Assembly: GCF_001426885.1 (NCBI RefSeq)
Contig: NZ_LMFP01000001.1
Span: 64,834 to 128,833 of the forward strand
DNA: 64,000 nucleotides
Direction of reading: 5' to 3'
Origin: Pelomonas sp. Root1444
GTDB lineage: Bacteria; Pseudomonadota; Gammaproteobacteria; Burkholderiales; Burkholderiaceae_C
The notes below the pieces were generated by a model. That model worked only from the letters and a program-made list of their open reading frames with translations, searched no databases and was not told the origin of the DNA. Of the stretch, positions 1-64,000 are shown one piece after another (position 1 is the first letter of the stretch; every line of letters begins with the position of its first letter). A program made the translations under genes and the position numbers.

Positions 1-70
1 CGCAAGCCCGGCGTGCTCGTGGGCGGCGGCGCCGTCAGAATCGCGCCTGCACTCACTCCAAGGGATGACT
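1..70. other. Window-edge sequence upstream of glpK
   Basis: No gene could be assigned here. The stretch may hold the end of a gene cut by the window edge or the leader of glpK. An AAGGG element at 60-64 is the likely ribosome-binding site of glpK. Confidence 0.4.
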
Positions 71-1537
71 ATGGATGCTCTGCTGGCGCTGGACCAAGGC
101 ACCTCCAGTTCTCGCGCGATGGTCTTCGGCCGCGACGGCCGCCTGCTGGCCACGGCGCAGCGGGAGCTGACGCAGCATTTCCCGCAGCCCGGCTGGGTCG
201 AGCACGACGTCGAGGAGATCTGGACCGGCCAGCTCGAATGCGCGCGCGAGGCGCTGGCCAAGGCGGGTGTGAAGGTGGCGGCCATCGGCATCACCAACCA
301 GCGTGAGACGACGGTGCTGTGGGACCGGCGCACGGGCCGGCCGCTGCACCGCGCGCTCGTCTGGCAGGACCGCCGCACCGCGCCGCTGTGCGAGCAGATG
401 CGGCGTCAGGGCCTGGAGCCGATGATCCGCGCCCGCACCGGCCTGTTGCTGGACCCTTACTTCTCGGCCACCAAGCTGCGCTGGCTGCTCGACGAGGTGC
501 CTGGCGCGCGCGAACGCGCCGCGCGCGGCGAGCTGGCCTTCGGCACTGTCGACAGCTGGCTGCTGTGGCGGTTGACCGACGGCAAGGTGCATGCGACCGA
601 CGCCAGCAATGCGTCCCGCACGCTGCTGTTCGACATCCATCGCGGCGACTGGAGCGACGAGTTGCTGCGTGCCTTCGATGTGCCCCGCAGCCTGCTGCCC
701 GAGGTGCGGCCGTCGGCCGGCGTCTTCGGCCAGGCGGCCGAGTTCGGCGTGCCCATCGCGGGCATCGCGGGCGACCAGCAGGCGGCGTTGTTCGGCCAGG
801 CGGCGCTGCAGCCCGGCCAGGCCAAGAACACCTACGGCACCGGCTGCTTCCTGCTGATGCACACCGGCGCACAGGCGCACATGTCCACGCAGGGCCTGGT
901 GACGACGCGCGCCGCGCAGGTCGATGGCACCGCCCAGTACGCGCTGGAGGGCAGCGTCTTCGTCGGCGGCGCGGTGGTGCAGTGGCTGCGCGACGGGCTC
1001 AAGGCCATCGGCGGGAGCGGCGAGGTGCAGGCCCTGGCCGAGAGCGTCACGGATGCCGGCGGCATCATGTTCGTGCCGGCCTTCGCGGGCCTGGGTGCGC
1101 CCTACTGGCGGCCGGATGCACGCGGTGCGCTGCTGGGCCTCACGCGCGGCACGACGCAGGCCCACATCGCCCGTGCGGCGCTGGAGAGCATCGCCTTCCA
1201 GAGCGCCGCACTGCTGACGGCGATGAACGCGGACCTCGGCGCCGACGCGCGCCTGACCGAGCTGCGCGTGGACGGCGGCGCCAGCGCCAACGACCTGCTG
1301 ATGCAGTTCCAGGCCGACTTGCTCGGCATCCCGGTGCTGCGGCCCAAGGTCATCGAGACGACGGCGCTGGGCGCGGCGCTGCTGGCCGGCATCGGCGCCG
1401 GCATCTACGCGTCGCCCGACGAGGTCGGCGCCCTCTGGCAGCTGGACCGGTCCTTCGAGCCGCGCATGTCGCGCGACGAGGCCGGCGCGCGCCTGGCGCA
1501 GTGGGACAAGGCCGTGCGCCAGGTGCTCGCCGACTGA
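71..1537 (+). CDS. glpK: Glycerol kinase
   Basis: Cytoplasmic FGGY-family kinase that phosphorylates glycerol to sn-glycerol 3-phosphate with ATP. The N-terminus [13 protein letters not shown] is the phosphate-1 loop of the family, followed by the conserved [48 protein letters not shown] and [20 protein letters not shown] blocks, so the fold is complete at 488 residues (about 500 is usual). An ATG also lies at 65, but the AAGGG Shine-Dalgarno at 60-64 touches it and sits six bases before the ATG at 71, which is therefore preferred. No glpD or glpF is visible; they may lie left of the window. Assignment is secure; the start is a judgement. Confidence 0.95.
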
Positions 1538-1543
1538 CGGCGG

Positions 1544-1861
1544 TCAGGCGACCAGCGCGTCTTCCTTGCTCTCCTGCGCGAGCAGCACGAGCACGATGAT
1601 GAAGCCGATGAAGGGCACGAGGTTCAGCAGCAGCCACCAGCCGCTGCGGCCGGTGTCGTGCAGGCGGCGCACGGCGGATGCGAGCGAGGGCAGGAAGGTC
1701 GCGAGCACGACCACCCAGTAGGCGACCGTGCTGAGCCGCGACACGACGATGTAGAGCCCGATCAGGAAAAGGGCGAACCACCAGTACTCCGAGCGGCCGG
1801 CGCGGCCCGAGAAGTCGGCGTACTTGCTGAAGCAGGTGCGGATGGAATCCTGGAACGTCAT
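1544..1861 (-). CDS. DUF805 inner-membrane protein (YhaH/YhaI type)
   Basis: Small 105-residue membrane protein of the DUF805 family, function unknown. The N-terminus carries the family's FxxYxxFSGRAGRSEYWWF signature, followed by two hydrophobic segments (about residues 27-60 and 75-98) with the conserved AVRRLHDTGRSGWW loop between them. A strong AGGGAGGG ribosome-binding site lies seven bases before the ATG. It converges on glpK with only six bases between the stop codons. Family membership is clear from the motifs; the role is not known, and nothing in the context suggests one. Confidence 0.85.
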   Translation of the reverse strand: MTFQDSIRTCFSKYADFSGRAGRSEYWWFALFLIGLYIVVSRLSTVAYWVVVLATFLPSLASAVRRLHDTGRSGWWLLLNLVPFIGFIIVLVLLAQESKEDALVA

Positions 1862-1926
1862 GCGATGCCCTCCCTGGGCGTGTCAATGGCGGCGCGATGC
1901 TAGCCCGGATATCCCGAGCAGCGCCC

Positions 1927-2505
1927 TCAGAACCCCAGGCCTTCGCCGGCGCCAGCCAGCGTCGCCACCCCCAGCGCCGCAAAGATGACGGCGGCCACGC
2001 GGTGCACCAGCGTGACCGGCAGCTTCTGCGCCAGCTTGCCGCCGACCAGCACGGCCGGCACGTTCGCCAGCATCATGCCGGCCGTCGTGCCGGCGACGAC
2101 GCCGATGAAGTCGGCCGGGAAGCGCGCCGCCAGCGCGACCGTCGCGATCTGGGTCTTGTCGCCCATCTCGGCCAGGAAGAAGGCGACCAGTGTCGTCACG
2201 AACACGCCGTGGCCGGGCTTGGGCGCCTCGTCCTCGTCGAGCTTGTCGGGGATCAGCATCCAGCCCGCCATCGCCAGGAACGACAGCCCGAGGATCCAGC
2301 GCAGCGCCACCGGGCCGATGACGCCGGTCAGCCAGCTGCCCAGCGCGCCGGCGGCGGCATGGTTGAGCACGGTCGCCACGAAGATGCCCAGCACGATGGG
2401 CCAGGGCCGTTGGAACCGCGCCGCGAGCATGAAGGCGAGGAGCTGGGTCTTGTCGCCGATCTCGGCGAGGGCCACCAGGCCGGTGGCGATCAGGAAAGCT
2501 TGCAT
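1927..2505 (-). CDS. TMEM165/GDT1 (UPF0016) cation transporter
   Basis: Inner-membrane protein of the UPF0016 family, whose characterised members export Mn2+ or exchange Ca2+/Mn2+ for protons. The two hallmark repeats are both intact: AEIGDKTQ near residue 15 and AEMGDKTQ near residue 114, each at the start of a three-helix half. Total length is 192 residues with six predicted helices and an acidic central loop (about residues 88-98). A manganese role is inferred from the family. The short leader shared with the divergent esterase gene shows no recognisable yybP-ykoY manganese riboswitch. Confidence 0.88.
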   Translation of the reverse strand: MQAFLIATGLVALAEIGDKTQLLAFMLAARFQRPWPIVLGIFVATVLNHAAAGALGSWLTGVIGPVALRWILGLSFLAMAGWMLIPDKLDEDEAPKPGHGVFVTTLVAFFLAEMGDKTQIATVALAARFPADFIGVVAGTTAGMMLANVPAVLVGGKLAQKLPVTLVHRVAAVIFAALGVATLAGAGEGLGF

Positions 2506-2612
2506 GACCGGATTGGACCATTGCCTCGACGGCGCCCTCTATGCTGCCGCCCCGCGGGTACTGGCGCGGCGGAATGAACCGGATGACGTTGAAGTTGAAG
2601 AGGAAGGGATCG

Positions 2613-3752
2613 ATGCAAAAAGCCATGGTCGGTTGGCGGGCGCGGCTGCGTTGGGCTTTGGTGGCCTGCGTGCTGGCACATGACGCGGCAGCGGTCGCCC
2701 AGGAGGTGGTGCGCATGGAGGCCGAGCCGGCGGGGCTGAAGCCGGCCGCGGCCCATGTGCACGGGCGCGCGGTCACCCAGGCCGACGGGACCTGGCTGCG
2801 CCAGTGGCCCGGCACGTACTTCGAGACCGCCTTCCAGGGTGACGAGGTGTACTTCCGCGTCGGTACGGGCGAGGTCAGCCTGCGCCTGAGCGTCGACGCC
2901 GACGAGGCGGTCGCGCTGGTGAAGCCGGCCCCTGGCCTGTACCGCGTGTCCCGGTTCAAGCGCGGCGGCGAGCACCTGCTTCGCACCACCGTGGCCAGCG
3001 AAAGCCAGGGCGGCCCCACCGCGTTCGGCGGCTTCCTGCTGGGGGCCGGCGCCCGGCCGGCCGCGCTGCCGCGCCGCAGCCGGCAGGTCGAGTTCATCGG
3101 CGATTCCCACACCGTCGGCTACGGCAACCTGTCGGCCAGACGCGAGTGCACGCAGGCCGAAGTCTGGGCAACCACCGACACGTCGCGAGGCGTCCCGGCC
3201 TTGGTGGCTGCGCACTACGGCGCCGACTACCAAGCCAACGCCATCTCCGGCCGCGGCATCGTGCGCAACTTCAACGGCTTTGCCGCGGACACGCTGCCCG
3301 AGGCCTACCCCTTCGCCCTCTTCGACAAGAGCGGCAAGGCCAGCGACGCGGCCTGGCGGCCGCAGGTCATCGCCATCAGCCTGGGCACGAACGACTTCGC
3401 GACCGCGCTGAACCCCGGCGAGCGCTGGACCACCCGCGAGCAGCTGCGCGAGGCCTACGAGGCCACCTATGTCCGGTTCATCGACGAGCTGCGCCGGCGC
3501 CATCCGGGCGCCTACATCGTGCTGTGGATCGCCGCTGCCGACGGTTCGGAACTCCAGAACGAAGTGGCGCGCGTCGCGGAGCTGGCGAAGCGCGCCGGGC
3601 AGGCGCGCGTCGGTTTCGTGCCCGTTCCCGGCCTGGGCATGTCCGGCTGCGACTGGCATCCGAGCGTGGCGGACGACCGCCAGATCGCCAACGCGCTGAT
3701 CCGGCATCTGGATCAGCAGAAGGACCTTTGGCAGTCAGCCCGCGGGAATTGA
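2613..3752 (+). CDS. Exported SGNH/GDSL esterase, carbohydrate esterase family 2-like
   Basis: Predicted secreted deacetylase. A hydrophobic signal peptide (about residues 1-28, ending near AAAVAQ) precedes a beta-rich N-terminal domain and an SGNH hydrolase domain with block I FIGDSHTVGYGN (nucleophile Ser165), block III-type LGTNDF, and a C-terminal GCDWHPS giving Asp347 and His349. This two-domain order matches CE2 enzymes that remove acetyl groups from plant polysaccharides; the substrate here is inferred. The frame is open back to 2541, but GAGGAAGGG precedes the ATG at 2613 and the signal peptide starts there. The protein is 379 residues. Divergently transcribed from the UPF0016 gene. 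Confidence 0.85.
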   Translation: MQKAMVGWRARLRWALVACVLAHDAAAVAQEVVRMEAEPAGLKPAAAHVHGRAVTQADGTWLRQWPGTYFETAFQGDEVYFRVGTGEVSLRLSVDADEAVALVKPAPGLYRVSRFKRGGEHLLRTTVASESQGGPTAFGGFLLGAGARPAALPRRSRQVEFIGDSHTVGYGNLSARRECTQAEVWATTDTSRGVPALVAAHYGADYQANAISGRGIVRNFNGFAADTLPEAYPFALFDKSGKASDAAWRPQVIAISLGTNDFATALNPGERWTTREQLREAYEATYVRFIDELRRRHPGAYIVLWIAAADGSELQNEVARVAELAKRAGQARVGFVPVPGLGMSGCDWHPSVADDRQIANALIRHLDQQKDLWQSARGN

Positions 3753-3799
3753 GAGGGCCGCATGGGTCCCGACGATGTCAGGCCGCCTTCAGGCAACCC

Positions 3800-3862
3800 T
3801 CAACGCCGCGCACGCCGCCTGGCCACGCCGGCGACGACGGCCAGCCCCACCAGGCCGAGCGC
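3800..3862 (-). other. Stranded PEP-CTERM helix and arginine tail
   Basis: Untranslated in-frame continuation of the preceding exported-protein gene. It encodes a 14-residue hydrophobic stretch and a terminal RRRARR before TGA, i.e. the second and third parts of the PEP-CTERM signal. It would be made only on read-through or suppression of the TAG. Confidence 0.75.
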
Positions 3863-4525
3863 CTAGGACGCAGGCTCCGGGACGGGGGCGAGGGTGACGG
3901 AATAGCTGGCCGTCACCGTGCCGCCGCCGGCCACCGTGGCGAGCAGCTGCTGGTAGGACAGGTTGGCGAACTGCGTCGTGAGCACGCCGACGTAGGGCGT
4001 TGCCTCGCCCTGGGCGCTGACGAAGACGCCCGTGCCGGCGATGGACAGCGTCGACGCGCTGGCAGACAGGTTGACCAGGTTGACCGCCGAGCCGGGGGGC
4101 GAGCAGATCTGGCCCGCGGCTGCCGGCGAGAAACACAGCGCCGAGCCGAAGCTCGCGGGCAGCAGCGCAGTGGAATCGAAGTGCACGCCCGGCGCTGCCG
4201 CGAAGCTCAGCAGGTTGCTGTTCACCGCGACGCCCGGCGCCACGTCCAGCACCGTGCCCATGGTGCCGACGAGCGACGCGAAGGTGCCCGTGCCGGCCAG
4301 CACGAAAAAGCTGCCCGTGCCGCCGCCGGCGGGCGAGAAGTCCAGGCCGGCGCTGCTCAGGTTGAAGACGCCCGCCAGCTGCAGCTCGCCAGTGACAGGC
4401 GCGGCTTGCGACCCCGCGGCGGCGAGGCCCAGGGCCAGCGTGGCGGCGGCGCGGGCGCACCAGCGGCCCCGCGGGGCGCGGCGCGGCACGCGGGCGGCAA
4501 GGGATCGATCGGCTCGGACTTGCAT
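3863..4525 (-). CDS. PEP-CTERM-type exported protein, sorting tail cut by TAG
   Basis: Exported protein of unknown function, 220 residues as read. It has a long arginine-rich signal peptide (about residues 1-42, hydrophobic core then SQAAP) and a Gly/Ala/Ser-rich beta-type body. It ends exactly at VPEPAS, the start of a PEP-CTERM sorting signal, and then meets a TAG at 3863-3865. The same frame continues past the TAG with ALGLVGLAVVAGVARRRARR and stops at 3800-3802, which is the hydrophobic helix and arginine cluster that should follow the PEP motif. Many family members have Trp (TGG) after PEPAS, so one G-to-A change would explain the stop. AGGAG precedes the chosen ATG by seven bases. No exosortase gene is in the window. 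Confidence 0.78.
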   Translation of the reverse strand: MQVRADRSLAARVPRRAPRGRWCARAAATLALGLAAAGSQAAPVTGELQLAGVFNLSSAGLDFSPAGGGTGSFFVLAGTGTFASLVGTMGTVLDVAPGVAVNSNLLSFAAAPGVHFDSTALLPASFGSALCFSPAAAGQICSPPGSAVNLVNLSASASTLSIAGTGVFVSAQGEATPYVGVLTTQFANLSYQQLLATVAGGGTVTASYSVTLAPVPEPAS

Positions 4526-4740
4526 GGATGTCTCCTGAAAGGGTGCGAGCAGTCCCGGCTCGCTCGGTGGAGCGGCGACTTTAGAGCGGGGCTCGCGCGA
4601 CGGGTTGCGCCCGTCGCCCCCTAGAAGGCGAGGCGGCGATGAGGAAGGCTTGACTGACGCGGACATCTCCCGCCGCTCCTGACACGGCTTGACAGGCGAC
4701 CCGGCGCAGCATGCGTGCCTTCAACCCCAAGGAGCGCCTC

Positions 4741-5136
4741 ATGAACTTTGCCTACACCCTCGTCTTCGTGCCCGACGTCAGCGCGTCGCTGGCCTTCTTC
4801 GACAAGGCCTTCGGCCTGCCGACCCGCTTCCTGCATGAGAGCGGCGCTTATGGTGAGGTCGAGACCGGTGCCGGCGGCGTCAAGCTCGCCTTCGTCGACC
4901 ATGCCACCGCGCGCGACAGCGTGCAGCACGACTATGTCGCCGCCGACAGCAGCCCGCGGCCGCTGGGTATGGAGATCGGCTTCACGGTGACCGACGTGCA
5001 GGCGGCTTTTGACAAGGCGGTCTCGGCCGGCGCGAAGGCCCTGGCCGCGCCCGTCATCAAGCCCTGGGGCCAGACCGTCGCCTATGTGCGCTGCCCGGAC
5101 GGCACGCTGGTGGAACTCTGCACAGCGATGTCGTGA
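4741..5136 (+). CDS. VOC (glyoxalase/bleomycin-resistance fold) protein
   Basis: A 131-residue single-module vicinal-oxygen-chelate protein. It begins with the usual VFVPDVSASLAFFDKAFGL strand-helix unit and ends with QTVAYVRCPDGTLVELC, the family's last strand with the glutamate metal-ligand position. Members include glyoxalases, dioxygenases and drug-binding proteins; the substrate cannot be told from sequence. AAGGAG lies eight bases before this ATG, which decides it over an in-frame ATG at 4711. The stop overlaps the GTG start of the TfoX-C gene, indicating translational coupling. Confidence 0.88.
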   Translation: MNFAYTLVFVPDVSASLAFFDKAFGLPTRFLHESGAYGEVETGAGGVKLAFVDHATARDSVQHDYVAADSSPRPLGMEIGFTVTDVQAAFDKAVSAGAKALAAPVIKPWGQTVAYVRCPDGTLVELCTAMS

Positions 5137-5393
5137 GCGCGGGTTGGCAGGGCCTCGGGCCCAGGAGCCGCGAGCAGCTGGCCGCCATCGGCATCGATAC
5201 GCCGGACCGGCTGCGAAGCTGCGATGCCTTCGACGCCTACGCCCGCATCAAGGCGCGCTGGCCGGGCGCCAGCCGCAACCTCGTCTATGCGCTGCTCGGC
5301 GCCCAGGAGGGTCGTGATTGGCGCGACATCGCCCGCGAGCGCCGCACCGAGGTGCTGCTGCGGCTGGACGCGATGGGGCTGGCGCCGCGCTAG
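5133..5393 (+). CDS. TfoX C-terminal domain protein
   Basis: An 86-residue protein matching the stand-alone TfoX/Sxy C-terminal domain: GLGPRSREQLAAIGIDTPDRLR near the start, then AYARIKARWPGASRNLVYALLGAQEGRDW. In TfoX this helix-hairpin-helix-like domain accompanies competence regulation, but single-domain copies have no established function. The GTG start overlaps the preceding VOC stop by four bases (GTGA), so the two are probably translated as a pair. Confidence 0.8.
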   Translation: MSAGWQGLGPRSREQLAAIGIDTPDRLRSCDAFDAYARIKARWPGASRNLVYALLGAQEGRDWRDIARERRTEVLLRLDAMGLAPR

Positions 5394-5487
5394 CGGCGTC
5401 GCACGGACGACCCCAGCGAGGCCGAGGCATGAGGCTCCTCGCACGACTTTCGCAAGGGGCAGGCCCGCTGCCACACAATGCGCGCCC

Positions 5488-6168
5488 ATGCGCCGTGCCG
5501 ACCGCCTCTTCCAGATCGTCCAGCTCATCCGCGGCCGCCGCCTCACGACGGCCGACTACCTCGCCCAGCGGCTGGAGGTGTCGATGCGCACCGTCTACCG
5601 CGACATCGCCGCGCTGGCCCAGCAGGGCGTGCCCATCGAGGGCGAGGCCGGCGTCGGCTACCGCATGCGGGTCGGCTTCGACCTGCCGCCGCTGATGTTC
5701 AGCAAGCAGGAGGCGCAAGCCCTGGTCGCGACCGTGCGCATGGCCGAGTCCCGGCTGGACGCGGCGTTAGCGCGGCAGGCCGAGAACGCGCTCTCCAAGA
5801 TCCTCGCGGTGTTGCCGCTGGACGCCCGTGCGGCCGCCGAAAGCCTGGCGCTGTATGCGCCGCTGCCGGCGCTCGACCCGCAGACCAGCGCCCACCTGAC
5901 GGCCATGCGGGAGGCGACGGAGGCGCGCCGCAAGCTCAGGGTGGGCTACCTGGACCTGGGCGGTGTGAAGAGCGAGCGCGTCGTGCGGCCGCTGGCCTGC
6001 CTGTTCTGGGGCCCGGTCTGGACGCTGTCGGCCTGGTGCGAGCTGCGCAACGACTTCCGCAGCTTCCGCGTCGACCGCGTCGAGACGCTGGAGGCGCTGG
6101 AGGAAACCTTCCGCGACGAGCCGGGCAAGACGCTGGCGGACATGAACCGCAAACGCGAGGAGTGTTGA
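5488..6168 (+). CDS. YafY-type HTH-WYL transcriptional regulator
   Basis: DNA-binding regulator of 226 residues. The N-terminus (about 1-60) is an HTH_11 winged helix with the typical RADRLFQIVQLIRGRRLTTADYLAQRLEVSMRTVYRDI pattern; the C-terminal part (about 125-215) is a WYL-like ligand-sensing domain (KLRVGYLDLGG, FWGPVWTLSAWCELRNDFRSFRVDRV). WYL proteins often sense nucleic acids or small metabolites and control defence, repair or catabolism; the target is unknown. A long repeat begins directly after the stop codon. Confidence 0.88.
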   Translation: MRRADRLFQIVQLIRGRRLTTADYLAQRLEVSMRTVYRDIAALAQQGVPIEGEAGVGYRMRVGFDLPPLMFSKQEAQALVATVRMAESRLDAALARQAENALSKILAVLPLDARAAAESLALYAPLPALDPQTSAHLTAMREATEARRKLRVGYLDLGGVKSERVVRPLACLFWGPVWTLSAWCELRNDFRSFRVDRVETLEALEETFRDEPGKTLADMNRKREEC

Positions 6169-6301
6169 CCCCTCGCCCGGTCTCGCGCCGCTGAGCGCGG
6201 GCGAGCCCGGTCGGTCCCCCGGGGGGACGGCGACGCATGCGGCATTGAGCCGCCTGCGCCGCCTGCGCGGGCCGGCTTGGGGCGGCCCGGCGCTCGGCCC
6301 G
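6169..6301 (+). repeat. Dispersed ~133-bp repeat, copy A
   Basis: Begins right after the stop codon of the WYL gene with CCCCTCGCCC and ends with the GC-rich GGCGGCCCGGCGCTCGGCCC block. It aligns over its whole length with the reverse complement of 7751-7884, including the shared GATGCATGCGGCATTGAGCC-like core (one base differs) and the final 35-base block, which can fold through GCGGGCC/GGCCCG ends. No coding capacity is supported. Confidence 0.85.
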
Positions 6302-6328
6302 AAACGCTGTGTCGGCGGCAGGACGGAC

Positions 6329-6661
6329 TCAAACCGCCGCCATGCGGCGGCATGCCGCCGCGCAGGCCACGCAGGCGGCGGCGCAGGCCCGGCAATGTTC
6401 GTGCTCGTGCCGTGCGCATGCCTCGGCGCAGGCGTCGCAGACCAGCGCGCACAGGCCGCAGATCCGCTTGGCGAACTCGCTGCCGCGGGCCATGCTGGAC
6501 GCGGCCAGCCGGCACAGGGCCGCGCATTCCATGTCCAGGGCGATGCAGTGGGCCATGGGCTTGATGTCGGCCTCCTGCAGGCAGGCGGTGGCGCAGTGGT
6601 CGCAGGCATCGGCGCAGGCGTTGCAGGCGGCGATGCAATCGGCGTTGAGGTCTCGGGCCAT
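6329..6661 (-). CDS. Four-helix cysteine-rich copper-storage-like protein (Csp/DUF326)
   Basis: A 110-residue protein with 19 cysteines, spaced three or four residues apart (for example positions 9, 13, 16, 20, 23, 27 and 68, 71, 75, 78, 82, 90, 93, 97, 100, 104), plus a HEHEH stretch near residue 87. This is the pattern of Csp-type four-helix bundles whose inner face binds many Cu(I) ions. There is no signal peptide, so it would be a cytosolic Csp3-like store. AAGGAG stands just upstream of the ATG. It is followed on the same strand's upstream side by a glutaredoxin gene, so a joint role in copper/thiol handling is plausible but inferred. Confidence 0.88.
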   Translation of the reverse strand: MARDLNADCIAACNACADACDHCATACLQEADIKPMAHCIALDMECAALCRLAASSMARGSEFAKRICGLCALVCDACAEACARHEHEHCRACAAACVACAAACRRMAAV

Positions 6662-6716
6662 GAGGGACTCCTTTCAAGGGCCCTTCAGGCCGGCAATCGC
6701 GATGCCCAGGCCGGCT

Positions 6717-7292
6717 TCAGCTGCTCAGCGCCGCCAGCAGCTCGTCGCTGTCGAAGCCCTCTTTCATGTGGTGCTCGCCGCGCGGGCCGCGCACGACCAG
6801 GTAGGGCGTGCCGGTGGCCTTCAATGCGTTGAACTCATCAACGCAGCGGGCGTCGCGGCTCATGTTGCATTCGGTGAACGCAAAGCCGTGGTCGGTCAAC
6901 CAGCCGCGCGCCTGGGTGCAATAGCCGCACTCGGTCGTCGAGTACATGACCACCTGCTCCGCCCGCACGGAACTTGCCAGCTGCCGCACGGCTGTCTCGT
7001 CCATCGCGCCGGCCTTTCCGAACAGGTCGCCCGGGCCGCGCTTGTCGAGGTGCGCCTGGTGGCCCCAGTAGACGCCGGCGACGATGGCCAGCACGGTCAG
7101 GATGGCGCGCCAGGGCAGGCCGGCCCTGGCCGGTGCGGCGCCATGGCGCGTGCTGCGTGGCGTTGCCGACGTGTCTGCCATTGCATGGGCGTTCGCCTTC
7201 GCATAGGCGACGCCGCAGGCGGGGCACTGCCATGCCGGTGCGGGCGTGTCGGCGGGGCGGAGATGGCGGCACTTGGGGCAGACGGTCGTCAT
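6717..7292 (-). CDS. Zinc-ribbon, membrane-anchored glutaredoxin-like protein
   Basis: A 191-residue protein in three parts: an N-terminal zinc ribbon (Cys5, Cys8, Cys23, Cys26), one hydrophobic segment (about 61-77), and a C-terminal glutaredoxin/thioredoxin-fold domain with the redox pair Cys122-Gly-Tyr-Cys125 and the cis-proline loop TGTPYL (Pro163). The redox domain would lie on the periplasmic side if the ribbon is cytosolic. Glutaredoxins reduce disulfides or glutathionylated proteins; the specific partner is unknown. It sits between the copper-storage-like gene and the DUF488 gene on the same strand. Confidence 0.82.
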   Translation of the reverse strand: MTTVCPKCRHLRPADTPAPAWQCPACGVAYAKANAHAMADTSATPRSTRHGAAPARAGLPWRAILTVLAIVAGVYWGHQAHLDKRGPGDLFGKAGAMDETAVRQLASSVRAEQVVMYSTTECGYCTQARGWLTDHGFAFTECNMSRDARCVDEFNALKATGTPYLVVRGPRGEHHMKEGFDSDELLAALSS

Positions 7293-7332
7293 GGCGAGGA
7301 AGGCTGGCGCGGAGGCGGGATTCTCGGCGAGG

Positions 7333-7722
7333 TCAATCCTTCAGCACGGCACCCTGGTCGGCCAGCAGCGTGCGCAGGATGGCGCGGTGGCATCTCGCCT
7401 CGTCCTCGCAGTAGCAGCCCACCGAGAAGTGGGTCTGCGCCGACAGCGTGGCCAGCAGCGCCAGCGCATGCTGGGCCTCCGGCACCGCCATCTCGGCGCG
7501 GTACTTCTTCGTGAAGGCCTTCCATTCGGCGTCCGTCTCGGCCGCCTGGCCCAGCTTCATCGTCTCAAGGCTGGGCGCGAGGTTGGGGAACCAGACGTCG
7601 TAGTAGTCGCGCTTGGCGAACTCCGCCTTGGGCACGCCGCGCGGCGGGCGGCGCACGGTGCCGATGCGCGTGCCTTCGTCCTTCGCGCGTGGGCTGCCGA
7701 GCTGAACGATGCGGATGGGCAT
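7333..7722 (-). CDS. DUF488 family protein
   Basis: A 129-residue cytoplasmic protein of the DUF488 family, function unknown. It shows the family's basic N-terminal region (IGTVRRPPRGVPK, DYYDVWFPNLAPS) and the C-terminal FSVGCYCEDEARCHRAIL cysteine/histidine motif. The frame stays open upstream into the repeat at 7751-7884, but GAGGAG lies seven bases before the ATG at 7722, which is taken as the start. It is the most upstream member of the three-gene block that faces away from copy B of the repeat. Confidence 0.82.
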   Translation of the reverse strand: MPIRIVQLGSPRAKDEGTRIGTVRRPPRGVPKAEFAKRDYYDVWFPNLAPSLETMKLGQAAETDAEWKAFTKKYRAEMAVPEAQHALALLATLSAQTHFSVGCYCEDEARCHRAILRTLLADQGAVLKD

Positions 7723-7750
7723 GGTGATCTCCTCAATGACAAGGTTTTCG

Positions 7751-7884
7751 CGGGCCGAGCGCCGGGCCGCCCCAAGCCGGCCCGCCTTTGGCGAATGCGT
7801 GCGGCTCAATGCCGCATGCATCGCCGTCCCCGCGGGACCGACCAAGCGCACCCGCGTTCAGCGGGGTGAGTTTGGGCGAGGGGC
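7751..7884 (-). repeat. Dispersed ~133-bp repeat, copy B (inverted)
   Basis: Reverse-complement copy of 6169-6301. Its CCCCTCGCCC end lies two bases from the stop codon of the hybrid kinase gene at 7886, just as copy A touches the WYL stop codon. Divergence between copies is mostly in the middle (a few substitutions and small indels). Confidence 0.85.
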
Positions 7885-7885
7885 T

Positions 7886-10708
7886 TCACACCCGTCCGAG
7901 GACGCGGATGACCTCGGCCTCGGCCACCGGCTTGGCGATGAAGCCGTTCATGCCGGCGGCAAGCGCCGCCTGGCGCTCCTGGTCGAGCACTGCGGCGGTG
8001 AAGGCGTGGATGGGCAGCTTGGCCGTCGCCGGGTCGGCGCGCAGCAGCGCGGTGGCTTCCAGGCCGTCGACCTTGGGCATGTGCAGGTCCATCAGCACGC
8101 CGTCCAGGCGGTGGCCTTCGGCGCGGGCGATCGCGACGGCCTCCTCGCCATCCTCGGCCTCGATCACCTCCGCACCCAGGCGTTGCAGCAGCGCCGCGAT
8201 GATGAGGCGGTTGACCGGGTTGTCCTCGGCGACCAGCAGGCGCTGGCCGGCCAGCGGGTGGCGCGGCGGGATCGGGATGCGCCGCCGCGTGGCCGTGTCG
8301 TCGATGGTCAGCGCCTTGGGCAGCGCCAGCTCGGCCCAGAAGGTGGAGCCGGTCGCGCCGTCGCTGTCCACGCCGACGGTGCCGTCCATGCGCGCGGCCA
8401 GCTCGCGGCAGATGGACAGGCCCAGGCCCGTGCCGCCGAAGCGGCGCGTCGTCGAGTCGTCGGCCTGCGCGAAGGGGTTGAACAGCCGCGCCTGCAGCGC
8501 CTTCGGCACGCCGATGCCGCTGTCCTGCACGGCCAGCCGCACGCGCCCCGCGCCGGCCGGCGCGAGGCTCAGGCGGATGTGGCCGCGCTCGGTGAACTTC
8601 AGCGCGTTGACCAGGAAGTTGGCGAGGATCTGCCGCACCCGCAACGGGTCGCCGAGGACGAGGCGGGGCACGTCCGGCGCGATGTCGACCTGCATGTCCA
8701 GGCCGCGCTCGCGGCCCAGCGCGGCGCAGCCCTCGAAGCTCGCCTGCGCCAGCGCATGCAGGTCGAACTCGATGTGCTCCAGCTCCAGATGACCTGCCTC
8801 GATCTTGGACAGGTCCAGCACGTTGGAGACGATCTCGTTGAGCGACTCGGCGGCGCCGACGAGATGGGCGAGGTACTTCTCGCGCTGCGCATCGTCCGGC
8901 CCGGCCTGCTGCAGCAGCCGCGCCAGCCCCAGCACGCCGTTCAGCGGCGTGCGGATCTCATGGCTCATCGTCGCCAGGAAGGCGCTCTTGGCGTGGCTGG
9001 CGCTCTCGGCCTGCTGCTTGGCCGCCTGCAGCTCGCCCTGCTGGCGGCGGTGCTCGGTGACGTCCTCGGCCACCCACAGCGTCGCCCGGTCGGCGTCGCG
9101 CTCGCTGCGGCCGCTCAGCGCCGGCAGCCCGCGGGCATTGAAGCGCACGGTGATGCGCCGGCCGTCGGGGCGGATGAACTCGCGCTCGAAGGCCTGGGCG
9201 GCGCTCGCGATCTCCTGTGCCGGCGGCAGGCCGGCGCTGCCGTCGGCCAGCCGGGGATCGGTGCCGCCGAAGATCTGCTGCCAGTGGTGGTTGACACGCT
9301 CGAAGTGCTCGCCGCGCGTCAGCGCGATGCCGACGCTGGCGTGCTCCAGGATGGCGTCGGCCTCGATGCGGGCGCGCTCGCGCTCGGTGATGTCGCGCCC
9401 GATCAGCATGGTCGCGGGCTCGCCGTCCCAGTCCAGCGACGCGGCCGAGACGAGCAGGTCGCGCCATTCGCCGCGCACGAGGATGGCGGAGCGGAAGTCG
9501 CGTGCGATGCCGGTGACGGCCAGCTCGGCGGCGAGGCGCCGGGGCTCGCTGCTGTCGGGCCACAGGCCCAGCTCGCGGCCCGAGCGGCCGATCAGGTCGT
9601 CGCGATCGCGGCCGACCAGCGTGCAGAAGCCCGAGTTGACGAAGCGGATGCGGCCATCGTCGATGCGCGCGACGCAGATCGCATCGGGGCTGGCGCGCAG
9701 CAGCTTGTCCAGCATGCTGGCGGTGCGCTGGTGCTGCTGCAGCGCCAGGCGCTCGCCGGTGATGTTGTGGCTGACGCCGCGCCAGCCGGTGTGGCGGCCG
9801 GCGGCGTCGAAGACCGGCTCGCCGGAGCTCAGCGTCCACAGCAGCCGGCCGTCGGGCGCGCGAAAGCCGTTGATGCGGTCGCGGTAGGCGCGCTTCTCGC
9901 GAATGTCCTCCAGCAGGGCCTGGTAGTCGGCATCGCGCACCAGCATCGCGCCGCCTTCCTGGCCCATGCGCAGGTAATCGTCGCGCTTGTGGCCGGACAG
10001 CGCCTCGAACTCGTCGGACAGCGACGTGACGTGGAAGTTGGCGTCGGCCTCCCAGGCCCAGTTGTGCGAGGCCTGCACGAGGCGCGCCAGCCGCACCTCC
10101 TCGCTGATGGCACGGGCCAGCGCGGCGCCGAGGATGCGGTTGAGCAGCAGCGCCGACGCCAGGCCGCCGACGGCGATCAGCACATGCGCCACGACGCGGT
10201 CCTGCAGCTGGGGCAGCACGGGCGCCTTCATGCCCGGCAGCAGGCCCTGCGCTTCCATCGCCCCCAGGCCGGCGATGGCCGCGAGATACAGCACCGCGAG
10301 CAGCGCGGCCGCCGCGTTGCCGGCCACGCCGCCGGCCAGCGCGATCAGCAGCGCACCGGCCGCCAGAATCAGCGTGTGCACGCCCAGGCCGATGTAGGCC
10401 GCATGCACGACCAGGGCCGCCAGCGTGCCGCCGAGCACCAGCGTCGTCGCCAGCCGCGGGCGGCCGGTACGGCACAGCAGCGCGGCCAGGGCGCCGACGG
10501 CGAGCAGCGCGATGCCGATGTTCAGCCGCTGGCTGGCCCACAGCGCGCGCAGGCCCAGCGCGGTCTCGGTGGCGCCGATGGCCGCAGCCACGCCGCCCAC
10601 GATGACGACGATCCAGACCAGCGTGCGCGCCGCCATGCGGCGCAGCGCCGCGCCGGTGTCGCCGGGGTCAGTCGGCGCTGAAGCCATTGCGGGTGTGGGT
10701 GCCGTCAC
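7886..10708 (-). CDS. Membrane hybrid histidine kinase with three PAS domains and a receiver
   Basis: Sensor kinase of 940 residues. Order: several transmembrane helices (about 25-205), three PAS domains (about 215-335, 340-455, 455-575), HisKA with the phospho-histidine in SHEIRTPLNG (His583), HATPase with NALKFTERG, DSGIGVPK and GTGLGLSI boxes, and a C-terminal receiver whose phospho-acceptor is Asp874 in LMDLHMP. No output domain is fused, so the phosphate probably passes to a separate partner (Hpt protein or regulator) not identifiable here. The start overlaps the upstream ferritin-like gene by 41 bases; a second ATG seven codons in would shorten the overlap to 20. A paralogue with the same design lies at 37157-40468. 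Confidence 0.92.
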   Translation of the reverse strand: MTAPTPAMASAPTDPGDTGAALRRMAARTLVWIVVIVGGVAAAIGATETALGLRALWASQRLNIGIALLAVGALAALLCRTGRPRLATTLVLGGTLAALVVHAAYIGLGVHTLILAAGALLIALAGGVAGNAAAALLAVLYLAAIAGLGAMEAQGLLPGMKAPVLPQLQDRVVAHVLIAVGGLASALLLNRILGAALARAISEEVRLARLVQASHNWAWEADANFHVTSLSDEFEALSGHKRDDYLRMGQEGGAMLVRDADYQALLEDIREKRAYRDRINGFRAPDGRLLWTLSSGEPVFDAAGRHTGWRGVSHNITGERLALQQHQRTASMLDKLLRASPDAICVARIDDGRIRFVNSGFCTLVGRDRDDLIGRSGRELGLWPDSSEPRRLAAELAVTGIARDFRSAILVRGEWRDLLVSAASLDWDGEPATMLIGRDITERERARIEADAILEHASVGIALTRGEHFERVNHHWQQIFGGTDPRLADGSAGLPPAQEIASAAQAFEREFIRPDGRRITVRFNARGLPALSGRSERDADRATLWVAEDVTEHRRQQGELQAAKQQAESASHAKSAFLATMSHEIRTPLNGVLGLARLLQQAGPDDAQREKYLAHLVGAAESLNEIVSNVLDLSKIEAGHLELEHIEFDLHALAQASFEGCAALGRERGLDMQVDIAPDVPRLVLGDPLRVRQILANFLVNALKFTERGHIRLSLAPAGAGRVRLAVQDSGIGVPKALQARLFNPFAQADDSTTRRFGGTGLGLSICRELAARMDGTVGVDSDGATGSTFWAELALPKALTIDDTATRRRIPIPPRHPLAGQRLLVAEDNPVNRLIIAALLQRLGAEVIEAEDGEEAVAIARAEGHRLDGVLMDLHMPKVDGLEATALLRADPATAKLPIHAFTAAVLDQERQAALAAGMNGFIAKPVAEAEVIRVLGRV

Positions 10709-12644
10709 AGAAGGGTTTGGTGGCGCTGCCGCCGCAGCGGCACAGCCGCGCCTGCGAGACGCGGCAGACCATGCGGCCGGTGCCGCTCAGCACCTCGATG
10801 GCGCCGCGCAGCTGCAGCGGGCCGTTGGGTTCGGGCTCGATGTCGATGCGGCCGTCGCGCGTGGGCGGCATGTCGGTCGGCAGGCCCAGCATGCCGGTCT
10901 CGGGCTCGCCGGTAGCGTCGAAGTGGGCGTCATGGTGGCTGCCGTCGCAGAACGGCTTGTTCCTGCTCGCGCCACAGCGGCATAGCGTCGCCCGCGTGCC
11001 CAGCGCCTGGCCGCGCAGCACCAGCGCGCCGCGGATGGCGTAGGGGCCGTGCTCGCGCACCGACAGCAGGTTGACCGGCGGCGGCGCCTCGTCGGCCGCG
11101 CCGTCCTTGCGGCGGTACTGGATGGCGCCGGACGGGCAGGCGTGCGCGATGTCGACGAGGCGCTCGACCGGCATCGCGTCCGGGTGCAGCCACGGCCCCT
11201 GCACATTGGCCAGGAAGACCTTGGGCGCGCCCGTCACGCAAAAGCGCGCATGGATGCAGCGCTGCGCCTCGAAGCGCAACTCAAGCTTGTCGCCCTGCAC
11301 GACCTCGATGCCGTCGCTGACCGCGGCGGCTGGTAGCGGTGGCGCGGGCGGCGGCGCCGCGGCCACGGCGGGTGCGCTCACGGGAGCGTCCAGGTCCAGC
11401 CCGCGCCCGGCGCGCTCGCGCAGCGTCTGCAGCTGGCGGGCCGCGCGGCCGGTGCGCTCGGCCTGCTCGCCCGCGTGCAGCGCGGCCGCGGCGTCGGCCA
11501 GCTCGCCCAGGCGCTCGATGACGAAGCGGCGCGCGGCCGGGCCCGGCGGCATGGCGGCGGCGTCGCGCAGCGTCGTGAAACTCACGCCGGCATGGCAGTC
11601 CGGGTTGCTGGGGCCGGCGGGCAGCCGGGCGGCATGCTCGGCCAGCGGCGTGAAGGCGCGCATCAGGCCCAGCGCCAGGTCGACATGCAAGCCCTTCTCG
11701 GTCGACGGGCTGGGCAGCAGGTAGCTTTGCGCCAGCAGGCGCAGCATCAGGCCGTAGCTGGCGTTGGCGACGTCCACCGTCGCCGCGGCGGCCGGGTTCT
11801 CCAGCCAGACGCGGCCTTCCGGCTTCGGCGGGCGGCGCAGCACGGGGTTGGTGGCTGCCGGCCAGGCGGGCTGGAAGCCGGCGTTGGCGGCGCGCAGCCG
11901 GGCCAGCTCCGTGCGGATGGCGGCAAAGCGCTGGTAGTGCGAGCTCTCGCTGTCGCTCGGCGCGCCTTCGCCTTGCCGCACGATGGCGTCGAAGGCGGCC
12001 AGCGCCGTCTTGGAGCACAGCACCGGGCGGGCGCCGCCGAGGTTGAGTTCGCTCGGCCCCATCTGCAGGCCGCGTTCGCCGCAGAAGCTGGCGGCCTCGC
12101 CATGCGCGGCGACGAAGGCCTGCAGGTCGGCGCTCAGCGTGGTGTAGAAATGGCCCACGGTGTCGTAGTCGCGCGCCATCGGCGTGACGCGCGGCGCGGC
12201 CGAGCCGCGGGTGAACAGCCGCTCGGTGGCGAAGCCCTCGCCGTCCGTCTCGGCGCTGCCCTCCGGACGCTCCAGGTAGATGAAGTGCTGCAGCGTCGCG
12301 TCGCTGAATGGCGCCAGCTTGACGACGACGCGGGCGGGCAGGTGGCCCGGGTCGAGCGGGAAGTTGCCGCGGCCGAAGCGCGGCGCGCCGCCCAGCGCCG
12401 CGGTGATGTTCCACACCGCCACGAGGTGGCCCATCTCCTCGACGGCCACCGCCGTGATCTCGCGCCGCCAGCGCTCCACCGCCGCCGCCTCGTCGGCGCG
12501 CAGGCCCTCGGCCTCGCCCTGCTTCAGGCTGAAGGCCGCATAGAGGTAGGTGCACATCAGGTTGTGCTCCAGCTCGGCGGCTTCGTAGAGGTTGTGCAGC
12601 AGTTGCTCGCGGCTCGGCGTCACGGCGTTGGGTGGGCTGGTCAT
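10668..12644 (-). CDS. Ferritin-like / 4Fe-4S mono-cluster / double CDGSH fusion protein
   Basis: A 658-residue soluble multi-metal protein. Residues about 10-240 form a ferritin-like domain of the VioB/iminophenyl-pyruvate-synthase type, with metal-ligand helices EAAELEHNLMCTYLY and EEMGHLVAVWN. A linker rich in Ala/Pro (about 415-440) leads to a divergent mono-cluster ferredoxin-like domain (RCIHARFC ... AHACPSGAIQYRRKD). Two CDGSH iron-sulfur motifs follow, CRCGASRNKPFCDGSH and CRCGGSATKPFCDGTH, both with the full three-Cys, one-His ligand set. No signal peptide. A redox or iron-handling role is inferred from the domains; the reaction is unknown. It overlaps the downstream kinase gene and is divergent from a metal-efflux ATPase. 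Confidence 0.85.
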   Translation of the reverse strand: MTSPPNAVTPSREQLLHNLYEAAELEHNLMCTYLYAAFSLKQGEAEGLRADEAAAVERWRREITAVAVEEMGHLVAVWNITAALGGAPRFGRGNFPLDPGHLPARVVVKLAPFSDATLQHFIYLERPEGSAETDGEGFATERLFTRGSAAPRVTPMARDYDTVGHFYTTLSADLQAFVAAHGEAASFCGERGLQMGPSELNLGGARPVLCSKTALAAFDAIVRQGEGAPSDSESSHYQRFAAIRTELARLRAANAGFQPAWPAATNPVLRRPPKPEGRVWLENPAAAATVDVANASYGLMLRLLAQSYLLPSPSTEKGLHVDLALGLMRAFTPLAEHAARLPAGPSNPDCHAGVSFTTLRDAAAMPPGPAARRFVIERLGELADAAAALHAGEQAERTGRAARQLQTLRERAGRGLDLDAPVSAPAVAAAPPPAPPLPAAAVSDGIEVVQGDKLELRFEAQRCIHARFCVTGAPKVFLANVQGPWLHPDAMPVERLVDIAHACPSGAIQYRRKDGAADEAPPPVNLLSVREHGPYAIRGALVLRGQALGTRATLCRCGASRNKPFCDGSHHDAHFDATGEPETGMLGLPTDMPPTRDGRIDIEPEPNGPLQLRGAIEVLSGTGRMVCRVSQARLCRCGGSATKPFCDGTHTRNGFSAD

Positions 12645-12717
12645 GGGGCGCTTCTCGGGAGGCGCGCCACATTAGCACGGGGTCCGGCCGCCCGGCCCCG
12701 GTGTTGACGCGGTGCGC

Positions 12718-12748
12718 TTGACACTGGAGCGGCTACAGGGTTTCCAAT
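12718..12748 (+). promoter_or_regulatory. MerR-type promoter/operator of the metal ATPase operon
   Basis: TTGACA (12718-12723) and TCCAAT (12743-12748) are separated by 19 bases, the elongated spacer typical of MerR-family activated promoters. The spacer holds an imperfect dyad, ACACTGGAG / CTACAGGGT around CGG, matching seven of nine positions, close to known CadR/PbrR/ZntR operators. The predicted transcription start falls at or next to the ATG at 12755, so the message may be leaderless. Confidence 0.8.
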
Positions 12749-12754
12749 GCCTGC

Positions 12755-14986
12755 ATGGCTCATCTCCACGACACCCCGCCGCGCGAGGCTGCCTGCTCCG
12801 GCAGCGTTTGCGGCAGCTGCGCCGGCGCCGAGGCGCCGGCCGCCGCCACGCCGCCGGCCGGCGGCCACACCTACCGCATCGCCACGATGGACTGCGCCGC
12901 CGAGGAGGCCGAGATCCGCCGCGCGCTGGAGCCCATCGGCGGCATCGCGTCGCTGGGTTTCCAGCTCGGCGCACGGCGGCTGACCATCGCGGCGCCGGAC
13001 GCGGTGCTGCCGCAGGCGCTCGACGCGATCCGCAAGGCCGGCTTCAAGCCCGAGCCCGTGGAGGCCACGACCGCGGCGGCGCCGCATCTGCACGAGCACG
13101 AGCACGGCATTGGCGCCGGTGCGGGCCGCCTGGGCCTGGCGCTGCTGCTCGCGATCGCCGCCGAGGCGGTCGAGTTCCTGCTGCCCGGTGGGCGCGGCAG
13201 CCAGGCGCTGGGCATGGTGCTGGCCGTCGCCGCCATTGGCCTGGCCGGCGTCGAAACCTACACCAAGGGCCTGGCGGCGCTGCGCCATGCGCGGCTCAAC
13301 ATCAATGCGCTGATGACGGTGGCCGTGACCGGCGCCTTCCTCATCGGCCAGTGGCCGGAAGCGGCCATGGTGATGGCGCTTTATGCGATTGCCGAGCTGA
13401 TCGAGGCGCGCTCGGTCGACCGGGCGCGCAACGCGATCAAGGGCCTGATGGCGCTGGCGCCGGAAGAGGCCATCGTGCAGCAGCCCGACGGCAGCTGGGC
13501 GCCGCAGCCCGCCGCGGCCGTCGCGGCCGGCGCCGTCGTGCGCATCCGCCCTGGCGAGCGCGTGCCGCTGGACGGCACCGTCACGCGCGGCAGCAGCGCG
13601 GTCGACCAGGCACCGGTGACCGGCGAGAGCATCCCGGTCGAGAAGGCGATGGGCGACACGGTGTTCGCCGGCACCATCAACGCGACCGGCGAGCTGGAGT
13701 TCCGCGTCACCGCCGTGGCCGCGAACACGACGCTGGCGCGCATCATCCATGCGGTCGAGCAGGCGCAAGGCTCGCGCGCGCCGACGCAGCGCTTCGTCGA
13801 CCGCTTCGCGGCCGTCTACACGCCGGCGGTCTTCGTGCTGGCCGTGGCGGTGGCCGTGCTGCTGCCCTTGCTGTCGGACGCGACCTGGCTGCAAGGCCTC
13901 TACAAGGCGCTGGTGCTGCTCGTCATCGCCTGCCCCTGCGCGCTGGTGATCGCCACGCCCGTCAGCGTCGTCAGCGCGCTGGCCGCGGCCGCCCGGCGCG
14001 GCATCCTGATCAAGGGCGGCACCTACCTGGAAGACGCCCGCAGGCTGAAGGCGCTGGCCCTCGACAAGACCGGCACCATCACCGAAGGCAAGCCACGCCT
14101 TGTCGACCAGCAGGTGCTGCGCGGCGAGTCCGCCGCGGCCCAACGCCTGGCCGCCAGCCTCGCCGGCCGCTCCGACCATCCGGTTTCCCGGGCCATCGCC
14201 GCGGGGCTGGACGCCGCGCCCGCCGAGGTCGATCAGTTCACGGCGCTGGCCGGACGCGGCGTGCAGGGCGTGGTGGGCGGCGAGACCTTTGTGCTGGGCA
14301 ACCAGCGCCTCATCGAGGAACGTGGCCAGGGCAGTGCCGCGCTGCAGGCCGCGCTGGACCGCCACGAGGCGCAGGGCCGCACCGTCACATTGCTGGCGGA
14401 CGCGCAAGGCGCCATCGCGCTGTTCGCCGTCGCCGACACCCTCAAGCCCTCGTCGCGGGAGGCCGTCGCGGAGCTGGTGGCGCTGGGCGTCACGCCCGTC
14501 ATGCTGACCGGCGACAACGCCGCCACGGCGCAGAGCATCGCCGCGCAGGCGGGCATCGGCGAGGTGCGCGCCCAACTGCTGCCCGAGGACAAGCTCGAGG
14601 CGGTGCAGGCGCTGCAGCAGCGCTTCGGCCCCACCGGCATGACCGGCGACGGCATCAACGACGCGCCCGCGCTGGCCCGCGCCGACATCGGCTTCGCGAT
14701 GGGCGGCGCCGGCACGGACACGGCGATGGAGGCGGCCGACGTGGTCATCATGAACGACGACCTGCGGCGCATCCCGATGGTGATCCGGCTGTCCCGCCGC
14801 ACCCACGCCGTGCTGTGGCAGAACATCGCGTTCGCGCTGGCCGTGAAGGCGGTGTTCTTCGTGCTCGCGGTGTTCGGGGCCGCGACGATGTGGATGGCGG
14901 TCTTCGCCGACATGGGCGCCAGCCTGCTGGTCGTGGCCAACGGCCTGCGCCTGCTCAACGCCGACTTCGGCAAGGCCCGGCCATGA
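12755..14986 (+). CDS. Zn/Cd/Pb-exporting P1B-type ATPase
   Basis: Inner-membrane heavy-metal efflux pump of 743 residues. The N-terminus has a Cys cluster (CSGSVCGSC), an HMA-like domain with a single CxxEE-type site (MDCAAEE, Cys47) and a His-rich linker (HLHEHEHG). Core motifs are complete: transmembrane Cys393-Pro-Cys395, phosphorylation Asp437 in DKTGTIT, His475 in SDHPVS, and GDGINDAPAL. CPC with a MDCxxEE domain indicates the zinc/cadmium/lead class rather than copper. No ribosome-binding site precedes the ATG and no other in-frame ATG comes before MDC. The stop overlaps the merR start (ATGA). Confidence 0.93.
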   Translation: MAHLHDTPPREAACSGSVCGSCAGAEAPAAATPPAGGHTYRIATMDCAAEEAEIRRALEPIGGIASLGFQLGARRLTIAAPDAVLPQALDAIRKAGFKPEPVEATTAAAPHLHEHEHGIGAGAGRLGLALLLAIAAEAVEFLLPGGRGSQALGMVLAVAAIGLAGVETYTKGLAALRHARLNINALMTVAVTGAFLIGQWPEAAMVMALYAIAELIEARSVDRARNAIKGLMALAPEEAIVQQPDGSWAPQPAAAVAAGAVVRIRPGERVPLDGTVTRGSSAVDQAPVTGESIPVEKAMGDTVFAGTINATGELEFRVTAVAANTTLARIIHAVEQAQGSRAPTQRFVDRFAAVYTPAVFVLAVAVAVLLPLLSDATWLQGLYKALVLLVIACPCALVIATPVSVVSALAAAARRGILIKGGTYLEDARRLKALALDKTGTITEGKPRLVDQQVLRGESAAAQRLAASLAGRSDHPVSRAIAAGLDAAPAEVDQFTALAGRGVQGVVGGETFVLGNQRLIEERGQGSAALQAALDRHEAQGRTVTLLADAQGAIALFAVADTLKPSSREAVAELVALGVTPVMLTGDNAATAQSIAAQAGIGEVRAQLLPEDKLEAVQALQQRFGPTGMTGDGINDAPALARADIGFAMGGAGTDTAMEAADVVIMNDDLRRIPMVIRLSRRTHAVLWQNIAFALAVKAVFFVLAVFGAATMWMAVFADMGASLLVVANGLRLLNADFGKARP

Positions 14987-15447
14987 AGATCGGCGAGCTG
15001 GCCAGCGCCACCGAGACGGCGATCGACACCATCCGCTTCTACGAGCGCGAGGGCCTGCTGCCGCCGCCGGCGCGCTCGGCGGGCAACTTCCGGCTCTACG
15101 AAGGGCAGCACCTGGAGCGGCTGCAGTTCATCCGCTTCTGCCGCAGCTTGGACATGTCGCTCGACGAGGTGCGCGTGCTGCTGCGGTTCAAGGACCGGCC
15201 GGCCGAGGACTGCGGCGACGTGAACGCGCTGCTCGACGAGCACATCGGGCATGTGGCCCGGCGCATCAAGGAGCTGCGCTCGCTGGAGCGCCAGCTCAAG
15301 GAACTGCGCCAGCGCTGCGGCGCCGCACGGCCCGCGGACCAGTGCGGCATCCTGTCCGGACTTTCTGAAGCCGCCCAGTCCGCCACGGCCGCGCCGGCAG
15401 CGCGTGGGCATCTGAAGCCTGTCCACGGCCCGCGGCGCGAGCCCTGA
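14983..15447 (+). CDS. MerR-family regulator, CadR/PbrR-like
   Basis: A 154-residue metal-responsive activator. The winged-helix N-terminus MKIGELASATETAIDTIRFYEREGLLPPP is typical MerR; a long dimerisation helix (about 82-112) follows; Cys77, Cys112 and Cys121 are placed as in the Cd(II)/Pb(II) sensors CadR and PbrR. It overlaps the ATPase stop by four bases, so it is co-transcribed with the pump and probably activates its own operon through the 19-bp-spacer promoter at 12718-12748. More often such regulators are divergent from the pump gene, so the order here is less common. Confidence 0.92.
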   Translation: MKIGELASATETAIDTIRFYEREGLLPPPARSAGNFRLYEGQHLERLQFIRFCRSLDMSLDEVRVLLRFKDRPAEDCGDVNALLDEHIGHVARRIKELRSLERQLKELRQRCGAARPADQCGILSGLSEAAQSATAAPAARGHLKPVHGPRREP

Positions 15448-15460
15448 AGGAACGTCGGGG

Positions 15461-16543
15461 TCAGGCGGTGCGCGGCCGCGGCAGCCAGGCCAGCGGGTCG
15501 AAGCGCGAAGCCGGGGCCTCCACCCAGCGGTGGAAGGGCAGGGCCAGCCAGTTCGCCAGCGCCCAGGTCACGACGAGCAGCAGCAGGCCCATCTCGGGCG
15601 TCGCATCCGCCGCGTTGGCCAGCAGCGCATTCGTCAGCAGCAGCACCGGGAAGTGCAGCAGGAACAGCGCATAGGACGGCGTGGCCCACGCGGCCAGCGT
15701 GGGATTCCAGGACGCCGGCAGCGCCGAGCGGCCCTGCGCCCGGCGCGCCTCGGCCCAGGCCAGCCACAGCGCGGTGGCCAGGGCCAGCGCCAGGCGGTCG
15801 CGCCACGCGAACATCAAGGCCATGCAGATGGCCGCGGCCAGCAGCACCAGCCCGGCACGGCCATGGCGCCACAGCGTCAGCCAGTGCACCAGCGCGCCCA
15901 GGCCATAGGCGGCGAAGAAGTACGGCGCCCAGGCGTCCAGCGCCGGGTCGAGGTTGAAGACGAAGGCCGAGGCCAGCGCGACGCCGGCCACCAGCAGCGG
16001 GCCGACGACGAGGCGGCCGGGATGCCGCCAGCCGCGCCGCGCCAGCCACAGCAGGCCCACGAGCAGCGCGAACAGCTGCAGGTCGATGGCGACATACCAG
16101 GCGCCCACGGTCAGCGCCTCGTAGCCCAGCACGTCGTGCAGCAGCAGCGCATGCGCGAACAGCTGGCCGGCGCTGATGTCGGCCGGCACCAGTTCGGGCC
16201 AGGACGAGGCGACGAGGCCGCAGGCGCCCAGCGTCAGCGCCAGCGCGGCGAGAAAGGGCAGCACCAGGCGCAGGTAGCGCCGCCACAGCAGCTGCGGCAC
16301 GGCGGCCTGCAGTGCGCCGCCGCGCGGCGACAGGCCGCGCGCGCTGAGGTAGCCGGCGACGACGAGGAAGACCTGCACCGCCATGCGGCCGTACTCGTGC
16401 ATCAGGCCGGCCAGTTGCGGGAGTGCCTCGTGGGCGGCGCGGGAGATCGGGCCGTAGCTGACGAGGTGGTGCAGCACGATGACCTGGGCTGCGACGGCCT
16501 TGAGGGCGTCGATGTGCGGCAGGCGACGGGACGGCGTGGACAT
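15461..16543 (-). CDS. Acyltransferase-3 family membrane protein
   Basis: Integral membrane O-acyltransferase of 360 residues with about ten hydrophobic helices. The N-terminal HIDALKAVAAQVIVLHHL segment carries the catalytic-type histidine of the acyltransferase-3 (OafA/NodX) family, and GRMAVQVFLVVAGYL is the second family block. Members acetylate or succinylate exported polysaccharides, lipids or antibiotics; the acceptor here is unknown and no polysaccharide genes are adjacent. Converges on merR with 13 bases between stops. Confidence 0.88.
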   Translation of the reverse strand: MSTPSRRLPHIDALKAVAAQVIVLHHLVSYGPISRAAHEALPQLAGLMHEYGRMAVQVFLVVAGYLSARGLSPRGGALQAAVPQLLWRRYLRLVLPFLAALALTLGACGLVASSWPELVPADISAGQLFAHALLLHDVLGYEALTVGAWYVAIDLQLFALLVGLLWLARRGWRHPGRLVVGPLLVAGVALASAFVFNLDPALDAWAPYFFAAYGLGALVHWLTLWRHGRAGLVLLAAAICMALMFAWRDRLALALATALWLAWAEARRAQGRSALPASWNPTLAAWATPSYALFLLHFPVLLLTNALLANAADATPEMGLLLLVVTWALANWLALPFHRWVEAPASRFDPLAWLPRPRTA

Positions 16544-16564
16544 GTCAGCGCCGCCCTGCCGCCC
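16544..16564 (-). repeat. Leader motif shared with the kinase gene at 37157
   Basis: The 21 bases before this ATG differ in one position from those at 37136-37156; the shared end is GGGCGGCGCTGAC then ATG. It may be a short dispersed repeat or a common leader element. Confidence 0.5.
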
Positions 16565-16605
16565 CGAGCGGGCGAAGTGGACGTAGGGGCAGTTTTTTCA
16601 TGGCA

Positions 16606-16640
16606 CAAAAAGAACGGGCCTGCGCATGAGCAGGCCCGTT
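16606..16640 (-). terminator. Rho-independent terminator of the coxG-like gene
   Basis: Perfect 11-bp stem (16613-16623 with 16630-16640, six-base loop) followed on the minus strand by CTTTTTGT. It lies downstream of the SRPBCC gene and ahead of the acyltransferase gene. Confidence 0.85.
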
Positions 16641-16737
16641 GCTTCGGACACGTGAAATTGTACCGACCGGTTTTGCGCGTGAACCCGCCCGCGTTGCAGG
16701 CTGTCACCAAGCGCCGCGCCGATGTTGCAAAGCCGGT

Positions 16738-17280
16738 TCAGGCGAACAGCCGGCGCAGCCAGCCGCGCAGCCGCTGCAGCCGGTCCGGCGACAACGCAGC
16801 GGGTGCCGGCGCGGGTGCTGCCGCAGGGCGCGGATGCAGCTCGGCCAGTGCCGCCTGCAAGCGCGCGAAGAAGTCCTCGGCCAGCTTCTGCGCCACGAGG
16901 TCGACGAGGCCAGCGCCGATCTGTGCGAACTTGCCGCCCATGCTGGCCGTCACGTCGTAGCTGAGCTGCGTGCGGTGCGCGGACAGGGGCCGCAGCGCCA
17001 CCAGTGCCTGACCCTTGCCGTGGCCGGCTGCGCCCCCCGAGCCTTCGAAGCGCAGGCGGTAGCCCTTCGGCGGATCCAGGTCGGCCAGCCGCAGCTTGGC
17101 CTTGAACCGCGCCTTCACCGGCCCGATGGACACGGCCATCCGCACGTCGAAGGCATGCCGGCCCGTGGGCGTGATGGCCTCGCAGCCGGGCACGGCGGCC
17201 TGCAGGATCGCGGTGTCGTTGAGTGCCGCCCAGGCGTCGGCCTGAGACACGGGCAGGGTCTGCTGGCCGGTGAGGTTCAT
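16738..17280 (-). CDS. CoxG-like SRPBCC protein
   Basis: A 180-residue protein of the CO-dehydrogenase subunit G family (START-like hydrophobic-pocket fold). Recognised by MNLTGQQTLPVSQADAWAALND at the start, AVPGCEAI, a long beta-rich middle and SMGGKFAQIGAGLVDLVAQKLAEDFF. The C-terminal 40 residues are a Pro/Ala linker and a basic amphipathic end (LRGWLRRLF) that may bind membrane, as CoxG does when anchoring the dehydrogenase. No CO- or xanthine-dehydrogenase subunits are in the window, although an XdhC-family gene lies 2.5 kb away. Confidence 0.85.
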   Translation of the reverse strand: MNLTGQQTLPVSQADAWAALNDTAILQAAVPGCEAITPTGRHAFDVRMAVSIGPVKARFKAKLRLADLDPPKGYRLRFEGSGGAAGHGKGQALVALRPLSAHRTQLSYDVTASMGGKFAQIGAGLVDLVAQKLAEDFFARLQAALAELHPRPAAAPAPAPAALSPDRLQRLRGWLRRLFA

Positions 17281-17325
17281 GCGGCGATTCTGGCGGCGAC
17301 GCCGTTGGACGGCCCACTTCAGAAG

Positions 17326-17363
17326 GCGCTGCCCGCGAGGCGGCGGGGCCTGGCGGGCAGCGC
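17326..17363 (-). terminator. Hairpin after the BON gene, possible terminator
   Basis: Perfect 11-bp inverted repeat GCGCTGCCCGC / GCGGGCAGCGC with a 16-base loop, between the BON stop codon and the CoxG-like start. No T-tract follows, so termination is uncertain. Confidence 0.45.
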
Positions 17364-17400
17364 GAGCGCATGGCCGGGGGGCGCAATGACTTCGGTGCGA

Positions 17401-17724
17401 TTACTTCGGGCTGATGGTCAGCTGGTTGTCGACCGACTTCACGCCTTCCACCGCCTTGGCGATGCTCTCGGCGCGGTCCTTCTCGGCCTGGCTGGCGACC
17501 TTGCCAGTCAGCTGCACCCAGCCGTTCGCGTCGGTGTCGACGTGCACGGTGGCCAGCGACGAGACCTTGCTGGCAGCCAGCTGGGTCTTGATCTTGGTCG
17601 TCACCACCGAGTCCTTGACCCAGGTCTTGGTCGTGCCCTCGGGCTTGTTGTCCGCTGCATGGCTGGCCAGCGGGGCCGCCAGGGCGCCGATGACGACGAG
17701 GGAAGCAAGTTTCGAGATCTTCAT
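17401..17724 (-). CDS. Periplasmic BON-domain protein
   Basis: Exported 107-residue protein with a signal peptide (MKISKLASLVVIGALAAPLASHA) and one BON domain (about 35-105): DSVVTTKIKTQLAASKV, VHVDTDANGWVQLTGKV, GVKSVDNQLTI. Close in style to OsmY-type and other envelope-stress proteins that bind phospholipid surfaces. An ATG five codons upstream is in frame, but AAAGGA lies inside that extension and eight bases before the ATG chosen here. Confidence 0.88.
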   Translation of the reverse strand: MKISKLASLVVIGALAAPLASHAADNKPEGTTKTWVKDSVVTTKIKTQLAASKVSSLATVHVDTDANGWVQLTGKVASQAEKDRAESIAKAVEGVKSVDNQLTISPK

Positions 17725-17964
17725 GGCTGGTCCTTTCAACGGAAGCGGTAGCGCCGGATGCGCACCGCCGAAACCGGAATCTATGCAGCCACTGGGACGG
17801 GATGCAGCGGACGCCGCGCCGCTGGCCTGTAGGACGGCTTCCAGCCAACGCCGAAAGCGGCCGCCTGCGTCTGCTTACATCTGCCCGGGAAGAAACGCGG
17901 TGCAGCCGGCGTTGTCGGGTTGACAGGGTCGCTTCGACCCTCAGCACCGACACGGAGCCCGCTC

Positions 17965-18852
17965 ATGAACAAACCCACTCTCGCCGTTGCCGCCTTGCTG
18001 ATGGCCGGCCTCGCCCACGCCGAAGACGCCGCACCCAATGCCGACAAGCGCGCCGTCAACGTGGCCGTGCAGCGCGACGGCCAACGCAACCAGAGCGCCG
18101 CCGCCGCGCTCAGCCTGCCGGTGGGCCAGCACGCATGGGTGCAGGCCGGCGTGGGCCAGTCGCGCAGCCGCGACGCGGCCAGTGGCAACCGCTACAAGCC
18201 CGGGCAGGTTTCGGTCGGCGCGGGCGTGGCGGGCAAGGCCTGGCAGGCGAGCCTGAACGCCAGCCAGCGCCGCGACGGCGATGCGCTGCGCCAGACCGAC
18301 TGGGCCGCCGCGGCGGACTGGCGGCCGGTGGGCGGCGTCAACGTCGGTGTCGACGCGGTGAAGCGCCATGCCAAGGCACGCGGCACGCTGGCGGCCAGCG
18401 GCGCGGGCGTGGCCACGCCGGTCGAGCAGCGCCTTCGCGGCCACGGCGTGGGCGTGCACGGCGCGGTCGCGGTGACGCCGCGCTTGAGCGTCTACGGCGC
18501 GACGATGCACAACCGCTACACCACGACCACGCAGACAACCAGCAGCAACGGCGGCTTGCTGGCCGGCGTGCCGCTGCTGCAGCAGAACCGCGTCACGGCC
18601 ATCAACCGCGACGAGGCCGCGCTGGACCGCAGCCACCAGCTGGGCGCGACCTACCGCGTCAGCGAGCAGGTGGCGCTCAACGGCGAGGTCATGCAGGACC
18701 GCCTGCACGACGGCGGCACGTTGCGCAGCGCGCAGGTGAAGGCGGCGATCCATGCCGGCGCGGGCTGGACGCTGACACCGGGCATCGGCCGCAGCCGCGG
18801 CCCGCAGGGTGGCGTGAACTACGGGTTGCTGGGGGCGAGTTACGCCTGGTGA
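17965..18852 (+). CDS. Hypothetical exported protein, possible outer-membrane beta-barrel
   Basis: A 295-residue protein not recognised as a named family. It begins with a clear signal peptide (MNKPTLAVAALLMAGLAHAED). The mature part alternates polar and hydrophobic residues in short strands rich in Gly, Val, Ala and Arg, and ends in GLLGASYAW, an aromatic C-terminus of the kind used by outer-membrane barrel proteins. A short Thr-rich run (YTTTTQTTSS) lies near residue 190. Start chosen at the signal peptide, with GGAG about eight bases upstream. The barrel idea is inference only. Confidence 0.6.
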   Translation: MNKPTLAVAALLMAGLAHAEDAAPNADKRAVNVAVQRDGQRNQSAAAALSLPVGQHAWVQAGVGQSRSRDAASGNRYKPGQVSVGAGVAGKAWQASLNASQRRDGDALRQTDWAAAADWRPVGGVNVGVDAVKRHAKARGTLAASGAGVATPVEQRLRGHGVGVHGAVAVTPRLSVYGATMHNRYTTTTQTTSSNGGLLAGVPLLQQNRVTAINRDEAALDRSHQLGATYRVSEQVALNGEVMQDRLHDGGTLRSAQVKAAIHAGAGWTLTPGIGRSRGPQGGVNYGLLGASYAW

Positions 18853-18893
18853 GGCCCTAAGCTGCGCCTTCAACTCCATTTGGAAGGCTTGAC

Positions 18894-19112
18894 ATGAACT
18901 TCACCAAGATCGTCGGCGTGCTGCTCCTTGTCGCCGGCGCCGCCGCCCTGGCCATGGGCAGCTTCAGCTACACCAAGGACAGCACCGTCGTGAAACTGGG
19001 CCCGCTGGAGGTGTCGGCCAAGGAGAAGGAGACGGTGAACCTGCCGGTGTGGCTGGGCGTAGGCGCGATTGCGGTGGGCGGCCTGCTGCTGGCCTTCGGG
19101 CGCAAAGGCTGA
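18894..19112 (+). CDS. DUF3185 small membrane protein
   Basis: A 72-residue protein with two hydrophobic helices (about 4-22 and 52-68) around a short polar middle (TKDSTVVKLGPLEVSAKEKETV). This layout matches DUF3185, function unknown. GGAAGG stands six to eight bases before the ATG. It is followed after five bases by the DUF924 gene and is probably co-transcribed with it. Confidence 0.75.
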   Translation: MNFTKIVGVLLLVAGAAALAMGSFSYTKDSTVVKLGPLEVSAKEKETVNLPVWLGVGAIAVGGLLLAFGRKG

Positions 19113-19117
19113 GCGCC

Positions 19118-19654
19118 ATGCCGGGCTCCGTCCTCGCCTTCTGGTTCCAGGAGATCCAGCCCGCCCAGTGGTGGAAGGTCGACCCGGCGTTCGACGCGCT
19201 GGTTCGCACCCGCTTCGGCGCGCTGCACGAGCAGGCCAAGCGCTGCGAGCTGTTCGCCTGGCGCGCCACGCCCGAGGGGCGGCTCGCCGAGGTCATCGTG
19301 CTGGACCAGTTCGCCCGCAACATCCACCGGGGCACGCCGCTGGCCTTTGCGGCCGACCCGCTGGCGCTGGCGCTGGCGCAGGAGGCGGTCGCCGCCGGCG
19401 CCGACCTGCAGCTGCAGTTCGAGCAGCGGCCCTTCCTCTACATGCCCTACATGCACAGCGAATCCGCCGCCATCCACGCCGTGGGCGAGCCGCTCATGAA
19501 GGACAGGGCGCCGCAGGGCACGCACGACTTCGAGCTGAGGCACAAGGCCATCGTCGACCGCTTCGGCCGCTACCCGCACCGCAACGCCATCCTCGGCCGC
19601 GCCTCCACGGCCGAAGAGCTGGAGTTCCTGAAGCAGCCGGGGTCCAGCTTCTGA
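19118..19654 (+). CDS. DUF924 family protein
   Basis: A 178-residue cytoplasmic helical protein of the DUF924 family, with hallmark blocks VLAFWFQEIQPAQWWKVDPAFD, VIVLDQFARNIHRGTPLAFAADPLAL, FLYMPYMHSES and FGRYPHRNAILGR. The fold is TPR-like and the function is unknown. The frame is open upstream to 19049 through the DUF3185 gene, but the conserved region starts at this ATG. Confidence 0.88.
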   Translation: MPGSVLAFWFQEIQPAQWWKVDPAFDALVRTRFGALHEQAKRCELFAWRATPEGRLAEVIVLDQFARNIHRGTPLAFAADPLALALAQEAVAAGADLQLQFEQRPFLYMPYMHSESAAIHAVGEPLMKDRAPQGTHDFELRHKAIVDRFGRYPHRNAILGRASTAEELEFLKQPGSSF

Positions 19655-19747
19655 GCGGGGCGTCGTCGTCAGGCATTGCCCCCCTGCAGGCGGGCCTTGT
19701 GATTGACGGCTACCCTCGCGGAAATTCAAGCTGGGAACACACGGTCC

Positions 19748-20728
19748 ATGGACAACCTCGACCTGAGCGTGCTGCGCACGGCGGCCGGCTGGCGCGCCGA
19801 GTCGCGCGGCGTCGTGCTCGGCACGATCACGCGCACCTGGGGCTCCGCGCCGCGGCCGGTGGGGTCGCTGGTGGCGGTGCGCGATGACGGGCTGATTGCG
19901 GGCTCGGTGTCGGGCGGCTGCATCGAGGACGACCTCGTCGCCCAACTGCGCGCCGGCAGCCTGGCGATCGACAAGCCGACACCGCTGCGCTACGGCGTTG
20001 GCGCCGAGGAGGCCCGCCGCTTCGGCCTGCCCTGCGGCGGCACGCTGGAGCTGATGCTGGAGCCGCTGGGGCCGCAGTCGGGCATCGATGAATTGCTGGC
20101 CCGGCTGACGCGCGGCGAGCGGGTGCGCCGCACGCTGGACCTGGCCACCGGCGCCGTCACGCTGGCCGATGCCGAACCTGGCGCCGACATGCTGCGGCTG
20201 TCCGACATGCAGCTCATCAGCCACCACGGCCCGCAGTGGCGGCTGCTCGTCATCGGCGCCGGGCAGATGACCGACTACCTCGCGCAGATGGCGCTGGCGC
20301 TGGGCTACGGCGTGACCGTGTGCGACCCGCGCTCCGAGTACGCCGACGGCTTCGCGCTCCAAGGCGTCACGCTGACGCGCGACATGCCGGACGACGTCGT
20401 GATGGCCTTCAAGCCCGACGGCGCGACGGCCATCGTCGCGCTGACGCACGACCCCAAGCTCGACGACCTCGCGCTGATGGAGGCTTTGCGCGGCGCAGCC
20501 TTCTACGTCGGCGCCATCGGCTCGCGCGTCAACCAGGCCAAGCGGCGGGCGCGGCTGGCCGAGCATTTCGGGCTGACCGACGAGCAGCTCGACCGCCTGC
20601 ACGGCCCCGTGGGCCTGGACATCGGCGCGCGCACGCCGCCGGAGATCGCGCTGAGCATCCTGGCGGAGATGACGGCGGTGCGGTACCGCGCGGCCGGCGC
20701 TCGTGCCGAGCCCGGCTGCGCGGTCTGA
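19748..20728 (+). CDS. XdhC/CoxI family protein
   Basis: A 326-residue protein of the XdhC family, which inserts or sulfurates molybdenum cofactor for xanthine-dehydrogenase-type enzymes. The N-terminal XdhC_CoxI domain shows GTITRTWGSAPRPVGSLVAV, GSVSGGCIEDDLV and LPCGGTLELMLEP; the C-terminal part is a Rossmann-like domain (LLVIGAGQMTDYLAQMALALGYGVTVCDPR, FYVGAIGSR). No molybdoenzyme subunits accompany it. Start set at this ATG because the family homology begins here; an upstream in-frame start at 19703 has no support. Confidence 0.88.
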   Translation: MDNLDLSVLRTAAGWRAESRGVVLGTITRTWGSAPRPVGSLVAVRDDGLIAGSVSGGCIEDDLVAQLRAGSLAIDKPTPLRYGVGAEEARRFGLPCGGTLELMLEPLGPQSGIDELLARLTRGERVRRTLDLATGAVTLADAEPGADMLRLSDMQLISHHGPQWRLLVIGAGQMTDYLAQMALALGYGVTVCDPRSEYADGFALQGVTLTRDMPDDVVMAFKPDGATAIVALTHDPKLDDLALMEALRGAAFYVGAIGSRVNQAKRRARLAEHFGLTDEQLDRLHGPVGLDIGARTPPEIALSILAEMTAVRYRAAGARAEPGCAV

Positions 20729-20731
20729 TCC

Positions 20732-21355
20732 TCACTTCATCGTGTACCCGCGCCCGTCCATGCAGGCGTCCACGGCGCGGTTGAACACACTGCTGTCCGC
20801 CTGCGCATTCGGCTGCGTCGTCGCCCAGCGGTTGCAGTCGCGACGGTCGGTTTCCAGCTGCTCGGGCGACTGGCCGTTGCGCGGGTAGATGACCGGGTCG
20901 GCCTTCGGCGGCGGGGGCGGCGGGGCCGGCATGACCTGGGCCGTCGCGGCCTCGGGCGGCGGCGCGGTGACGACATAGCCTTCCGGCACCGGCCGGTAGT
21001 ACACGCCGTTGGCGTAGTAGTACGGCAGCCCACCCAGCGTCAGCGTCACATAGGACGGCGGCAGCAGCGGGATGACGATGCCGACGGACGGCTGCACGAC
21101 GCGGTAGCTGCCGCCATACGGCCGGTACCAGACGCCGCCGTGGAACCAGTAGCGGCCCGGGCCGGCGCCGACGACGATGGCCCCATGGGGCACGCGCGGC
21201 GCCACGTAGCCCGGCGCCGGGTAGTAGTGGTCGTGGTGGTAGCGGTTGTCGAACACCATGCCGATGTTGGCGCGGACGCGCACGTCGGCATGGGCGGGCA
21301 GGGTGGCGCACAGCGCGAGCAGGGCCGCAGCGGTGGTATGAAACAAAGTCTTCAT
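20732..21355 (-). CDS. DUF6515-like exported protein
   Basis: A 207-residue exported protein: signal peptide MKTLFHTTAAALLALCATLPAHA, then a Tyr/Pro/Gly/His-rich section (HHDHYYPAPGYVAPRVPHGA, GRYWFHGGVWYRPYGG) and a proline run (APPPPPPKADP), ending with a conserved ETDRRDCNRWATTQP...ACMDGRGYTMK helix-pair region with two cysteines. Proteins of this kind are common in Proteobacteria and lack a known function; an envelope role is likely. Converges on xdhC with three bases between stops. Confidence 0.7.
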   Translation of the reverse strand: MKTLFHTTAAALLALCATLPAHADVRVRANIGMVFDNRYHHDHYYPAPGYVAPRVPHGAIVVGAGPGRYWFHGGVWYRPYGGSYRVVQPSVGIVIPLLPPSYVTLTLGGLPYYYANGVYYRPVPEGYVVTAPPPEAATAQVMPAPPPPPPKADPVIYPRNGQSPEQLETDRRDCNRWATTQPNAQADSSVFNRAVDACMDGRGYTMK

Positions 21356-21469
21356 GTCTTCGACCAGAAGCCGGGAGGCATTCCCAACGGCGCCAGACTG
21401 CGCCGCGTGCACTGCGGCGGCATTGCGCCCACGTAAAGTTCGTTGCTCCGTTGTCGCCGCCGCACGCCC

Positions 21470-22096
21470 ATGATCGAACTGCACTACTACCCCAGCAACG
21501 CCAGCTTCGCGCCCCACATCCTGCTTGAGGAAATGGGCATTCCCTACACGCTGCGCCAGGTGGACCGCGCCAACAACGAGCACAAGTCGCCGGCCTACCT
21601 GAAGCTCAATCCCAACGGGTTGATCCCGACGCTGGTCGACGGCGACCTGGTGCTGTACGAGACGGCCGCCATCCTGATGCACCTGGCCGACTGCCACCCC
21701 GGCTTTGCGCCGGCGCCCGGCACGCCCGAGCGGGCGCAGTACTACAAGTGGATGGTCTGGCTGACGAACACGCTGCAGGCCATGCTGATCCACTACTTCT
21801 ACCCGGACCGGATGGCGACAAACGCCGACGAGGTGAAGGCGCGCGCCGAGGCGCAGGTCGCGCCGATGCTGGACCAGATGGACGCCGAGCTCGTCCGCCA
21901 CGGCGGCCCATGGTTCCTGGGCGAGCAGTACACGGCCGTCGACCCGCTGGCCTTCATGCTGTGCCGCTGGACGCGCATGCAGGCCAACCCGGCCAAGACG
22001 CGGCCGGCGCTGGGCGCGTATCTGAAGCGGGTCTTCGAGCGCGAGGCGACGCAGCGCGTCGTCGCCAAGGAAAAGCTGCCCGATCCGGTGTACTGA
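21470..22096 (+). CDS. Glutathione S-transferase family protein
   Basis: Cytosolic 208-residue GST. The N-terminal thioredoxin-like domain has IELHYYPSNASFAPHILLEEMGIPYTLRQVD, the cis-Pro segment NPNGLIPTLVDGDLVLYETAAI, and the C-terminal helical domain contains the N-capping-box region FLGEQYTAVDPLAFML. Substrate unknown. The ATG chosen starts at the first beta strand; a start nine codons upstream would add an arginine-rich stretch not found in the family. Confidence 0.88.
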   Translation: MIELHYYPSNASFAPHILLEEMGIPYTLRQVDRANNEHKSPAYLKLNPNGLIPTLVDGDLVLYETAAILMHLADCHPGFAPAPGTPERAQYYKWMVWLTNTLQAMLIHYFYPDRMATNADEVKARAEAQVAPMLDQMDAELVRHGGPWFLGEQYTAVDPLAFMLCRWTRMQANPAKTRPALGAYLKRVFEREATQRVVAKEKLPDPVY

Positions 22097-22097
22097 A

Positions 22098-23966
22098 CTA
22101 CGGCGCGCCGCACAGGCAGTGCACGGCGGCGGCGCGTTCCCAGCGACCCTGCGCCGACTGCTTCGCCAGCTCCCGCAGCGTCGCCAGTTCCTCGACGGCA
22201 GGTGCCGGCAGCGCATCCAGGCCCAGCGCCTGCACGAGTGACGGCGCCATCACGTCGGTCAACGACGCCAGCAGCCTTTCGCGGCGGCTCAGGTCGCGCT
22301 CCACGTAGGCCAGGCGCGGCTTCTCGCCGGCCTTGACCTCCAGCTTGGCCAGTTGCACTGCCGCCTGCACGGCGTCGTCGAAGCTGCCGATGCGGTCGAC
22401 CAGGCCGCGCTCCTTGGCCTGCGCGCCGGTCCAGATGCGGCCCTGGGCGACGGCGTCGATCTTGTCCGGCGTGCTCTTGCGCGCCTGCGCGGCCAGTCCC
22501 GTGAAGCGGGCATAGACATGGTCGATGCTGGCCTGCACGGTGGCTTGCAGCCGCGGGTCCAGCGGGCGGCGCGCGTCGTAGCCGCCGGCCAGCCAGGTGG
22601 TGCGCACGCCGCCGGTGTGCAGCGACAGCTTGTCCATCAGCCCTTCGGCCGTCGGCAGCATGCCGAACACGCCGATGCTGCCGGTCACGGTGCCGGCATC
22701 GGCGATGACGGCGTCGCTGCTCATCGAGATCCAGTAGCCGCCCGAGGCCGCCACGTCGCCCATGGAGACGACGACCGGCTTGCCGGCCTGGCGCGTCAGC
22801 TCCAGCTCGCGGCGCAGGATCTCGGAGGCGAAGGCGCTGCCGCCGGGCGAGTTCACGCGCAGCACGACGGCCTTGATGGCCTCGTCCTCGCGCGCCTTGC
22901 GGATCAGCCGCGCCGTCGAGTCGCCGCCGATGCGGCCCGGGCCGGCCTCGCCGTCGACGATCTCGCCTTCGGCCACGACGATGCCGATGCCCGGCTGCAG
23001 CTTCGTCGGCGCACCGGCATCCTTCACGTAGGCCAGGTAGTCGCCCAGGCCCACCTGGCGGAAGCTCTTGCTCTGCTCGTCCTTGGCGCCCTTGCCAATC
23101 AGCAGCTCGCGCATCTGGTCGCGCGTCTTCAGGCCGTCGACGAGCTTGGCCTGCAGCGCCAGCTGGGCCGGGTCGCCCTTCACGGCGGCGAGGCGCTGCG
23201 GCAGCGCCTCGATGTCCTTGGCGATGCTGCCGGCCTCCAGCTTGCGTGCGGCCTCGATGGCGGCCGTGAAGCCCGTCCACAGCTCGCCATAGACCAGGCC
23301 CTCCGACTCCAGCGTCGCGGGGCTCGGGCCGTTGGCGGTGTAGGTCTCGCCAAAGCTCTTGTAGGTACCGGCCTTGATGACGTGGGCCGTCACGCCGATG
23401 CGGTCCAGCGCGTCCTTGTAATAGGTGCGCCAGCGGCCGAAGCCCTCCAGCATGGCCATGCCCATCGGGTGCAGGTAGACCTCGTCGGCCTGCGCGGCGA
23501 TGAAGTAACCGCGCTGGCTGTAGCTGTCGGCATAGGCCAGCACCGGCTTGCCGCTCTTCTTGAAGCGCTGCAGCGCGGCGGCCACCTCGTGCAGGCCGGC
23601 CAGGCCCGCGCCGCCCAGCTCGTCGACATCCAGCAGCACGGCGCTGATCTGGTCGTCGCGGGCGGCCTGCTCCAGCGCGGCCAGCACGTCGCGCAGCCGC
23701 GTCTGCCTGGGCACGCCCCGGCCCTGGGCCTGGGCCATCAGCTGCTCGCGCGGGCTGCCGGAGAACTGCTCGACGAGGTTGCCGTCGAGCTTGAGCACCA
23801 GCGTGGTCTTGTCGGCCAATGGCTTCGGGCCGCGGGTCATCACCGCGGTGACGACGATGACGATCAGCAGCAGCACGAAGAGATTCATCAGCGCGCGGCG
23901 CGTGCCGTCGAGCAGCCACCAGGCCTTGGAGAACAGCCAGCCGAGTTTTGAGAACAAAGACTTCAT
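22098..23966 (-). CDS. sppA: Signal peptide peptidase SppA, 67-kDa type
   Basis: Inner-membrane serine protease (622 residues) that degrades cleaved signal peptides. One N-terminal helix (about 27-43) anchors it; the two tandem S49 domains follow. The catalytic lysine is Lys203 (AGTYKSFGE) and the nucleophile Ser408 (GDVAASGGYW), matching Lys209/Ser409 of the E. coli enzyme, so activity is expected. The N-terminal ATG is the only one ahead of the membrane anchor. It converges on the GST gene with one base between the stop codons. Confidence 0.93.
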   Translation of the reverse strand: MKSLFSKLGWLFSKAWWLLDGTRRALMNLFVLLLIVIVVTAVMTRGPKPLADKTTLVLKLDGNLVEQFSGSPREQLMAQAQGRGVPRQTRLRDVLAALEQAARDDQISAVLLDVDELGGAGLAGLHEVAAALQRFKKSGKPVLAYADSYSQRGYFIAAQADEVYLHPMGMAMLEGFGRWRTYYKDALDRIGVTAHVIKAGTYKSFGETYTANGPSPATLESEGLVYGELWTGFTAAIEAARKLEAGSIAKDIEALPQRLAAVKGDPAQLALQAKLVDGLKTRDQMRELLIGKGAKDEQSKSFRQVGLGDYLAYVKDAGAPTKLQPGIGIVVAEGEIVDGEAGPGRIGGDSTARLIRKAREDEAIKAVVLRVNSPGGSAFASEILRRELELTRQAGKPVVVSMGDVAASGGYWISMSSDAVIADAGTVTGSIGVFGMLPTAEGLMDKLSLHTGGVRTTWLAGGYDARRPLDPRLQATVQASIDHVYARFTGLAAQARKSTPDKIDAVAQGRIWTGAQAKERGLVDRIGSFDDAVQAAVQLAKLEVKAGEKPRLAYVERDLSRRERLLASLTDVMAPSLVQALGLDALPAPAVEELATLRELAKQSAQGRWERAAAVHCLCGAP

Positions 23967-24049
23967 CGACAGAACCTTGAGGGTTGACGCGCGTCGATTG
24001 TGCGGGCCAGCGGGCTTAGCATGCGCCGGTCACGGAGGAGAGGACGCTC

Positions 24050-25702
24050 ATGCTTGCTTGGCCGCGCTGGACCCGTCGCATCAACGAGCACTTCCCGCTG
24101 CGATACCTGACCTGGCTGCTGTGCGGGCTGCTCGCGCTGTTCTTCGCCATCCGCTGGACGGCGGGCCTCGGCGACGCGGTGCTGATGGTGGTCTTCCTGG
24201 CGCTGGCCCTGCTGGGCCTGCGCGACTCGCGCCAGCAGCACCACTCCATCCTGCGCAACTACCCCGTCATCGGGCACCTGCGCTTCCTGCTGGAGTTCAT
24301 CCGGCCGGAGATCCGCCAGTACTTCGTCGAAGGCGACAACGACGCCGCGCCGTTCTCGCGCGCGCAGCGTTCCATCGTCTACCAGCGCGCCAAGGGCGCC
24401 CCCGACCAGCGGCCCTTCGGCACGCAGCTCGACACCGGCGCGCGTGGCTACGAGTGGATCAACCACTCGCTGATGCCCACCCACCTGACCAGCCACGACT
24501 TCCGCATCACCATCGGCGCGGGCCGGGCGCAGCCCTATTCGGCCAGCGTCTTCAACATCTCGGCGATGAGCTTCGGCGCGCTGTCGGCCAACGCCATCCT
24601 GGCGCTGAACAAGGGCGCCAAGCTGGGCGGTTTCGCGCACGACACCGGCGAGGGCTCGATCAGCGTGCACCACCGCGCCAACGGCGGCGACCTCATCTGG
24701 GAGATCGGCTCGGGTTATTTCGGCTGCCGCAACGACGACGGCAGCTTCAGCGTCGAGCGCTTCCAGGCCAACGCGGCCGACCCGCAGGTCAAGATGATCG
24801 AGCTCAAGCTCAGCCAGGGCGCCAAGCCCGGCCACGGCGGCGTGCTGCCCGGCCCCAAGGTCACGGCTGAGATCGCCGCCGCGCGCGGCGTGCCGGAGGG
24901 TGTGGACTGCATCTCGCCGGCCCGCCACAGCGCCTTCTCGACGCCCGTCGAAATGATGCAGTTCATCCAGCAGCTGCGCGACCTCTCGGGCGGCAAGCCC
25001 ACCGGCTTCAAGCTCTGCATCGGCCACCCCTGGGAGTGGTTTGCGGTGGCCAAGGCGATGCTGGAGACCGGCATCACGCCGGACTTCATCGTCGTCGACG
25101 GCGCCGAGGGTGGCACGGGCGCGGCGCCGCTGGAGTTCACCAACCATGTCGGCGCGCCGGTGCAGGAGGGGTTGCTGCTGGTGCACAACACGCTGGTCGG
25201 CTTGGGCCTGCGCGACACGATCAAGCTCGGCTGCGCCGGCAAGATCACCAGCGCCTTCGACATCGTGCGGCTGATGGCGCTGGGCGCGGACTGGTGCAAC
25301 TCCGCGCGCGGCTTCATGTTCGCGCTCGGCTGCATCCAGGCGCAGGCCTGCCACACAGGCCATTGCCCCACCGGGGTGACGACACAGGATGCGCTGCGCC
25401 AGCGCGCCATCAACGTGCCCGACAAGGCCCATCGCGTCGCCAACTTCCACCAGGGCACGCTGAAGGCGCTGAAGGAACTGGTCGAGGCCGCCGGGCTGTG
25501 CCACCCGCAGGAGATCACGGCCCAGCACATCGTGCACCGGCTGGACAAGCACGAGGTGCGGCTGCTGGCCAACCTGCTGCCCTTTGTCGAGCCCGGCGCG
25601 CTGCTGCGCGGCGAGATGCCGCACAACACCTTCCGGATCTACTGGCCGCTGGCCAGCGCGCACAGCTTCGCGCCCCAGGGCAGCATCGCGCGCTCGCCCT
25701 GA
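24050..25702 (+). CDS. FMN-binding glutamate-synthase-family protein
   Basis: A 550-residue protein with two N-terminal membrane helices (about 18-60) and a glutamate-synthase central/FMN domain (about 140-500). FNISAMSFGALSANAI, PGHGGVLPGPKVT and DFIVVDGAEGGTGAAP are the FMN-barrel blocks, and Cys428/Cys434/Cys439 (GCIQAQACHTGHCP) are the 3Fe-4S ligands of GltS-type enzymes. The amidotransferase domain is absent, so it probably acts as a stand-alone flavin/iron-sulfur oxidoreductase, not a full glutamate synthase. A strong GGAGGAGAGG ribosome-binding site precedes the ATG. Confidence 0.88.
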   Translation: MLAWPRWTRRINEHFPLRYLTWLLCGLLALFFAIRWTAGLGDAVLMVVFLALALLGLRDSRQQHHSILRNYPVIGHLRFLLEFIRPEIRQYFVEGDNDAAPFSRAQRSIVYQRAKGAPDQRPFGTQLDTGARGYEWINHSLMPTHLTSHDFRITIGAGRAQPYSASVFNISAMSFGALSANAILALNKGAKLGGFAHDTGEGSISVHHRANGGDLIWEIGSGYFGCRNDDGSFSVERFQANAADPQVKMIELKLSQGAKPGHGGVLPGPKVTAEIAAARGVPEGVDCISPARHSAFSTPVEMMQFIQQLRDLSGGKPTGFKLCIGHPWEWFAVAKAMLETGITPDFIVVDGAEGGTGAAPLEFTNHVGAPVQEGLLLVHNTLVGLGLRDTIKLGCAGKITSAFDIVRLMALGADWCNSARGFMFALGCIQAQACHTGHCPTGVTTQDALRQRAINVPDKAHRVANFHQGTLKALKELVEAAGLCHPQEITAQHIVHRLDKHEVRLLANLLPFVEPGALLRGEMPHNTFRIYWPLASAHSFAPQGSIARSP

Positions 25703-25704
25703 TC

Positions 25705-25735
25705 GTGGCGGGCCGAGCGCCGCGCGCACCCAAGC
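25705..25735 (-). repeat. Partial copy of the dispersed repeat core
   Basis: GGCGGGCCGAGCGCCG followed by CCCAAG and GGCCGGC resembles the GC-rich end block of the repeats at 6169 and 7751, here directly after the stop of the FMN protein gene. The rest of the repeat is not recognisable. Confidence 0.5.
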
Positions 25736-25873
25736 GGCCGGCTTGATGCGCGGCCAAGCGACACCTTGGACGAGGGGCCCGTTTGCACCGCCTGGACGCG
25801 GGGGGTGACGGTTTCAAGTTAGGGGGATGCGGGGTCAAAACGCGCACAATCTTGGCGGTTACATCGCCAGCAC

Positions 25874-26521
25874 ATGCCCACCGTCTACCTCCTCCGTCTC
25901 AGCGAACCCATGCTGCAGCGCACGCGCTCGCAGCTGCTGCAGGCGGCGGGCATCGAACTGGCCGGCAGCGGCAGCCACCTGACGGATGCCCTCGATGAAA
26001 TCGCCACGCTCGCGCCTGACATCGTCGCCAGCGACCTGCGCCTGGCGGACACCCATGCGATGCGCGTCGCCCACGAACTCGGCCGCCTGCCGGTGCGTCC
26101 GCAATTGCTGCTGCTGACGCCGACGGCCGACGACCTGCAGCTTTTCGCCGCCCTCAGCGCCGGCGCCAACGCCTATCACGTCGACAACGGCAGCGGCACT
26201 GGCCTCGTCGAGGCCTTGCAGCGTTTGCATGACCGCCGCGCGGCGTTCAGCCCGTTGCTCGCCCGGCAGGCGCTGGCCGCCTTCGGCATCGAGCGCAGCC
26301 CCCTGGCCATCGCCAGCCTGGCCCCGGCCGCGCGCGACGCCAGCCCCGCCGGGCGGCAGATCGACCAGGCCAGCCGCCATCTGCTGACGCTGCTGGCGCA
26401 GGGCCTGCTGCTGGCCGAGATCGTGACGCTGTGGAAGCTGGACCTGGCGGAGATCGAGCGCCGCATCTGGCGCGTGGTGCGCCTGCTGCACGTGCGCTCG
26501 CGCGAACTGCTGATCGCCTGA
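25874..26521 (+). CDS. Atypical NarL-type response regulator
   Basis: A 215-residue protein with a receiver-like domain (about 1-120) and a LuxR-like helix-turn-helix (about 160-212: HLLTLLAQGLLLAEIVTLWKLDLAEIERRI). Asp54 (ASDLRLAD) fits the phospho-acceptor, but the acidic pair normally near residues 8-10 is missing (LLRLSEP) and the switch region is altered (LLTPTAD, no clear Lys loop), so normal phosphorylation is doubtful. The helix-turn-helix is also divergent. No histidine kinase is next to it. Confidence 0.7.
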   Translation: MPTVYLLRLSEPMLQRTRSQLLQAAGIELAGSGSHLTDALDEIATLAPDIVASDLRLADTHAMRVAHELGRLPVRPQLLLLTPTADDLQLFAALSAGANAYHVDNGSGTGLVEALQRLHDRRAAFSPLLARQALAAFGIERSPLAIASLAPAARDASPAGRQIDQASRHLLTLLAQGLLLAEIVTLWKLDLAEIERRIWRVVRLLHVRSRELLIA

Positions 26522-26539
26522 GAGGCCGTCCCGCGGTGC

Positions 26540-27166
26540 TCAGGCCACCGGGACGGTATCGGCGAAGCTCTGGCGTTGCGAGAGCTTGTCCATGTGGCGG
26601 GCCAGGTTGGGATAGGTCTCGCGCCAGGTGATCTCGGGGAATCGGAACTCCAGCCAGCCCAGCGCGCAGCCCACCGCGATGTCGGCCAGCGAGAAATGGT
26701 TGCCCGAGCACCAGGGCTTCTCGGCCAAACCCTGGCTCATGGCAGCCAGCGCGGCATTGACCTTGCCCATCTGGCGGGCGATCCAGGCGGGGCTGCGCTG
26801 TTCCGCCGGGCGGTGCGCCCAGGCGCGCTCCATGCGCGCGAGGATGCCGGCGTCCATGATGCCGTCGGCCAGCGCTTCCCAGGTGCGCACCTCGCAGCGC
26901 TCGCGGCCGCGCTCGGGGATGAGCCGGCCCACCGGTGAGAGCGTGTCCATGTACTCGACGATGACGCGCGAATCGAACACGGCGCCGGTGATCGAGTCCT
27001 GGCCCTCCATGACGAGGCAGGGCACCTTGCCCAGCGGGTTCATCTTCAGGATCGCATCGCTACCCCAGACATCTTCAAGCACCAATTGGTAATCGAGCTT
27101 CTTCTCGGCCATCACGATGCGCACCTTGCGCACGTAAGGGCTGGTGAGCGAACCGATCAACTTCAT
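26540..27166 (-). CDS. Glutathione S-transferase, YibF-like
   Basis: A 208-residue cytosolic GST with the start MKLIGSLTSPYVRKVRIVMAEKKL typical of the YibF branch, then MNPLGKVPCLV (cis-Pro loop), DSRVIVEYMDTLSP and the C-terminal GNHFSLADIAVGCALGWLEFRFPE capping-box region. Two further in-frame starts lie three and seven codons upstream (27175, 27187); none has a clear ribosome-binding site, so the start follows family alignment. Confidence 0.88.
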   Translation of the reverse strand: MKLIGSLTSPYVRKVRIVMAEKKLDYQLVLEDVWGSDAILKMNPLGKVPCLVMEGQDSITGAVFDSRVIVEYMDTLSPVGRLIPERGRERCEVRTWEALADGIMDAGILARMERAWAHRPAEQRSPAWIARQMGKVNAALAAMSQGLAEKPWCSGNHFSLADIAVGCALGWLEFRFPEITWRETYPNLARHMDKLSQRQSFADTVPVA

Positions 27167-27239
27167 CGCGGTCATAGGGGCAAACACGGGTCACAGGTCG
27201 AAACGATTCTAGCGAGCGGCCCTCTGCGGGCCGGCCGTG

Positions 27240-27270
27240 AAAAAGGCCTGTCGGCTGGGGCCGACAGGCC
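27240..27270 (-). terminator. Orphan terminator between divergent genes
   Basis: Perfect 11-bp stem (27245-27255 with 27260-27270, loop TGGG) followed on the minus strand by TTTTTCACGG. No recognised minus-strand gene lies upstream of it; the neighbouring GST gene starts downstream of it and the yjgN gene runs the other way. Confidence 0.75.
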
Positions 27271-27327
27271 ACCCCAGACGGGGCTTGCCAGCGGCGCGGC
27301 GCGCCGCCAGAGTGCTGCCCGGCCCGC

Positions 27328-27362
27328 CGCAGCAGACGGCGGCCATCATTCAGGGAGATCCC
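27328..27362 (+). repeat. Leader of the first yjgN copy, repeated at 29649-29683
   Basis: CCGCAGCAGACGGCGGC followed by TCA(T)TCAGGGAG just before the start codon. The same 17-base block and CTCAGGGAG appear before the second yjgN copy, so the leader was duplicated with the genes. Confidence 0.75.
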
Positions 27363-28568
27363 ATGCACGACCCAGACGCAGTTCCTGCCGTCCCCGCCGC
27401 CCCTGCCGTGGCTTGCACCCCTTTGCCACCTGCGCCGCGTGTCCTCCAAATCCGCTTCACGGGTTCGGGCAGCGAGTACTTCCGCATCTGGTCGGTCAAC
27501 CTGCTGCTCATCCTCGTCACGCTGGGCCTGTACCTGCCCTTCGCCAAGGCGCGGCGCATCCGTTATTTCTATGCGAACACCCTGGTCGACGGCCAGGCGC
27601 TGAGCTTCCACGGCGACCCGTGGAAGATGTTCCGCGGCTTCCTGCTGCTCATCGTGCTGATGGGCACCTACAGCGCCGCGGGGCACTTCTCGTCCACGGC
27701 GGCCTTCGTCGCCTTCCTGATCTTGTGCGCCGTGTGGCCGGCGCTGTGGCGTGCCTCGCTGCAGTTCCGCCTGGGCAACACCAGCTGGCGCGGCCTGCGC
27801 ATGCGCTTCGACGGCTCGCTCACGGACGCCTACCTGGCCAGTGCCCCGAGCTACCTGCCCGCCATCGCCCTCGTCGGCGGCGGGTTGCTGATCGGCCGTG
27901 ACACCGCTGCGACCGCCGCGGCAGGGTTCACGCCCGCAGTCTTGTTGTACGGCGTCGGCGCGCTTTGCATGACGCTGTTCGCGCCCTGGTCCTTCGCGCT
28001 GTTCAAGCGCTACCAGCACAACGGCTATGGCATCGCCGGCCAGGACGGCCGCGTGAAGCTGTCGACGGCCAAGGTCTACCTGCTGGCGCTCAAGACCGCC
28101 GGCATGGCGCTGCTGCCAATGCTCCTGACGGGTGTGCTGGCGGCGGCGGCCGTCGGCCTCGCGCGCGGCATGGGCGGCCCGAACCGCGCGCTGCTGGGCA
28201 CGGTGGCGCTCGGCATCGGCGTCGGCCTGGGCTACCTGCTGATGTTCGCCGTCGTCATGCCCTACGGCGCCGCGCGCATGCAGAACCTGGCGTGGAACGG
28301 CACGCGCAGCCAGGCGCTGGGCTTCAGGAGCACGCTGAAGTTCCGCAGCCTGTTCGCCCTGACGCTGAAGAACTGGCTGCTGACCGCGCTGACGTTGAGC
28401 CTGTACCGCCCGTTCGCCGCGGTCGCCACCGCGCAACTGCGGCTGGAGGCCGTCCGCATCGGCTGCGATGAAGACCCGGCCGACTGGGTGGCCGCCGCCC
28501 GCGCCGGGCACGCGGACGCGACCGGCGACATCGCCGGCGACTTCTTCGGCATCGACATGGGGCTGTGA
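27363..28568 (+). CDS. YjgN family (DUF898) membrane protein, copy 1
   Basis: A 401-residue integral membrane protein of the YjgN/DUF898 family, with about seven to eight hydrophobic helices and two internal repeats of the pattern YFRIWSVNLLLILVTLGLY...PFAKARRIRYFYANT and FALTLKNWLLTALTLSLYRPFA. It ends in GDIAGDFFGIDMGL, a tail also present in copy 2. Function unknown. CAGGGAG precedes the ATG; the frame is open upstream to 27237 without support. The stop overlaps the next start as TGATG, so the M48 peptidase is translationally coupled. Confidence 0.87.
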   Translation: MHDPDAVPAVPAAPAVACTPLPPAPRVLQIRFTGSGSEYFRIWSVNLLLILVTLGLYLPFAKARRIRYFYANTLVDGQALSFHGDPWKMFRGFLLLIVLMGTYSAAGHFSSTAAFVAFLILCAVWPALWRASLQFRLGNTSWRGLRMRFDGSLTDAYLASAPSYLPAIALVGGGLLIGRDTAATAAAGFTPAVLLYGVGALCMTLFAPWSFALFKRYQHNGYGIAGQDGRVKLSTAKVYLLALKTAGMALLPMLLTGVLAAAAVGLARGMGGPNRALLGTVALGIGVGLGYLLMFAVVMPYGAARMQNLAWNGTRSQALGFRSTLKFRSLFALTLKNWLLTALTLSLYRPFAAVATAQLRLEAVRIGCDEDPADWVAAARAGHADATGDIAGDFFGIDMGL

Positions 28569-29593
28569 TGGCGGAGGCACCGCGGCTGAACGGCGACTGG
28601 TTCGACGGCCGCAGCGGCCGGGCGCGCCCGGTGGAGGTCTGGCTGGACGGCAAGACGCTGCACTTCGGCGACCACAGCGCGCCGCTGGCCGGCCTGACCT
28701 GGCCGGAGCGCCAGCGCCACGGCCAGCGCCAGGTCCTGCTGCCCGGCGGCGGCCTGTTGAGCTTCGCCGACGCGGCGGCCTTCGACACCTGGGCACGCGC
28801 GTCCGGACAAGGCGACAGCGCCGTCGTGCGGTGGCAGCAGAGCTGGCGGCTGGCACTGCTGTCGCTGGTCTTGCTGGTGGCCGCCCTGGCTGCCGGCTAT
28901 CGCTGGGGCCTGCCCTGGGCGGTGGACAACCTGGTCGACGCGCTGCCGGGCCGCGTCGAGCAGGCGCTGGGCGAGCATCTGCTGGGCAGCCTGGACGGCG
29001 AGTGGCTCGAGCCCAGCCGCCTGACGCCAGCGCAGCAGCGTGCCTGGCAGGACCGCTGGAGCGGCATGCTGCAGCGCGCGCGCCGCGAGGGCGGCGTGGC
29101 TGTGCCCGAGCGCTTCGAAATCCATTTCCGCGACGGCGGCAAGGCGCTCGGCCCGAACGCCTTTGCACTGCCGGGCGGCGACATCGTCATCACCGACGCG
29201 CTGCTGGAACTGCTGGCCGACGAGCCCGACGCGGTGATGACGGTGCTGGCGCATGAACTCGGCCATGTGCAGCACCGGCACGGCCTGCGGCTGGTGCTGC
29301 GGGCGGGCGCGATCAGCGTCGTCGCCTCGGTCGTCGTCGGTGACTTTTCGACCCTGCTGGCCGCCGCGCCGGCCGTGCTGGCGAGCAACGCCTATTCGCG
29401 CGACAACGAGCGCGAGGCTGATCTTTATGGCCGCACGCTGGCCCGTGCGGGCGGCGCCGACACCTCGCGCATGGCGGTGTTCTTCGAGCGCCTGGCCAAG
29501 AAGCACGCGGGCGTGGGCGACAGCCCGGTGGCCATCGCGATCTCCACCCACCCCGCCGACGCGGAGCGCGTGGCCTTCTTCAGTCAACGGTGA
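28568..29593 (+). CDS. M48-family membrane metallopeptidase, copy 1
   Basis: A 341-residue zinc peptidase. An N-terminal domain (about 1-90; NGDWFDGRSGRARPVEVWLDG) precedes one membrane helix (about 93-115) and the catalytic domain with His229-Glu-Leu-Gly-His233 and the third-ligand motif NEREADLYG. The DUF-like N-terminus resembles M48 proteins often found beside YjgN. A GTG one codon earlier is possible, but ATG in the TGATG overlap with yjgN is the natural start. Probably cleaves membrane or envelope proteins; coupling to YjgN suggests the two work together (inference). Confidence 0.88.
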   Translation: MAEAPRLNGDWFDGRSGRARPVEVWLDGKTLHFGDHSAPLAGLTWPERQRHGQRQVLLPGGGLLSFADAAAFDTWARASGQGDSAVVRWQQSWRLALLSLVLLVAALAAGYRWGLPWAVDNLVDALPGRVEQALGEHLLGSLDGEWLEPSRLTPAQQRAWQDRWSGMLQRARREGGVAVPERFEIHFRDGGKALGPNAFALPGGDIVITDALLELLADEPDAVMTVLAHELGHVQHRHGLRLVLRAGAISVVASVVVGDFSTLLAAAPAVLASNAYSRDNEREADLYGRTLARAGGADTSRMAVFFERLAKKHAGVGDSPVAIAISTHPADAERVAFFSQR

Positions 29594-29648
29594 ACAATCA
29601 CTTCGCGGGCTGAGCTGGCGGCCATGCCACAGTCGCGGGCAGCCACCG

Positions 29649-29683
29649 CAGCAGACGGCGGCGTCTTCACTCAGGGAGTTTCC
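29649..29683 (+). repeat. Leader of the second yjgN copy
   Basis: Second occurrence of CCGCAGCAGACGGCGGC and CTCAGGGAG, directly before the ATG at 29684. Confidence 0.75.
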
Positions 29684-30871
29684 ATGAACACCGCCGCAGC
29701 CGTCCCGACGACGGCCGATCAGCCCACGCCGAACGCCGAGCCTGTGGCGCGTGTTCTGGAGGTCCGCTTCACCGGCTCCGGCAGCGAATACTTCCGCATC
29801 TGGGCAATCAATCTGTTGCTCATCCTGCTGAGCTGCGGGCTCTATCTGCCGTTCGCCAAGATCCGGCGCATCCGCTATCTCTACGCCAACACCCTGATCG
29901 ACGGGGAGGCGCTGGCCTTCCACGGCGATGCCGGGAAGATGTTCCGCGGCTTCGTGTTGCTGGCCGTGCTGATGCTGGCCTACACCTTGGCCGGCGAGTT
30001 CGCGCCCGCGGCGGCATTGCCGGCATTCGTGCTGCTGTGCGTCGTGTGGCCGGCGCTGTGGCGGGCATCGATGCAGTTCCGCCTCGGCAACACGAGCTGG
30101 CGTGGGCTGCGCTTCGGGTTTGAGGGCTCGCTCACCGGCGCCTATCTCGCTCACCTGCCTGTGTACATCCCGATGGCAGTGCTGACGGCCCTGGTGCCCG
30201 ACGGGCAGGGCCCCAGCAGTGATCCTGGTGTCAACAGCCAGTTCTGGTTCGCGGTGACGCTGGCTCTGCTGTGCCTGATGGCGCCGTGGTCCACCGTGCT
30301 TCTCAAGCGCTACCAGCACCGGGGCTACCGCGTCGCCGGCGAGCGCAGCGAGATCGTGCTGCGCACGCGGTCGGTCTACTTCATCGGATTCAAAACGGTC
30401 ATGGCCGGGGTGGCGATGTTCCTGCTGGCGATAGTGGCGGCGGCCATCGTCACGGGTTGCCTGCTGGTCCTGGCTCACTTTGGTGGTGTCGAAGCGAAGA
30501 GCGCCCGAAGCTACTTCGGACTGGCTTGTGTCGGCCTGCTCTACCTGTTCGGCGCCGGCGGCCTGTTGCCCTATTACGCGGCGCGCATCCAGAACCTCGT
30601 CTGGGGCAACACCCGCAGTGCCTCGCTGCGCTTCCACAGCGAGTTGACGGGCCTGACCCGGCTGAACCTCAGGAACTGGCTGTTGATCGTCCTCACGCTG
30701 GGCCTGTACCGGCCATTCGCGGCGATGGCGACGACGCGCTTGCGATTGCAGGCCGTGCGCATAGCCAGCAGCACCGACCCCGCGACCTGGACGGCCTCGC
30801 GTGCCGGCCGGCACGCCGACGCCTCCGGCGACGTCGCGGGCGACTTCTTTGGCATGGACGTCGGGCTATGA
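29684..30871 (+). CDS. YjgN family (DUF898) membrane protein, copy 2
   Basis: A 395-residue paralogue of the protein at 27363, with the same helix layout and many identical blocks (RFTGSGSEYFRIW, LYLPFAK, RRIRYLYANTL, WPALWRAS, QFRLGNTSWRGLR, RNWLLIVLTLGLYRPFA, GDVAGDFFGMDVGL). The middle (about residues 165-270) has diverged most. The CAGGGAG leader is conserved. The stop overlaps the following M48 start as ATGA. Confidence 0.87.
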   Translation: MNTAAAVPTTADQPTPNAEPVARVLEVRFTGSGSEYFRIWAINLLLILLSCGLYLPFAKIRRIRYLYANTLIDGEALAFHGDAGKMFRGFVLLAVLMLAYTLAGEFAPAAALPAFVLLCVVWPALWRASMQFRLGNTSWRGLRFGFEGSLTGAYLAHLPVYIPMAVLTALVPDGQGPSSDPGVNSQFWFAVTLALLCLMAPWSTVLLKRYQHRGYRVAGERSEIVLRTRSVYFIGFKTVMAGVAMFLLAIVAAAIVTGCLLVLAHFGGVEAKSARSYFGLACVGLLYLFGAGGLLPYYAARIQNLVWGNTRSASLRFHSELTGLTRLNLRNWLLIVLTLGLYRPFAAMATTRLRLQAVRIASSTDPATWTASRAGRHADASGDVAGDFFGMDVGL

Positions 30872-31911
30872 GCGCAGCCGCTTTCCTTTTCGCCCACTGG
30901 TTCGACGGCCAGCAAGGCCTCGCGCAGCCCGTCGAGGTGCGGCTTCAGGACGGCCAGCTGCACTTCGGCGGCCAGCAGCTGCCGCTGCACCGCGTGCAAT
31001 GGCCGGAACGGCTGCGGCACGGCCGGCGGCTGATGGTGCTGGAGGGCGGCGGCGTGCTCAGCTTTCCCGATGCTGCCGCCTTCGACGCCTGGGCCGATGC
31101 CACCGGACACCGGCCGGGGCTCATCGAGCGCTGGCAGCTCAGCTGGAAGCTGGCGCTGATCGCGCTGGCCCTTGTCACCACCTTGTTCGCGGCGGGCTGG
31201 CGGTGGGGCCTGCCGTGGGCGAGCGATCGGCTCGTCGAGCGCATCCCGCTCAGCGCCGAGCAGCCCATTGGCGATCAGGTCATGGTGATGGTCGACAAGC
31301 AGTGGCTGCGGCCCAGCCAGCTCAGCGAGGCCGAGCAGCAGGCCTGGCGCGAGCGCTTTTCCCGCATGCTGGCCAGCGGGCGTGCCTCAGGCATGGCCGT
31401 GCCTGAGCACTGGCAGCTGCACTTCCGCCGCACGACGGCATTGCTGGGCCCCAACGCCTTTGCGTTGCCCGGCGGCCAGATGTGCGTGACGGACGAACTG
31501 ATCGAGCTGCTGAAGGATGAGCCCGACACGGTGCTGACCATCCTGGCCCATGAGGCCGGCCACGTGCAGCACCGCCATGGCATGCGGACGGGCGTTCGCG
31601 CCGGCGTGGTGGCCGCGGCAGCTGCGTTGTGGCTGGGCGACTACTCCAGCTTCCTGAACGGTCTGCCGCTGGTGCTGGCCACCAACGGCTACCGGCGCGA
31701 CCACGAGCGCGAGGCCGACGCCTTCGCCCGCGAGCTGGCGCGCCGCAGTGGCGTCGATCCGGCCCGCATGGCGGTCTTTTTCGAGCGCATTCGCAAGAGG
31801 TACGGCGAGTCCGCCGAGAGCCCGCTGGCGATTGCGTTCCGCGCCCACCCTGCCGACAGCGAGCGCATCGCCTTCTTCAAGGCCGAAGGGCCGGCCGCAC
31901 CCCAAAACTAG
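30868..31911 (+). CDS. M48-family membrane metallopeptidase, copy 2
   Basis: A 347-residue paralogue of the protein at 28568: same N-terminal HWFDGQQGLAQPVEVRLQDG domain, one membrane helix (about 92-113), zinc motif His228-Glu-Ala-Gly-His232 and HEREADAFA third-ligand helix, and the shared ending HPADSERIAFF. Both copies keep every catalytic residue, so both should be active, perhaps with different substrates. ATGA overlap with the preceding yjgN copy. Confidence 0.88.
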   Translation: MSAAAFLFAHWFDGQQGLAQPVEVRLQDGQLHFGGQQLPLHRVQWPERLRHGRRLMVLEGGGVLSFPDAAAFDAWADATGHRPGLIERWQLSWKLALIALALVTTLFAAGWRWGLPWASDRLVERIPLSAEQPIGDQVMVMVDKQWLRPSQLSEAEQQAWRERFSRMLASGRASGMAVPEHWQLHFRRTTALLGPNAFALPGGQMCVTDELIELLKDEPDTVLTILAHEAGHVQHRHGMRTGVRAGVVAAAAALWLGDYSSFLNGLPLVLATNGYRRDHEREADAFARELARRSGVDPARMAVFFERIRKRYGESAESPLAIAFRAHPADSERIAFFKAEGPAAPQN

Positions 31912-33321
<1,410 letters not shown>

Positions 33322-33372
33322 GCCGCCTTCGGGGCAGCCCGGTGTGGCATCAGCGCGGCGCCGCCCGCTGAC

Positions 33373-33906
33373 CTAAAGCACCAGGCGGAACACGCGCGAG
33401 GGCTCGTTGTAGCCCTCCAGCATCTCCTGGCCCTGCTCGATGAAGCCCAGCTTGGCGAGCAGGCCGGTGCTGCGCGGGTTGTCGATGGCCGTGATGGCCA
33501 TCAACGTGCGCCAGCCCAGCGCGCTCCTGGCATGCGCCACGCAGGCGTGCGCCGCCTCCAGCGCATAGCCGCGGCCCTCGTGCTCGGCCAACAGCGCGTA
33601 GCCCAGGTCGGGCTCGGGCAGTGCCGGGCGCTTGAACAGGCCGCACATGCCGACGAGCACGCCGTCCTCACGGCGCTGCAGCGCCCAGAAGCCGTGGCCC
33701 AGCTCGCGGTAGGCCTTGAAGAGCCGGCCCTGGGCCCAAGCCAGCGCGTCGTCGACGCTGCGCACGCCGGGGTCATTGATGTTGCGAAGCCAGCCCGGCT
33801 CGTTGACCAGGCGCAGCAGGAAGGGCGCGTCTTGCGGTGTGAATTCACGCAGCGCCAAGCGTTCGGTGTCCAGGATGTGCATGAAACAAGACAATAACCG
33901 GTTCAT
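33373..33906 (-). CDS. GNAT-family N-acetyltransferase (RimJ/RimL type)
   Basis: A 177-residue acetyltransferase with LDTERLALREFTPQDAPFLLRLVNEPGW at the start, DLGYALLAEHEGRGYALEAAHACVAHA (the acetyl-CoA-binding Q/RxxGxG/A region) and AITAIDNPRSTGLLAKLGF near the end, as in ribosomal-protein acetyltransferases of the RimJ/L group. Substrate unknown. GGGAG lies eight bases before the ATG at 33906; a second ATG at 33882 matches the family start but has no ribosome-binding site. Divergent from the GGDEF-EAL gene. Confidence 0.85.
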   Translation of the reverse strand: MNRLLSCFMHILDTERLALREFTPQDAPFLLRLVNEPGWLRNINDPGVRSVDDALAWAQGRLFKAYRELGHGFWALQRREDGVLVGMCGLFKRPALPEPDLGYALLAEHEGRGYALEAAHACVAHARSALGWRTLMAITAIDNPRSTGLLAKLGFIEQGQEMLEGYNEPSRVFRLVL

Positions 33907-33954
33907 GCCCGGAACTCCCAGCGCCACGCCCGCCCGCCGCCCCACCCGCCCTTC

Positions 33955-36201
33955 ATGAGCCCCGCGCCCGACCCCAGCGACACACCCGCGCTCAGCCAGG
34001 TCTTGCGCGAGCTGGACGTCATCCTGGCCAATGCCGGCGTGGGCATCGTGTTCGTGAAGTCGCGCATGGTGGTGCGCTGCAACCAGCGCTACGCCGAGAT
34101 CTTCGGCTTCGACAGCCCGGAGGCCGCCGCCGGCACCCCGAGCGCCGGGCTCTACGAAACCGAGGACGCCGCGCGCAGCCTGGGCGCCCGCGCCTATCCG
34201 GTGCTGGCCACCGGCGAAACCTTTCGCGGCGAGCAACTGATGCGGCGCCAGAACGGCGAGCTGTTCTGGGCCCACCTGACCGGCCGCCTCGTCCATGCCG
34301 ACGACCCGGCCGCCGGCTCGATCTGGATCGTCGACGACATCCACGAGCGCAAGCTGGCCGACGCCGCGCTGTACGACCTGCATGCCGAGCAGCAGCTGAT
34401 CTTCGACCATGCGATGGTCGGCATCGTCTTCCTGCGCGGCCGCCGCGTGACGCGCTGCAACCGCGCCTTCGAGCAGCTGTTCGGCTACGAGCCTGGCGAG
34501 CTGGACGGCCAGCTGTCACGCGTCTGGTACCTGTCCGACGAAGCCTGGAAGGCCGCCGGGGACCAGTGCTATGCGCCGCTCGCTCGCGGCGACGCCTTCC
34601 ATGCCGAGATGCTGCTGGGCCGCAAGGACGGCACGCCCGTCTGGTGCGAAGTGCGCAGCAAGGCCATCGACCGCAGCGATCTGTCGCGTGGCTCGATCTG
34701 GATCACGCAGGACATCTCGGCGCGCAAGCAGGCCGAGCTGGAGCTGGTGCAGGCCAAGGCGCAACTGGAGGCGCTGGTGGCGCAGCGCACCGAGCAGCTC
34801 AGCCAGACCGTCGCCGCGCTGGAGCTGAAGGTCGCCGAGCAGCAGGCCGCGGAGGCGCGCGCCCAGCGGCTGGCCATGTTCGACGCGCTGACCGGCCTGC
34901 CCAACCGCCACCTGCTGGCCGACCGCGCCAGCCAGGCCATCGACATCGCCCGCCGCGGCGACGAGCCGCTGGCCGTGCTCTTCCTCGACCTGGACCATTT
35001 CAAGAACGTCAACGACTCGCTCGGCCACCGCATCGGCGACACGCTGCTGACGCAGCTCGCCGCCCGCCTGCGCGGGGCGGTGCGCGAGCAGGACACGGTG
35101 GCGCGCACCGGCGGCGATGAATTCGTCCTGGTGCTGCCGCTGACCGACATCGCCGGTGCTGCCCACCTCGCCACCAAGCTGATGGCCCTGGCCAGCGCGC
35201 CGTTCCAGGTCGACCAGCAGGAGCTGACGGTGACGCCGTCCATGGGCATCGCGATGTTCCCGACCGACGGCGACGACTTCGACATGCTGTTCAAGTGCGC
35301 CGATGCGGCCATGTACCGCGCCAAGAAGGATGGCCGCAACGCCTATCGCTTCTTCACCAGCGAGATGCAGGCTCAGTCGGCGCGCGCACTGCAGCTGGAG
35401 AACGCGCTGCGCCGAGCGCTGGAGCGCGATCAGCTCAGCCTGCACTATCAGCCGCAGTTCGCACTCGACGCCGATGGCGGCGATGGCGAATACGGCGCCG
35501 GCGGCGCGGCGCGCATCCTCGGTGCCGAAGCCCTGCTGCGCTGGCACCACCCGGAGCTGGGCTGGGTGTCGCCGGCCGAGTTCATTCCCATCGCCGAGGC
35601 CACCGGTCTCATCCTGCCGATCGGCGAATGGGTGCTGCGCGAGGCGCTGTCGCAGCTGCGTCGCTGGGACGCCGCCGGCCTGCCCGAGCTGACCATGGCC
35701 GTCAACCTGTCGGCCGTGCAGTTCCGCCACGACGACCTGCCCGAGCTCGTCGCGCGCGTGCTGGGCGAACTCGGCATGCCGGCCGAGCGCCTGGAGCTGG
35801 AGCTGACCGAAGGCGCCGCGATGGACAACCCGGCGGTGGCCATCACCGTGATGAACGACCTGCATGCGCGCGGCGTGCGCCTGTCCATCGACGACTTCGG
35901 CACCGGCTACTCGTCGCTGAGCTACCTGAAGAAGTTCCGCGTCGGCAAGCTCAAGATCGATCAGTCCTTCGTGCGCGACCTGACCGAGGACGCCGAAGAC
36001 CGCGCCATCGTCGACGCCGTCATCCGCATGGCCGGCGCCCTGGGCCTGCAGACGCTGGCCGAAGGCGTCGAGACGGCGGGCCAGCTCGACTTCCTGCGCC
36101 GCCACGGCTGCGAGGCCGTGCAGGGCTACCTGTTCAGTCGGCCGCTGCCTGCCGCTGCCTTTGCCGAATTCGTGCTGAACGGGCAGATGGTGTCCGTCTG
36201 A
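33955..36201 (+). CDS. PAS-PAS-GGDEF-EAL cyclic-di-GMP protein
   Basis: A 748-residue soluble signalling protein. Two PAS domains (about 20-130 and 140-260), a coiled-coil linker (about 265-310), a GGDEF domain with an intact active site (GGDEF at 386-390) and an inhibitory I-site RxxD (Arg377-Asp380) five residues before it, and an EAL domain with Glu525 in [16 protein letters not shown] and KIDQSFV motifs. All key residues for both synthesis and breakdown of c-di-GMP are present, so direction is probably set by PAS signals. No transmembrane segment. Confidence 0.93.
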
Positions 36202-36265
36202 ACGCCCGCGTCCGAGGGCATCCGGCAATGCCCTGGGCGCGAGCCAACCCCGACAATCGCCCGCC

Positions 36266-37066
36266 ATGACTTTCATCGCCCAGCTGCAAGCCTGCTCCCA
36301 CTCCCGCCTCTGCGTAGGCCTCGACCCCGAGCCGGCCAAGCTGCCGGGCGCCTGGGCCGGCGACGCGTCCCGGATCTTCGATTTCTGCGCGGCCATCGTC
36401 GACGCCACCAAGGACCTGGTCTGCGCCTTCAAGCCGCAGATCGCCTATTTCGCCGCCCATCGCGCGGAAGCGCAGCTGGAACGGCTGATCGCCCACGTCC
36501 ACGAGGTCGCACCCGGTGTGCCCGTCATCCTCGACGCCAAGCGTGGCGACATCGGCTCCACCGCCGAGCAGTACGCCCGCGAGGCCTTCGAGCGCTACCA
36601 GGCCGACGCCGTGACGCTGTCGCCCTTCATGGGCTTCGACTCAGTCGAGCCCTATCTGGCCTACGAAGGCAAGGGCGTCATCCTGCTGTGCCGCACGTCC
36701 AACCCTGGCGGCGACGACTGGCAGATGCAGCGCCTGGCCGACGTGCCCGGGCAGCCGCGCCTGTTCGAGCACCTGGCGCACCTCGCCGAGACACAGTGGA
36801 ACCGCAACGGCCAGCTGGGCCTCGTCGTCGGCGCCACCTACCCGGCCGAGATCGCCCGCGTGCGAGAACTCGCGCCGACGTTGCCGCTGCTGGTGCCGGG
36901 CGTGGGCGCGCAGGGCGGTGATGCCGCGGCCGTCGTGCAGGCGGCGGGCCGCAGCGCGCCGCTCATCGTCAACTCCTCGCGCGCCGTCCTCTATGCCGGG
37001 CACGGCGCCGACTTCGCCGCGCGTGCGCGCGCCGTCGCCGAGGCCACCCGAGCAAGCCTGGCCTGA
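36266..37066 (+). CDS. pyrF: Orotidine 5'-phosphate decarboxylase (type 2)
   Basis: Last enzyme of UMP synthesis, converting OMP to UMP. 266 residues, the size of the longer type-2 branch found in beta-proteobacteria. The active-site lysine lies in [10 protein letters not shown] (Asp90, Lys92), with [13 protein letters not shown] and [11 protein letters not shown] before it and [16 protein letters not shown] and PGVGAQGGD at the phosphate-binding end. Gene stands between signalling genes and is probably transcribed alone. Confidence 0.96.
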
Positions 37067-37135
37067 GCATGAGCCAGTACACACGCGCAGTCGCACGCCG
37101 CTCGCTGGCTCCCGAGGCGGTGTTGCAGCCCCTGC

Positions 37136-37156
37136 GGGCGGCCGGGCGGCGCTGAC
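37136..37156 (+). repeat. Leader motif shared with the acyltransferase gene
   Basis: One mismatch in 21 bases to the sequence before the acyltransferase ATG (16544-16564, minus). Lies directly before the kinase ATG. Confidence 0.5.
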
Positions 37157-40100
37157 ATGCCGCGCGCCGACGACGACCTCAGCAGCCTGGTCGGCCATGC
37201 AGCGCCGCCCGAGCAGCAGCGCCTGCGCCTGCAGAGCAGCATGCGCTGGCATGCATCGCGCGTGTTCATGCTGGCCTGCGCGCCGATCCTGGTGCCGGTC
37301 GCGCTGCTGCTGTGGTTCACCCGCCAGCCGCATGAGTGGGCGGGCGGCTGGGTGCCGCCGGCGCTGGCGTTGTTGATCGCGGCGCTCGCGCTGCTGCGCC
37401 TCATCTCGATCTCGCGCGGGCCGCGCCGCCAGGAGCAGTTCCTGGTCTCGCTGGCCATGCTGACGCTGGTGCTGGCGCTGCCGGTCGTCGTCGCGGTGTC
37501 GCGCGACCTGGGCCTGTGGTCGCTGAGCCTGCCGGCGATGAGCCTGGTCATCGCCTTCGCGACCGGCCTGCTGGGCCTCGTCACCGGCGCCGTGCTGACG
37601 GCGCTGGCCAGCCTGGCGTTGCTGGGCCTGGGCGCCGCCGAGGCGCTGGGCTGGGCCACGCATTCGGGCGCCTCGGCCAGCCTGGCGCTGCGCGCCACGC
37701 TGCAGTTCGCGCTGCTGGGCTCGGGCCTGGTGGCCGGCATCGGGCTGTTGAAGATGGTCAAGCGCTCGCTGGCGGAGGCCGACGAGCGCACGGCGCGCTT
37801 CCGTGGCCTGCTCGGCATGGCGGTGGACTGGTACTGGGAGATGGACCGCGAGTTCCGCTTCACCCATGTGGCCGAGGAGCGGCCCGGCAGCTCGGGCCTG
37901 GACCTGAGCGCGCGCCTGGGCAAGACGCCGTGGGAGATCGGCGGCCTGGGCATTTCGGACGACGAGCTCGACGCCCACCGCGCCGACCTCGAATCGCACC
38001 GGCCCTTCCACGGCATCGTCGCGCGCCGCATCGGCACCGACGGCGGCACGCGTTGGGTGTCCATCAGCGGCGAGCCGCGCTTCGATGTACAGGGCAACTT
38101 CCGCGGCTACTGGGGCGTGGGCCGGGACGTGACGCAGGAGGTGGCGGCCGAGCAGACCGTGCACGCCACCGAGACGCGCTACCGCGAGCTGTTCCGCCGC
38201 TCGCCCAGCCCGCTGGTGCTGCACCGCTGGGGGCGTGTCGTCGACGCCAACCCGGCAGCGATGGCCATGTTCGGCTATGCACAGCGCTCCAGCATGATCG
38301 GGCAGGACCTGTTCAGCCACTACGAGCCGGGCGACGACGAGACCGCCCGCCAGCAGGCCGCCCGCCTGGAAGGCCTGGCGCCGGGCGCGATGCAGCCGAT
38401 GGCCGAGTACCGCCTGCGCACGCTGTCGCGCCGCCGACGCCTCGTGCAGGCGACCAGCGTGCGCGTCGAGACGGCCAGCGGCCCGGCCACGCTGACCTTC
38501 TTCACCGACCAGACCGAGCAGAGCCGCGCGCAGGACGCGCTGCGCCGCAGCGAGGGCCTGCTGTCGCACCTGGTGGCCACCAGCCCCGACGTCATCACGC
38601 TGACCGAGGCCGAGAGCGGGCGCTATGCGATGGTCAACAGGGCCTTCGAGAGCCTGACCGGCTGGGCCAGCTCCGAGGTGCTGGGCCGCACGGCCGACGA
38701 GATCGGCATCTGGCACAACCCGGCGGACCGCAGCGCGATCCGCGAGGCCATCCGCCGCGACGGCATCGCCAGCAACGTGCCCATCAGCTTCCGCCGCAAG
38801 GACGGCGGCGCCGTCTCGATGCTGGTCTCGGTCGCGCCCTTCGAGATGGACGGGCAGAACTATCTGGTGCTGTACGCACGCGACGTGTCGGAAAGCGAGC
38901 GCACACGCCTCGTGCACGGTGCCATCCTGGAGAACGCCTCCATCGGCATCACGCTGACGCGGGACCAGCAGTTCGTGCTGGCCAACCCGCGCGTGGAGGC
39001 CATGTTCGGCTGGGAGCGCGGCGCGCTGATCGGCCAGCACGGCAGCGTCGTCTGGCCAACGGTGGAGGAGTGGCAGGCCGTCGGCCGCGACCTCGGCCCG
39101 CGCCTGGCGGCCGGCGGCCAGGTCGAGACCGAGCGCACCATGCGCCGCCGTGACGGCTCGACCTTCCTGGCCCGCCTGATGGCCCAGGCCGTCGACCCCG
39201 CCCACCCCAGCCGCGGCGGCACCATCTGGATCATCGAAGACGTCACCGAGCGTCGCCGCGTGGAAGACCAGCTCGCCCATGCCAAGGACGAAGCCCAGGC
39301 CGCCAGCCGCGCCAAAAGCGCCTTCCTGGCCAACACCAGCCACGAGATCCGCACGCCGCTCAACGGCCTGCTCGGGCTGGGCCGGCTCGCGCAGCAGCCC
39401 GACATCTCCGAGGAACAGCGGCGCGACTACCTGAACCAGATGATGGACAGCGCCGAGAGCCTGTCGGGCCTGATCTCCGACATCCTCGACCTGTCCAAGA
39501 TCGAGGCTGGCCGCCTGACGCTGGAGACCCAGCCGTTCTCGCTGCGCGAGCTGCTCGCATCCATCCGCCTGGCCTACCTGACGCTGGCGCAGGCTCGCGG
39601 CCTGAGCTTCGCCGTCGAGATCGACCCGACGCTGCCCAGCTGGGTCTTCGGCGACCCGCTGCGCACCCGACAGATCCTGTCCAACTACCTCACCAACGCG
39701 CTGAAGTTCACCACCGAGGGCGGCATCACCGTCAGCGTCAAGGCGCTGGCCGTGAACAGCCAGGGCAGCGCCGGCGAATGGGTGCGCATCGAGGTGCGGG
39801 ACAGCGGTTCCGGCATTGCGGCCGAGCAGCAGGCGCGCCTCTTCCAGCCCTTCACGCAGGCCGACGAGTCGACGACGCGGCGCTTCGGTGGCACCGGCCT
39901 CGGGCTGTCCATCTGCCGGGAGCTCGCCACGCTGATGGGCGGCGAGGTCGGCATGCGCAGCAGGCTGGGCGAGGGCTCGACCTTCTGGGCCGAGCTGCCG
40001 CTGCCCGCTGCACCCGCGCCGATGGCCCACCAGCCGCGCGAGCCGCGTGCGGCCGGGGCGCCCCACGAGGCCTTGCATGGCCGCCGCGTGCTGATCGCCG

Positions 40101-40468
40101 AGGACCATCCCGTCAACATGCTCATCGCCGTGGCGCAACTGGAGCAATGGGGCATGGAAGTCGCGCAGGCCAGTGACGGCCGCCAGGCCATCGAAGCGGT
40201 GCATGCCGCCGCCAGCGTCGGCAAGCCCTTCGACATCGTGCTGATGGACGTGCAGATGCCGGTCATGGGCGGGCATGACGCCACCCGCGAACTGCGCAAG
40301 CACTTCCCCGCCGACGAACTCCCCATCGTCGCGCTGACCGCCGCGGCGCTGGTGTCCGAGCGCGACGACGCTTTCGCCGCCGGCATGAACGACTTCCTGA
40401 CCAAGCCCATCGACACGCCCAAGCTGCACCAGACGCTGCTCAGGCTTACCGGGGCACCCGCCATATGA
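37157..40468 (+). CDS. Membrane hybrid histidine kinase with four PAS domains and a receiver
   Basis: Sensor kinase of 1103 residues, paralogous in design to the one at 7886. Membrane helices (about 35-215), four PAS domains (about 225-345, 355-470, 480-600, 605-720), HisKA with His729 in SHEIRTPLNG, HATPase (NALKFTTEGG, DSGSGI, GTGLGLSI) and a receiver with Asp1031 (LMDVQMPVMGG) and Lys in LTKPID. No fused output. Its stop overlaps the yhhQ start (ATGA), which ties a sensor kinase to a queuosine-precursor transporter. Confidence 0.93.
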   Translation: MPRADDDLSSLVGHAAPPEQQRLRLQSSMRWHASRVFMLACAPILVPVALLLWFTRQPHEWAGGWVPPALALLIAALALLRLISISRGPRRQEQFLVSLAMLTLVLALPVVVAVSRDLGLWSLSLPAMSLVIAFATGLLGLVTGAVLTALASLALLGLGAAEALGWATHSGASASLALRATLQFALLGSGLVAGIGLLKMVKRSLAEADERTARFRGLLGMAVDWYWEMDREFRFTHVAEERPGSSGLDLSARLGKTPWEIGGLGISDDELDAHRADLESHRPFHGIVARRIGTDGGTRWVSISGEPRFDVQGNFRGYWGVGRDVTQEVAAEQTVHATETRYRELFRRSPSPLVLHRWGRVVDANPAAMAMFGYAQRSSMIGQDLFSHYEPGDDETARQQAARLEGLAPGAMQPMAEYRLRTLSRRRRLVQATSVRVETASGPATLTFFTDQTEQSRAQDALRRSEGLLSHLVATSPDVITLTEAESGRYAMVNRAFESLTGWASSEVLGRTADEIGIWHNPADRSAIREAIRRDGIASNVPISFRRKDGGAVSMLVSVAPFEMDGQNYLVLYARDVSESERTRLVHGAILENASIGITLTRDQQFVLANPRVEAMFGWERGALIGQHGSVVWPTVEEWQAVGRDLGPRLAAGGQVETERTMRRRDGSTFLARLMAQAVDPAHPSRGGTIWIIEDVTERRRVEDQLAHAKDEAQAASRAKSAFLANTSHEIRTPLNGLLGLGRLAQQPDISEEQRRDYLNQMMDSAESLSGLISDILDLSKIEAGRLTLETQPFSLRELLASIRLAYLTLAQARGLSFAVEIDPTLPSWVFGDPLRTRQILSNYLTNALKFTTEGGITVSVKALAVNSQGSAGEWVRIEVRDSGSGIAAEQQARLFQPFTQADESTTRRFGGTGLGLSICRELATLMGGEVGMRSRLGEGSTFWAELPLPAAPAPMAHQPREPRAAGAPHEALHGRRVLIAEDHPVNMLIAVAQLEQWGMEVAQASDGRQAIEAVHAAASVGKPFDIVLMDVQMPVMGGHDATRELRKHFPADELPIVALTAAALVSERDDAFAAGMNDFLTKPIDTPKLHQTLLRLTGAPAI

Positions 40469-41175
40469 ACGCGCCCGTCCGCCACTACAAGTACTACGAC
40501 CTCATCATGGCGGCGTTCGTCTGCGTGCTGCTGTGCGCCAACCTGATCGGCGCGGCCAAGCAGGCGCAGTTGACGCTGCCCCTCATCGGCACCGTCACGT
40601 ACGGCGCCGACCTGTTTTTCTTCCCGATCAGCTACATCTTTGGCGACATCCTGACCGAGGTCTACGGCTACAAGCACGACCGCCGCGTCGTCTGGGCCGG
40701 CTTCGGCGCACTGCTGTTCTCGGCCTTCATGGCCTGGGCGGTGGTGCACCAGCCGCCGGCCGACACGCCCTTCATGGCCGTCTACCAGCCGCAGCTGGAG
40801 GCCGTGTTCGGCAACACCTGGCGCATCGCGGCCGGCTCCATGGTCGCGTTCGCGTGCGGCAGCTTCGCCAACAGCTTCGTGCTGGCCAAGATGAAGATCG
40901 CGACCCAGGGCCGCTATCTGTGGGCGCGCATCGTCGGCTCCACCGTCGTGGGCCAATTCGTCGACACCGGCGTGTTCTTCCTGATCGCCTTCTACGGCGT
41001 GTGGGCGAATGAACAGCTCTTCGCCGTCATCGTGGCCCAGTACCTGTTCAAGACGATCTGGGAAACCGTCATGTACCCCGTCACGGCGCGCGTGGTCGGC
41101 TTCCTCAAGCGCGTCGAGGGCGTGGACCACTACGACCGGGGGACGGACTTCAATCCGTTTTCGATGAAGGTTTGA
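40465..41175 (+). CDS. Queuosine precursor transporter (YhhQ/DUF165)
   Basis: Inner-membrane protein of 236 residues with six hydrophobic helices, matching the YhhQ/VUT_1 family that imports queuosine precursors (preQ0/preQ1) for tRNA modification. Family blocks: ADLFFFPISYIFGDILTEVYGYKHDRRVVW and FVDTGVFFLIAF. Start overlaps the kinase stop by four bases. No que genes or preQ1 riboswitch were seen nearby. Confidence 0.9.
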   Translation: MNAPVRHYKYYDLIMAAFVCVLLCANLIGAAKQAQLTLPLIGTVTYGADLFFFPISYIFGDILTEVYGYKHDRRVVWAGFGALLFSAFMAWAVVHQPPADTPFMAVYQPQLEAVFGNTWRIAAGSMVAFACGSFANSFVLAKMKIATQGRYLWARIVGSTVVGQFVDTGVFFLIAFYGVWANEQLFAVIVAQYLFKTIWETVMYPVTARVVGFLKRVEGVDHYDRGTDFNPFSMKV

Positions 41176-41217
41176 GAACGCTCAAGGCATGAGCCGCCCT
41201 CGGCACAGAGTCCCCCC

Positions 41218-41301
41218 ATGCCGCGCCGCGTCCTCCTCCTGCTGAAGCTGCTTGGCGGCCTGGCCTGCTGCGTCCAGCAGCCGATCGCCTGTTGCCTGTA
41301 A
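41218..41301 (+). CDS. Possible 27-residue cysteine-pair peptide
   Basis: ATG to TAA frame encoding a short hydrophobic peptide with two Cys-Cys pairs (ACCVQQ and IACCL near the C-terminus). No ribosome-binding site stands out and chance is likely in such GC-rich sequence; recorded because it sits alone between yhhQ and a terminator. Confidence 0.2.
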   Translation: MPRRVLLLLKLLGGLACCVQQPIACCL

Positions 41302-41339
41302 CGCGACGACGAGCCGGCGTTTTCGACCGCCGGCAATAA

Positions 41340-41365
41340 AAAAGGGCACCTCGTGGTGCCCTTTT
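41340..41365. terminator. Bidirectional terminator between yhhQ and the TonB receptor
   Basis: AAAAGGGCACC / GGTGCCCTTTT, 11-bp stem with a TCGT loop and A/T runs on both sides, so it can end both the plus-strand yhhQ transcript and the minus-strand receptor transcript. Confidence 0.88.
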
Positions 41366-41379
41366 GCGTTGCGGCGTTT

Positions 41380-41402
41380 GCCGCCGGGAGGCGGCCTTTT
41401 TG
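41380..41402 (+). terminator. Second plus-strand hairpin with T-run
   Basis: GCCGCC / GGCGGC stem with a GGGA loop followed by CTTTTT, touching the receptor's stop codon. Probably a back-up terminator for plus-strand transcription. Confidence 0.55.
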
Positions 41403-41403
41403 A

Positions 41404-44391
41404 TCACCAGAACTTGTAGTTCGCGGAGACCGTGAAATAGCGGCCGAAGGGGTTGTGCATGCCGGTGTTGTAGCCAAGCTGCGCTGCGGCCTGAGTCGCG
41501 CCCAATGGGTCGTAGGGAGCCTTTTCGTCGGTGAAGTTCTGGATGTTTACGCTCAACGTCAGATTCTTGAAGCCGCGGTAGGTGTAACCCACGTCGAAGG
41601 TAACCCACTTGGCCATCGAGCAGCCCGGGTAGCGGTTGATGTACAAGTCGCGGCCGTTGGTGGCAGTGGGCGCCAAGCCAAGCACGGAGCGGCTGAACAG
41701 GTTTTGGTCGTTCAGCGCGCCGCCGTAATGGCAGGTTGTGCCCGAGTAATACAGAGGCGTAACGGCGGCGGTGTTCCCCGAGGCCGGGATGTTGGTGCCA
41801 TCCATCCGTCGGATGAAGGACAGGCCGCTGACGTAGTTCATCGCGCCGGTCAACGAATGCGAGGCCGTTTCGAACGACGATGTGAAGCGCATTTTGAGAC
41901 GCGGCACGTCGGGCGCAGAGGTCGACCAGTCTGCGAGACCACCGCGGGTGCCCACCAGGTTGTTCTTGGCATAGCCGGGGTGCTCAATACGCTCGTACTT
42001 CAGCGTGTACTGGCCATTCAGCGCATTGCTCCAGCGAACGCCGTCCATCACGGTGGTGGCGGTGCGGGCTTCGAAGTCGATGCCCGACGTCATCGTCGTG
42101 CCCTGGTTGACCCAGGGCGTGGACACGGTGAGCAGCGGACCCGTGCCGGCTTGGCCGTTCAGCAGCAGGTTGGGGTTGGTGTCACGCACCAGCGAGCCGG
42201 AAGGATAGGACTCCGGATGGTCGATCACGGACTGGCCGTCGGTCAGCGCCACTTCGTTGTTCTTGCGGATCTTCCAGTAGCCGAGCACGAAGTCCACGCC
42301 AGCGGTCGGGCTGAACAGCAGGCCCAGCGAGGTGTTGTACGAGTTCTCGGGCTTCAGGGTCGGATTGCCGCCACCCACGCCGGCCACGCTCTTGGCGCAG
42401 TCGGCGGTTTCGGCACCCGGCTTCGGCACTGGTGGCGTGGCCTCGGTGTTGCAGCGCACCGGGTCACGCAGGTTGTTCAGGAAGAACTGAGCGCCGCCGG
42501 GGCTCACTTGCGACACTGACGGTGCCCGGAAACCTTCCGAGTAGCTGCCGCGCAAGGCCAGGGTGTCCGCCGCCTGCCACTTGACGCCGAACTTCGGCAC
42601 AAAGTTGGTCTTCAGCGTCGGGTACTTGTCGACGCGACCGGCGAGGTTCAGCTCCAGGCCCTTCAGCACCGGGGCGACGACTTCGACGAAGGCCGACTTG
42701 ACGACGCGAGAGCCCTTCACGGCCGTGTTGGCCAGACCGAGAATGTTTCCGGCGACGTTTTCAGGGTCGGGTTTGATGTCGATGGCTTCGCGCCGCAACT
42801 CGACGCCGCCCGCCAAGCCTATCGCTCCACCGGGCAGCTTGCCGACGGTGGTGCTGGCCTTGGCGTCCCACTGCAGCACTTCGGCCGAGCCGCTGTTGAG
42901 CAGCGGACGGGACAGGTCTGGGTCCGAGGCGATGGAGGCCAACGAACGGTTGGTGCCGCCGAACGCCGGGCCGAGCATCTGGCGCAGCACCGGCAGGCGC
43001 AGGAAGCCGTAGTAGTACTCGTCGCGGTCCGAACGGTTCCACAGCAGGCCGGATTCCCAGTCGATGTCGGTGCCAGCAGTGCCACGCACGCCGACCAGCG
43101 CTCGCGTGCCGGTGTTCGTCAAGTCGAAGCCGCCCGGGGCGCTGGGAAAGCGCAGTTGCACGGCGGCGCGCGCGTTAGCGTTAGTGAAGGGATTGTCAGG
43201 GTGGCCGATTTCAAGGATGGGCTGGAAGCTTGCTGCCAGGCCCGTGCCGTTGAAGTTGTTCGAGGGGCTCAGGCCGTTGATGGTGCGCGGTGCACCCAGG
43301 TATTCGCGCTTGCTGCGGCTGTACATGAACTCAGCGAAGCCCTCCATGGTCTCGGCCAGCTTCAGGGTGCCGCGTGCCAGCAGGTTCAGGTCGTCGCCTG
43401 GGCTCTGCATCTCTGCGAACTGGTCGAGGCTGTAGTTGCAGAAGGTGCGGCCGAGCAGATGGTTGGTCGTGATGCCATAGCGAGCGGTTTCGCCGACGAT
43501 CTTCTCGGCGTCCGGGCAGTTGGCGTTGTTGACCGTGTTGGTTGCAGGTACCGCGGCGGTCTGCGGGAAACTGCGCGAGCCTACGGCGCCGTTCTCGCGG
43601 ATGAACCAGGGCTGGTTGTTGTAGAGGAAGCTGCCGTACGGATTGCGGCGCAGGTTGATGGCGCGGTAGTCGGCAGCTTGGATGTCCTCGTCCGTCTTGT
43701 CACCGACCATGCTCCGACCCTTGTGGGTGTAGTCGACGCCCACGAAGATGTTGTAGCCCTTGGTCGCGAAATCTCCGAACCCCGCAGTGGCGCTGAGCGT
43801 CTGGCGCTTGTATTCGCCGGCGTCGTTGGCGGCGGCCAAGACTTTGACCTCGAAGCCCTGATAGTCCTTGCGAGTGATGAAGTTGATCACGCCGGCCATC
43901 GCGTCCGAGCCGTAGACGGCGGAAGCACCGTCCTTCAGCACTTCAATCCGCTCGATCGCCGACACGGGGATGGAGTTCAAGTCGTACAGCGTCGTCGTGC
44001 CGTTGTTCGGGTTTGCGTAAGCCGACGGCGTCATGCGGCGGCCGTTGATCAGCACCAATGTGGATGTGGCGGTCTGGTTGCGCAGCGAGACAGTGGCGAC
44101 GCCGCGCGAGAAGCCGTTCTGGGTGGCGGTGTCGCTATAGCCGTCGTTGCCGATCGACGGGATCATCTTCATCACTTCAAGCGCGGTGCGAGCGCCGCTG
44201 GCCTGGATGTCCTTGGCGGTAATGACGTCGATGGGTGATTCCGTCTCACGGGAAATCCGCTTGATGTTGGTGCCCGTGACTTCAACCCGCTCAAGCTGGT
44301 TTGCCTGGGCAAAAGCCTGAAAGCAGCAGGCCTGGGCGGCGAGGGCCGTCAGCGTGACGGCGAGCTTGGGAATGTGTCCGTACGATTTCAT
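41404..44391 (-). CDS. TonB-dependent outer-membrane receptor 1
   Basis: A 995-residue receptor. Signal peptide (about 1-28, ending FAQAN), then a plug domain (about 35-165; ERVEVTGTNIKRI, SLRNQTATSTLVLINGRRM, IERIEVLKDGASAVYGSDAMAGVINFITR) and a long 22-strand barrel ending NYKFW with the terminal aromatic residue used for outer-membrane insertion. No N-terminal secretin/STN domain, so it is not a transducer. Ligand unknown; the clade is the large Oar/omp-like group often linked to peptides or glycans. Wider codon choice than its neighbours was noticed. Confidence 0.92.
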   Translation of the reverse strand: MKSYGHIPKLAVTLTALAAQACCFQAFAQANQLERVEVTGTNIKRISRETESPIDVITAKDIQASGARTALEVMKMIPSIGNDGYSDTATQNGFSRGVATVSLRNQTATSTLVLINGRRMTPSAYANPNNGTTTLYDLNSIPVSAIERIEVLKDGASAVYGSDAMAGVINFITRKDYQGFEVKVLAAANDAGEYKRQTLSATAGFGDFATKGYNIFVGVDYTHKGRSMVGDKTDEDIQAADYRAINLRRNPYGSFLYNNQPWFIRENGAVGSRSFPQTAAVPATNTVNNANCPDAEKIVGETARYGITTNHLLGRTFCNYSLDQFAEMQSPGDDLNLLARGTLKLAETMEGFAEFMYSRSKREYLGAPRTINGLSPSNNFNGTGLAASFQPILEIGHPDNPFTNANARAAVQLRFPSAPGGFDLTNTGTRALVGVRGTAGTDIDWESGLLWNRSDRDEYYYGFLRLPVLRQMLGPAFGGTNRSLASIASDPDLSRPLLNSGSAEVLQWDAKASTTVGKLPGGAIGLAGGVELRREAIDIKPDPENVAGNILGLANTAVKGSRVVKSAFVEVVAPVLKGLELNLAGRVDKYPTLKTNFVPKFGVKWQAADTLALRGSYSEGFRAPSVSQVSPGGAQFFLNNLRDPVRCNTEATPPVPKPGAETADCAKSVAGVGGGNPTLKPENSYNTSLGLLFSPTAGVDFVLGYWKIRKNNEVALTDGQSVIDHPESYPSGSLVRDTNPNLLLNGQAGTGPLLTVSTPWVNQGTTMTSGIDFEARTATTVMDGVRWSNALNGQYTLKYERIEHPGYAKNNLVGTRGGLADWSTSAPDVPRLKMRFTSSFETASHSLTGAMNYVSGLSFIRRMDGTNIPASGNTAAVTPLYYSGTTCHYGGALNDQNLFSRSVLGLAPTATNGRDLYINRYPGCSMAKWVTFDVGYTYRGFKNLTLSVNIQNFTDEKAPYDPLGATQAAAQLGYNTGMHNPFGRYFTVSANYKFW

Positions 44392-44825
44392 GGGCGTGAG
44401 GGCAGGTGAAATTAGTCATGGCAGTCTGAAGCGCCGTCGTGGATAACGAAGTCAGGCATCTCCCCCTTGACAAGCCAAATGACAAATTCGAACAACTGGA
44501 GGAATCTTTACTGAGGCGTCAGAACGGTTGAATTGGTTCTGATCAGGTCAAACTGCTGAGCAAAATCGCGCGTACGTCGCGATCGGTCGTCGTTTGTTCG
44601 TCTCAACACTGCATCGCCACGCACCTATCTATGGTGATTTGCGTGGGGGCAGTACAACGGTTTGGAGCGCGCGATCCACGATGAGCCCTGCCCGTTGGAT
44701 GACTGACACATGCCATTGGTCATGGTCAAGAAATGGTTGCTAACCGCGACGACGCGCATGTCGGAGGCAATCGGACGGCACAGCCGTTGTGGGAGATGGC
44801 GCAGTCAGGGTCGAAAATACCTGGA
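44392..44825. other. 434-bp intergenic region, lower GC
   Basis: Lies between the divergent TonB receptor and YpfH-like genes. It is visibly richer in A/T than the surroundings and should hold both promoters. A CCACGCA / TGCGTGG inverted pair (about 44614-44647, long loop) is present. No convincing gene, RNA or repeat was found. Confidence 0.5.
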
Positions 44826-45494
44826 ATGAGCCTTTCCCGAGACGCGGCCGCCCCCGACCTGCTGTTCGCCCTGCTGCCAGACAGCGGCATCGCCCCCGAC
44901 GGCCCGGACACGCTGGCGGCGCTGGCCGCTGCCCTGCATGCGCAGTACCCCAACGCCGTCACGCTGAATCTGCATCCGCCGCTGCGTGATCCGCAAGGCC
45001 GCTGCCGCTGGTGGGCGGCGGAGTCGCCCAGCGTCGAGAGCCTGGCCGCGGCGCTGCCGCTGTTGATCCAACGCCTGCGCGCGGAGGCCGCCAAGCTCGG
45101 CCTGCCCTGGCAGCGCGTCGCGCTGGCTGGGGTCGGCGATGGCGCGCTGTTGGCGCTGGAAGCGGTGCAGGCCGAGCCGGAGTTGGTCGGCCGCGTGATG
45201 TCTTTTGCCGGCGGCTATCTGGCGCGCCCGGAGCATGCGCCGCAGGATGTCTGCGTGCACCTGCTGCACGGTCTTGAGGACCAGCGCTTTCCGTACCGCC
45301 ATGTCGTCGACGCGGCCCAGTCGCTGGTCGACCTGGGCGCCGACGTGACCGCAGACCTGCTGCCGCATCTCGACCATGGCCTGCACCCTGCGCTGATCGA
45401 CAAGGCGCTGGAGCAGCTGCGCACCTTCATCCCGGCGCGGCTGTGGCGCGCCGCGGTGGTGGCCGCACAGCAGGGCGAGCGGCCGGCGGACTGA
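44826..45494 (+). CDS. YpfH-like alpha/beta hydrolase lacking the serine nucleophile
   Basis: A 222-residue protein with the phospholipase/carboxylesterase (YpfH) layout: LLPDSGIAPD at the oxyanion region, the nucleophile-elbow site AGVGDGALLAL, HGLEDQRFPY supplying the acid, and LPHLDHGLHP supplying the histidine. In active members the elbow reads GFSQG; here the middle residue is Gly (codon GGC), so the nucleophile is absent while Asp and His remain. It may be a non-catalytic binding protein. Start set by family alignment; the stop abuts the stop of the M14 gene. Confidence 0.78.
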   Translation: MSLSRDAAAPDLLFALLPDSGIAPDGPDTLAALAAALHAQYPNAVTLNLHPPLRDPQGRCRWWAAESPSVESLAAALPLLIQRLRAEAAKLGLPWQRVALAGVGDGALLALEAVQAEPELVGRVMSFAGGYLARPEHAPQDVCVHLLHGLEDQRFPYRHVVDAAQSLVDLGADVTADLLPHLDHGLHPALIDKALEQLRTFIPARLWRAAVVAAQQGERPAD

Positions 45495-47213
45495 TCAGTC
45501 CAGCACCACCTCGGTCCGCACCACGCCCGCCCGCTCCGCGCTCGCGCTCAGCGCCAGCCGCGTGCCCACCGGCGCGCGCACCACCCATTCGGCCACCGCG
45601 CGGTCGCCGGTGGGCTGCTTGTTGGCGAGGAAGGCGAGCTGGCTTTGCTTGGGGGCGTGGCCGTCCAACTGCGGGCCTTCCATGCGTTCCTTGCCGCTGA
45701 CCAGGCTGATGGTCGGGTCGCCGGACGGCATGTGGATCTCGAACATCACGCCGCGCACCGTCTTGCGCTCCAGCGCGCGCTGGGTCACATGGGCCGGCAG
45801 GTAGCCGGCGTTGGCCACCGCCAGGCGCACGCGCCACATGTCGGGGCCGAGCGCCCGCACCTCGGTGCGGACCAGCTCCAGCCTGGGCAGGCTCATGGCG
45901 ATCTGCGTCATCCAGGCGGGAAAGCGCGCGGCCTCGCGCTCGCGCAGCGCGGGCGGCGGGTTGCGCCAGTAGTTCATCTTGTCCCAGCCGCCGATCTCGA
46001 CCGCGCCCAGCTGCGGATGCTGGAACGGCGTCCAGTCCACATGCGCCTGCCGGCCGCAGTGCTCGTCGCTCCACCGCAGCAGCTTGAGGTCGTCCTCCAC
46101 CGGATGCTGGCGGTACCAGTCGATCCACTTGCCTTCCTCGACGCCGGCCTCCTTCTTGGGCGACCACAGCTCCACCACCCAGAACAGCGCGCCCAGGTGC
46201 TCGTAGACCCAGTCCTGCGTGCCGGTGATGACGTCCTTGGGGTGGTAGCGGAAGTCCTCGTAGATGCTGACGGCCGGGTAGCCGGTGTGCTTCTCGCCCA
46301 GCGCCGAGAACTGCTGGAACAGCCACAGGTCCTCGGGCGTCATGTCCTTGTCGCTGCGCGTGCCGCAGGGGCGCAGGATGACGCCGCTGTGGGTGTGGAA
46401 GCTGATCGCCGCGCCGATGTTGGGGTGGCCGGTGATGAACTCGACCATCGCACGCACCTCGGGCTCGCTGGTCGGGTAGGGGCCGGCACCGAGCTGCTGG
46501 AACTCCTGGCGCCATTCGCCGGGGAAGTTGCGGTTCAGGTCCAGTCCCTCGCGGTCCGAGTTGACCTTCACGGTCAGGCCGTCGTGGTTCTTGACGAAGC
46601 CCTCCGGGATGAGGCGGAAATACTCACCGCCGAACTCGCCGGGCTCGCGCGGCACCATCAGCCGCGGGTCGCCAGCGTGCTTCTTGTAGCCGCCGTGCGG
46701 GTCGGGCACGCGCATCGTCAGGATGCGGCCGTCGCCGTCGATGTCCTCCACCGTCAGGCCGTCCGCCGGCTCCTCGGTGTAGGGGTAGGGCCGCGTGGAG
46801 CTGCGGATGTGGCGCGGCCGGTCGGCCAGCGCCAGCTGGGCTCCGTCGGGGTTCAGGCGCGGCACGATGTAGAGCGTGCGCGTGTCCAGCAGGCGGTTGA
46901 TCTGCTGTGCCTCGGTCGACGTGCCGCCGTGCTCCTTCAACAACTGGTGCAGGTAGTACAGGCAGGTCGTGGAGGCGGTCAGCTCGGCGGCGTGGATGTT
47001 GCCGTCGATCCACATCGCCGGCTTGTCGATGTCCATGCCGCTGGCCAGGTTGGTCACGACGACGACCCAGATGTCGCGGCCCTCGTAGCTCTTGCCGATG
47101 GAGCGCACCGACACCAGGTTGGGCCGCGCCTCGGCGTAGGCGAACAGCAGGGCGGTCAGCTCGTCGTAACGGTAGAAATGGTCGAAGCGTGGGCTGGGCA
47201 GGGCGCTGGGCAT
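45495..47213 (-). CDS. M14-family zinc carboxypeptidase
   Basis: A 572-residue peptidase. Zinc ligands His74 and Glu77 (GNIHAAELTAS) and His273 (SFHTHSG), substrate-binding LDLNRNFPGEW, and the catalytic glutamate Glu348 (WVVELWSP) are all present, so activity is expected. The C-terminal 160 residues form a beta-rich accessory domain. There is no signal peptide, unlike many secreted M14 enzymes, so a cytoplasmic or non-classically exported enzyme is likely. Substrate unknown. Confidence 0.9.
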   Translation of the reverse strand: MPSALPSPRFDHFYRYDELTALLFAYAEARPNLVSVRSIGKSYEGRDIWVVVVTNLASGMDIDKPAMWIDGNIHAAELTASTTCLYYLHQLLKEHGGTSTEAQQINRLLDTRTLYIVPRLNPDGAQLALADRPRHIRSSTRPYPYTEEPADGLTVEDIDGDGRILTMRVPDPHGGYKKHAGDPRLMVPREPGEFGGEYFRLIPEGFVKNHDGLTVKVNSDREGLDLNRNFPGEWRQEFQQLGAGPYPTSEPEVRAMVEFITGHPNIGAAISFHTHSGVILRPCGTRSDKDMTPEDLWLFQQFSALGEKHTGYPAVSIYEDFRYHPKDVITGTQDWVYEHLGALFWVVELWSPKKEAGVEEGKWIDWYRQHPVEDDLKLLRWSDEHCGRQAHVDWTPFQHPQLGAVEIGGWDKMNYWRNPPPALREREAARFPAWMTQIAMSLPRLELVRTEVRALGPDMWRVRLAVANAGYLPAHVTQRALERKTVRGVMFEIHMPSGDPTISLVSGKERMEGPQLDGHAPKQSQLAFLANKQPTGDRAVAEWVVRAPVGTRLALSASAERAGVVRTEVVLD

Positions 47214-47321
47214 GGTGTCTCTGTGGCTGGGAGGGCCCCAAGAACTAGGGGTTCTGGCGTGGCGCGGATTGTCCGAACTCGGCCCCGGCCGCAGCCCCGG
47301 GTTTGCCCTTGCGGGGGCCGT

Positions 47322-48092
47322 TCATTGCCCCTTGAACAAGGCCTGGAACTGCCGCGACACCGGCAGCTTCTCGTCGCGGCCGCGCAGTGTGACGACCATC
47401 GTGCCTTCGTCCACGCGGATGGCGCGCGCGATGCAGCGGCTGTTGACCAGCACGCTGCGGTGGATCTGCCAGAACTGCTCCGGGTCGAGCTGGGTCAGCA
47501 GCTCGCGCAGCGGCGTGCGGATCAGCGCGTCGCCGCCCTGGTGCACGACGCGGGTGTAGCGCGCGTCGGCCTCGAAGTAGAGGACCTCGTCGGGCGGGAT
47601 CAGCTGCACTTCGCGGCCGATGCCCGCCTGGATGGGGCGCATGGCCGGCCTGGGCTGGATCAAGCCGGCGAGCAGGCGCTGCAGCGCGGTGGTGTCGGGC
47701 GCGGGCTGGGCGAGCCGCGCCTTCAATTGGGACTGAAGCCGGGCCAGCGTCTGCGCCAGGCGTTCGTCGTCGACCGGCTTGAGCACGTAGTCCACCGCGC
47801 CCGCGTCGAAGGCCGCCAGCGCGTGGTCGTCGAAGGCCGTGACGAACACGATCAGCGGCGGCGTGGCCAGCGCCGACAGGCGGCGTGCGACCTCCAGGCC
47901 GGTCAGCCCGGGCATGCGGATGTCGAGGAAGGCGATGGCCGGCTCGTGCGCCAGGCAGTCGTCCCAGGCCTCGGCGCCATTGGTGCTGGCGGCCACCAGC
48001 TGCAGCTCGGGCCACAGGCGGCCCAGCGCGGCGCGCAGCTGTTCGCGCGGGGCTTCCTCGTCGTCGGAGATCAGGGCGGTCAGGGCGGTCAT
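47322..48092 (-). CDS. LytTR-type response regulator
   Basis: A 256-residue regulator: receiver (about 1-120) with acidic pair SDDEEAP, phospho-acceptor in AFLDIRMPG, switch Thr in FVTAFDD and Lys in LKPVDD; then a LytTR DNA-binding domain (about 150-255; VLYFEADARYTRVV, FWQIHRSVLVNSRCI). Pairs with the LytS-type kinase just upstream; its ATG overlaps the kinase stop. Such pairs often control envelope or metabolite-uptake genes; the target is unknown. Confidence 0.93.
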   Translation of the reverse strand: MTALTALISDDEEAPREQLRAALGRLWPELQLVAASTNGAEAWDDCLAHEPAIAFLDIRMPGLTGLEVARRLSALATPPLIVFVTAFDDHALAAFDAGAVDYVLKPVDDERLAQTLARLQSQLKARLAQPAPDTTALQRLLAGLIQPRPAMRPIQAGIGREVQLIPPDEVLYFEADARYTRVVHQGGDALIRTPLRELLTQLDPEQFWQIHRSVLVNSRCIARAIRVDEGTMVVTLRGRDEKLPVSRQFQALFKGQ

Positions 48093-49147
48093 GATGTCAG
48101 CGTCAGGGTGGCGATGCAGCCAGGGGCGGCATCGGTGAGCGTGAGGGTGCAGCCGGGGCAAGCCTGCAGCAGGCGGCGGCGCGTGTTGGACAGGCCGACG
48201 CCTTCGCGCCAGCCGGGGGCCAGGCCGGGGCCATCGTCCCGCACCGCCAGCACCAGGCGCTGGCCGTCGCGCCGAGCGGTTATTTCGATGTGCCCGCCAC
48301 GCAGTTGCGGCTCGATGCCGTGCGCGATCGCGTTCTCGACCAGCGTCAGCACGATGCCCGGCGGCAACTGCGCGTCGGCGTCGGCCGGCACGTCGATGGC
48401 AAAGGTCAGCCGCGCGCCCAGCCGCGCCTGCATGATGGCCAGGTAGCGCCGCACCATCCCAATCTCGTCGGCCAGCGGCTGCAGCTCGCGCTCGAACATC
48501 GGCAGCGTGGCGCGCAGGTAGGCCGTGAAGTCGCGCAGCAGCGGCGCGGCGCGCTCATCCCGCGTGTCAACCCAGTGCTGCAGCGAGGCAAGGGTGTTGA
48601 ACAGGAAATGCGGCTGGATTTGCGCGGCCGCCAGGCGTGTGGACAGGCGCAGCGCGGCTTGCTGGTCCTGCAGCTCGCGCAGGCGCCCCTCGATCTGCTG
48701 GACGCGGAACACCGTCAGCATCCACCAGGCGGTCAACAGGCCCGTCATGCCCACCACGATGCCCGCGTTCTCATGGGTCACCCAGTCCCGGTAGCCGGCC
48801 GCGGCAGCAGCGATGCAGGCCGCTGCGGTCAGGGCGGCTGTACCGTAGCAGTAGGCGTTGAGCCGCTGGCGCGTGGGCCGCAACCACAGGTCGCGGGCGA
48901 TGCCCAGTGCCGCGAGCGCCAGCACGCACCAGGCCAGCCACCAGCCCAGCAGCGTGCCCCAATCGCGCCCCGCCCGCGTTGCCAGCAGGACCGGCAGCAG
49001 CACCAGCAGGTTGATGCCCACATAGCTGTCCACCGCCAGCGGCCATGGCTGCGCGCCGGCACTCGCCATCTCCGCCGCCGTGAAGCGACGCGACGGGCCG
49101 GGGTAGAACCACTGTTGCCAGTGCAGCTTGTCGAGCAGGGAGCGCAT
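48089..49147 (-). CDS. LytS/YehU-type sensor histidine kinase
   Basis: A 352-residue membrane kinase with four to five helices (about 40-150), a short coiled coil (about 152-175), the His_kinase motif AAAQIQPHFLFNTLASLQHWVD with the phospho-histidine, and a HATPase with LVENAIAHGIEPQ and DDGPGL. Lacks an extra sensor domain, so the membrane part likely senses the signal. Transcribed just ahead of its LytTR regulator with a four-base overlap. Confidence 0.92.
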   Translation of the reverse strand: MRSLLDKLHWQQWFYPGPSRRFTAAEMASAGAQPWPLAVDSYVGINLLVLLPVLLATRAGRDWGTLLGWWLAWCVLALAALGIARDLWLRPTRQRLNAYCYGTAALTAAACIAAAAAGYRDWVTHENAGIVVGMTGLLTAWWMLTVFRVQQIEGRLRELQDQQAALRLSTRLAAAQIQPHFLFNTLASLQHWVDTRDERAAPLLRDFTAYLRATLPMFERELQPLADEIGMVRRYLAIMQARLGARLTFAIDVPADADAQLPPGIVLTLVENAIAHGIEPQLRGGHIEITARRDGQRLVLAVRDDGPGLAPGWREGVGLSNTRRRLLQACPGCTLTLTDAAPGCIATLTLTS

Positions 49148-49228
49148 GGCGGGCGAGTCTAGGGGCCGCTGCCGGCGACCCCCGCGACCCTGCGGCGAAT
49201 GGCAGGTTGGGGCGCTTGAACGGATAGT

Positions 49229-49242
49229 CGACCGATCGGTCG
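49229..49242. promoter_or_regulatory. Perfect 14-bp palindrome upstream of the acyl-CoA operon
   Basis: CGACCGATCGGTCG lies 22 bases before the start codon of the hydratase gene. The form is like TetR-family operators that govern acyl-CoA breakdown genes. No regulator gene is adjacent. Confidence 0.6.
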
Positions 49243-49263
49243 GGAAAAGTGCAAAATGCCGGG

Positions 49264-50061
49264 ATGCCTTCCTGGACCGCGCTTGATCTGGATCGTCGCG
49301 ACGACGGCGTCGCCGTGCTAGCGATGAACCGCCCCGCCGTGTTCAATGCCTTCGACGAGACGCTGATCGCCGAGCTGGATGCCGCGTTCGCGCAGCTGGG
49401 TGGCGATGACGGCGTGCGGGCCATCGTGCTGGCCGGCGCCGGCAAGCACTTCAGCGCCGGCGCCGACCTGCAGTGGATGCAGCGTGCGGCTGCAGCGTCG
49501 CAGGACGACAACCTGGCCGACGCGCGCCGCTTTGCCGCCATGCTGGCCCGCATCGCGGCGTGCCCCAAGCCCACGCTCGCGCGCGTGCAGGGCGCGGCGC
49601 TCGGTGGCGGTGTCGGCCTGGTGTGCGCCTGCGACATGGCCGTCGCGGCCGAGCCGGCGAGCTTCTCCGTCAGCGAGGCCCGCATGGGCATCCTGCCGGC
49701 CGTCATCGGGCCGCATCTGGTCAACGCGGTGGGCGTGCGCGAGGCGCGCCGCCTGGCGTTGACGGCCAGCCGCATCGGCGCGGACGAGGCGCTGCGCCTG
49801 GGCCTCGTGCAACGCGTGGTGCCGGCCGAAGGTCTGGACGCGGCCGTCGAAGCGCTGCTCGCCGACCTGCTCGCCTGCGGCCCGCGGGCGCAGGCGGAGA
49901 TCAAACAGCTCTACGCGCGGCTGGGCCCCGGACCGGTCACGACCGACGTGCGCGAGCTGACCGCCCAGACGATTGCCCGCGTGCGCACCACCGCCGAAGC
50001 GCGCGAGGGCTTTGCCGCCTTCCTTAGCAAGCGCAAGCCCAACTGGAGCGCTCCCGAATGA
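49264..50061 (+). CDS. Enoyl-CoA hydratase/isomerase, methylglutaconyl-CoA-hydratase-like
   Basis: A 265-residue crotonase-fold enzyme. The oxyanion-hole motifs are GKHFSAGADLQWM and VQGAALGGGVGLVCACD, with SFSVSEARMGILPAVIGPHLV carrying the catalytic glutamate region. SAGADLxWM and GILPAVIGP resemble LiuC-type hydratases more than PaaF or PaaG, yet the operon partners are PaaH and PcaF, so the true substrate is open. ATG chosen at 49264; a GTG at 49249 is possible. Stop overlaps the paaH start (ATGA). Confidence 0.85.
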   Translation: MPSWTALDLDRRDDGVAVLAMNRPAVFNAFDETLIAELDAAFAQLGGDDGVRAIVLAGAGKHFSAGADLQWMQRAAAASQDDNLADARRFAAMLARIAACPKPTLARVQGAALGGGVGLVCACDMAVAAEPASFSVSEARMGILPAVIGPHLVNAVGVREARRLALTASRIGADEALRLGLVQRVVPAEGLDAAVEALLADLLACGPRAQAEIKQLYARLGPGPVTTDVRELTAQTIARVRTTAEAREGFAAFLSKRKPNWSAPE

Positions 50062-51466
50062 ACTTGAACGACTCTCGCATCCTCGTCATCGGCGCCGGCC
50101 TGATGGGCGCCGGCATCGCCCAGGTGGCCGCGCAGGCCGGCCACCAGGTGCTGCTGCACGACAGCCGCGCCGGCGCGGCCGAAGCGGCCAAGGCCAAGCT
50201 GGCGCAGACGCTGGAGGGCCTCGCCGCCAAGGGCAAGCTGACGCCCGACGCGGCGCAGGCCACGCTCGCACGCATCACGCCGGTGGCCGCGCTCGCGCCG
50301 GCGGAGCTGGTCATCGAGGCCATCGTCGAGAACCTCGACATCAAGCGCGCGTTGTTCGCCGAACTGGAGGCGCTGCTGCCGGCGGATGCCGTCATCGCGA
50401 CCAACACCTCGTCGATCTCGGTGACGGCGCTGGCGCGCGGCATGAAGGCGCCGGAGCGCCTGGTCGGCATGCACTTCTTCAACCCGGTGCCGCTGATGAA
50501 GCTGGTGGAGGTGGTGTCGGGCCTGGGCACGGCGCCCGAGGTGGCGCAGGCCGTGTTCGACCTGGCGGGCCGCTGGGGCAAGACGGCGGTGCACGCGCGC
50601 TCCACGCCCGGCTTCATCGTCAACCGCATCGCCCGGCCTTATTACGCCGAGGCATTGATGCTGCTGCAGGACCGTGCGGCCACGCCCGAGCTGATCGACG
50701 CATGCCTGCGTGCGGCGGGCTTCCGCATGGGCCCCTGCGAACTGATGGACCTGATCGGCCACGACACCAACTTGGCGGTGACGAAGTCCGTCTTCGAGGC
50801 CAACTTCTACGACCGCCGCTTCACGCCGTCGCTGGTGCAGCAGGAGTTGGTGGATGCCGGCTTCCTCGGCCGCAAGAGCGGGCGTGGCTTCTACCGCTAC
50901 CCCGAGGGTGCGCCGGCGCTGCAGGCGCCGGTCGGCGCCGAGCCGCGCGGCGGTCGCGTCGTCGTGCATGGCCGCGGTGCGCTGGCCGAGCGCTTCGTTG
51001 CCAACCTGCCGGAGGCGAGCCGTGACCTGACCAGCGACTGGCTGGGCCTGGCCGTCGACGGCCGCGAGCTGCGCCTGACCGACGGCCGCCGCGCCCGCGA
51101 CTTCGGGCCGGGCACGGCGGTCTTCGACCTGCCGCTGGCGCCGAGCGGCGACATCGCCTACGCGGGCGACCCCGACACCGCCGCCTGGCTGCGGCGGCTG
51201 GGCCTGGTGCCACGCCAGATGGTGGACATGCCCGGCCTCGTCGTGGCGCGCACGATCGCGATGCTCATCAACGAGGCGGCCGACGCCGTCAGCCAGGGCG
51301 TCTGCGACGAGGCCGGCGCCGACGCGGCGATGAAGCTCGGCGTGAACTATCCCGCCGGCCCCTTTGAATGGCTGGCGCTGTGGGGCTCGCAAGAGGTCGC
51401 CGCGCTGCTGGACCGACTCGATCAACACCACCGCGGCGAGCGCTACCGCGCGAGCCGTTATCTGAC

Positions 51467-51470
<4 letters not shown>
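50058..51470 (+). CDS. paaH: 3-hydroxyacyl-CoA dehydrogenase, PaaH type
   Basis: A 470-residue NAD-dependent enzyme. Rossmann N-terminus VIGAGLMGAGIAQVAAQAGHQV, catalytic-His region ERLVGMHFFNPVPLMKLVEVV, TPGFIVNRIARPYY and two C-terminal 3HCDH domains (FLGRKSGRGFYRYP and a second in VARTIAMLINEAADAV). The long double-domain form is that of PaaH, which oxidises 3-hydroxyadipyl-CoA in phenylacetate breakdown. Overlaps both neighbours by four bases. Confidence 0.88.
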
Positions 51471-52669
<1,199 letters not shown>

Positions 52670-52683
52670 GCGTCGCGCCGGTC

Positions 52684-52712
52684 TTGCGGGCCGCGCGCCG
52701 GGCCGCTCCCAA
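52684..52712 (-). repeat. Partial copy of the dispersed repeat core
   Basis: TGCGGGCCGCGCGCCGGGCC then GCTCCCAAGGG matches the GC-rich block of the repeats at 6169 and 7751. It lies between the convergent pcaF and reductase genes, again just after a stop codon. Confidence 0.5.
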
Positions 52713-52721
52713 GGGCTTCCG

Positions 52722-53972
52722 TCACTCGAAGAACAGCCGAGAGATCCCTTTGACGCTGACCAGGTTGCCCGGGTTGCTCGTCTCGTTGAGCACGCCGCTC
52801 ATGCGCTGGAGCAGCCGCGGGCTCTTCTTGGCGCGCCAGATCAGCAGGTCCGCCAGCCAGGGATGGGCGTTGACGCGGTTGGCGCGCTCGTAGAGGTCGA
52901 ACTTCGGCTTGAGCGCCGTCAGGCTGGTCTCGTAAGCGGCGCGTGCGGCCGTGTCGTCGGCATGCGCCAGGATGGCATCGGCAGCGAGCATGCCCGTCTC
53001 CATCGCCTTGCCGATGCCCTCGCCGGTGAAGGAGTAGGTGCTGCCCGCTGCCTCGCCCGTGACCAGCAGACCGGGCCGCGTCCACTTGGCGCCCGTCAGC
53101 GTGCAGCGCAATGGCGCTCCTTTCAGGTCGCCGACCAGCTCGCCGACGCGCATCAACTCGGCCGCCGGCTCGTACTTGGCAACGAAGGCATCGAAGATGG
53201 CGCGCAGGTTCACGTCCTTCTTGCGGCCCTTGCCGCCGCCGAGGTCGCGGTGTGAGTCGGTCACGCCGACGCCGATGTTGAAGTGGCCGTCCGGCGCCGG
53301 GAAGATCCAGCCGTAGCCAGGCCGCACCGCCTTGTCCCAGACGACCTCCAGCGCCTTGATCCTGCCCACCATCTGCGGCGCCTTCACATAGCCGCGCAGC
53401 GCGACGCCGCTGGGCGTGTGGCGTTCGCACATGCCGGCGGCGGTCAGTGCCTTGGGCACTGCCCCGGTGGCCAGCACCACCCAGCGCGCCTGCACGTCAA
53501 CCATCTCGTCGCCGCGCTTGAGCCTTGCGCCGACAACGCGGCCCTCGACCTCCAGCGGCGCCTCGAAGCGGGCCTGCCCGAAACGCGCACCGGCGTCCTG
53601 CGCCGCCTGCAGCAGCAGGGCATCCAACTCCTTGCGCGGCAGCACGGCCAGCGAGCCCGGCACATCGATCCGCCCGCCGCGCGGGCCGATGCAACCGACA
53701 TGGGCGACTGGTTCAGCCCGACGCATCACCTCATCCAGCAGCCCCAGCCGCGCCAGCGCCTTGTGCGCATCGGGGATCAGGCCGTCACCACAGGTTTTGT
53801 CACGACCGGCGGGCTGCTGGTCCACCAGCAGCACGTTGACGCCCGAACGGGCCAGCACGCGGGCGCAGGCGGAGCCGGCGGGGCCGGCGCCGATGATGAG
53901 GACGTCCGCCTGGTGCGGCCGGCGCAAGCCAGGAGCTGTGGGAGAGGAGCGGGCAGCTGTCGGCTGATCCAT
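52722..53972 (-). CDS. Geranylgeranyl-reductase-family flavoprotein
   Basis: A 416-residue FAD-dependent oxidoreductase. FAD-binding DVLIIGAGPAGSACARVLARSG near residue 25, KTCGDGLIP (flavin-region motif of this family), WVVLATGAVP, YGWIFPAPDGHFNIGVGV and LLVTGEAAGSTYSFTGEGIGKAMETG. The family reduces isoprenoid double bonds or acts in lipid and cofactor modification; the substrate here is unknown. Start set just ahead of a 20-residue flexible leader; the frame is open upstream without support. Confidence 0.85.
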   Translation of the reverse strand: MDQPTAARSSPTAPGLRRPHQADVLIIGAGPAGSACARVLARSGVNVLLVDQQPAGRDKTCGDGLIPDAHKALARLGLLDEVMRRAEPVAHVGCIGPRGGRIDVPGSLAVLPRKELDALLLQAAQDAGARFGQARFEAPLEVEGRVVGARLKRGDEMVDVQARWVVLATGAVPKALTAAGMCERHTPSGVALRGYVKAPQMVGRIKALEVVWDKAVRPGYGWIFPAPDGHFNIGVGVTDSHRDLGGGKGRKKDVNLRAIFDAFVAKYEPAAELMRVGELVGDLKGAPLRCTLTGAKWTRPGLLVTGEAAGSTYSFTGEGIGKAMETGMLAADAILAHADDTAARAAYETSLTALKPKFDLYERANRVNAHPWLADLLIWRAKKSPRLLQRMSGVLNETSNPGNLVSVKGISRLFFE

Positions 53973-54024
53973 GGGTGATTCGAAGGGCTGTTGGTTGCAC
54001 AAACGGTGAACCTGCGCGCTGGAA

Positions 54025-54054
54025 ATGAAAAAAGGGCGAGTTTCCTCGCCCTTT
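54025..54054 (-). terminator. Terminator of TonB receptor 2
   Basis: AAAGGGCGAG / CTCGCCCTTT 10-bp stem (54031-54040 with 54045-54054), TTTC loop, followed on the minus strand by a T-run. Fifty bases beyond the receptor's stop codon, before the reductase gene. Confidence 0.85.
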
Positions 54055-54104
54055 GGGGTCAGCACAAAGCGGCGCAGCATGAGGCTGCACCGCCATGAGT
54101 GCGA

Positions 54105-56792
54105 TCAGAACTTCAGCGTGGCGCGAGCGTAGAACTTGCGGCCAGTCGGGTCGGCGAAGCGCGGATCGTAGTTGGCCTGGAAAACCTCGCCTTGGTTGGA
54201 GTACGGCGGATCGCGGTCGAACAGGTTGTTGACGCCGAGCGTGAAGGACATCTGGTTGTTCGCCTCGAACGACGCGTAGGCATCGATCGTGGTGTAGGCC
54301 GAGACGCGGTTCTCGGGATCCTGGTCCACATAGCTGCTCTTGTAGTGGCCCACAGCGCCAAGCGACCAAGCACCCATCTTCCAGCGCGCCGTAGCGGCAT
54401 GCTGCCAGCGGAAGATCGGCGCGGAGCCGGAGTACACGCCCACGTTCTGGTTCCACGGACCGGCGCGGAAGTCTTGGTACTCGTACTTGTTGACGTAAGT
54501 GCTGTTCATGCCCAGCGACAGGTCGCCGGCGCCGCCTAGCTTCAGGCGCCACTGAAGGCTCAGGTCGATACCGCGGGCATTCGTGCCGCCCAGGTTCTGC
54601 TGCCGCAGGTCCAGGTAGCCGCAGTCCGTGCCGGGGCACGAAAAACCGTCGATGGACAGGTCGCCGTTCTGATTGCGCTTGATGTACTGCGCGAACGTCT
54701 GGTGGTCGCCCAGCACCGTGTTCTCCGACAGGGCCGAAATGGTTTCCTTCTGGCGGATGGCCCAGAAGTCCACGCCCAGCGACACATCGGCGGTCGGTTC
54801 AAAGACCACGCCAAAGGTCAGGTTCTTGGCTTTTTCGGGCTTGAGATCCAGGTTGCCGCCGGTCAGGCGCTGGAACTGCACGCTGCAGTTCAGAGCCTTG
54901 GACTTGCCAGGAATGGGGTTCTTGCCATCCGGGCAGTTCACCGGGTCGGAGACGGTGCCCGTGTTGGTGTAGGCCTGTGAGGCATTCAGCTCATACAACG
55001 ACGGTGCGCGGAAGCCGGTCGAGAAGCTGCCGCGCAGCAGCAGGTTCTTCATGGGCTGGTACCGCACCGCGAACTTCGGATTCACGGTGTTGCCGAAGTC
55101 GCTGTACTTGTCGTAGCGCAGTGCGGCCGTCACGTCCAGCTGCTTGGTCAAGGGGACATTCAGCTCCGAATAGACGGCGTAGACGTCACGCTTACCTTCG
55201 GAAAGCGAGTTCGGGTCCACGCCCGTGCTCGCCACCAGCAGTGCTGCGACCGGTGCGTTGGCCGCCGAGCGGAAGTCTTCATGGCGGAACTCGGTACCAA
55301 TGGCCAATGCGGCCTTGGTACCTGTGCCGAACCAATCGCCCAATTCGCGGCTGATGCGGCCATCGAGTGTGGACACGCGGCCCTTGTGGTTCTGCAGATT
55401 GCCGCCCAGCAGCGCGTCGTTGACGGCAGCGTCACCGGCCGCGTTTTGCGGGCCGAACGGGTTGATCAGGCCGTTGAGCATCGCCTTGGCGATCTTGTCG
55501 CCGTCGGAGTAGCCAGTGACGTTTTCCTTGATCTTGTTCTCGTTCACCGCCGCGCCAACCTGGTAGTCCCAGTTACCCAGCGTGCCATCCAGCGAAAGCA
55601 GCAGTCGCTGCTGATCGTTTTGCGATTCGTTGGTGCGGGAGCCACCGGCCAGCGCGCGCCACTTCACGATGATGAATCCCGGCTGAAGCGCAATGCCCGG
55701 ACGGGGGTTCATGTTCGCGACCGTGTAGTTCGGATTGATTGCGAACCCCGGTGTGATGGCACCCGGGTTGCCCGGGAAATAGGGATTCAGCGAGCCGTCC
55801 GGACGCACGCGGTTCATCCATAGAGTGCCGTAGGGCACCGGGGCAATGCGCGAAACCGAATCGTTGCTGGTGGTGAACCATTCGGCGGTCAGCGTGTGGT
55901 TCTCGCCCAGCTTGACAGCACCGCGCAGCATGGCCGACTTGCGGTCGGTTCTGGTCGTGTAGTCGACGAATGCTGCGGTTGCGATCTGGCAGGAGCTTCC
56001 GTCCACCGGAACCAGGAAGGTGGGATTGTTACAAGCCGGAGCGGCCGGGTTGGCCGTGACGTCGCCATTCTGGTAGTAGTTGGCCGGGAAGGGCGTGGGC
56101 GACAAGCCGCCCGGGAAACGGGCATTGAAGGGGCGATCCAGGCCGCCGATGGGATCCGTCTTGGTCAGGTCGACGAAGCCGAAGACGTTGAAGCCTTGGG
56201 TGCTCAGGTCACCAAAGCCGAAGCCGAGGTTGGCAGTGCGGCCTTCGCCGCCGTTCTTCTGGGGCAGGTCGACGCCGATGGTCAACGTGCCGCCGCGATA
56301 GTCCTTGCGGGTGATGAAGTTGATCACGCCGCCGATGGCGTCAGTGCCATACAGGGACGAGGCACCGTCGCGCAGCACTTCGACGCGCTCGATCGCGGCG
56401 AAGGGGATCATGTTCAAGTCAGGGGCCGCGCCGTCGATCGCGTTGTTGGCGATGCGGCGGCCATTCAGCAGCACGAGCGTCTTGTTGGAACCAATACCGC
56501 GCAGGTCCGCGAACGCGGCGCCGCCGGTGCCTGCGCCGACTTGCTGGCTGGTGGTCTGCGTCATCTGCACGGCGCTCAGGGTCGACATGATCTGTTCGAC
56601 CGTCGACACGCCCTGAGCCTTCAGGTCCGTCATTCTGATGACGGTGACAGGCACGGCCGTTTCAGCGTCGATGCGCTTGATGGCCGAGCCGGTGATTTCA
56701 ACGCGCTCAAGTTGCTGTTGAGCAAAGGCCGGAATTGCCAGGGTTGCGAGGCACGCTAGTGACGCAGCGCTCACAATATTTAGTTTGAACAT
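54105..56792 (-). CDS. TonB-dependent outer-membrane receptor 2
   Basis: An 895-residue receptor. Signal peptide (about 1-24, ending FAQQ), plug domain (about 28-160; RVEITGSAIKRIDAETAVPVTV, FADLRGIGSNKTLVLLNGRRIANN, IERVEVLRDGASSLYGTDAIGGVINFITR) and a barrel ending in ARATLKF with a terminal Phe. Same subgroup as receptor 1 but clearly separate in sequence. No STN domain. Ligand unknown. GGAG lies six bases before the ATG, and a strong terminator follows. Confidence 0.92.
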   Translation of the reverse strand: MFKLNIVSAASLACLATLAIPAFAQQQLERVEITGSAIKRIDAETAVPVTVIRMTDLKAQGVSTVEQIMSTLSAVQMTQTTSQQVGAGTGGAAFADLRGIGSNKTLVLLNGRRIANNAIDGAAPDLNMIPFAAIERVEVLRDGASSLYGTDAIGGVINFITRKDYRGGTLTIGVDLPQKNGGEGRTANLGFGFGDLSTQGFNVFGFVDLTKTDPIGGLDRPFNARFPGGLSPTPFPANYYQNGDVTANPAAPACNNPTFLVPVDGSSCQIATAAFVDYTTRTDRKSAMLRGAVKLGENHTLTAEWFTTSNDSVSRIAPVPYGTLWMNRVRPDGSLNPYFPGNPGAITPGFAINPNYTVANMNPRPGIALQPGFIIVKWRALAGGSRTNESQNDQQRLLLSLDGTLGNWDYQVGAAVNENKIKENVTGYSDGDKIAKAMLNGLINPFGPQNAAGDAAVNDALLGGNLQNHKGRVSTLDGRISRELGDWFGTGTKAALAIGTEFRHEDFRSAANAPVAALLVASTGVDPNSLSEGKRDVYAVYSELNVPLTKQLDVTAALRYDKYSDFGNTVNPKFAVRYQPMKNLLLRGSFSTGFRAPSLYELNASQAYTNTGTVSDPVNCPDGKNPIPGKSKALNCSVQFQRLTGGNLDLKPEKAKNLTFGVVFEPTADVSLGVDFWAIRQKETISALSENTVLGDHQTFAQYIKRNQNGDLSIDGFSCPGTDCGYLDLRQQNLGGTNARGIDLSLQWRLKLGGAGDLSLGMNSTYVNKYEYQDFRAGPWNQNVGVYSGSAPIFRWQHAATARWKMGAWSLGAVGHYKSSYVDQDPENRVSAYTTIDAYASFEANNQMSFTLGVNNLFDRDPPYSNQGEVFQANYDPRFADPTGRKFYARATLKF

Positions 56793-57169
56793 TTATTACT
56801 CCAAGAAGTCGGTGTATTGAGCAATACCGATACTCGCTCACGGGATCACCGCAGGGCGAGGCCGGGGAGAGTGTGAAGGAAGACACCCCCTAGCTGCCCC
56901 GGGTTAGCACTAGCGGCGGTCGCCTCCGTACAAAAATTCACATTGTTGACAACGACTTGGCTTGCTTCCCTCAATTTAGTGGCGGCCACCGTCAACTGCC
57001 CTTCCTGTTGTGCACGCGCGACGAAGCCTGTCTTCTCAGGCGTGCAACCGGGGCCGCTCCGCGCCGCAGCGGGAAGGGAAGTTAGGTTTAGGCGATTCAG
57101 TTTGAAGGGAGCTGACAACCCAGACTTGGAGTTTAGAAAATAACCGCGTGATGGCTTTAATCTGGGGCG
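56793..57169. other. 377-bp intergenic region before TonB receptor 2
   Basis: Separates glcB (upstream on the minus strand) from receptor 2 and should contain the receptor's promoter; a TTGTCA lies near 56945-56950 on the minus strand with an A/T-rich stretch after it. A 90-codon open frame here (56846-57118) looks random. No hairpin terminator for glcB was recognised. Confidence 0.45.
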
Positions 57170-59359
57170 TCAGCAAGACGATTTACGGCTCAACCGCCAC
57201 GCATGCAGCAACGGCTCCGTATACCCGCTCGGCTGTGCTTCTCCCTTGAACACCAGGTCCAGCGCCGCCTGCATCGCCGCGCCTTGCGGGTTGCCTGCCA
57301 GGGGCTGGTAGGCCGGATCTCCCGCGTTCTGCCCGTCGACGACCTTGGCCATGCGGGCGAAGGTCTCGCGCACCTGTTCGGCGGTTACCACGCCGTGGCG
57401 CAGCCAGTTGGCGATGTGCTGGCTGCTGATGCGCAGCGTCGCGCGGTCTTCCATCAGGCCGACGCCGTTGATGTCGGGCACCTTGGAGCAGCCCACGCCC
57501 TGGTCGATCCAGCGCACCACGTAGCCGAGGATGCCCTGCACGTTGTTGTCCAGCTCCTGCTGGCGCTGTTCGGGTGTCCAGTCGGCGCGGGGCGCGACGG
57601 GAACCGTCAACAGCGCGTTCAGGAGGGCCTCTTGCTCGGCGGCGAGGTTCACCTGCTCCAGCTCGCGTTGCACGGCAGACACGTCGACCTGGTGGTAGTG
57701 CAGCGCGTGCAGCGTCGCGGCCGTGGGGGAAGGCACCCAGGCGGTGTTGGCGCCAGCCTTGGGGTGGGCGATCTTCTGCTCCAGCATCGCGGCCATCAGG
57801 TCGGGCATGGCCCACATGCCCTTGCCGATCTGCGCGCGGCCCCGCAGGCCGCAGGCCAGGCCGGTCAGCACGTTGCTGCGTTCGTAGGCCTGGATCCAGC
57901 TCGAGGTCTTCATATCGCCCTTGCGCAGCATGGGGCCGGCGCGCATCGCGGTGTGCATCTCGTCACCGGTCCGGTCCAGGAAGCCGGTGTTGATGAAAGC
58001 CACGCGGCTGGCCGCGGCGGCGATGCAGGCCTTCAGGTTGACGGAGGTGCGGCGCTCCTCGTCCATGATGCCCAGCTTGACGGTGCTGTCCGGCAGGCCC
58101 AGCAGTTGTTCGACGCGCGTGAACAGTTCGGCGGCAAAGGCCACTTCGGCCGGGCCGTGCATCTTGGGCTTCACGATGTAGACGCTGCCCGTTCTTGAAT
58201 TGCCGCGGCGCTTCAGGTCGTGCATCGCGATCGTCGTCGTGACGACCGCATCCATGATGCCCTCGGGGATTTCGCGGCCGTCGTCCAGCAGGATGGCCGG
58301 GTTGGTCATCAGGTGGCCGACATTGCGCACGAACATCAGCGAGCGGCCGTGCAGCGTCACTGTGCCGCCGTCCTTCCCATCAGGCGCCGTGTAGACGCGG
58401 TCGGCATTCAGACGGCGCGTGAAGGTCTTGCCGCCCTTGGCCACCTCCTCGGTCAGCGTGCCCTGCTGGATGCCAAGCCAGTTGCGGTAGGCCAGCAGCT
58501 TGTCCTCGGCATCCACCGCGGCGACCGAGTCTTCCAGGTCGAGGATGGTGGACAGGGCCGACTCCAGCACCACGTCGGCGATGCCGGCCGCGTCGCTCTT
58601 GCCGATGGGCGTCGTGGGGTCGATACGGATGTCCAGGTGCAGGCCGTGGTGCACCAGCAGCACGCTGCTCGGCGCGGTGGCGTCGCCCTGGTAGCCGGCG
58701 AACGCGGCTGGGTCCTGCAGGCGGGTCGTCGCGCCGGAGAGAAGTGCGACGACCAGCTGGCCGCCTTCCACGCGATAGGCCGTCGCGTCGGCATGCGAGC
58801 CGGACGCCAGCGGCACCGCCTGGTCCAGCACCTGGCGCGCAAAGGCGATGACCTTCGCGCCGCGCACCGGGTTGTAGGCGCCGTCACGCGTTGCGCCGTC
58901 TGCTTCGGAAATCGCGTCGGTGCCGTACAGCGCGTCGTACAGCGAGCCCCAGCGCGCATTCGCCGCATTCAGCGCATAGCGCGCGTTCAGGATGGGCACG
59001 ACCAGCTGCGGGCCGGCCTGCAGCGCCAGCTCGGCGTCGACATTCGCGGTCGTCGCCTGCACCTGCGCCGGTGCTTCCACCAGGTAGCCGATGCGGGCCA
59101 GGAAGGCACGGTAGGCCGGCATGTCGGCAATGGGGCCGGGGTGGGCCTCATGCCAGGCGTCCAGCTCGGCCTGCAGGCGGTCGCGCTCGGCCAGCAGCGC
59201 GCGGTTGGTGGGCGTCAGCTCGTGGGCCAGCCGGTCGAAACCGGCCCAGAAGGTGTCGCGGTCGACACCGGTGCCGGGCAGCACTTCGGTGTCGATGAAG
59301 CAGGCCAGGTCGGCATCGACCTGCAGGCGGTGGATGGTGGTGCGGCGGGCGGCGGACAT
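57170..59359 (-). CDS. glcB: Malate synthase G
   Basis: Cytosolic enzyme joining glyoxylate and acetyl-CoA to malate (glyoxylate/glycolate use). 729 residues, the usual size of the G isoform. Visible blocks include [14 protein letters not shown] (acidic Mg site), [51 protein letters not shown] and the C-terminal catalytic [26 protein letters not shown] precedes this ATG by eight bases; the frame stays open far upstream through the divergent LysR gene, which is accidental. Likely controlled by that LysR protein. Confidence 0.96.
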
Positions 59360-59413
59360 GGGGCGGGCTCCTGGCAGAACAGATGTCGCCAATCTAGCGT
59401 CACGGCGTGTCTG

Positions 59414-59480
59414 GATTCGCTGCGTGCCGCGCAATGAATCTGTGACTTGAACGCAAAGGTCGCTGCATGAATCGCTGCGT
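59414..59480. promoter_or_regulatory. Direct repeat in the glcB-lysR intergenic region
   Basis: GATTCGCTGCGT (59414-59425) and GAATCGCTGCGT (59469-59480) match in 11 of 12 bases, 55 bases apart start to start, within the divergent promoter region. They may be binding sites for the LysR regulator or part of overlapping promoters. Confidence 0.45.
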
Positions 59481-59509
59481 TTCAGTCGGCTCCCCAGCAC
59501 AATCCCCGC

Positions 59510-60454
59510 ATGGACAAGCTCAAGCAGATGGAGTCCTTCGTCCTCGTCGCCGGCAAGGGCAGCCTGACGGCGGCCGCGCAGGCGGAAGGCGTCGCCCCGG
59601 CCGTCATGGGCCGGCGGCTGGACGCACTGGAGGCGCGCCTGGGCGTCAAGCTGATGCTGCGCACGACGCGGCGACTGACGCTCACGCCGGAGGGCCAGGC
59701 GTTTCTCGAGGACTGCCAGCGCCTGATCGCCTCGCTGGCGGACGCGGAGGCGGCCGTCAGCGCTGGCGGCCTCAAGGCCAGCGGCCATCTGCGCGTGACC
59801 GCCCCGGCCGGCTTCGGCCGCCGCCACGTCGCGCCGCTGGTGCCGGGCTTCCTGGCCGAGCATGCGGACCTGAGCCTGTCGCTGAACCTGAGCGACCGCG
59901 TCGTCGACATCGTCCACGAGGGCTTCGACTGCGCCGTGCGCGTGGGCGACCTGCCGGATTCCAGCCTCGTCAGCACGCGGCTGGCCGACAACCGGCGGCT
60001 GTGCGTCGCCGCGCCGGCCTACCTGAAGCGCGCCGGCGTGCCCAAGCACCCCGACGAACTCGGCCGCCACGCCTGCCTGACCCTCAGCTCCGAGGCCAGC
60101 CAGACGCGCGGCTGGGCCTTCCAGATGGACGGTGCCGTCCAGCACCTGCGCCCGACCGGACGGCTGGACTGCAGCGACGGCCAGGTGCTGCACGACTGGT
60201 GCGTGGCGGGCCTGGGCCTGGCCTGGCGCAGCACCTGGGAGGTGGAAGCCGACCTGGCGGCCGGCCGCTTGGTCAGCGTGCTCGACGAGTTCGCGGCGCC
60301 GCCCAATGGCATCTACGCCGTCTTCCCGCAGAGCCGCCACCTGCCGCTGCGCGTGCGGCTGTGGGTGGAGCACCTGCGGGCGCATTACGGCCGCGCCGAC
60401 TACTGGCGCAGCCAGCGGCCTGAGCCCGCCAGCCCCGACCCTCATCAAGCGTGA
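59510..60454 (+). CDS. LysR-family transcriptional regulator
   Basis: A 314-residue regulator with an N-terminal winged helix (about 1-60: [56 protein letters not shown], shown here in pieces only by position) and a two-lobed effector domain (about 90-300). It is divergent from glcB with 150 bases between starts, the classic placement for a LysR regulator and its target. The effector is unknown; glycolate or glyoxylate would fit the target (inference). Confidence 0.9.
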
Positions 60455-60554
60455 GGACGGCGGCGGGTATGCCCTGATGCCCGTGGGCCGGTGGCAGCCT
60501 CTGATGGCCCTGCCGCTTTGTCGCCGTGCAGCGCGAGCGTCTGCTGTGGCGGGC

Positions 60555-60598
60555 TCTGCGATGCCCACCGTCCCGGCCCGCACCACGGGCATCGCAGA
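60555..60598 (+). promoter_or_regulatory. 12-bp inverted repeat before the PQQ-type gene
   Basis: TCTGCGATGCCC and GGGCATCGCAGA are perfect reverse complements with a 20-base gap, ending 19 bases before the start codon. Could be an operator or an RNA hairpin; there is no T-run. Confidence 0.55.
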
Positions 60599-60617
60599 CA
60601 AGAACCGGAGCAAGTCG

Positions 60618-62228
60618 ATGAACAAGACCACCTGGTTTCAAGAGCGGGCGGCGCGGGGGCGCGCAGCCGTCGCAGCAGCGGCCCTGGCCCTGCCGTTGTG
60701 CGCCGCAGCGGCGCAGGGCAGCGAATGGAGCAATGCGGGGGGCGACCGCGAAAACACGCGCAGCCAGCCATCCGAGCATCGGCTCGGCGCCGGCAACGTC
60801 GGCCGGCTGGCCGTCAGATGGGTGCTGACGACGGCCGGCGACGTGTCGGCCACGCCCGCCGTCGATGCCGACACGGTCTACGTGCCGGACTGGGCCGGCT
60901 GGCTCTACGCCGTCAACCGCAGCAACGGCAGCGTGCGCTGGGCCGTCCACCTGCCCGCGGTGACCGGCATTCCGATGGACAAGGCGCGTGCCACGCCGGC
61001 CCTCGGTGACGGCAAGGTCGTCATCGGCACGCAGGGTTCCATCCTGGCCGGCGGCGGGCCGGGCGGCCGCGTGCTGGCCTTCGACAAGACCACCGGCGCG
61101 CTGGTCTGGAGCACCCAGGCCGACCCTCACATGGCGGCCATCATCACGCAGTCCGCCACCATCCATGGCGACCAGGTCTTCGTCGGCGTCGCCTCTCAGG
61201 AGGAGGCCCTGGCCGCCTTCGTGCCGGGCTACCAGCTCTCGTTTCGCGGCAGCATGCTGGCGCTGGACCTGAAGACCGGCGCGATCCGCTGGAGGACGCT
61301 GATGGCCCCGGCCGGCTACACCGGCAATGCCATCTGGGGCAGCTCGCCGGCCGTCGACACGCGACGCGGTGCGGTCTATGTCGCGACCGGCAACAACTAC
61401 TCGGTGCCGCCCGCCGTGCTGGCCTGCGTGGCCGCGGCCGGCAGCGACGCGGTCGCCAAGGCGGCCTGCCTGCCAGCCGACGACCATTTCGACAGCGTGC
61501 TAGCGCTGGACATGAGGACCGGCGCGGTGCGCTGGGCGACGCGGGCCATTCCGTACGACGCCTGGACGGTGGACTGCATCCCCTTCTTCGGTGACGGCGA
61601 CCTCTGCCCCTCGCCAGCCGGTCCGGACTATGACTTCGGCCAGGCGCCGGCGCTGTTCAAGGCCAAGGCCGGCAAGGGCAAGCCCGTCGATCTGCTGGGC
61701 CTCGGGCAGAAGAGCGGCCAGTACTGGGCACTGAACCCCGACACCGGCGCCGTCGTCTGGGTGACCCAGGCCGGCCCGGGCGGCACGGCGGGCGGCCTGC
61801 AGTGGGGCTCGGCCACCGACGGCACGCGCATCTACACCGCCAATGCCAACAGCAACCAGGTCCCGTGGACGCCCGCGGGTGCCGCGATGCCAAGCACGCG
61901 CGGCGCCTGGTTCGGCCTGGATGCGGCGACCGGGCAGATGCTGTGGCAGACGCTGGACCCGCTGGCGCCGGCGGGCGTCGGCGGTGGGCCCTCGGGCCCG
62001 GTGACCACGGCCAACGGCGTCGTCTACGGCTGCTCGCTGGACGCCAGCGGCCGCATGTATGCGCTGAACGGGGCGACGGGCGCCATCCTGTGGAGCTACC
62101 CGAGCGGCGGCTCCTGCCTGTCGGGTGCCGCCGTCGCCGACGGCACGCTCTATTGGGGCTCGGGCTACAGCAACTTCGGCTTCGGCACGGCCAACAGCAA
62201 GCTGTACGCGTTCTCGGTGCCGGATTGA
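60618..62228 (+). CDS. Exported PQQ-type beta-propeller protein, polyvinyl-alcohol-dehydrogenase-like
   Basis: A 536-residue protein with a signal peptide (about 1-33) and a beta-propeller of PQQ-binding repeats, each with the pattern YALNxxTGxxxW (for example [84 protein letters not shown]). Overall order resembles periplasmic quinoprotein alcohol dehydrogenases of the polyvinyl alcohol type, but no CxxCH haem site is present, so electrons would need a separate cytochrome. Substrate unknown. GGAG precedes the ATG. Confidence 0.78.
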
Positions 62229-62265
62229 GCGAATGCGCGCGAGCCGCCAGGCCCGCGCGCAGGCC

Positions 62266-62804
62266 TTAGCTTGAAAACTTGTACTCGCCGCGGATCTTCT
62301 GCGGCGTGATGAAGACGAAGTCCGGGAACAGCTTCAAGCGCAGGTACAGGGTCAAGCCAAGCACCCCGAGGCTGAAGAGCAGCAGCAAGGTGTTCATCAC
62401 CGGCGCCGCCCCGAAGTCCTTGAAATGCCGGTGCAGGTTGATCACCGTCAGGAAGATCGACACGTTGTACGCCCAGGCCCGGTGGTGCCTGAAGCCCCAC
62501 ACGAACAGGTAGCAGAACGCCCCTACGACGGTGGTGAAAGCCACCGCGGCGAGCCAGCCCATCGAGAGGCTCAACACGAACGTCACCATCGCCGCCATCA
62601 CCAGCTGCACGCCGGTGATCAGCACCAGGACCTTGACCGCCGTGGCGTGGGCTTCGACCCGCGCCGGCTCGGCGTACGAGGCAATCATGTTCGCCAGCAC
62701 CGCGTCGCGAACACCCTGCCCCTGAGCGCCTTGAACGTCACCGTCTTGCTGTCGCCCTGCGCCAGCCGGCGGTTCACTTCGGCGTGGATTTCCTTCTTGT
62801 TCAT
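62266..62804 (-). pseudogene. Small membrane protein gene split by a 1-nt frameshift
   Basis: Two frames together make one protein. The upstream frame starts at 62804 with MNKKEIHAEVNRRLAQGDSK and reads to FKAL, then runs into a stop at 62685-62687. The other frame, shifted by one base, carries GVRDAVLANMIASYAEPARVEAH and then four hydrophobic helices (about 140 residues from the ATG at 62688) to the stop at 62266. Joining them at the GGGG run near 62719-62722 needs one extra base and gives a continuous protein of about 179 residues. Either a real 1-nt deletion or a sequencing error. Function unknown; eight bases after the acyl-CoA synthetase stop. Confidence 0.65.
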
Positions 62805-62812
62805 CGCGACGC

Positions 62813-64000
62813 TCAATCCCCGAACGACACCTTGGCCCGCTTGCCCACCCACGCGTCGAACTTGGCCGCGTAGGCCTCCTCGATGCGGTTGCGCTTGACC
62901 TTGAACGTCGGCGTGATGAAGCCGTTGTCCACCGTCCAGGGCGTCTTGATCAGCACCAGCGTGTCCAGCTGCTCGTGCGGGTCCAGGCGGGCGTTGACGT
63001 CGTCCAGGTGCTGGCTCAACTCGGCCATCAATGCCGCCCTCTCGGCATCGGTGCTGGTGCGCTGCAAGCCCTGCGGCGACAGCATCGCGATGCCCAGCGG
63101 CTGGCCCATGTTGGCGCCGGCCACGCAGCAGGCCTCGATGTTGGGGTTCATGCCCAGCTTGTCCTCGATGGGTGCGGGTGCCACGTACTTGCCCTTGCTG
63201 GTCTTGAACAAGTCCTTCACGCGGCCGGTGATGCGCACGCAGCCCTCGGCGTCCTGCGTCACCTTGTCGCCGGTGTGCAGCCAGCCGTCCGGCGTCAGGG
63301 CGTCGGCCGTCAGGCCGGGCTCCTTGTAGTAGCCGATCATCAGCGCCGGGCTGCGCATCTGCAGTTCGCCGGTGGCGGGGTCGATGCGGGTCTGCACGCC
63401 ACCGTAGGCCGGGCCCACGGTGCCACGCTGGTTCTTGCCCGGCAGGGTCATGTGCGACAGCGCCAGGTTCTCGGTCATGCCGTAACCCTCGTTGACGTGC
63501 AGGCCCAGCGCGTCGTACCACTCCAGCAGCGCGACCGGCATGGGCGCGGCGCCGCCGACGGCGATGCGGCATTGGTCCAGGCCCAGGGCCTTCAGCACCT
63601 TCTTGCGCACGAGGTTGCCGATGATGGGCAGGCGCAGCAGCTTATTCATCTTCTGCGGCGGCATCTTGGCCTGCACGCCCTGCTGGAACTTGACCCACAG
63701 CCGCGGCACGCTGAAGAAGATGGTCGGCCGGGCGCGCTGCAGGTCGGCGGTGAAGGTGTCCAGCGACTCGGCGAAGAACACCTTGAGGCCGACCTTCAGC
63801 CAGCTGTGCTCCACCAGCACGCGCTCGGCCACGTGCGCCAGCGGCAGGTACGACAGCATGCGGTCGTTGGCGCTCATCGGGAAGCGGTCCAGCCCCGCGC
63901 CGATGGCCCAGGCGAAGGCGCCGAAGTTGTGCATCACGCCCTTGGGGTTGCCGGTCGTGCCCGAGGTGTAGATCAGCGTGCAGAGTTCGTCGGCGCCGCG
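62813..64000 (-). CDS. Long-chain acyl-CoA synthetase (AMP-forming), 3' part
   Basis: C-terminal 395 residues of an adenylate-forming fatty acyl-CoA ligase; the 5' part lies beyond the window. Visible motifs in order: the ATP/AMP P-loop YTSGTTGNPKGV at the edge, LPLAHVAERV, GGAAPMPVALLEWYDALGLHVNEGYGMTE, GWLHTGDKV, ITGRVKDLFKTSKGKYVAPAPIE and, near the end, the lysine region TPTFKVKRNRIEE. It activates fatty acids to acyl-CoA at the inner membrane. Followed closely by the frameshifted membrane-protein gene. Confidence 0.92.
   Translation of the reverse strand, partial: RGADELCTLIYTSGTTGNPKGVMHNFGAFAWAIGAGLDRFPMSANDRMLSYLPLAHVAERVLVEHSWLKVGLKVFFAESLDTFTADLQRARPTIFFSVPRLWVKFQQGVQAKMPPQKMNKLLRLPIIGNLVRKKVLKALGLDQCRIAVGGAAPMPVALLEWYDALGLHVNEGYGMTENLALSHMTLPGKNQRGTVGPAYGGVQTRIDPATGELQMRSPALMIGYYKEPGLTADALTPDGWLHTGDKVTQDAEGCVRITGRVKDLFKTSKGKYVAPAPIEDKLGMNPNIEACCVAGANMGQPLGIAMLSPQGLQRTSTDAERAALMAELSQHLDDVNARLDPHEQLDTLVLIKTPWTVDNGFITPTFKVKRNRIEEAYAAKFDAWVGKRAKVSFGD

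Follow-up and report, generated by a model that had tools for sequence, protein, structure and literature searches.

A PEP-CTERM sorting signal split by an in-frame TAG in an accessory gene, probably through a recent nonsense change

In the published model of the PEP-CTERM/exosortase system, as given in the excerpted text of PMC1569441, a hydrophobic helix and a basic cluster are proposed to keep the protein at the inner membrane. The PEP motif would then sit at the periplasmic face, where EpsH, the exosortase, is proposed to cut and sort the protein. According to an excerpt of PMC9850573, a PEP-CTERM gene is important for floc formation in Aquincola. Here, we describe a gene in which a TAG codon cuts off the helix from the PEP motif. 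It lies in the window, by which we mean the whole 64,000-nt stretch of DNA that was analyzed, and an esterase gene converges on it. The features of the locus are as follows.

2482..4655, no strand assigned: accessory segment holding the esterase and the PEP-CTERM gene, with a 24-nt imperfect repeat at both ends (comparison with Pelomonas sp. Root1237)
2616..3752, plus strand: GDSL-type esterase with a carbohydrate esterase 2 N-terminal domain (Pfam); start uncertain, frame open from 2541
3800..3802, minus strand: TGA, the next in-frame stop (translation)
3803..3862, minus strand: 20 open codons after the stop, ALGLVGLAVVAGVARRRARR, forming a hydrophobic helix and an arginine cluster (16.5 bits on the tail profile)
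3863..3865, minus strand: in-frame TAG separating the motif from the helix (open frame; flagged in profile matches)
3866..3883, minus strand: VPEPAS, the PEP motif of the PEP-CTERM signal (translation; NF035944 match)
3863..4525, minus strand: PEP-CTERM gene of 220 codons, left without a function by Pfam annotation, ending VPEPAS-TAG (open frame)
4403..4525, minus strand: apparent N-terminal signal peptide with a basic start, a hydrophobic stretch and an SQA-A cleavage-like site (by eye)
4531..4536, minus strand: AGGAGA, Shine-Dalgarno-like, with a 5-nt gap to the start codon ATG, 4523-4525 (by eye)

Translation bears out the original prediction, in both its description and its coordinates, that VPEPAS is followed by TAG and then, in the same frame, by a helix and arginines up to a TGA. 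By ancestry, this is a PEP-CTERM gene, with all three parts of the signal sharing one frame of the DNA; the encoded product lacks the helix and the basic cluster, so the translated protein does not itself qualify as a PEP-CTERM protein. The 220-residue product of 3863-4525 matches no Pfam family over the cut-off, no NCBIfam family at E 10 and no solved structure at E 1, and an AlphaFold prediction based on three sequences was unusable (mean pLDDT 31.9). No decay is visible in the gene body outside the stop, and G+C at third codon positions is 0.92 upstream and 0.90 downstream of it. Neither a sigma-70-like nor a terminator-like site was found in 3700-4740. A two-mismatch sigma-54 site lies upstream of the gene at 4706-4720, and an upstream sigma-54 site is a reported feature of PEP-CTERM genes in the excerpt of PMC1569441. 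Control of the gene by sigma-54 gains no support from this match, however, as the window contains 71 two-mismatch sites versus 98.7 expected by chance. The tetranucleotide CTAG occurs 15 times in the 64,000-nt window, against approximately 65 expected, and the stop codon forms one of these occurrences, within the only CCTAGG of the window.

The stretch that follows the stop is a genuine PEP-CTERM tail, far above chance. If translation is continued past the TAG and the stop is given no residue, the NF035944 (PEPxxWA-CTERM) model scores 24.0 bits, below its cut-off of 35 bits, with an E-value of 3.7e-4 for the genome. All 24 of its positions are matched, in agreement with the proposal that the DNA still contains every part of the signal and that the stop parts the motif from the helix. 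Because the motif contributes to this score, the tail was also tested on its own, using a profile of 35 intact tails from the same genome, taken from this position onward, with the window tail left out of the building. These tails were drawn from 34 loci, and L110 and L130 yielded none under the extraction expression; since that expression demands an unbroken tail, the unbrokenness of the 35 is no evidence, and the TIGR02595 and NF035944 matches are used for that purpose instead. The window tail scores 16.5 bits on the profile. In a leave-one-out test, the 35 tails themselves range from 8.2 to 32.2 bits, and 18 of them fall below the window tail. None of 1172 other post-stop stretches reaches 16.5 bits, the next best scoring 6.4. 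The open frames behind this control, 1173 in number, each span 100 codons or more and come from the window and loci of the same genome; 909 of them stay open for at least 14 codons past the stop. Spurious frames are among them, which makes the control broad and less than strict.

Elsewhere in the genome, the signal is found without a stop. All 36 TIGR02595 matches at E 0.001 are free of one, as are 47 of the 48 NF035944 matches listed (scoring covered 150 of 170 first-look candidates), and the exception is the gene at 3863-4525. The original prediction had raised the matter of an exosortase elsewhere in the genome, and such enzymes are indeed encoded there. PF09721 (exosortase) has two matches, and both XrtA (TIGR03109, 339 bits against a cut-off of 208) and XrtB (TIGR03113, 371 bits against a cut-off of 275) are present. 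Among the 54 tRNA matches of the genome, we found no suppressor tRNA with the anticodon CTA; ARAGORN named the anticodons of 50, and the remaining 4 are partly masked, with anticodon loops that visual inspection assigns to Val and Asn. Ordinary tRNAs may misread TAG at a low level. ARAGORN also reports a tRNA-Thr with the anticodon AGT at 2460-2532 of locus L056, where tRNAs for Glu, Pro and Asp form a small cluster with it. This anticodon is unusual in a bacterium.

No ortholog of the gene was found in 59 other genomes at E 0.001 or in plasmids, and a pattern search that returned 595 stretches from genome contigs gave no confirmed case. In 20 genomes of the genus searched at E 1, weak matches alone appeared (best E 0.0047), and those at L010, L011, L012, L013, L025 and L027 were inspected. 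L011 and L012 are distant homologues, with 33% and 32% identity, respectively, in which the PEP motif continues into a helix and arginines. Nothing was found at L010, and L025 has weak matches only. Both L027, where the matching frame is unrelated, and L013 were rejected as homologues; the L013 match carries a TAG flag, but it runs antisense to other genes, lacks a PEP motif and is due to chance. An alignment profile run over 399 genomes of the order retrieved mostly the PEP tails of other proteins; among its matches, L252, L253, L145 and L163 have intact tails and an unconvincing similarity in the body.

The proposal that one base had changed a TGG codon to TAG, so that the lost residue was a tryptophan, is not supported by these comparisons. 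The stop position is occupied in the 35 tails of the same genome by Leu (11), Tyr (11), Ala (8), Trp (3), Ser (1) and Pro (1), and in the 12 that have PEPAS by Leu (6), Ala (5) and Trp (1). The two distant homologues read PEPASLAL (L011) and PEPATVGL (L012), with Leu and Val at this position. With the stop read as Trp, the NF035944 match rises to exactly the 35-bit cut-off, but we rejected this rise as circular, since the NF035944 model is itself centered on that Trp.

To look for the same arrangement elsewhere, the pattern V/L-PEP-xx-TAA/TAG-x-L, which covers TAA and TAG and not TGA, was searched in 399 genomes including that of the window, whose own site was recovered as a positive control. 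The search gave 25 matches in 23 of the 399 genomes, 24 of them outside this gene in the 398 others. Most are chance matches, because a control pattern read backward is commoner still. A genuine tail follows the pattern only in the gene of the window, and the matches from the 398 other genomes include no second intact gene stopped at the same place. The second-best tail, that of L263 (G142), scores 7.8 bits. At 1501-1526 of this locus, the PEPGT of a PEP-CTERM signal is immediately followed by TAG; the gene around it has clearly decayed, since it contains earlier stops and its tail is broken. Two loci flagged with TGA among the listed matches of the order-wide profile, L250 and L251, were rejected as further stopped signals, since each has a PEP tail that is open all the way to its arginines. 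No title among the papers listed from the open-licence literature concerns a stop codon within a PEP-CTERM signal, although that search was thin and listed readthrough and pseudogene titles without the word PEP-CTERM.

The surroundings of the gene suggest that it is accessory. Among the best 80 loci of a glycerol kinase scan, the nearest is that of Pelomonas sp. Root1237 (L170; 89%). NCBI resolves the genus name Pelomonas to Roseateles, so the window probably belongs to that group. In L170, the genes that flank the segment adjoin each other; they encode a membrane protein that we take to be GDT1-like (90%) and a glyoxalase-like protein, so assigned by Pfam (84%). L170 aligns to the window up to 2505 and resumes at 4632, and the two matches overlap by 24 bases of L170. 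This single stretch in Pelomonas sp. Root1237 corresponds to two copies in the window, at 2482-2505 and 4632-4655, which are identical at 19 of 24 positions; of 63915 other positions, only the far copy matches the first copy this well. On account of the L170 junction and the repeat at both ends, we regard the esterase and the PEP-CTERM gene as a two-gene accessory segment, which may have been gained in the genome of the window or lost in L170. Both flanks are present in 3 of the best 80 loci, namely L170, L178 and L189. In the latter two, they lie approximately 3.2 kb apart, and neither the esterase nor the PEP-CTERM gene has a match there, which agrees with either direction of change. The 24-nt repeat is a copy of the start of the GDT1-like gene and resembles a target duplication. 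The esterase frame, 2541-3752, matches PF17996 (1.2e-18) and PF13472 (4.4e-13), with NF042969 at 94.6 bits, under its cut-off of 500. Its relatives are distant, being found in 4 of 119 other family-sampled genomes at E 1e-20 or better, with 32-34% identity.

Taken together, these data indicate that a recent nonsense change probably interrupted the sorting signal of an accessory PEP-CTERM gene. This is the simplest account and the most likely one, and an assembly error is its chief rival. In its favor are a tail that is genuine and intact and other signals of the genome that contain no stop, the presence of XrtA and XrtB together with the lack of a CTA anticodon among the 54 tRNA matches, the 24 pattern matches in 398 other genomes, none with an intact tail, and the accessory nature of the gene, which has no close relative in the genomes searched. 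Two points count against it. The undecayed body, together with the third-position G+C of 0.92 and 0.90 on the two sides of the stop, is equally compatible with an assembly error and with a retained function, and no ortholog was found that would date the change or show the former residue. Deamination at a methylated cytosine was rejected as the cause of such a change, as PF00145 (C5-methyltransferase) is absent from the genome at E 0.001; in the control for this search, the family has matches in 10 of 14 genomes. A base-call or assembly error, by which the gene would be intact and an ordinary PEP-CTERM gene, is possible if rather unlikely. The window tail scores like the tails of intact genes, and according to the excerpt of PMC11017572, bacterial assemblies contain many internal stops of technical origin. 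Against it, though weakly, this assembly has 33 contigs and is rated 100% complete and 0.02% contaminated, and the 36 TIGR02595 matches are all read without a stop.

The stop could instead have been kept by selection because a soluble, exosortase-independent protein is better, with the tail surviving as a relic. Although the gene body is intact and the product ends near the exosortase cut site proposed in the excerpt of PMC1569441, the supposed relic is so far undecayed, and we consider this explanation quite doubtful. It is very improbable that the stop is leaky or regulated, such that low-level read-through would send a minor share of the product to be sorted while most of it stays soluble, giving one gene two destinations. 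An intact in-frame tail directly after a single stop and both exosortases in the genome would suit such a scheme, but a tRNA to serve it is missing from the 54 matches, no intact gene is so arranged among the pattern matches of the 398 other genomes, none of the other 47 listed signals in this genome is either, and no ortholog was found that could show stop and tail conserved together. That a gene merely happens to end in VPEPAS, followed by random GC-rich sequence resembling a helix and arginines, is scarcely credible. The window is 70% G+C, which favors Arg and Ala codons in any frame, but none of the 1172 control stretches comes near its tail, and shuffling the window 100 times gives an expectation of 0.00 for the stop-in-signal pattern.

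If a recent nonsense change did occur, the ribosome would halt after VPEPAS, and the product would leave the cytoplasm via its apparent signal peptide. The truncated protein would have neither the membrane helix nor the arginine cluster to hold it at the inner membrane for the exosortase, whether XrtA or XrtB, and going by the published model of the system, it would end soluble, unsorted and unattached. The tail, still intact, would have had little time for decay. For now, the locus amounts to a single accessory gene with a broken sorting signal. Should the stop be real, it offers a small natural test case, a presumably exported protein with a PEP motif and without the helix and arginines, and the location of this product would reveal what the helix and arginines do. 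Read-through, in the very improbable event that it occurs, would be an unusual bacterial way to split one product between two places.

Three known systems invite comparison. Fungal and animal read-through with dual localization, as described in the excerpt of PMC4207609, likewise places C-terminal targeting information behind a stop, but the present case is bacterial, and no read-through or conservation was seen. The PEP-CTERM/exosortase system (TIGR02595, NF035944; XrtA, XrtB) is matched by a signal peptide-like start, a motif, a helix and arginines in one frame and by XrtA and XrtB in the same genome, and the locus differs from it in the stop between motif and helix, which leaves the encoded protein without two of the three parts. 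The gene resembles ordinary bacterial nonsense pseudogenes in being accessory and intact apart from one in-frame stop. Unlike in those, however, the stop here removes the sorting signal alone and leaves the exported body whole.
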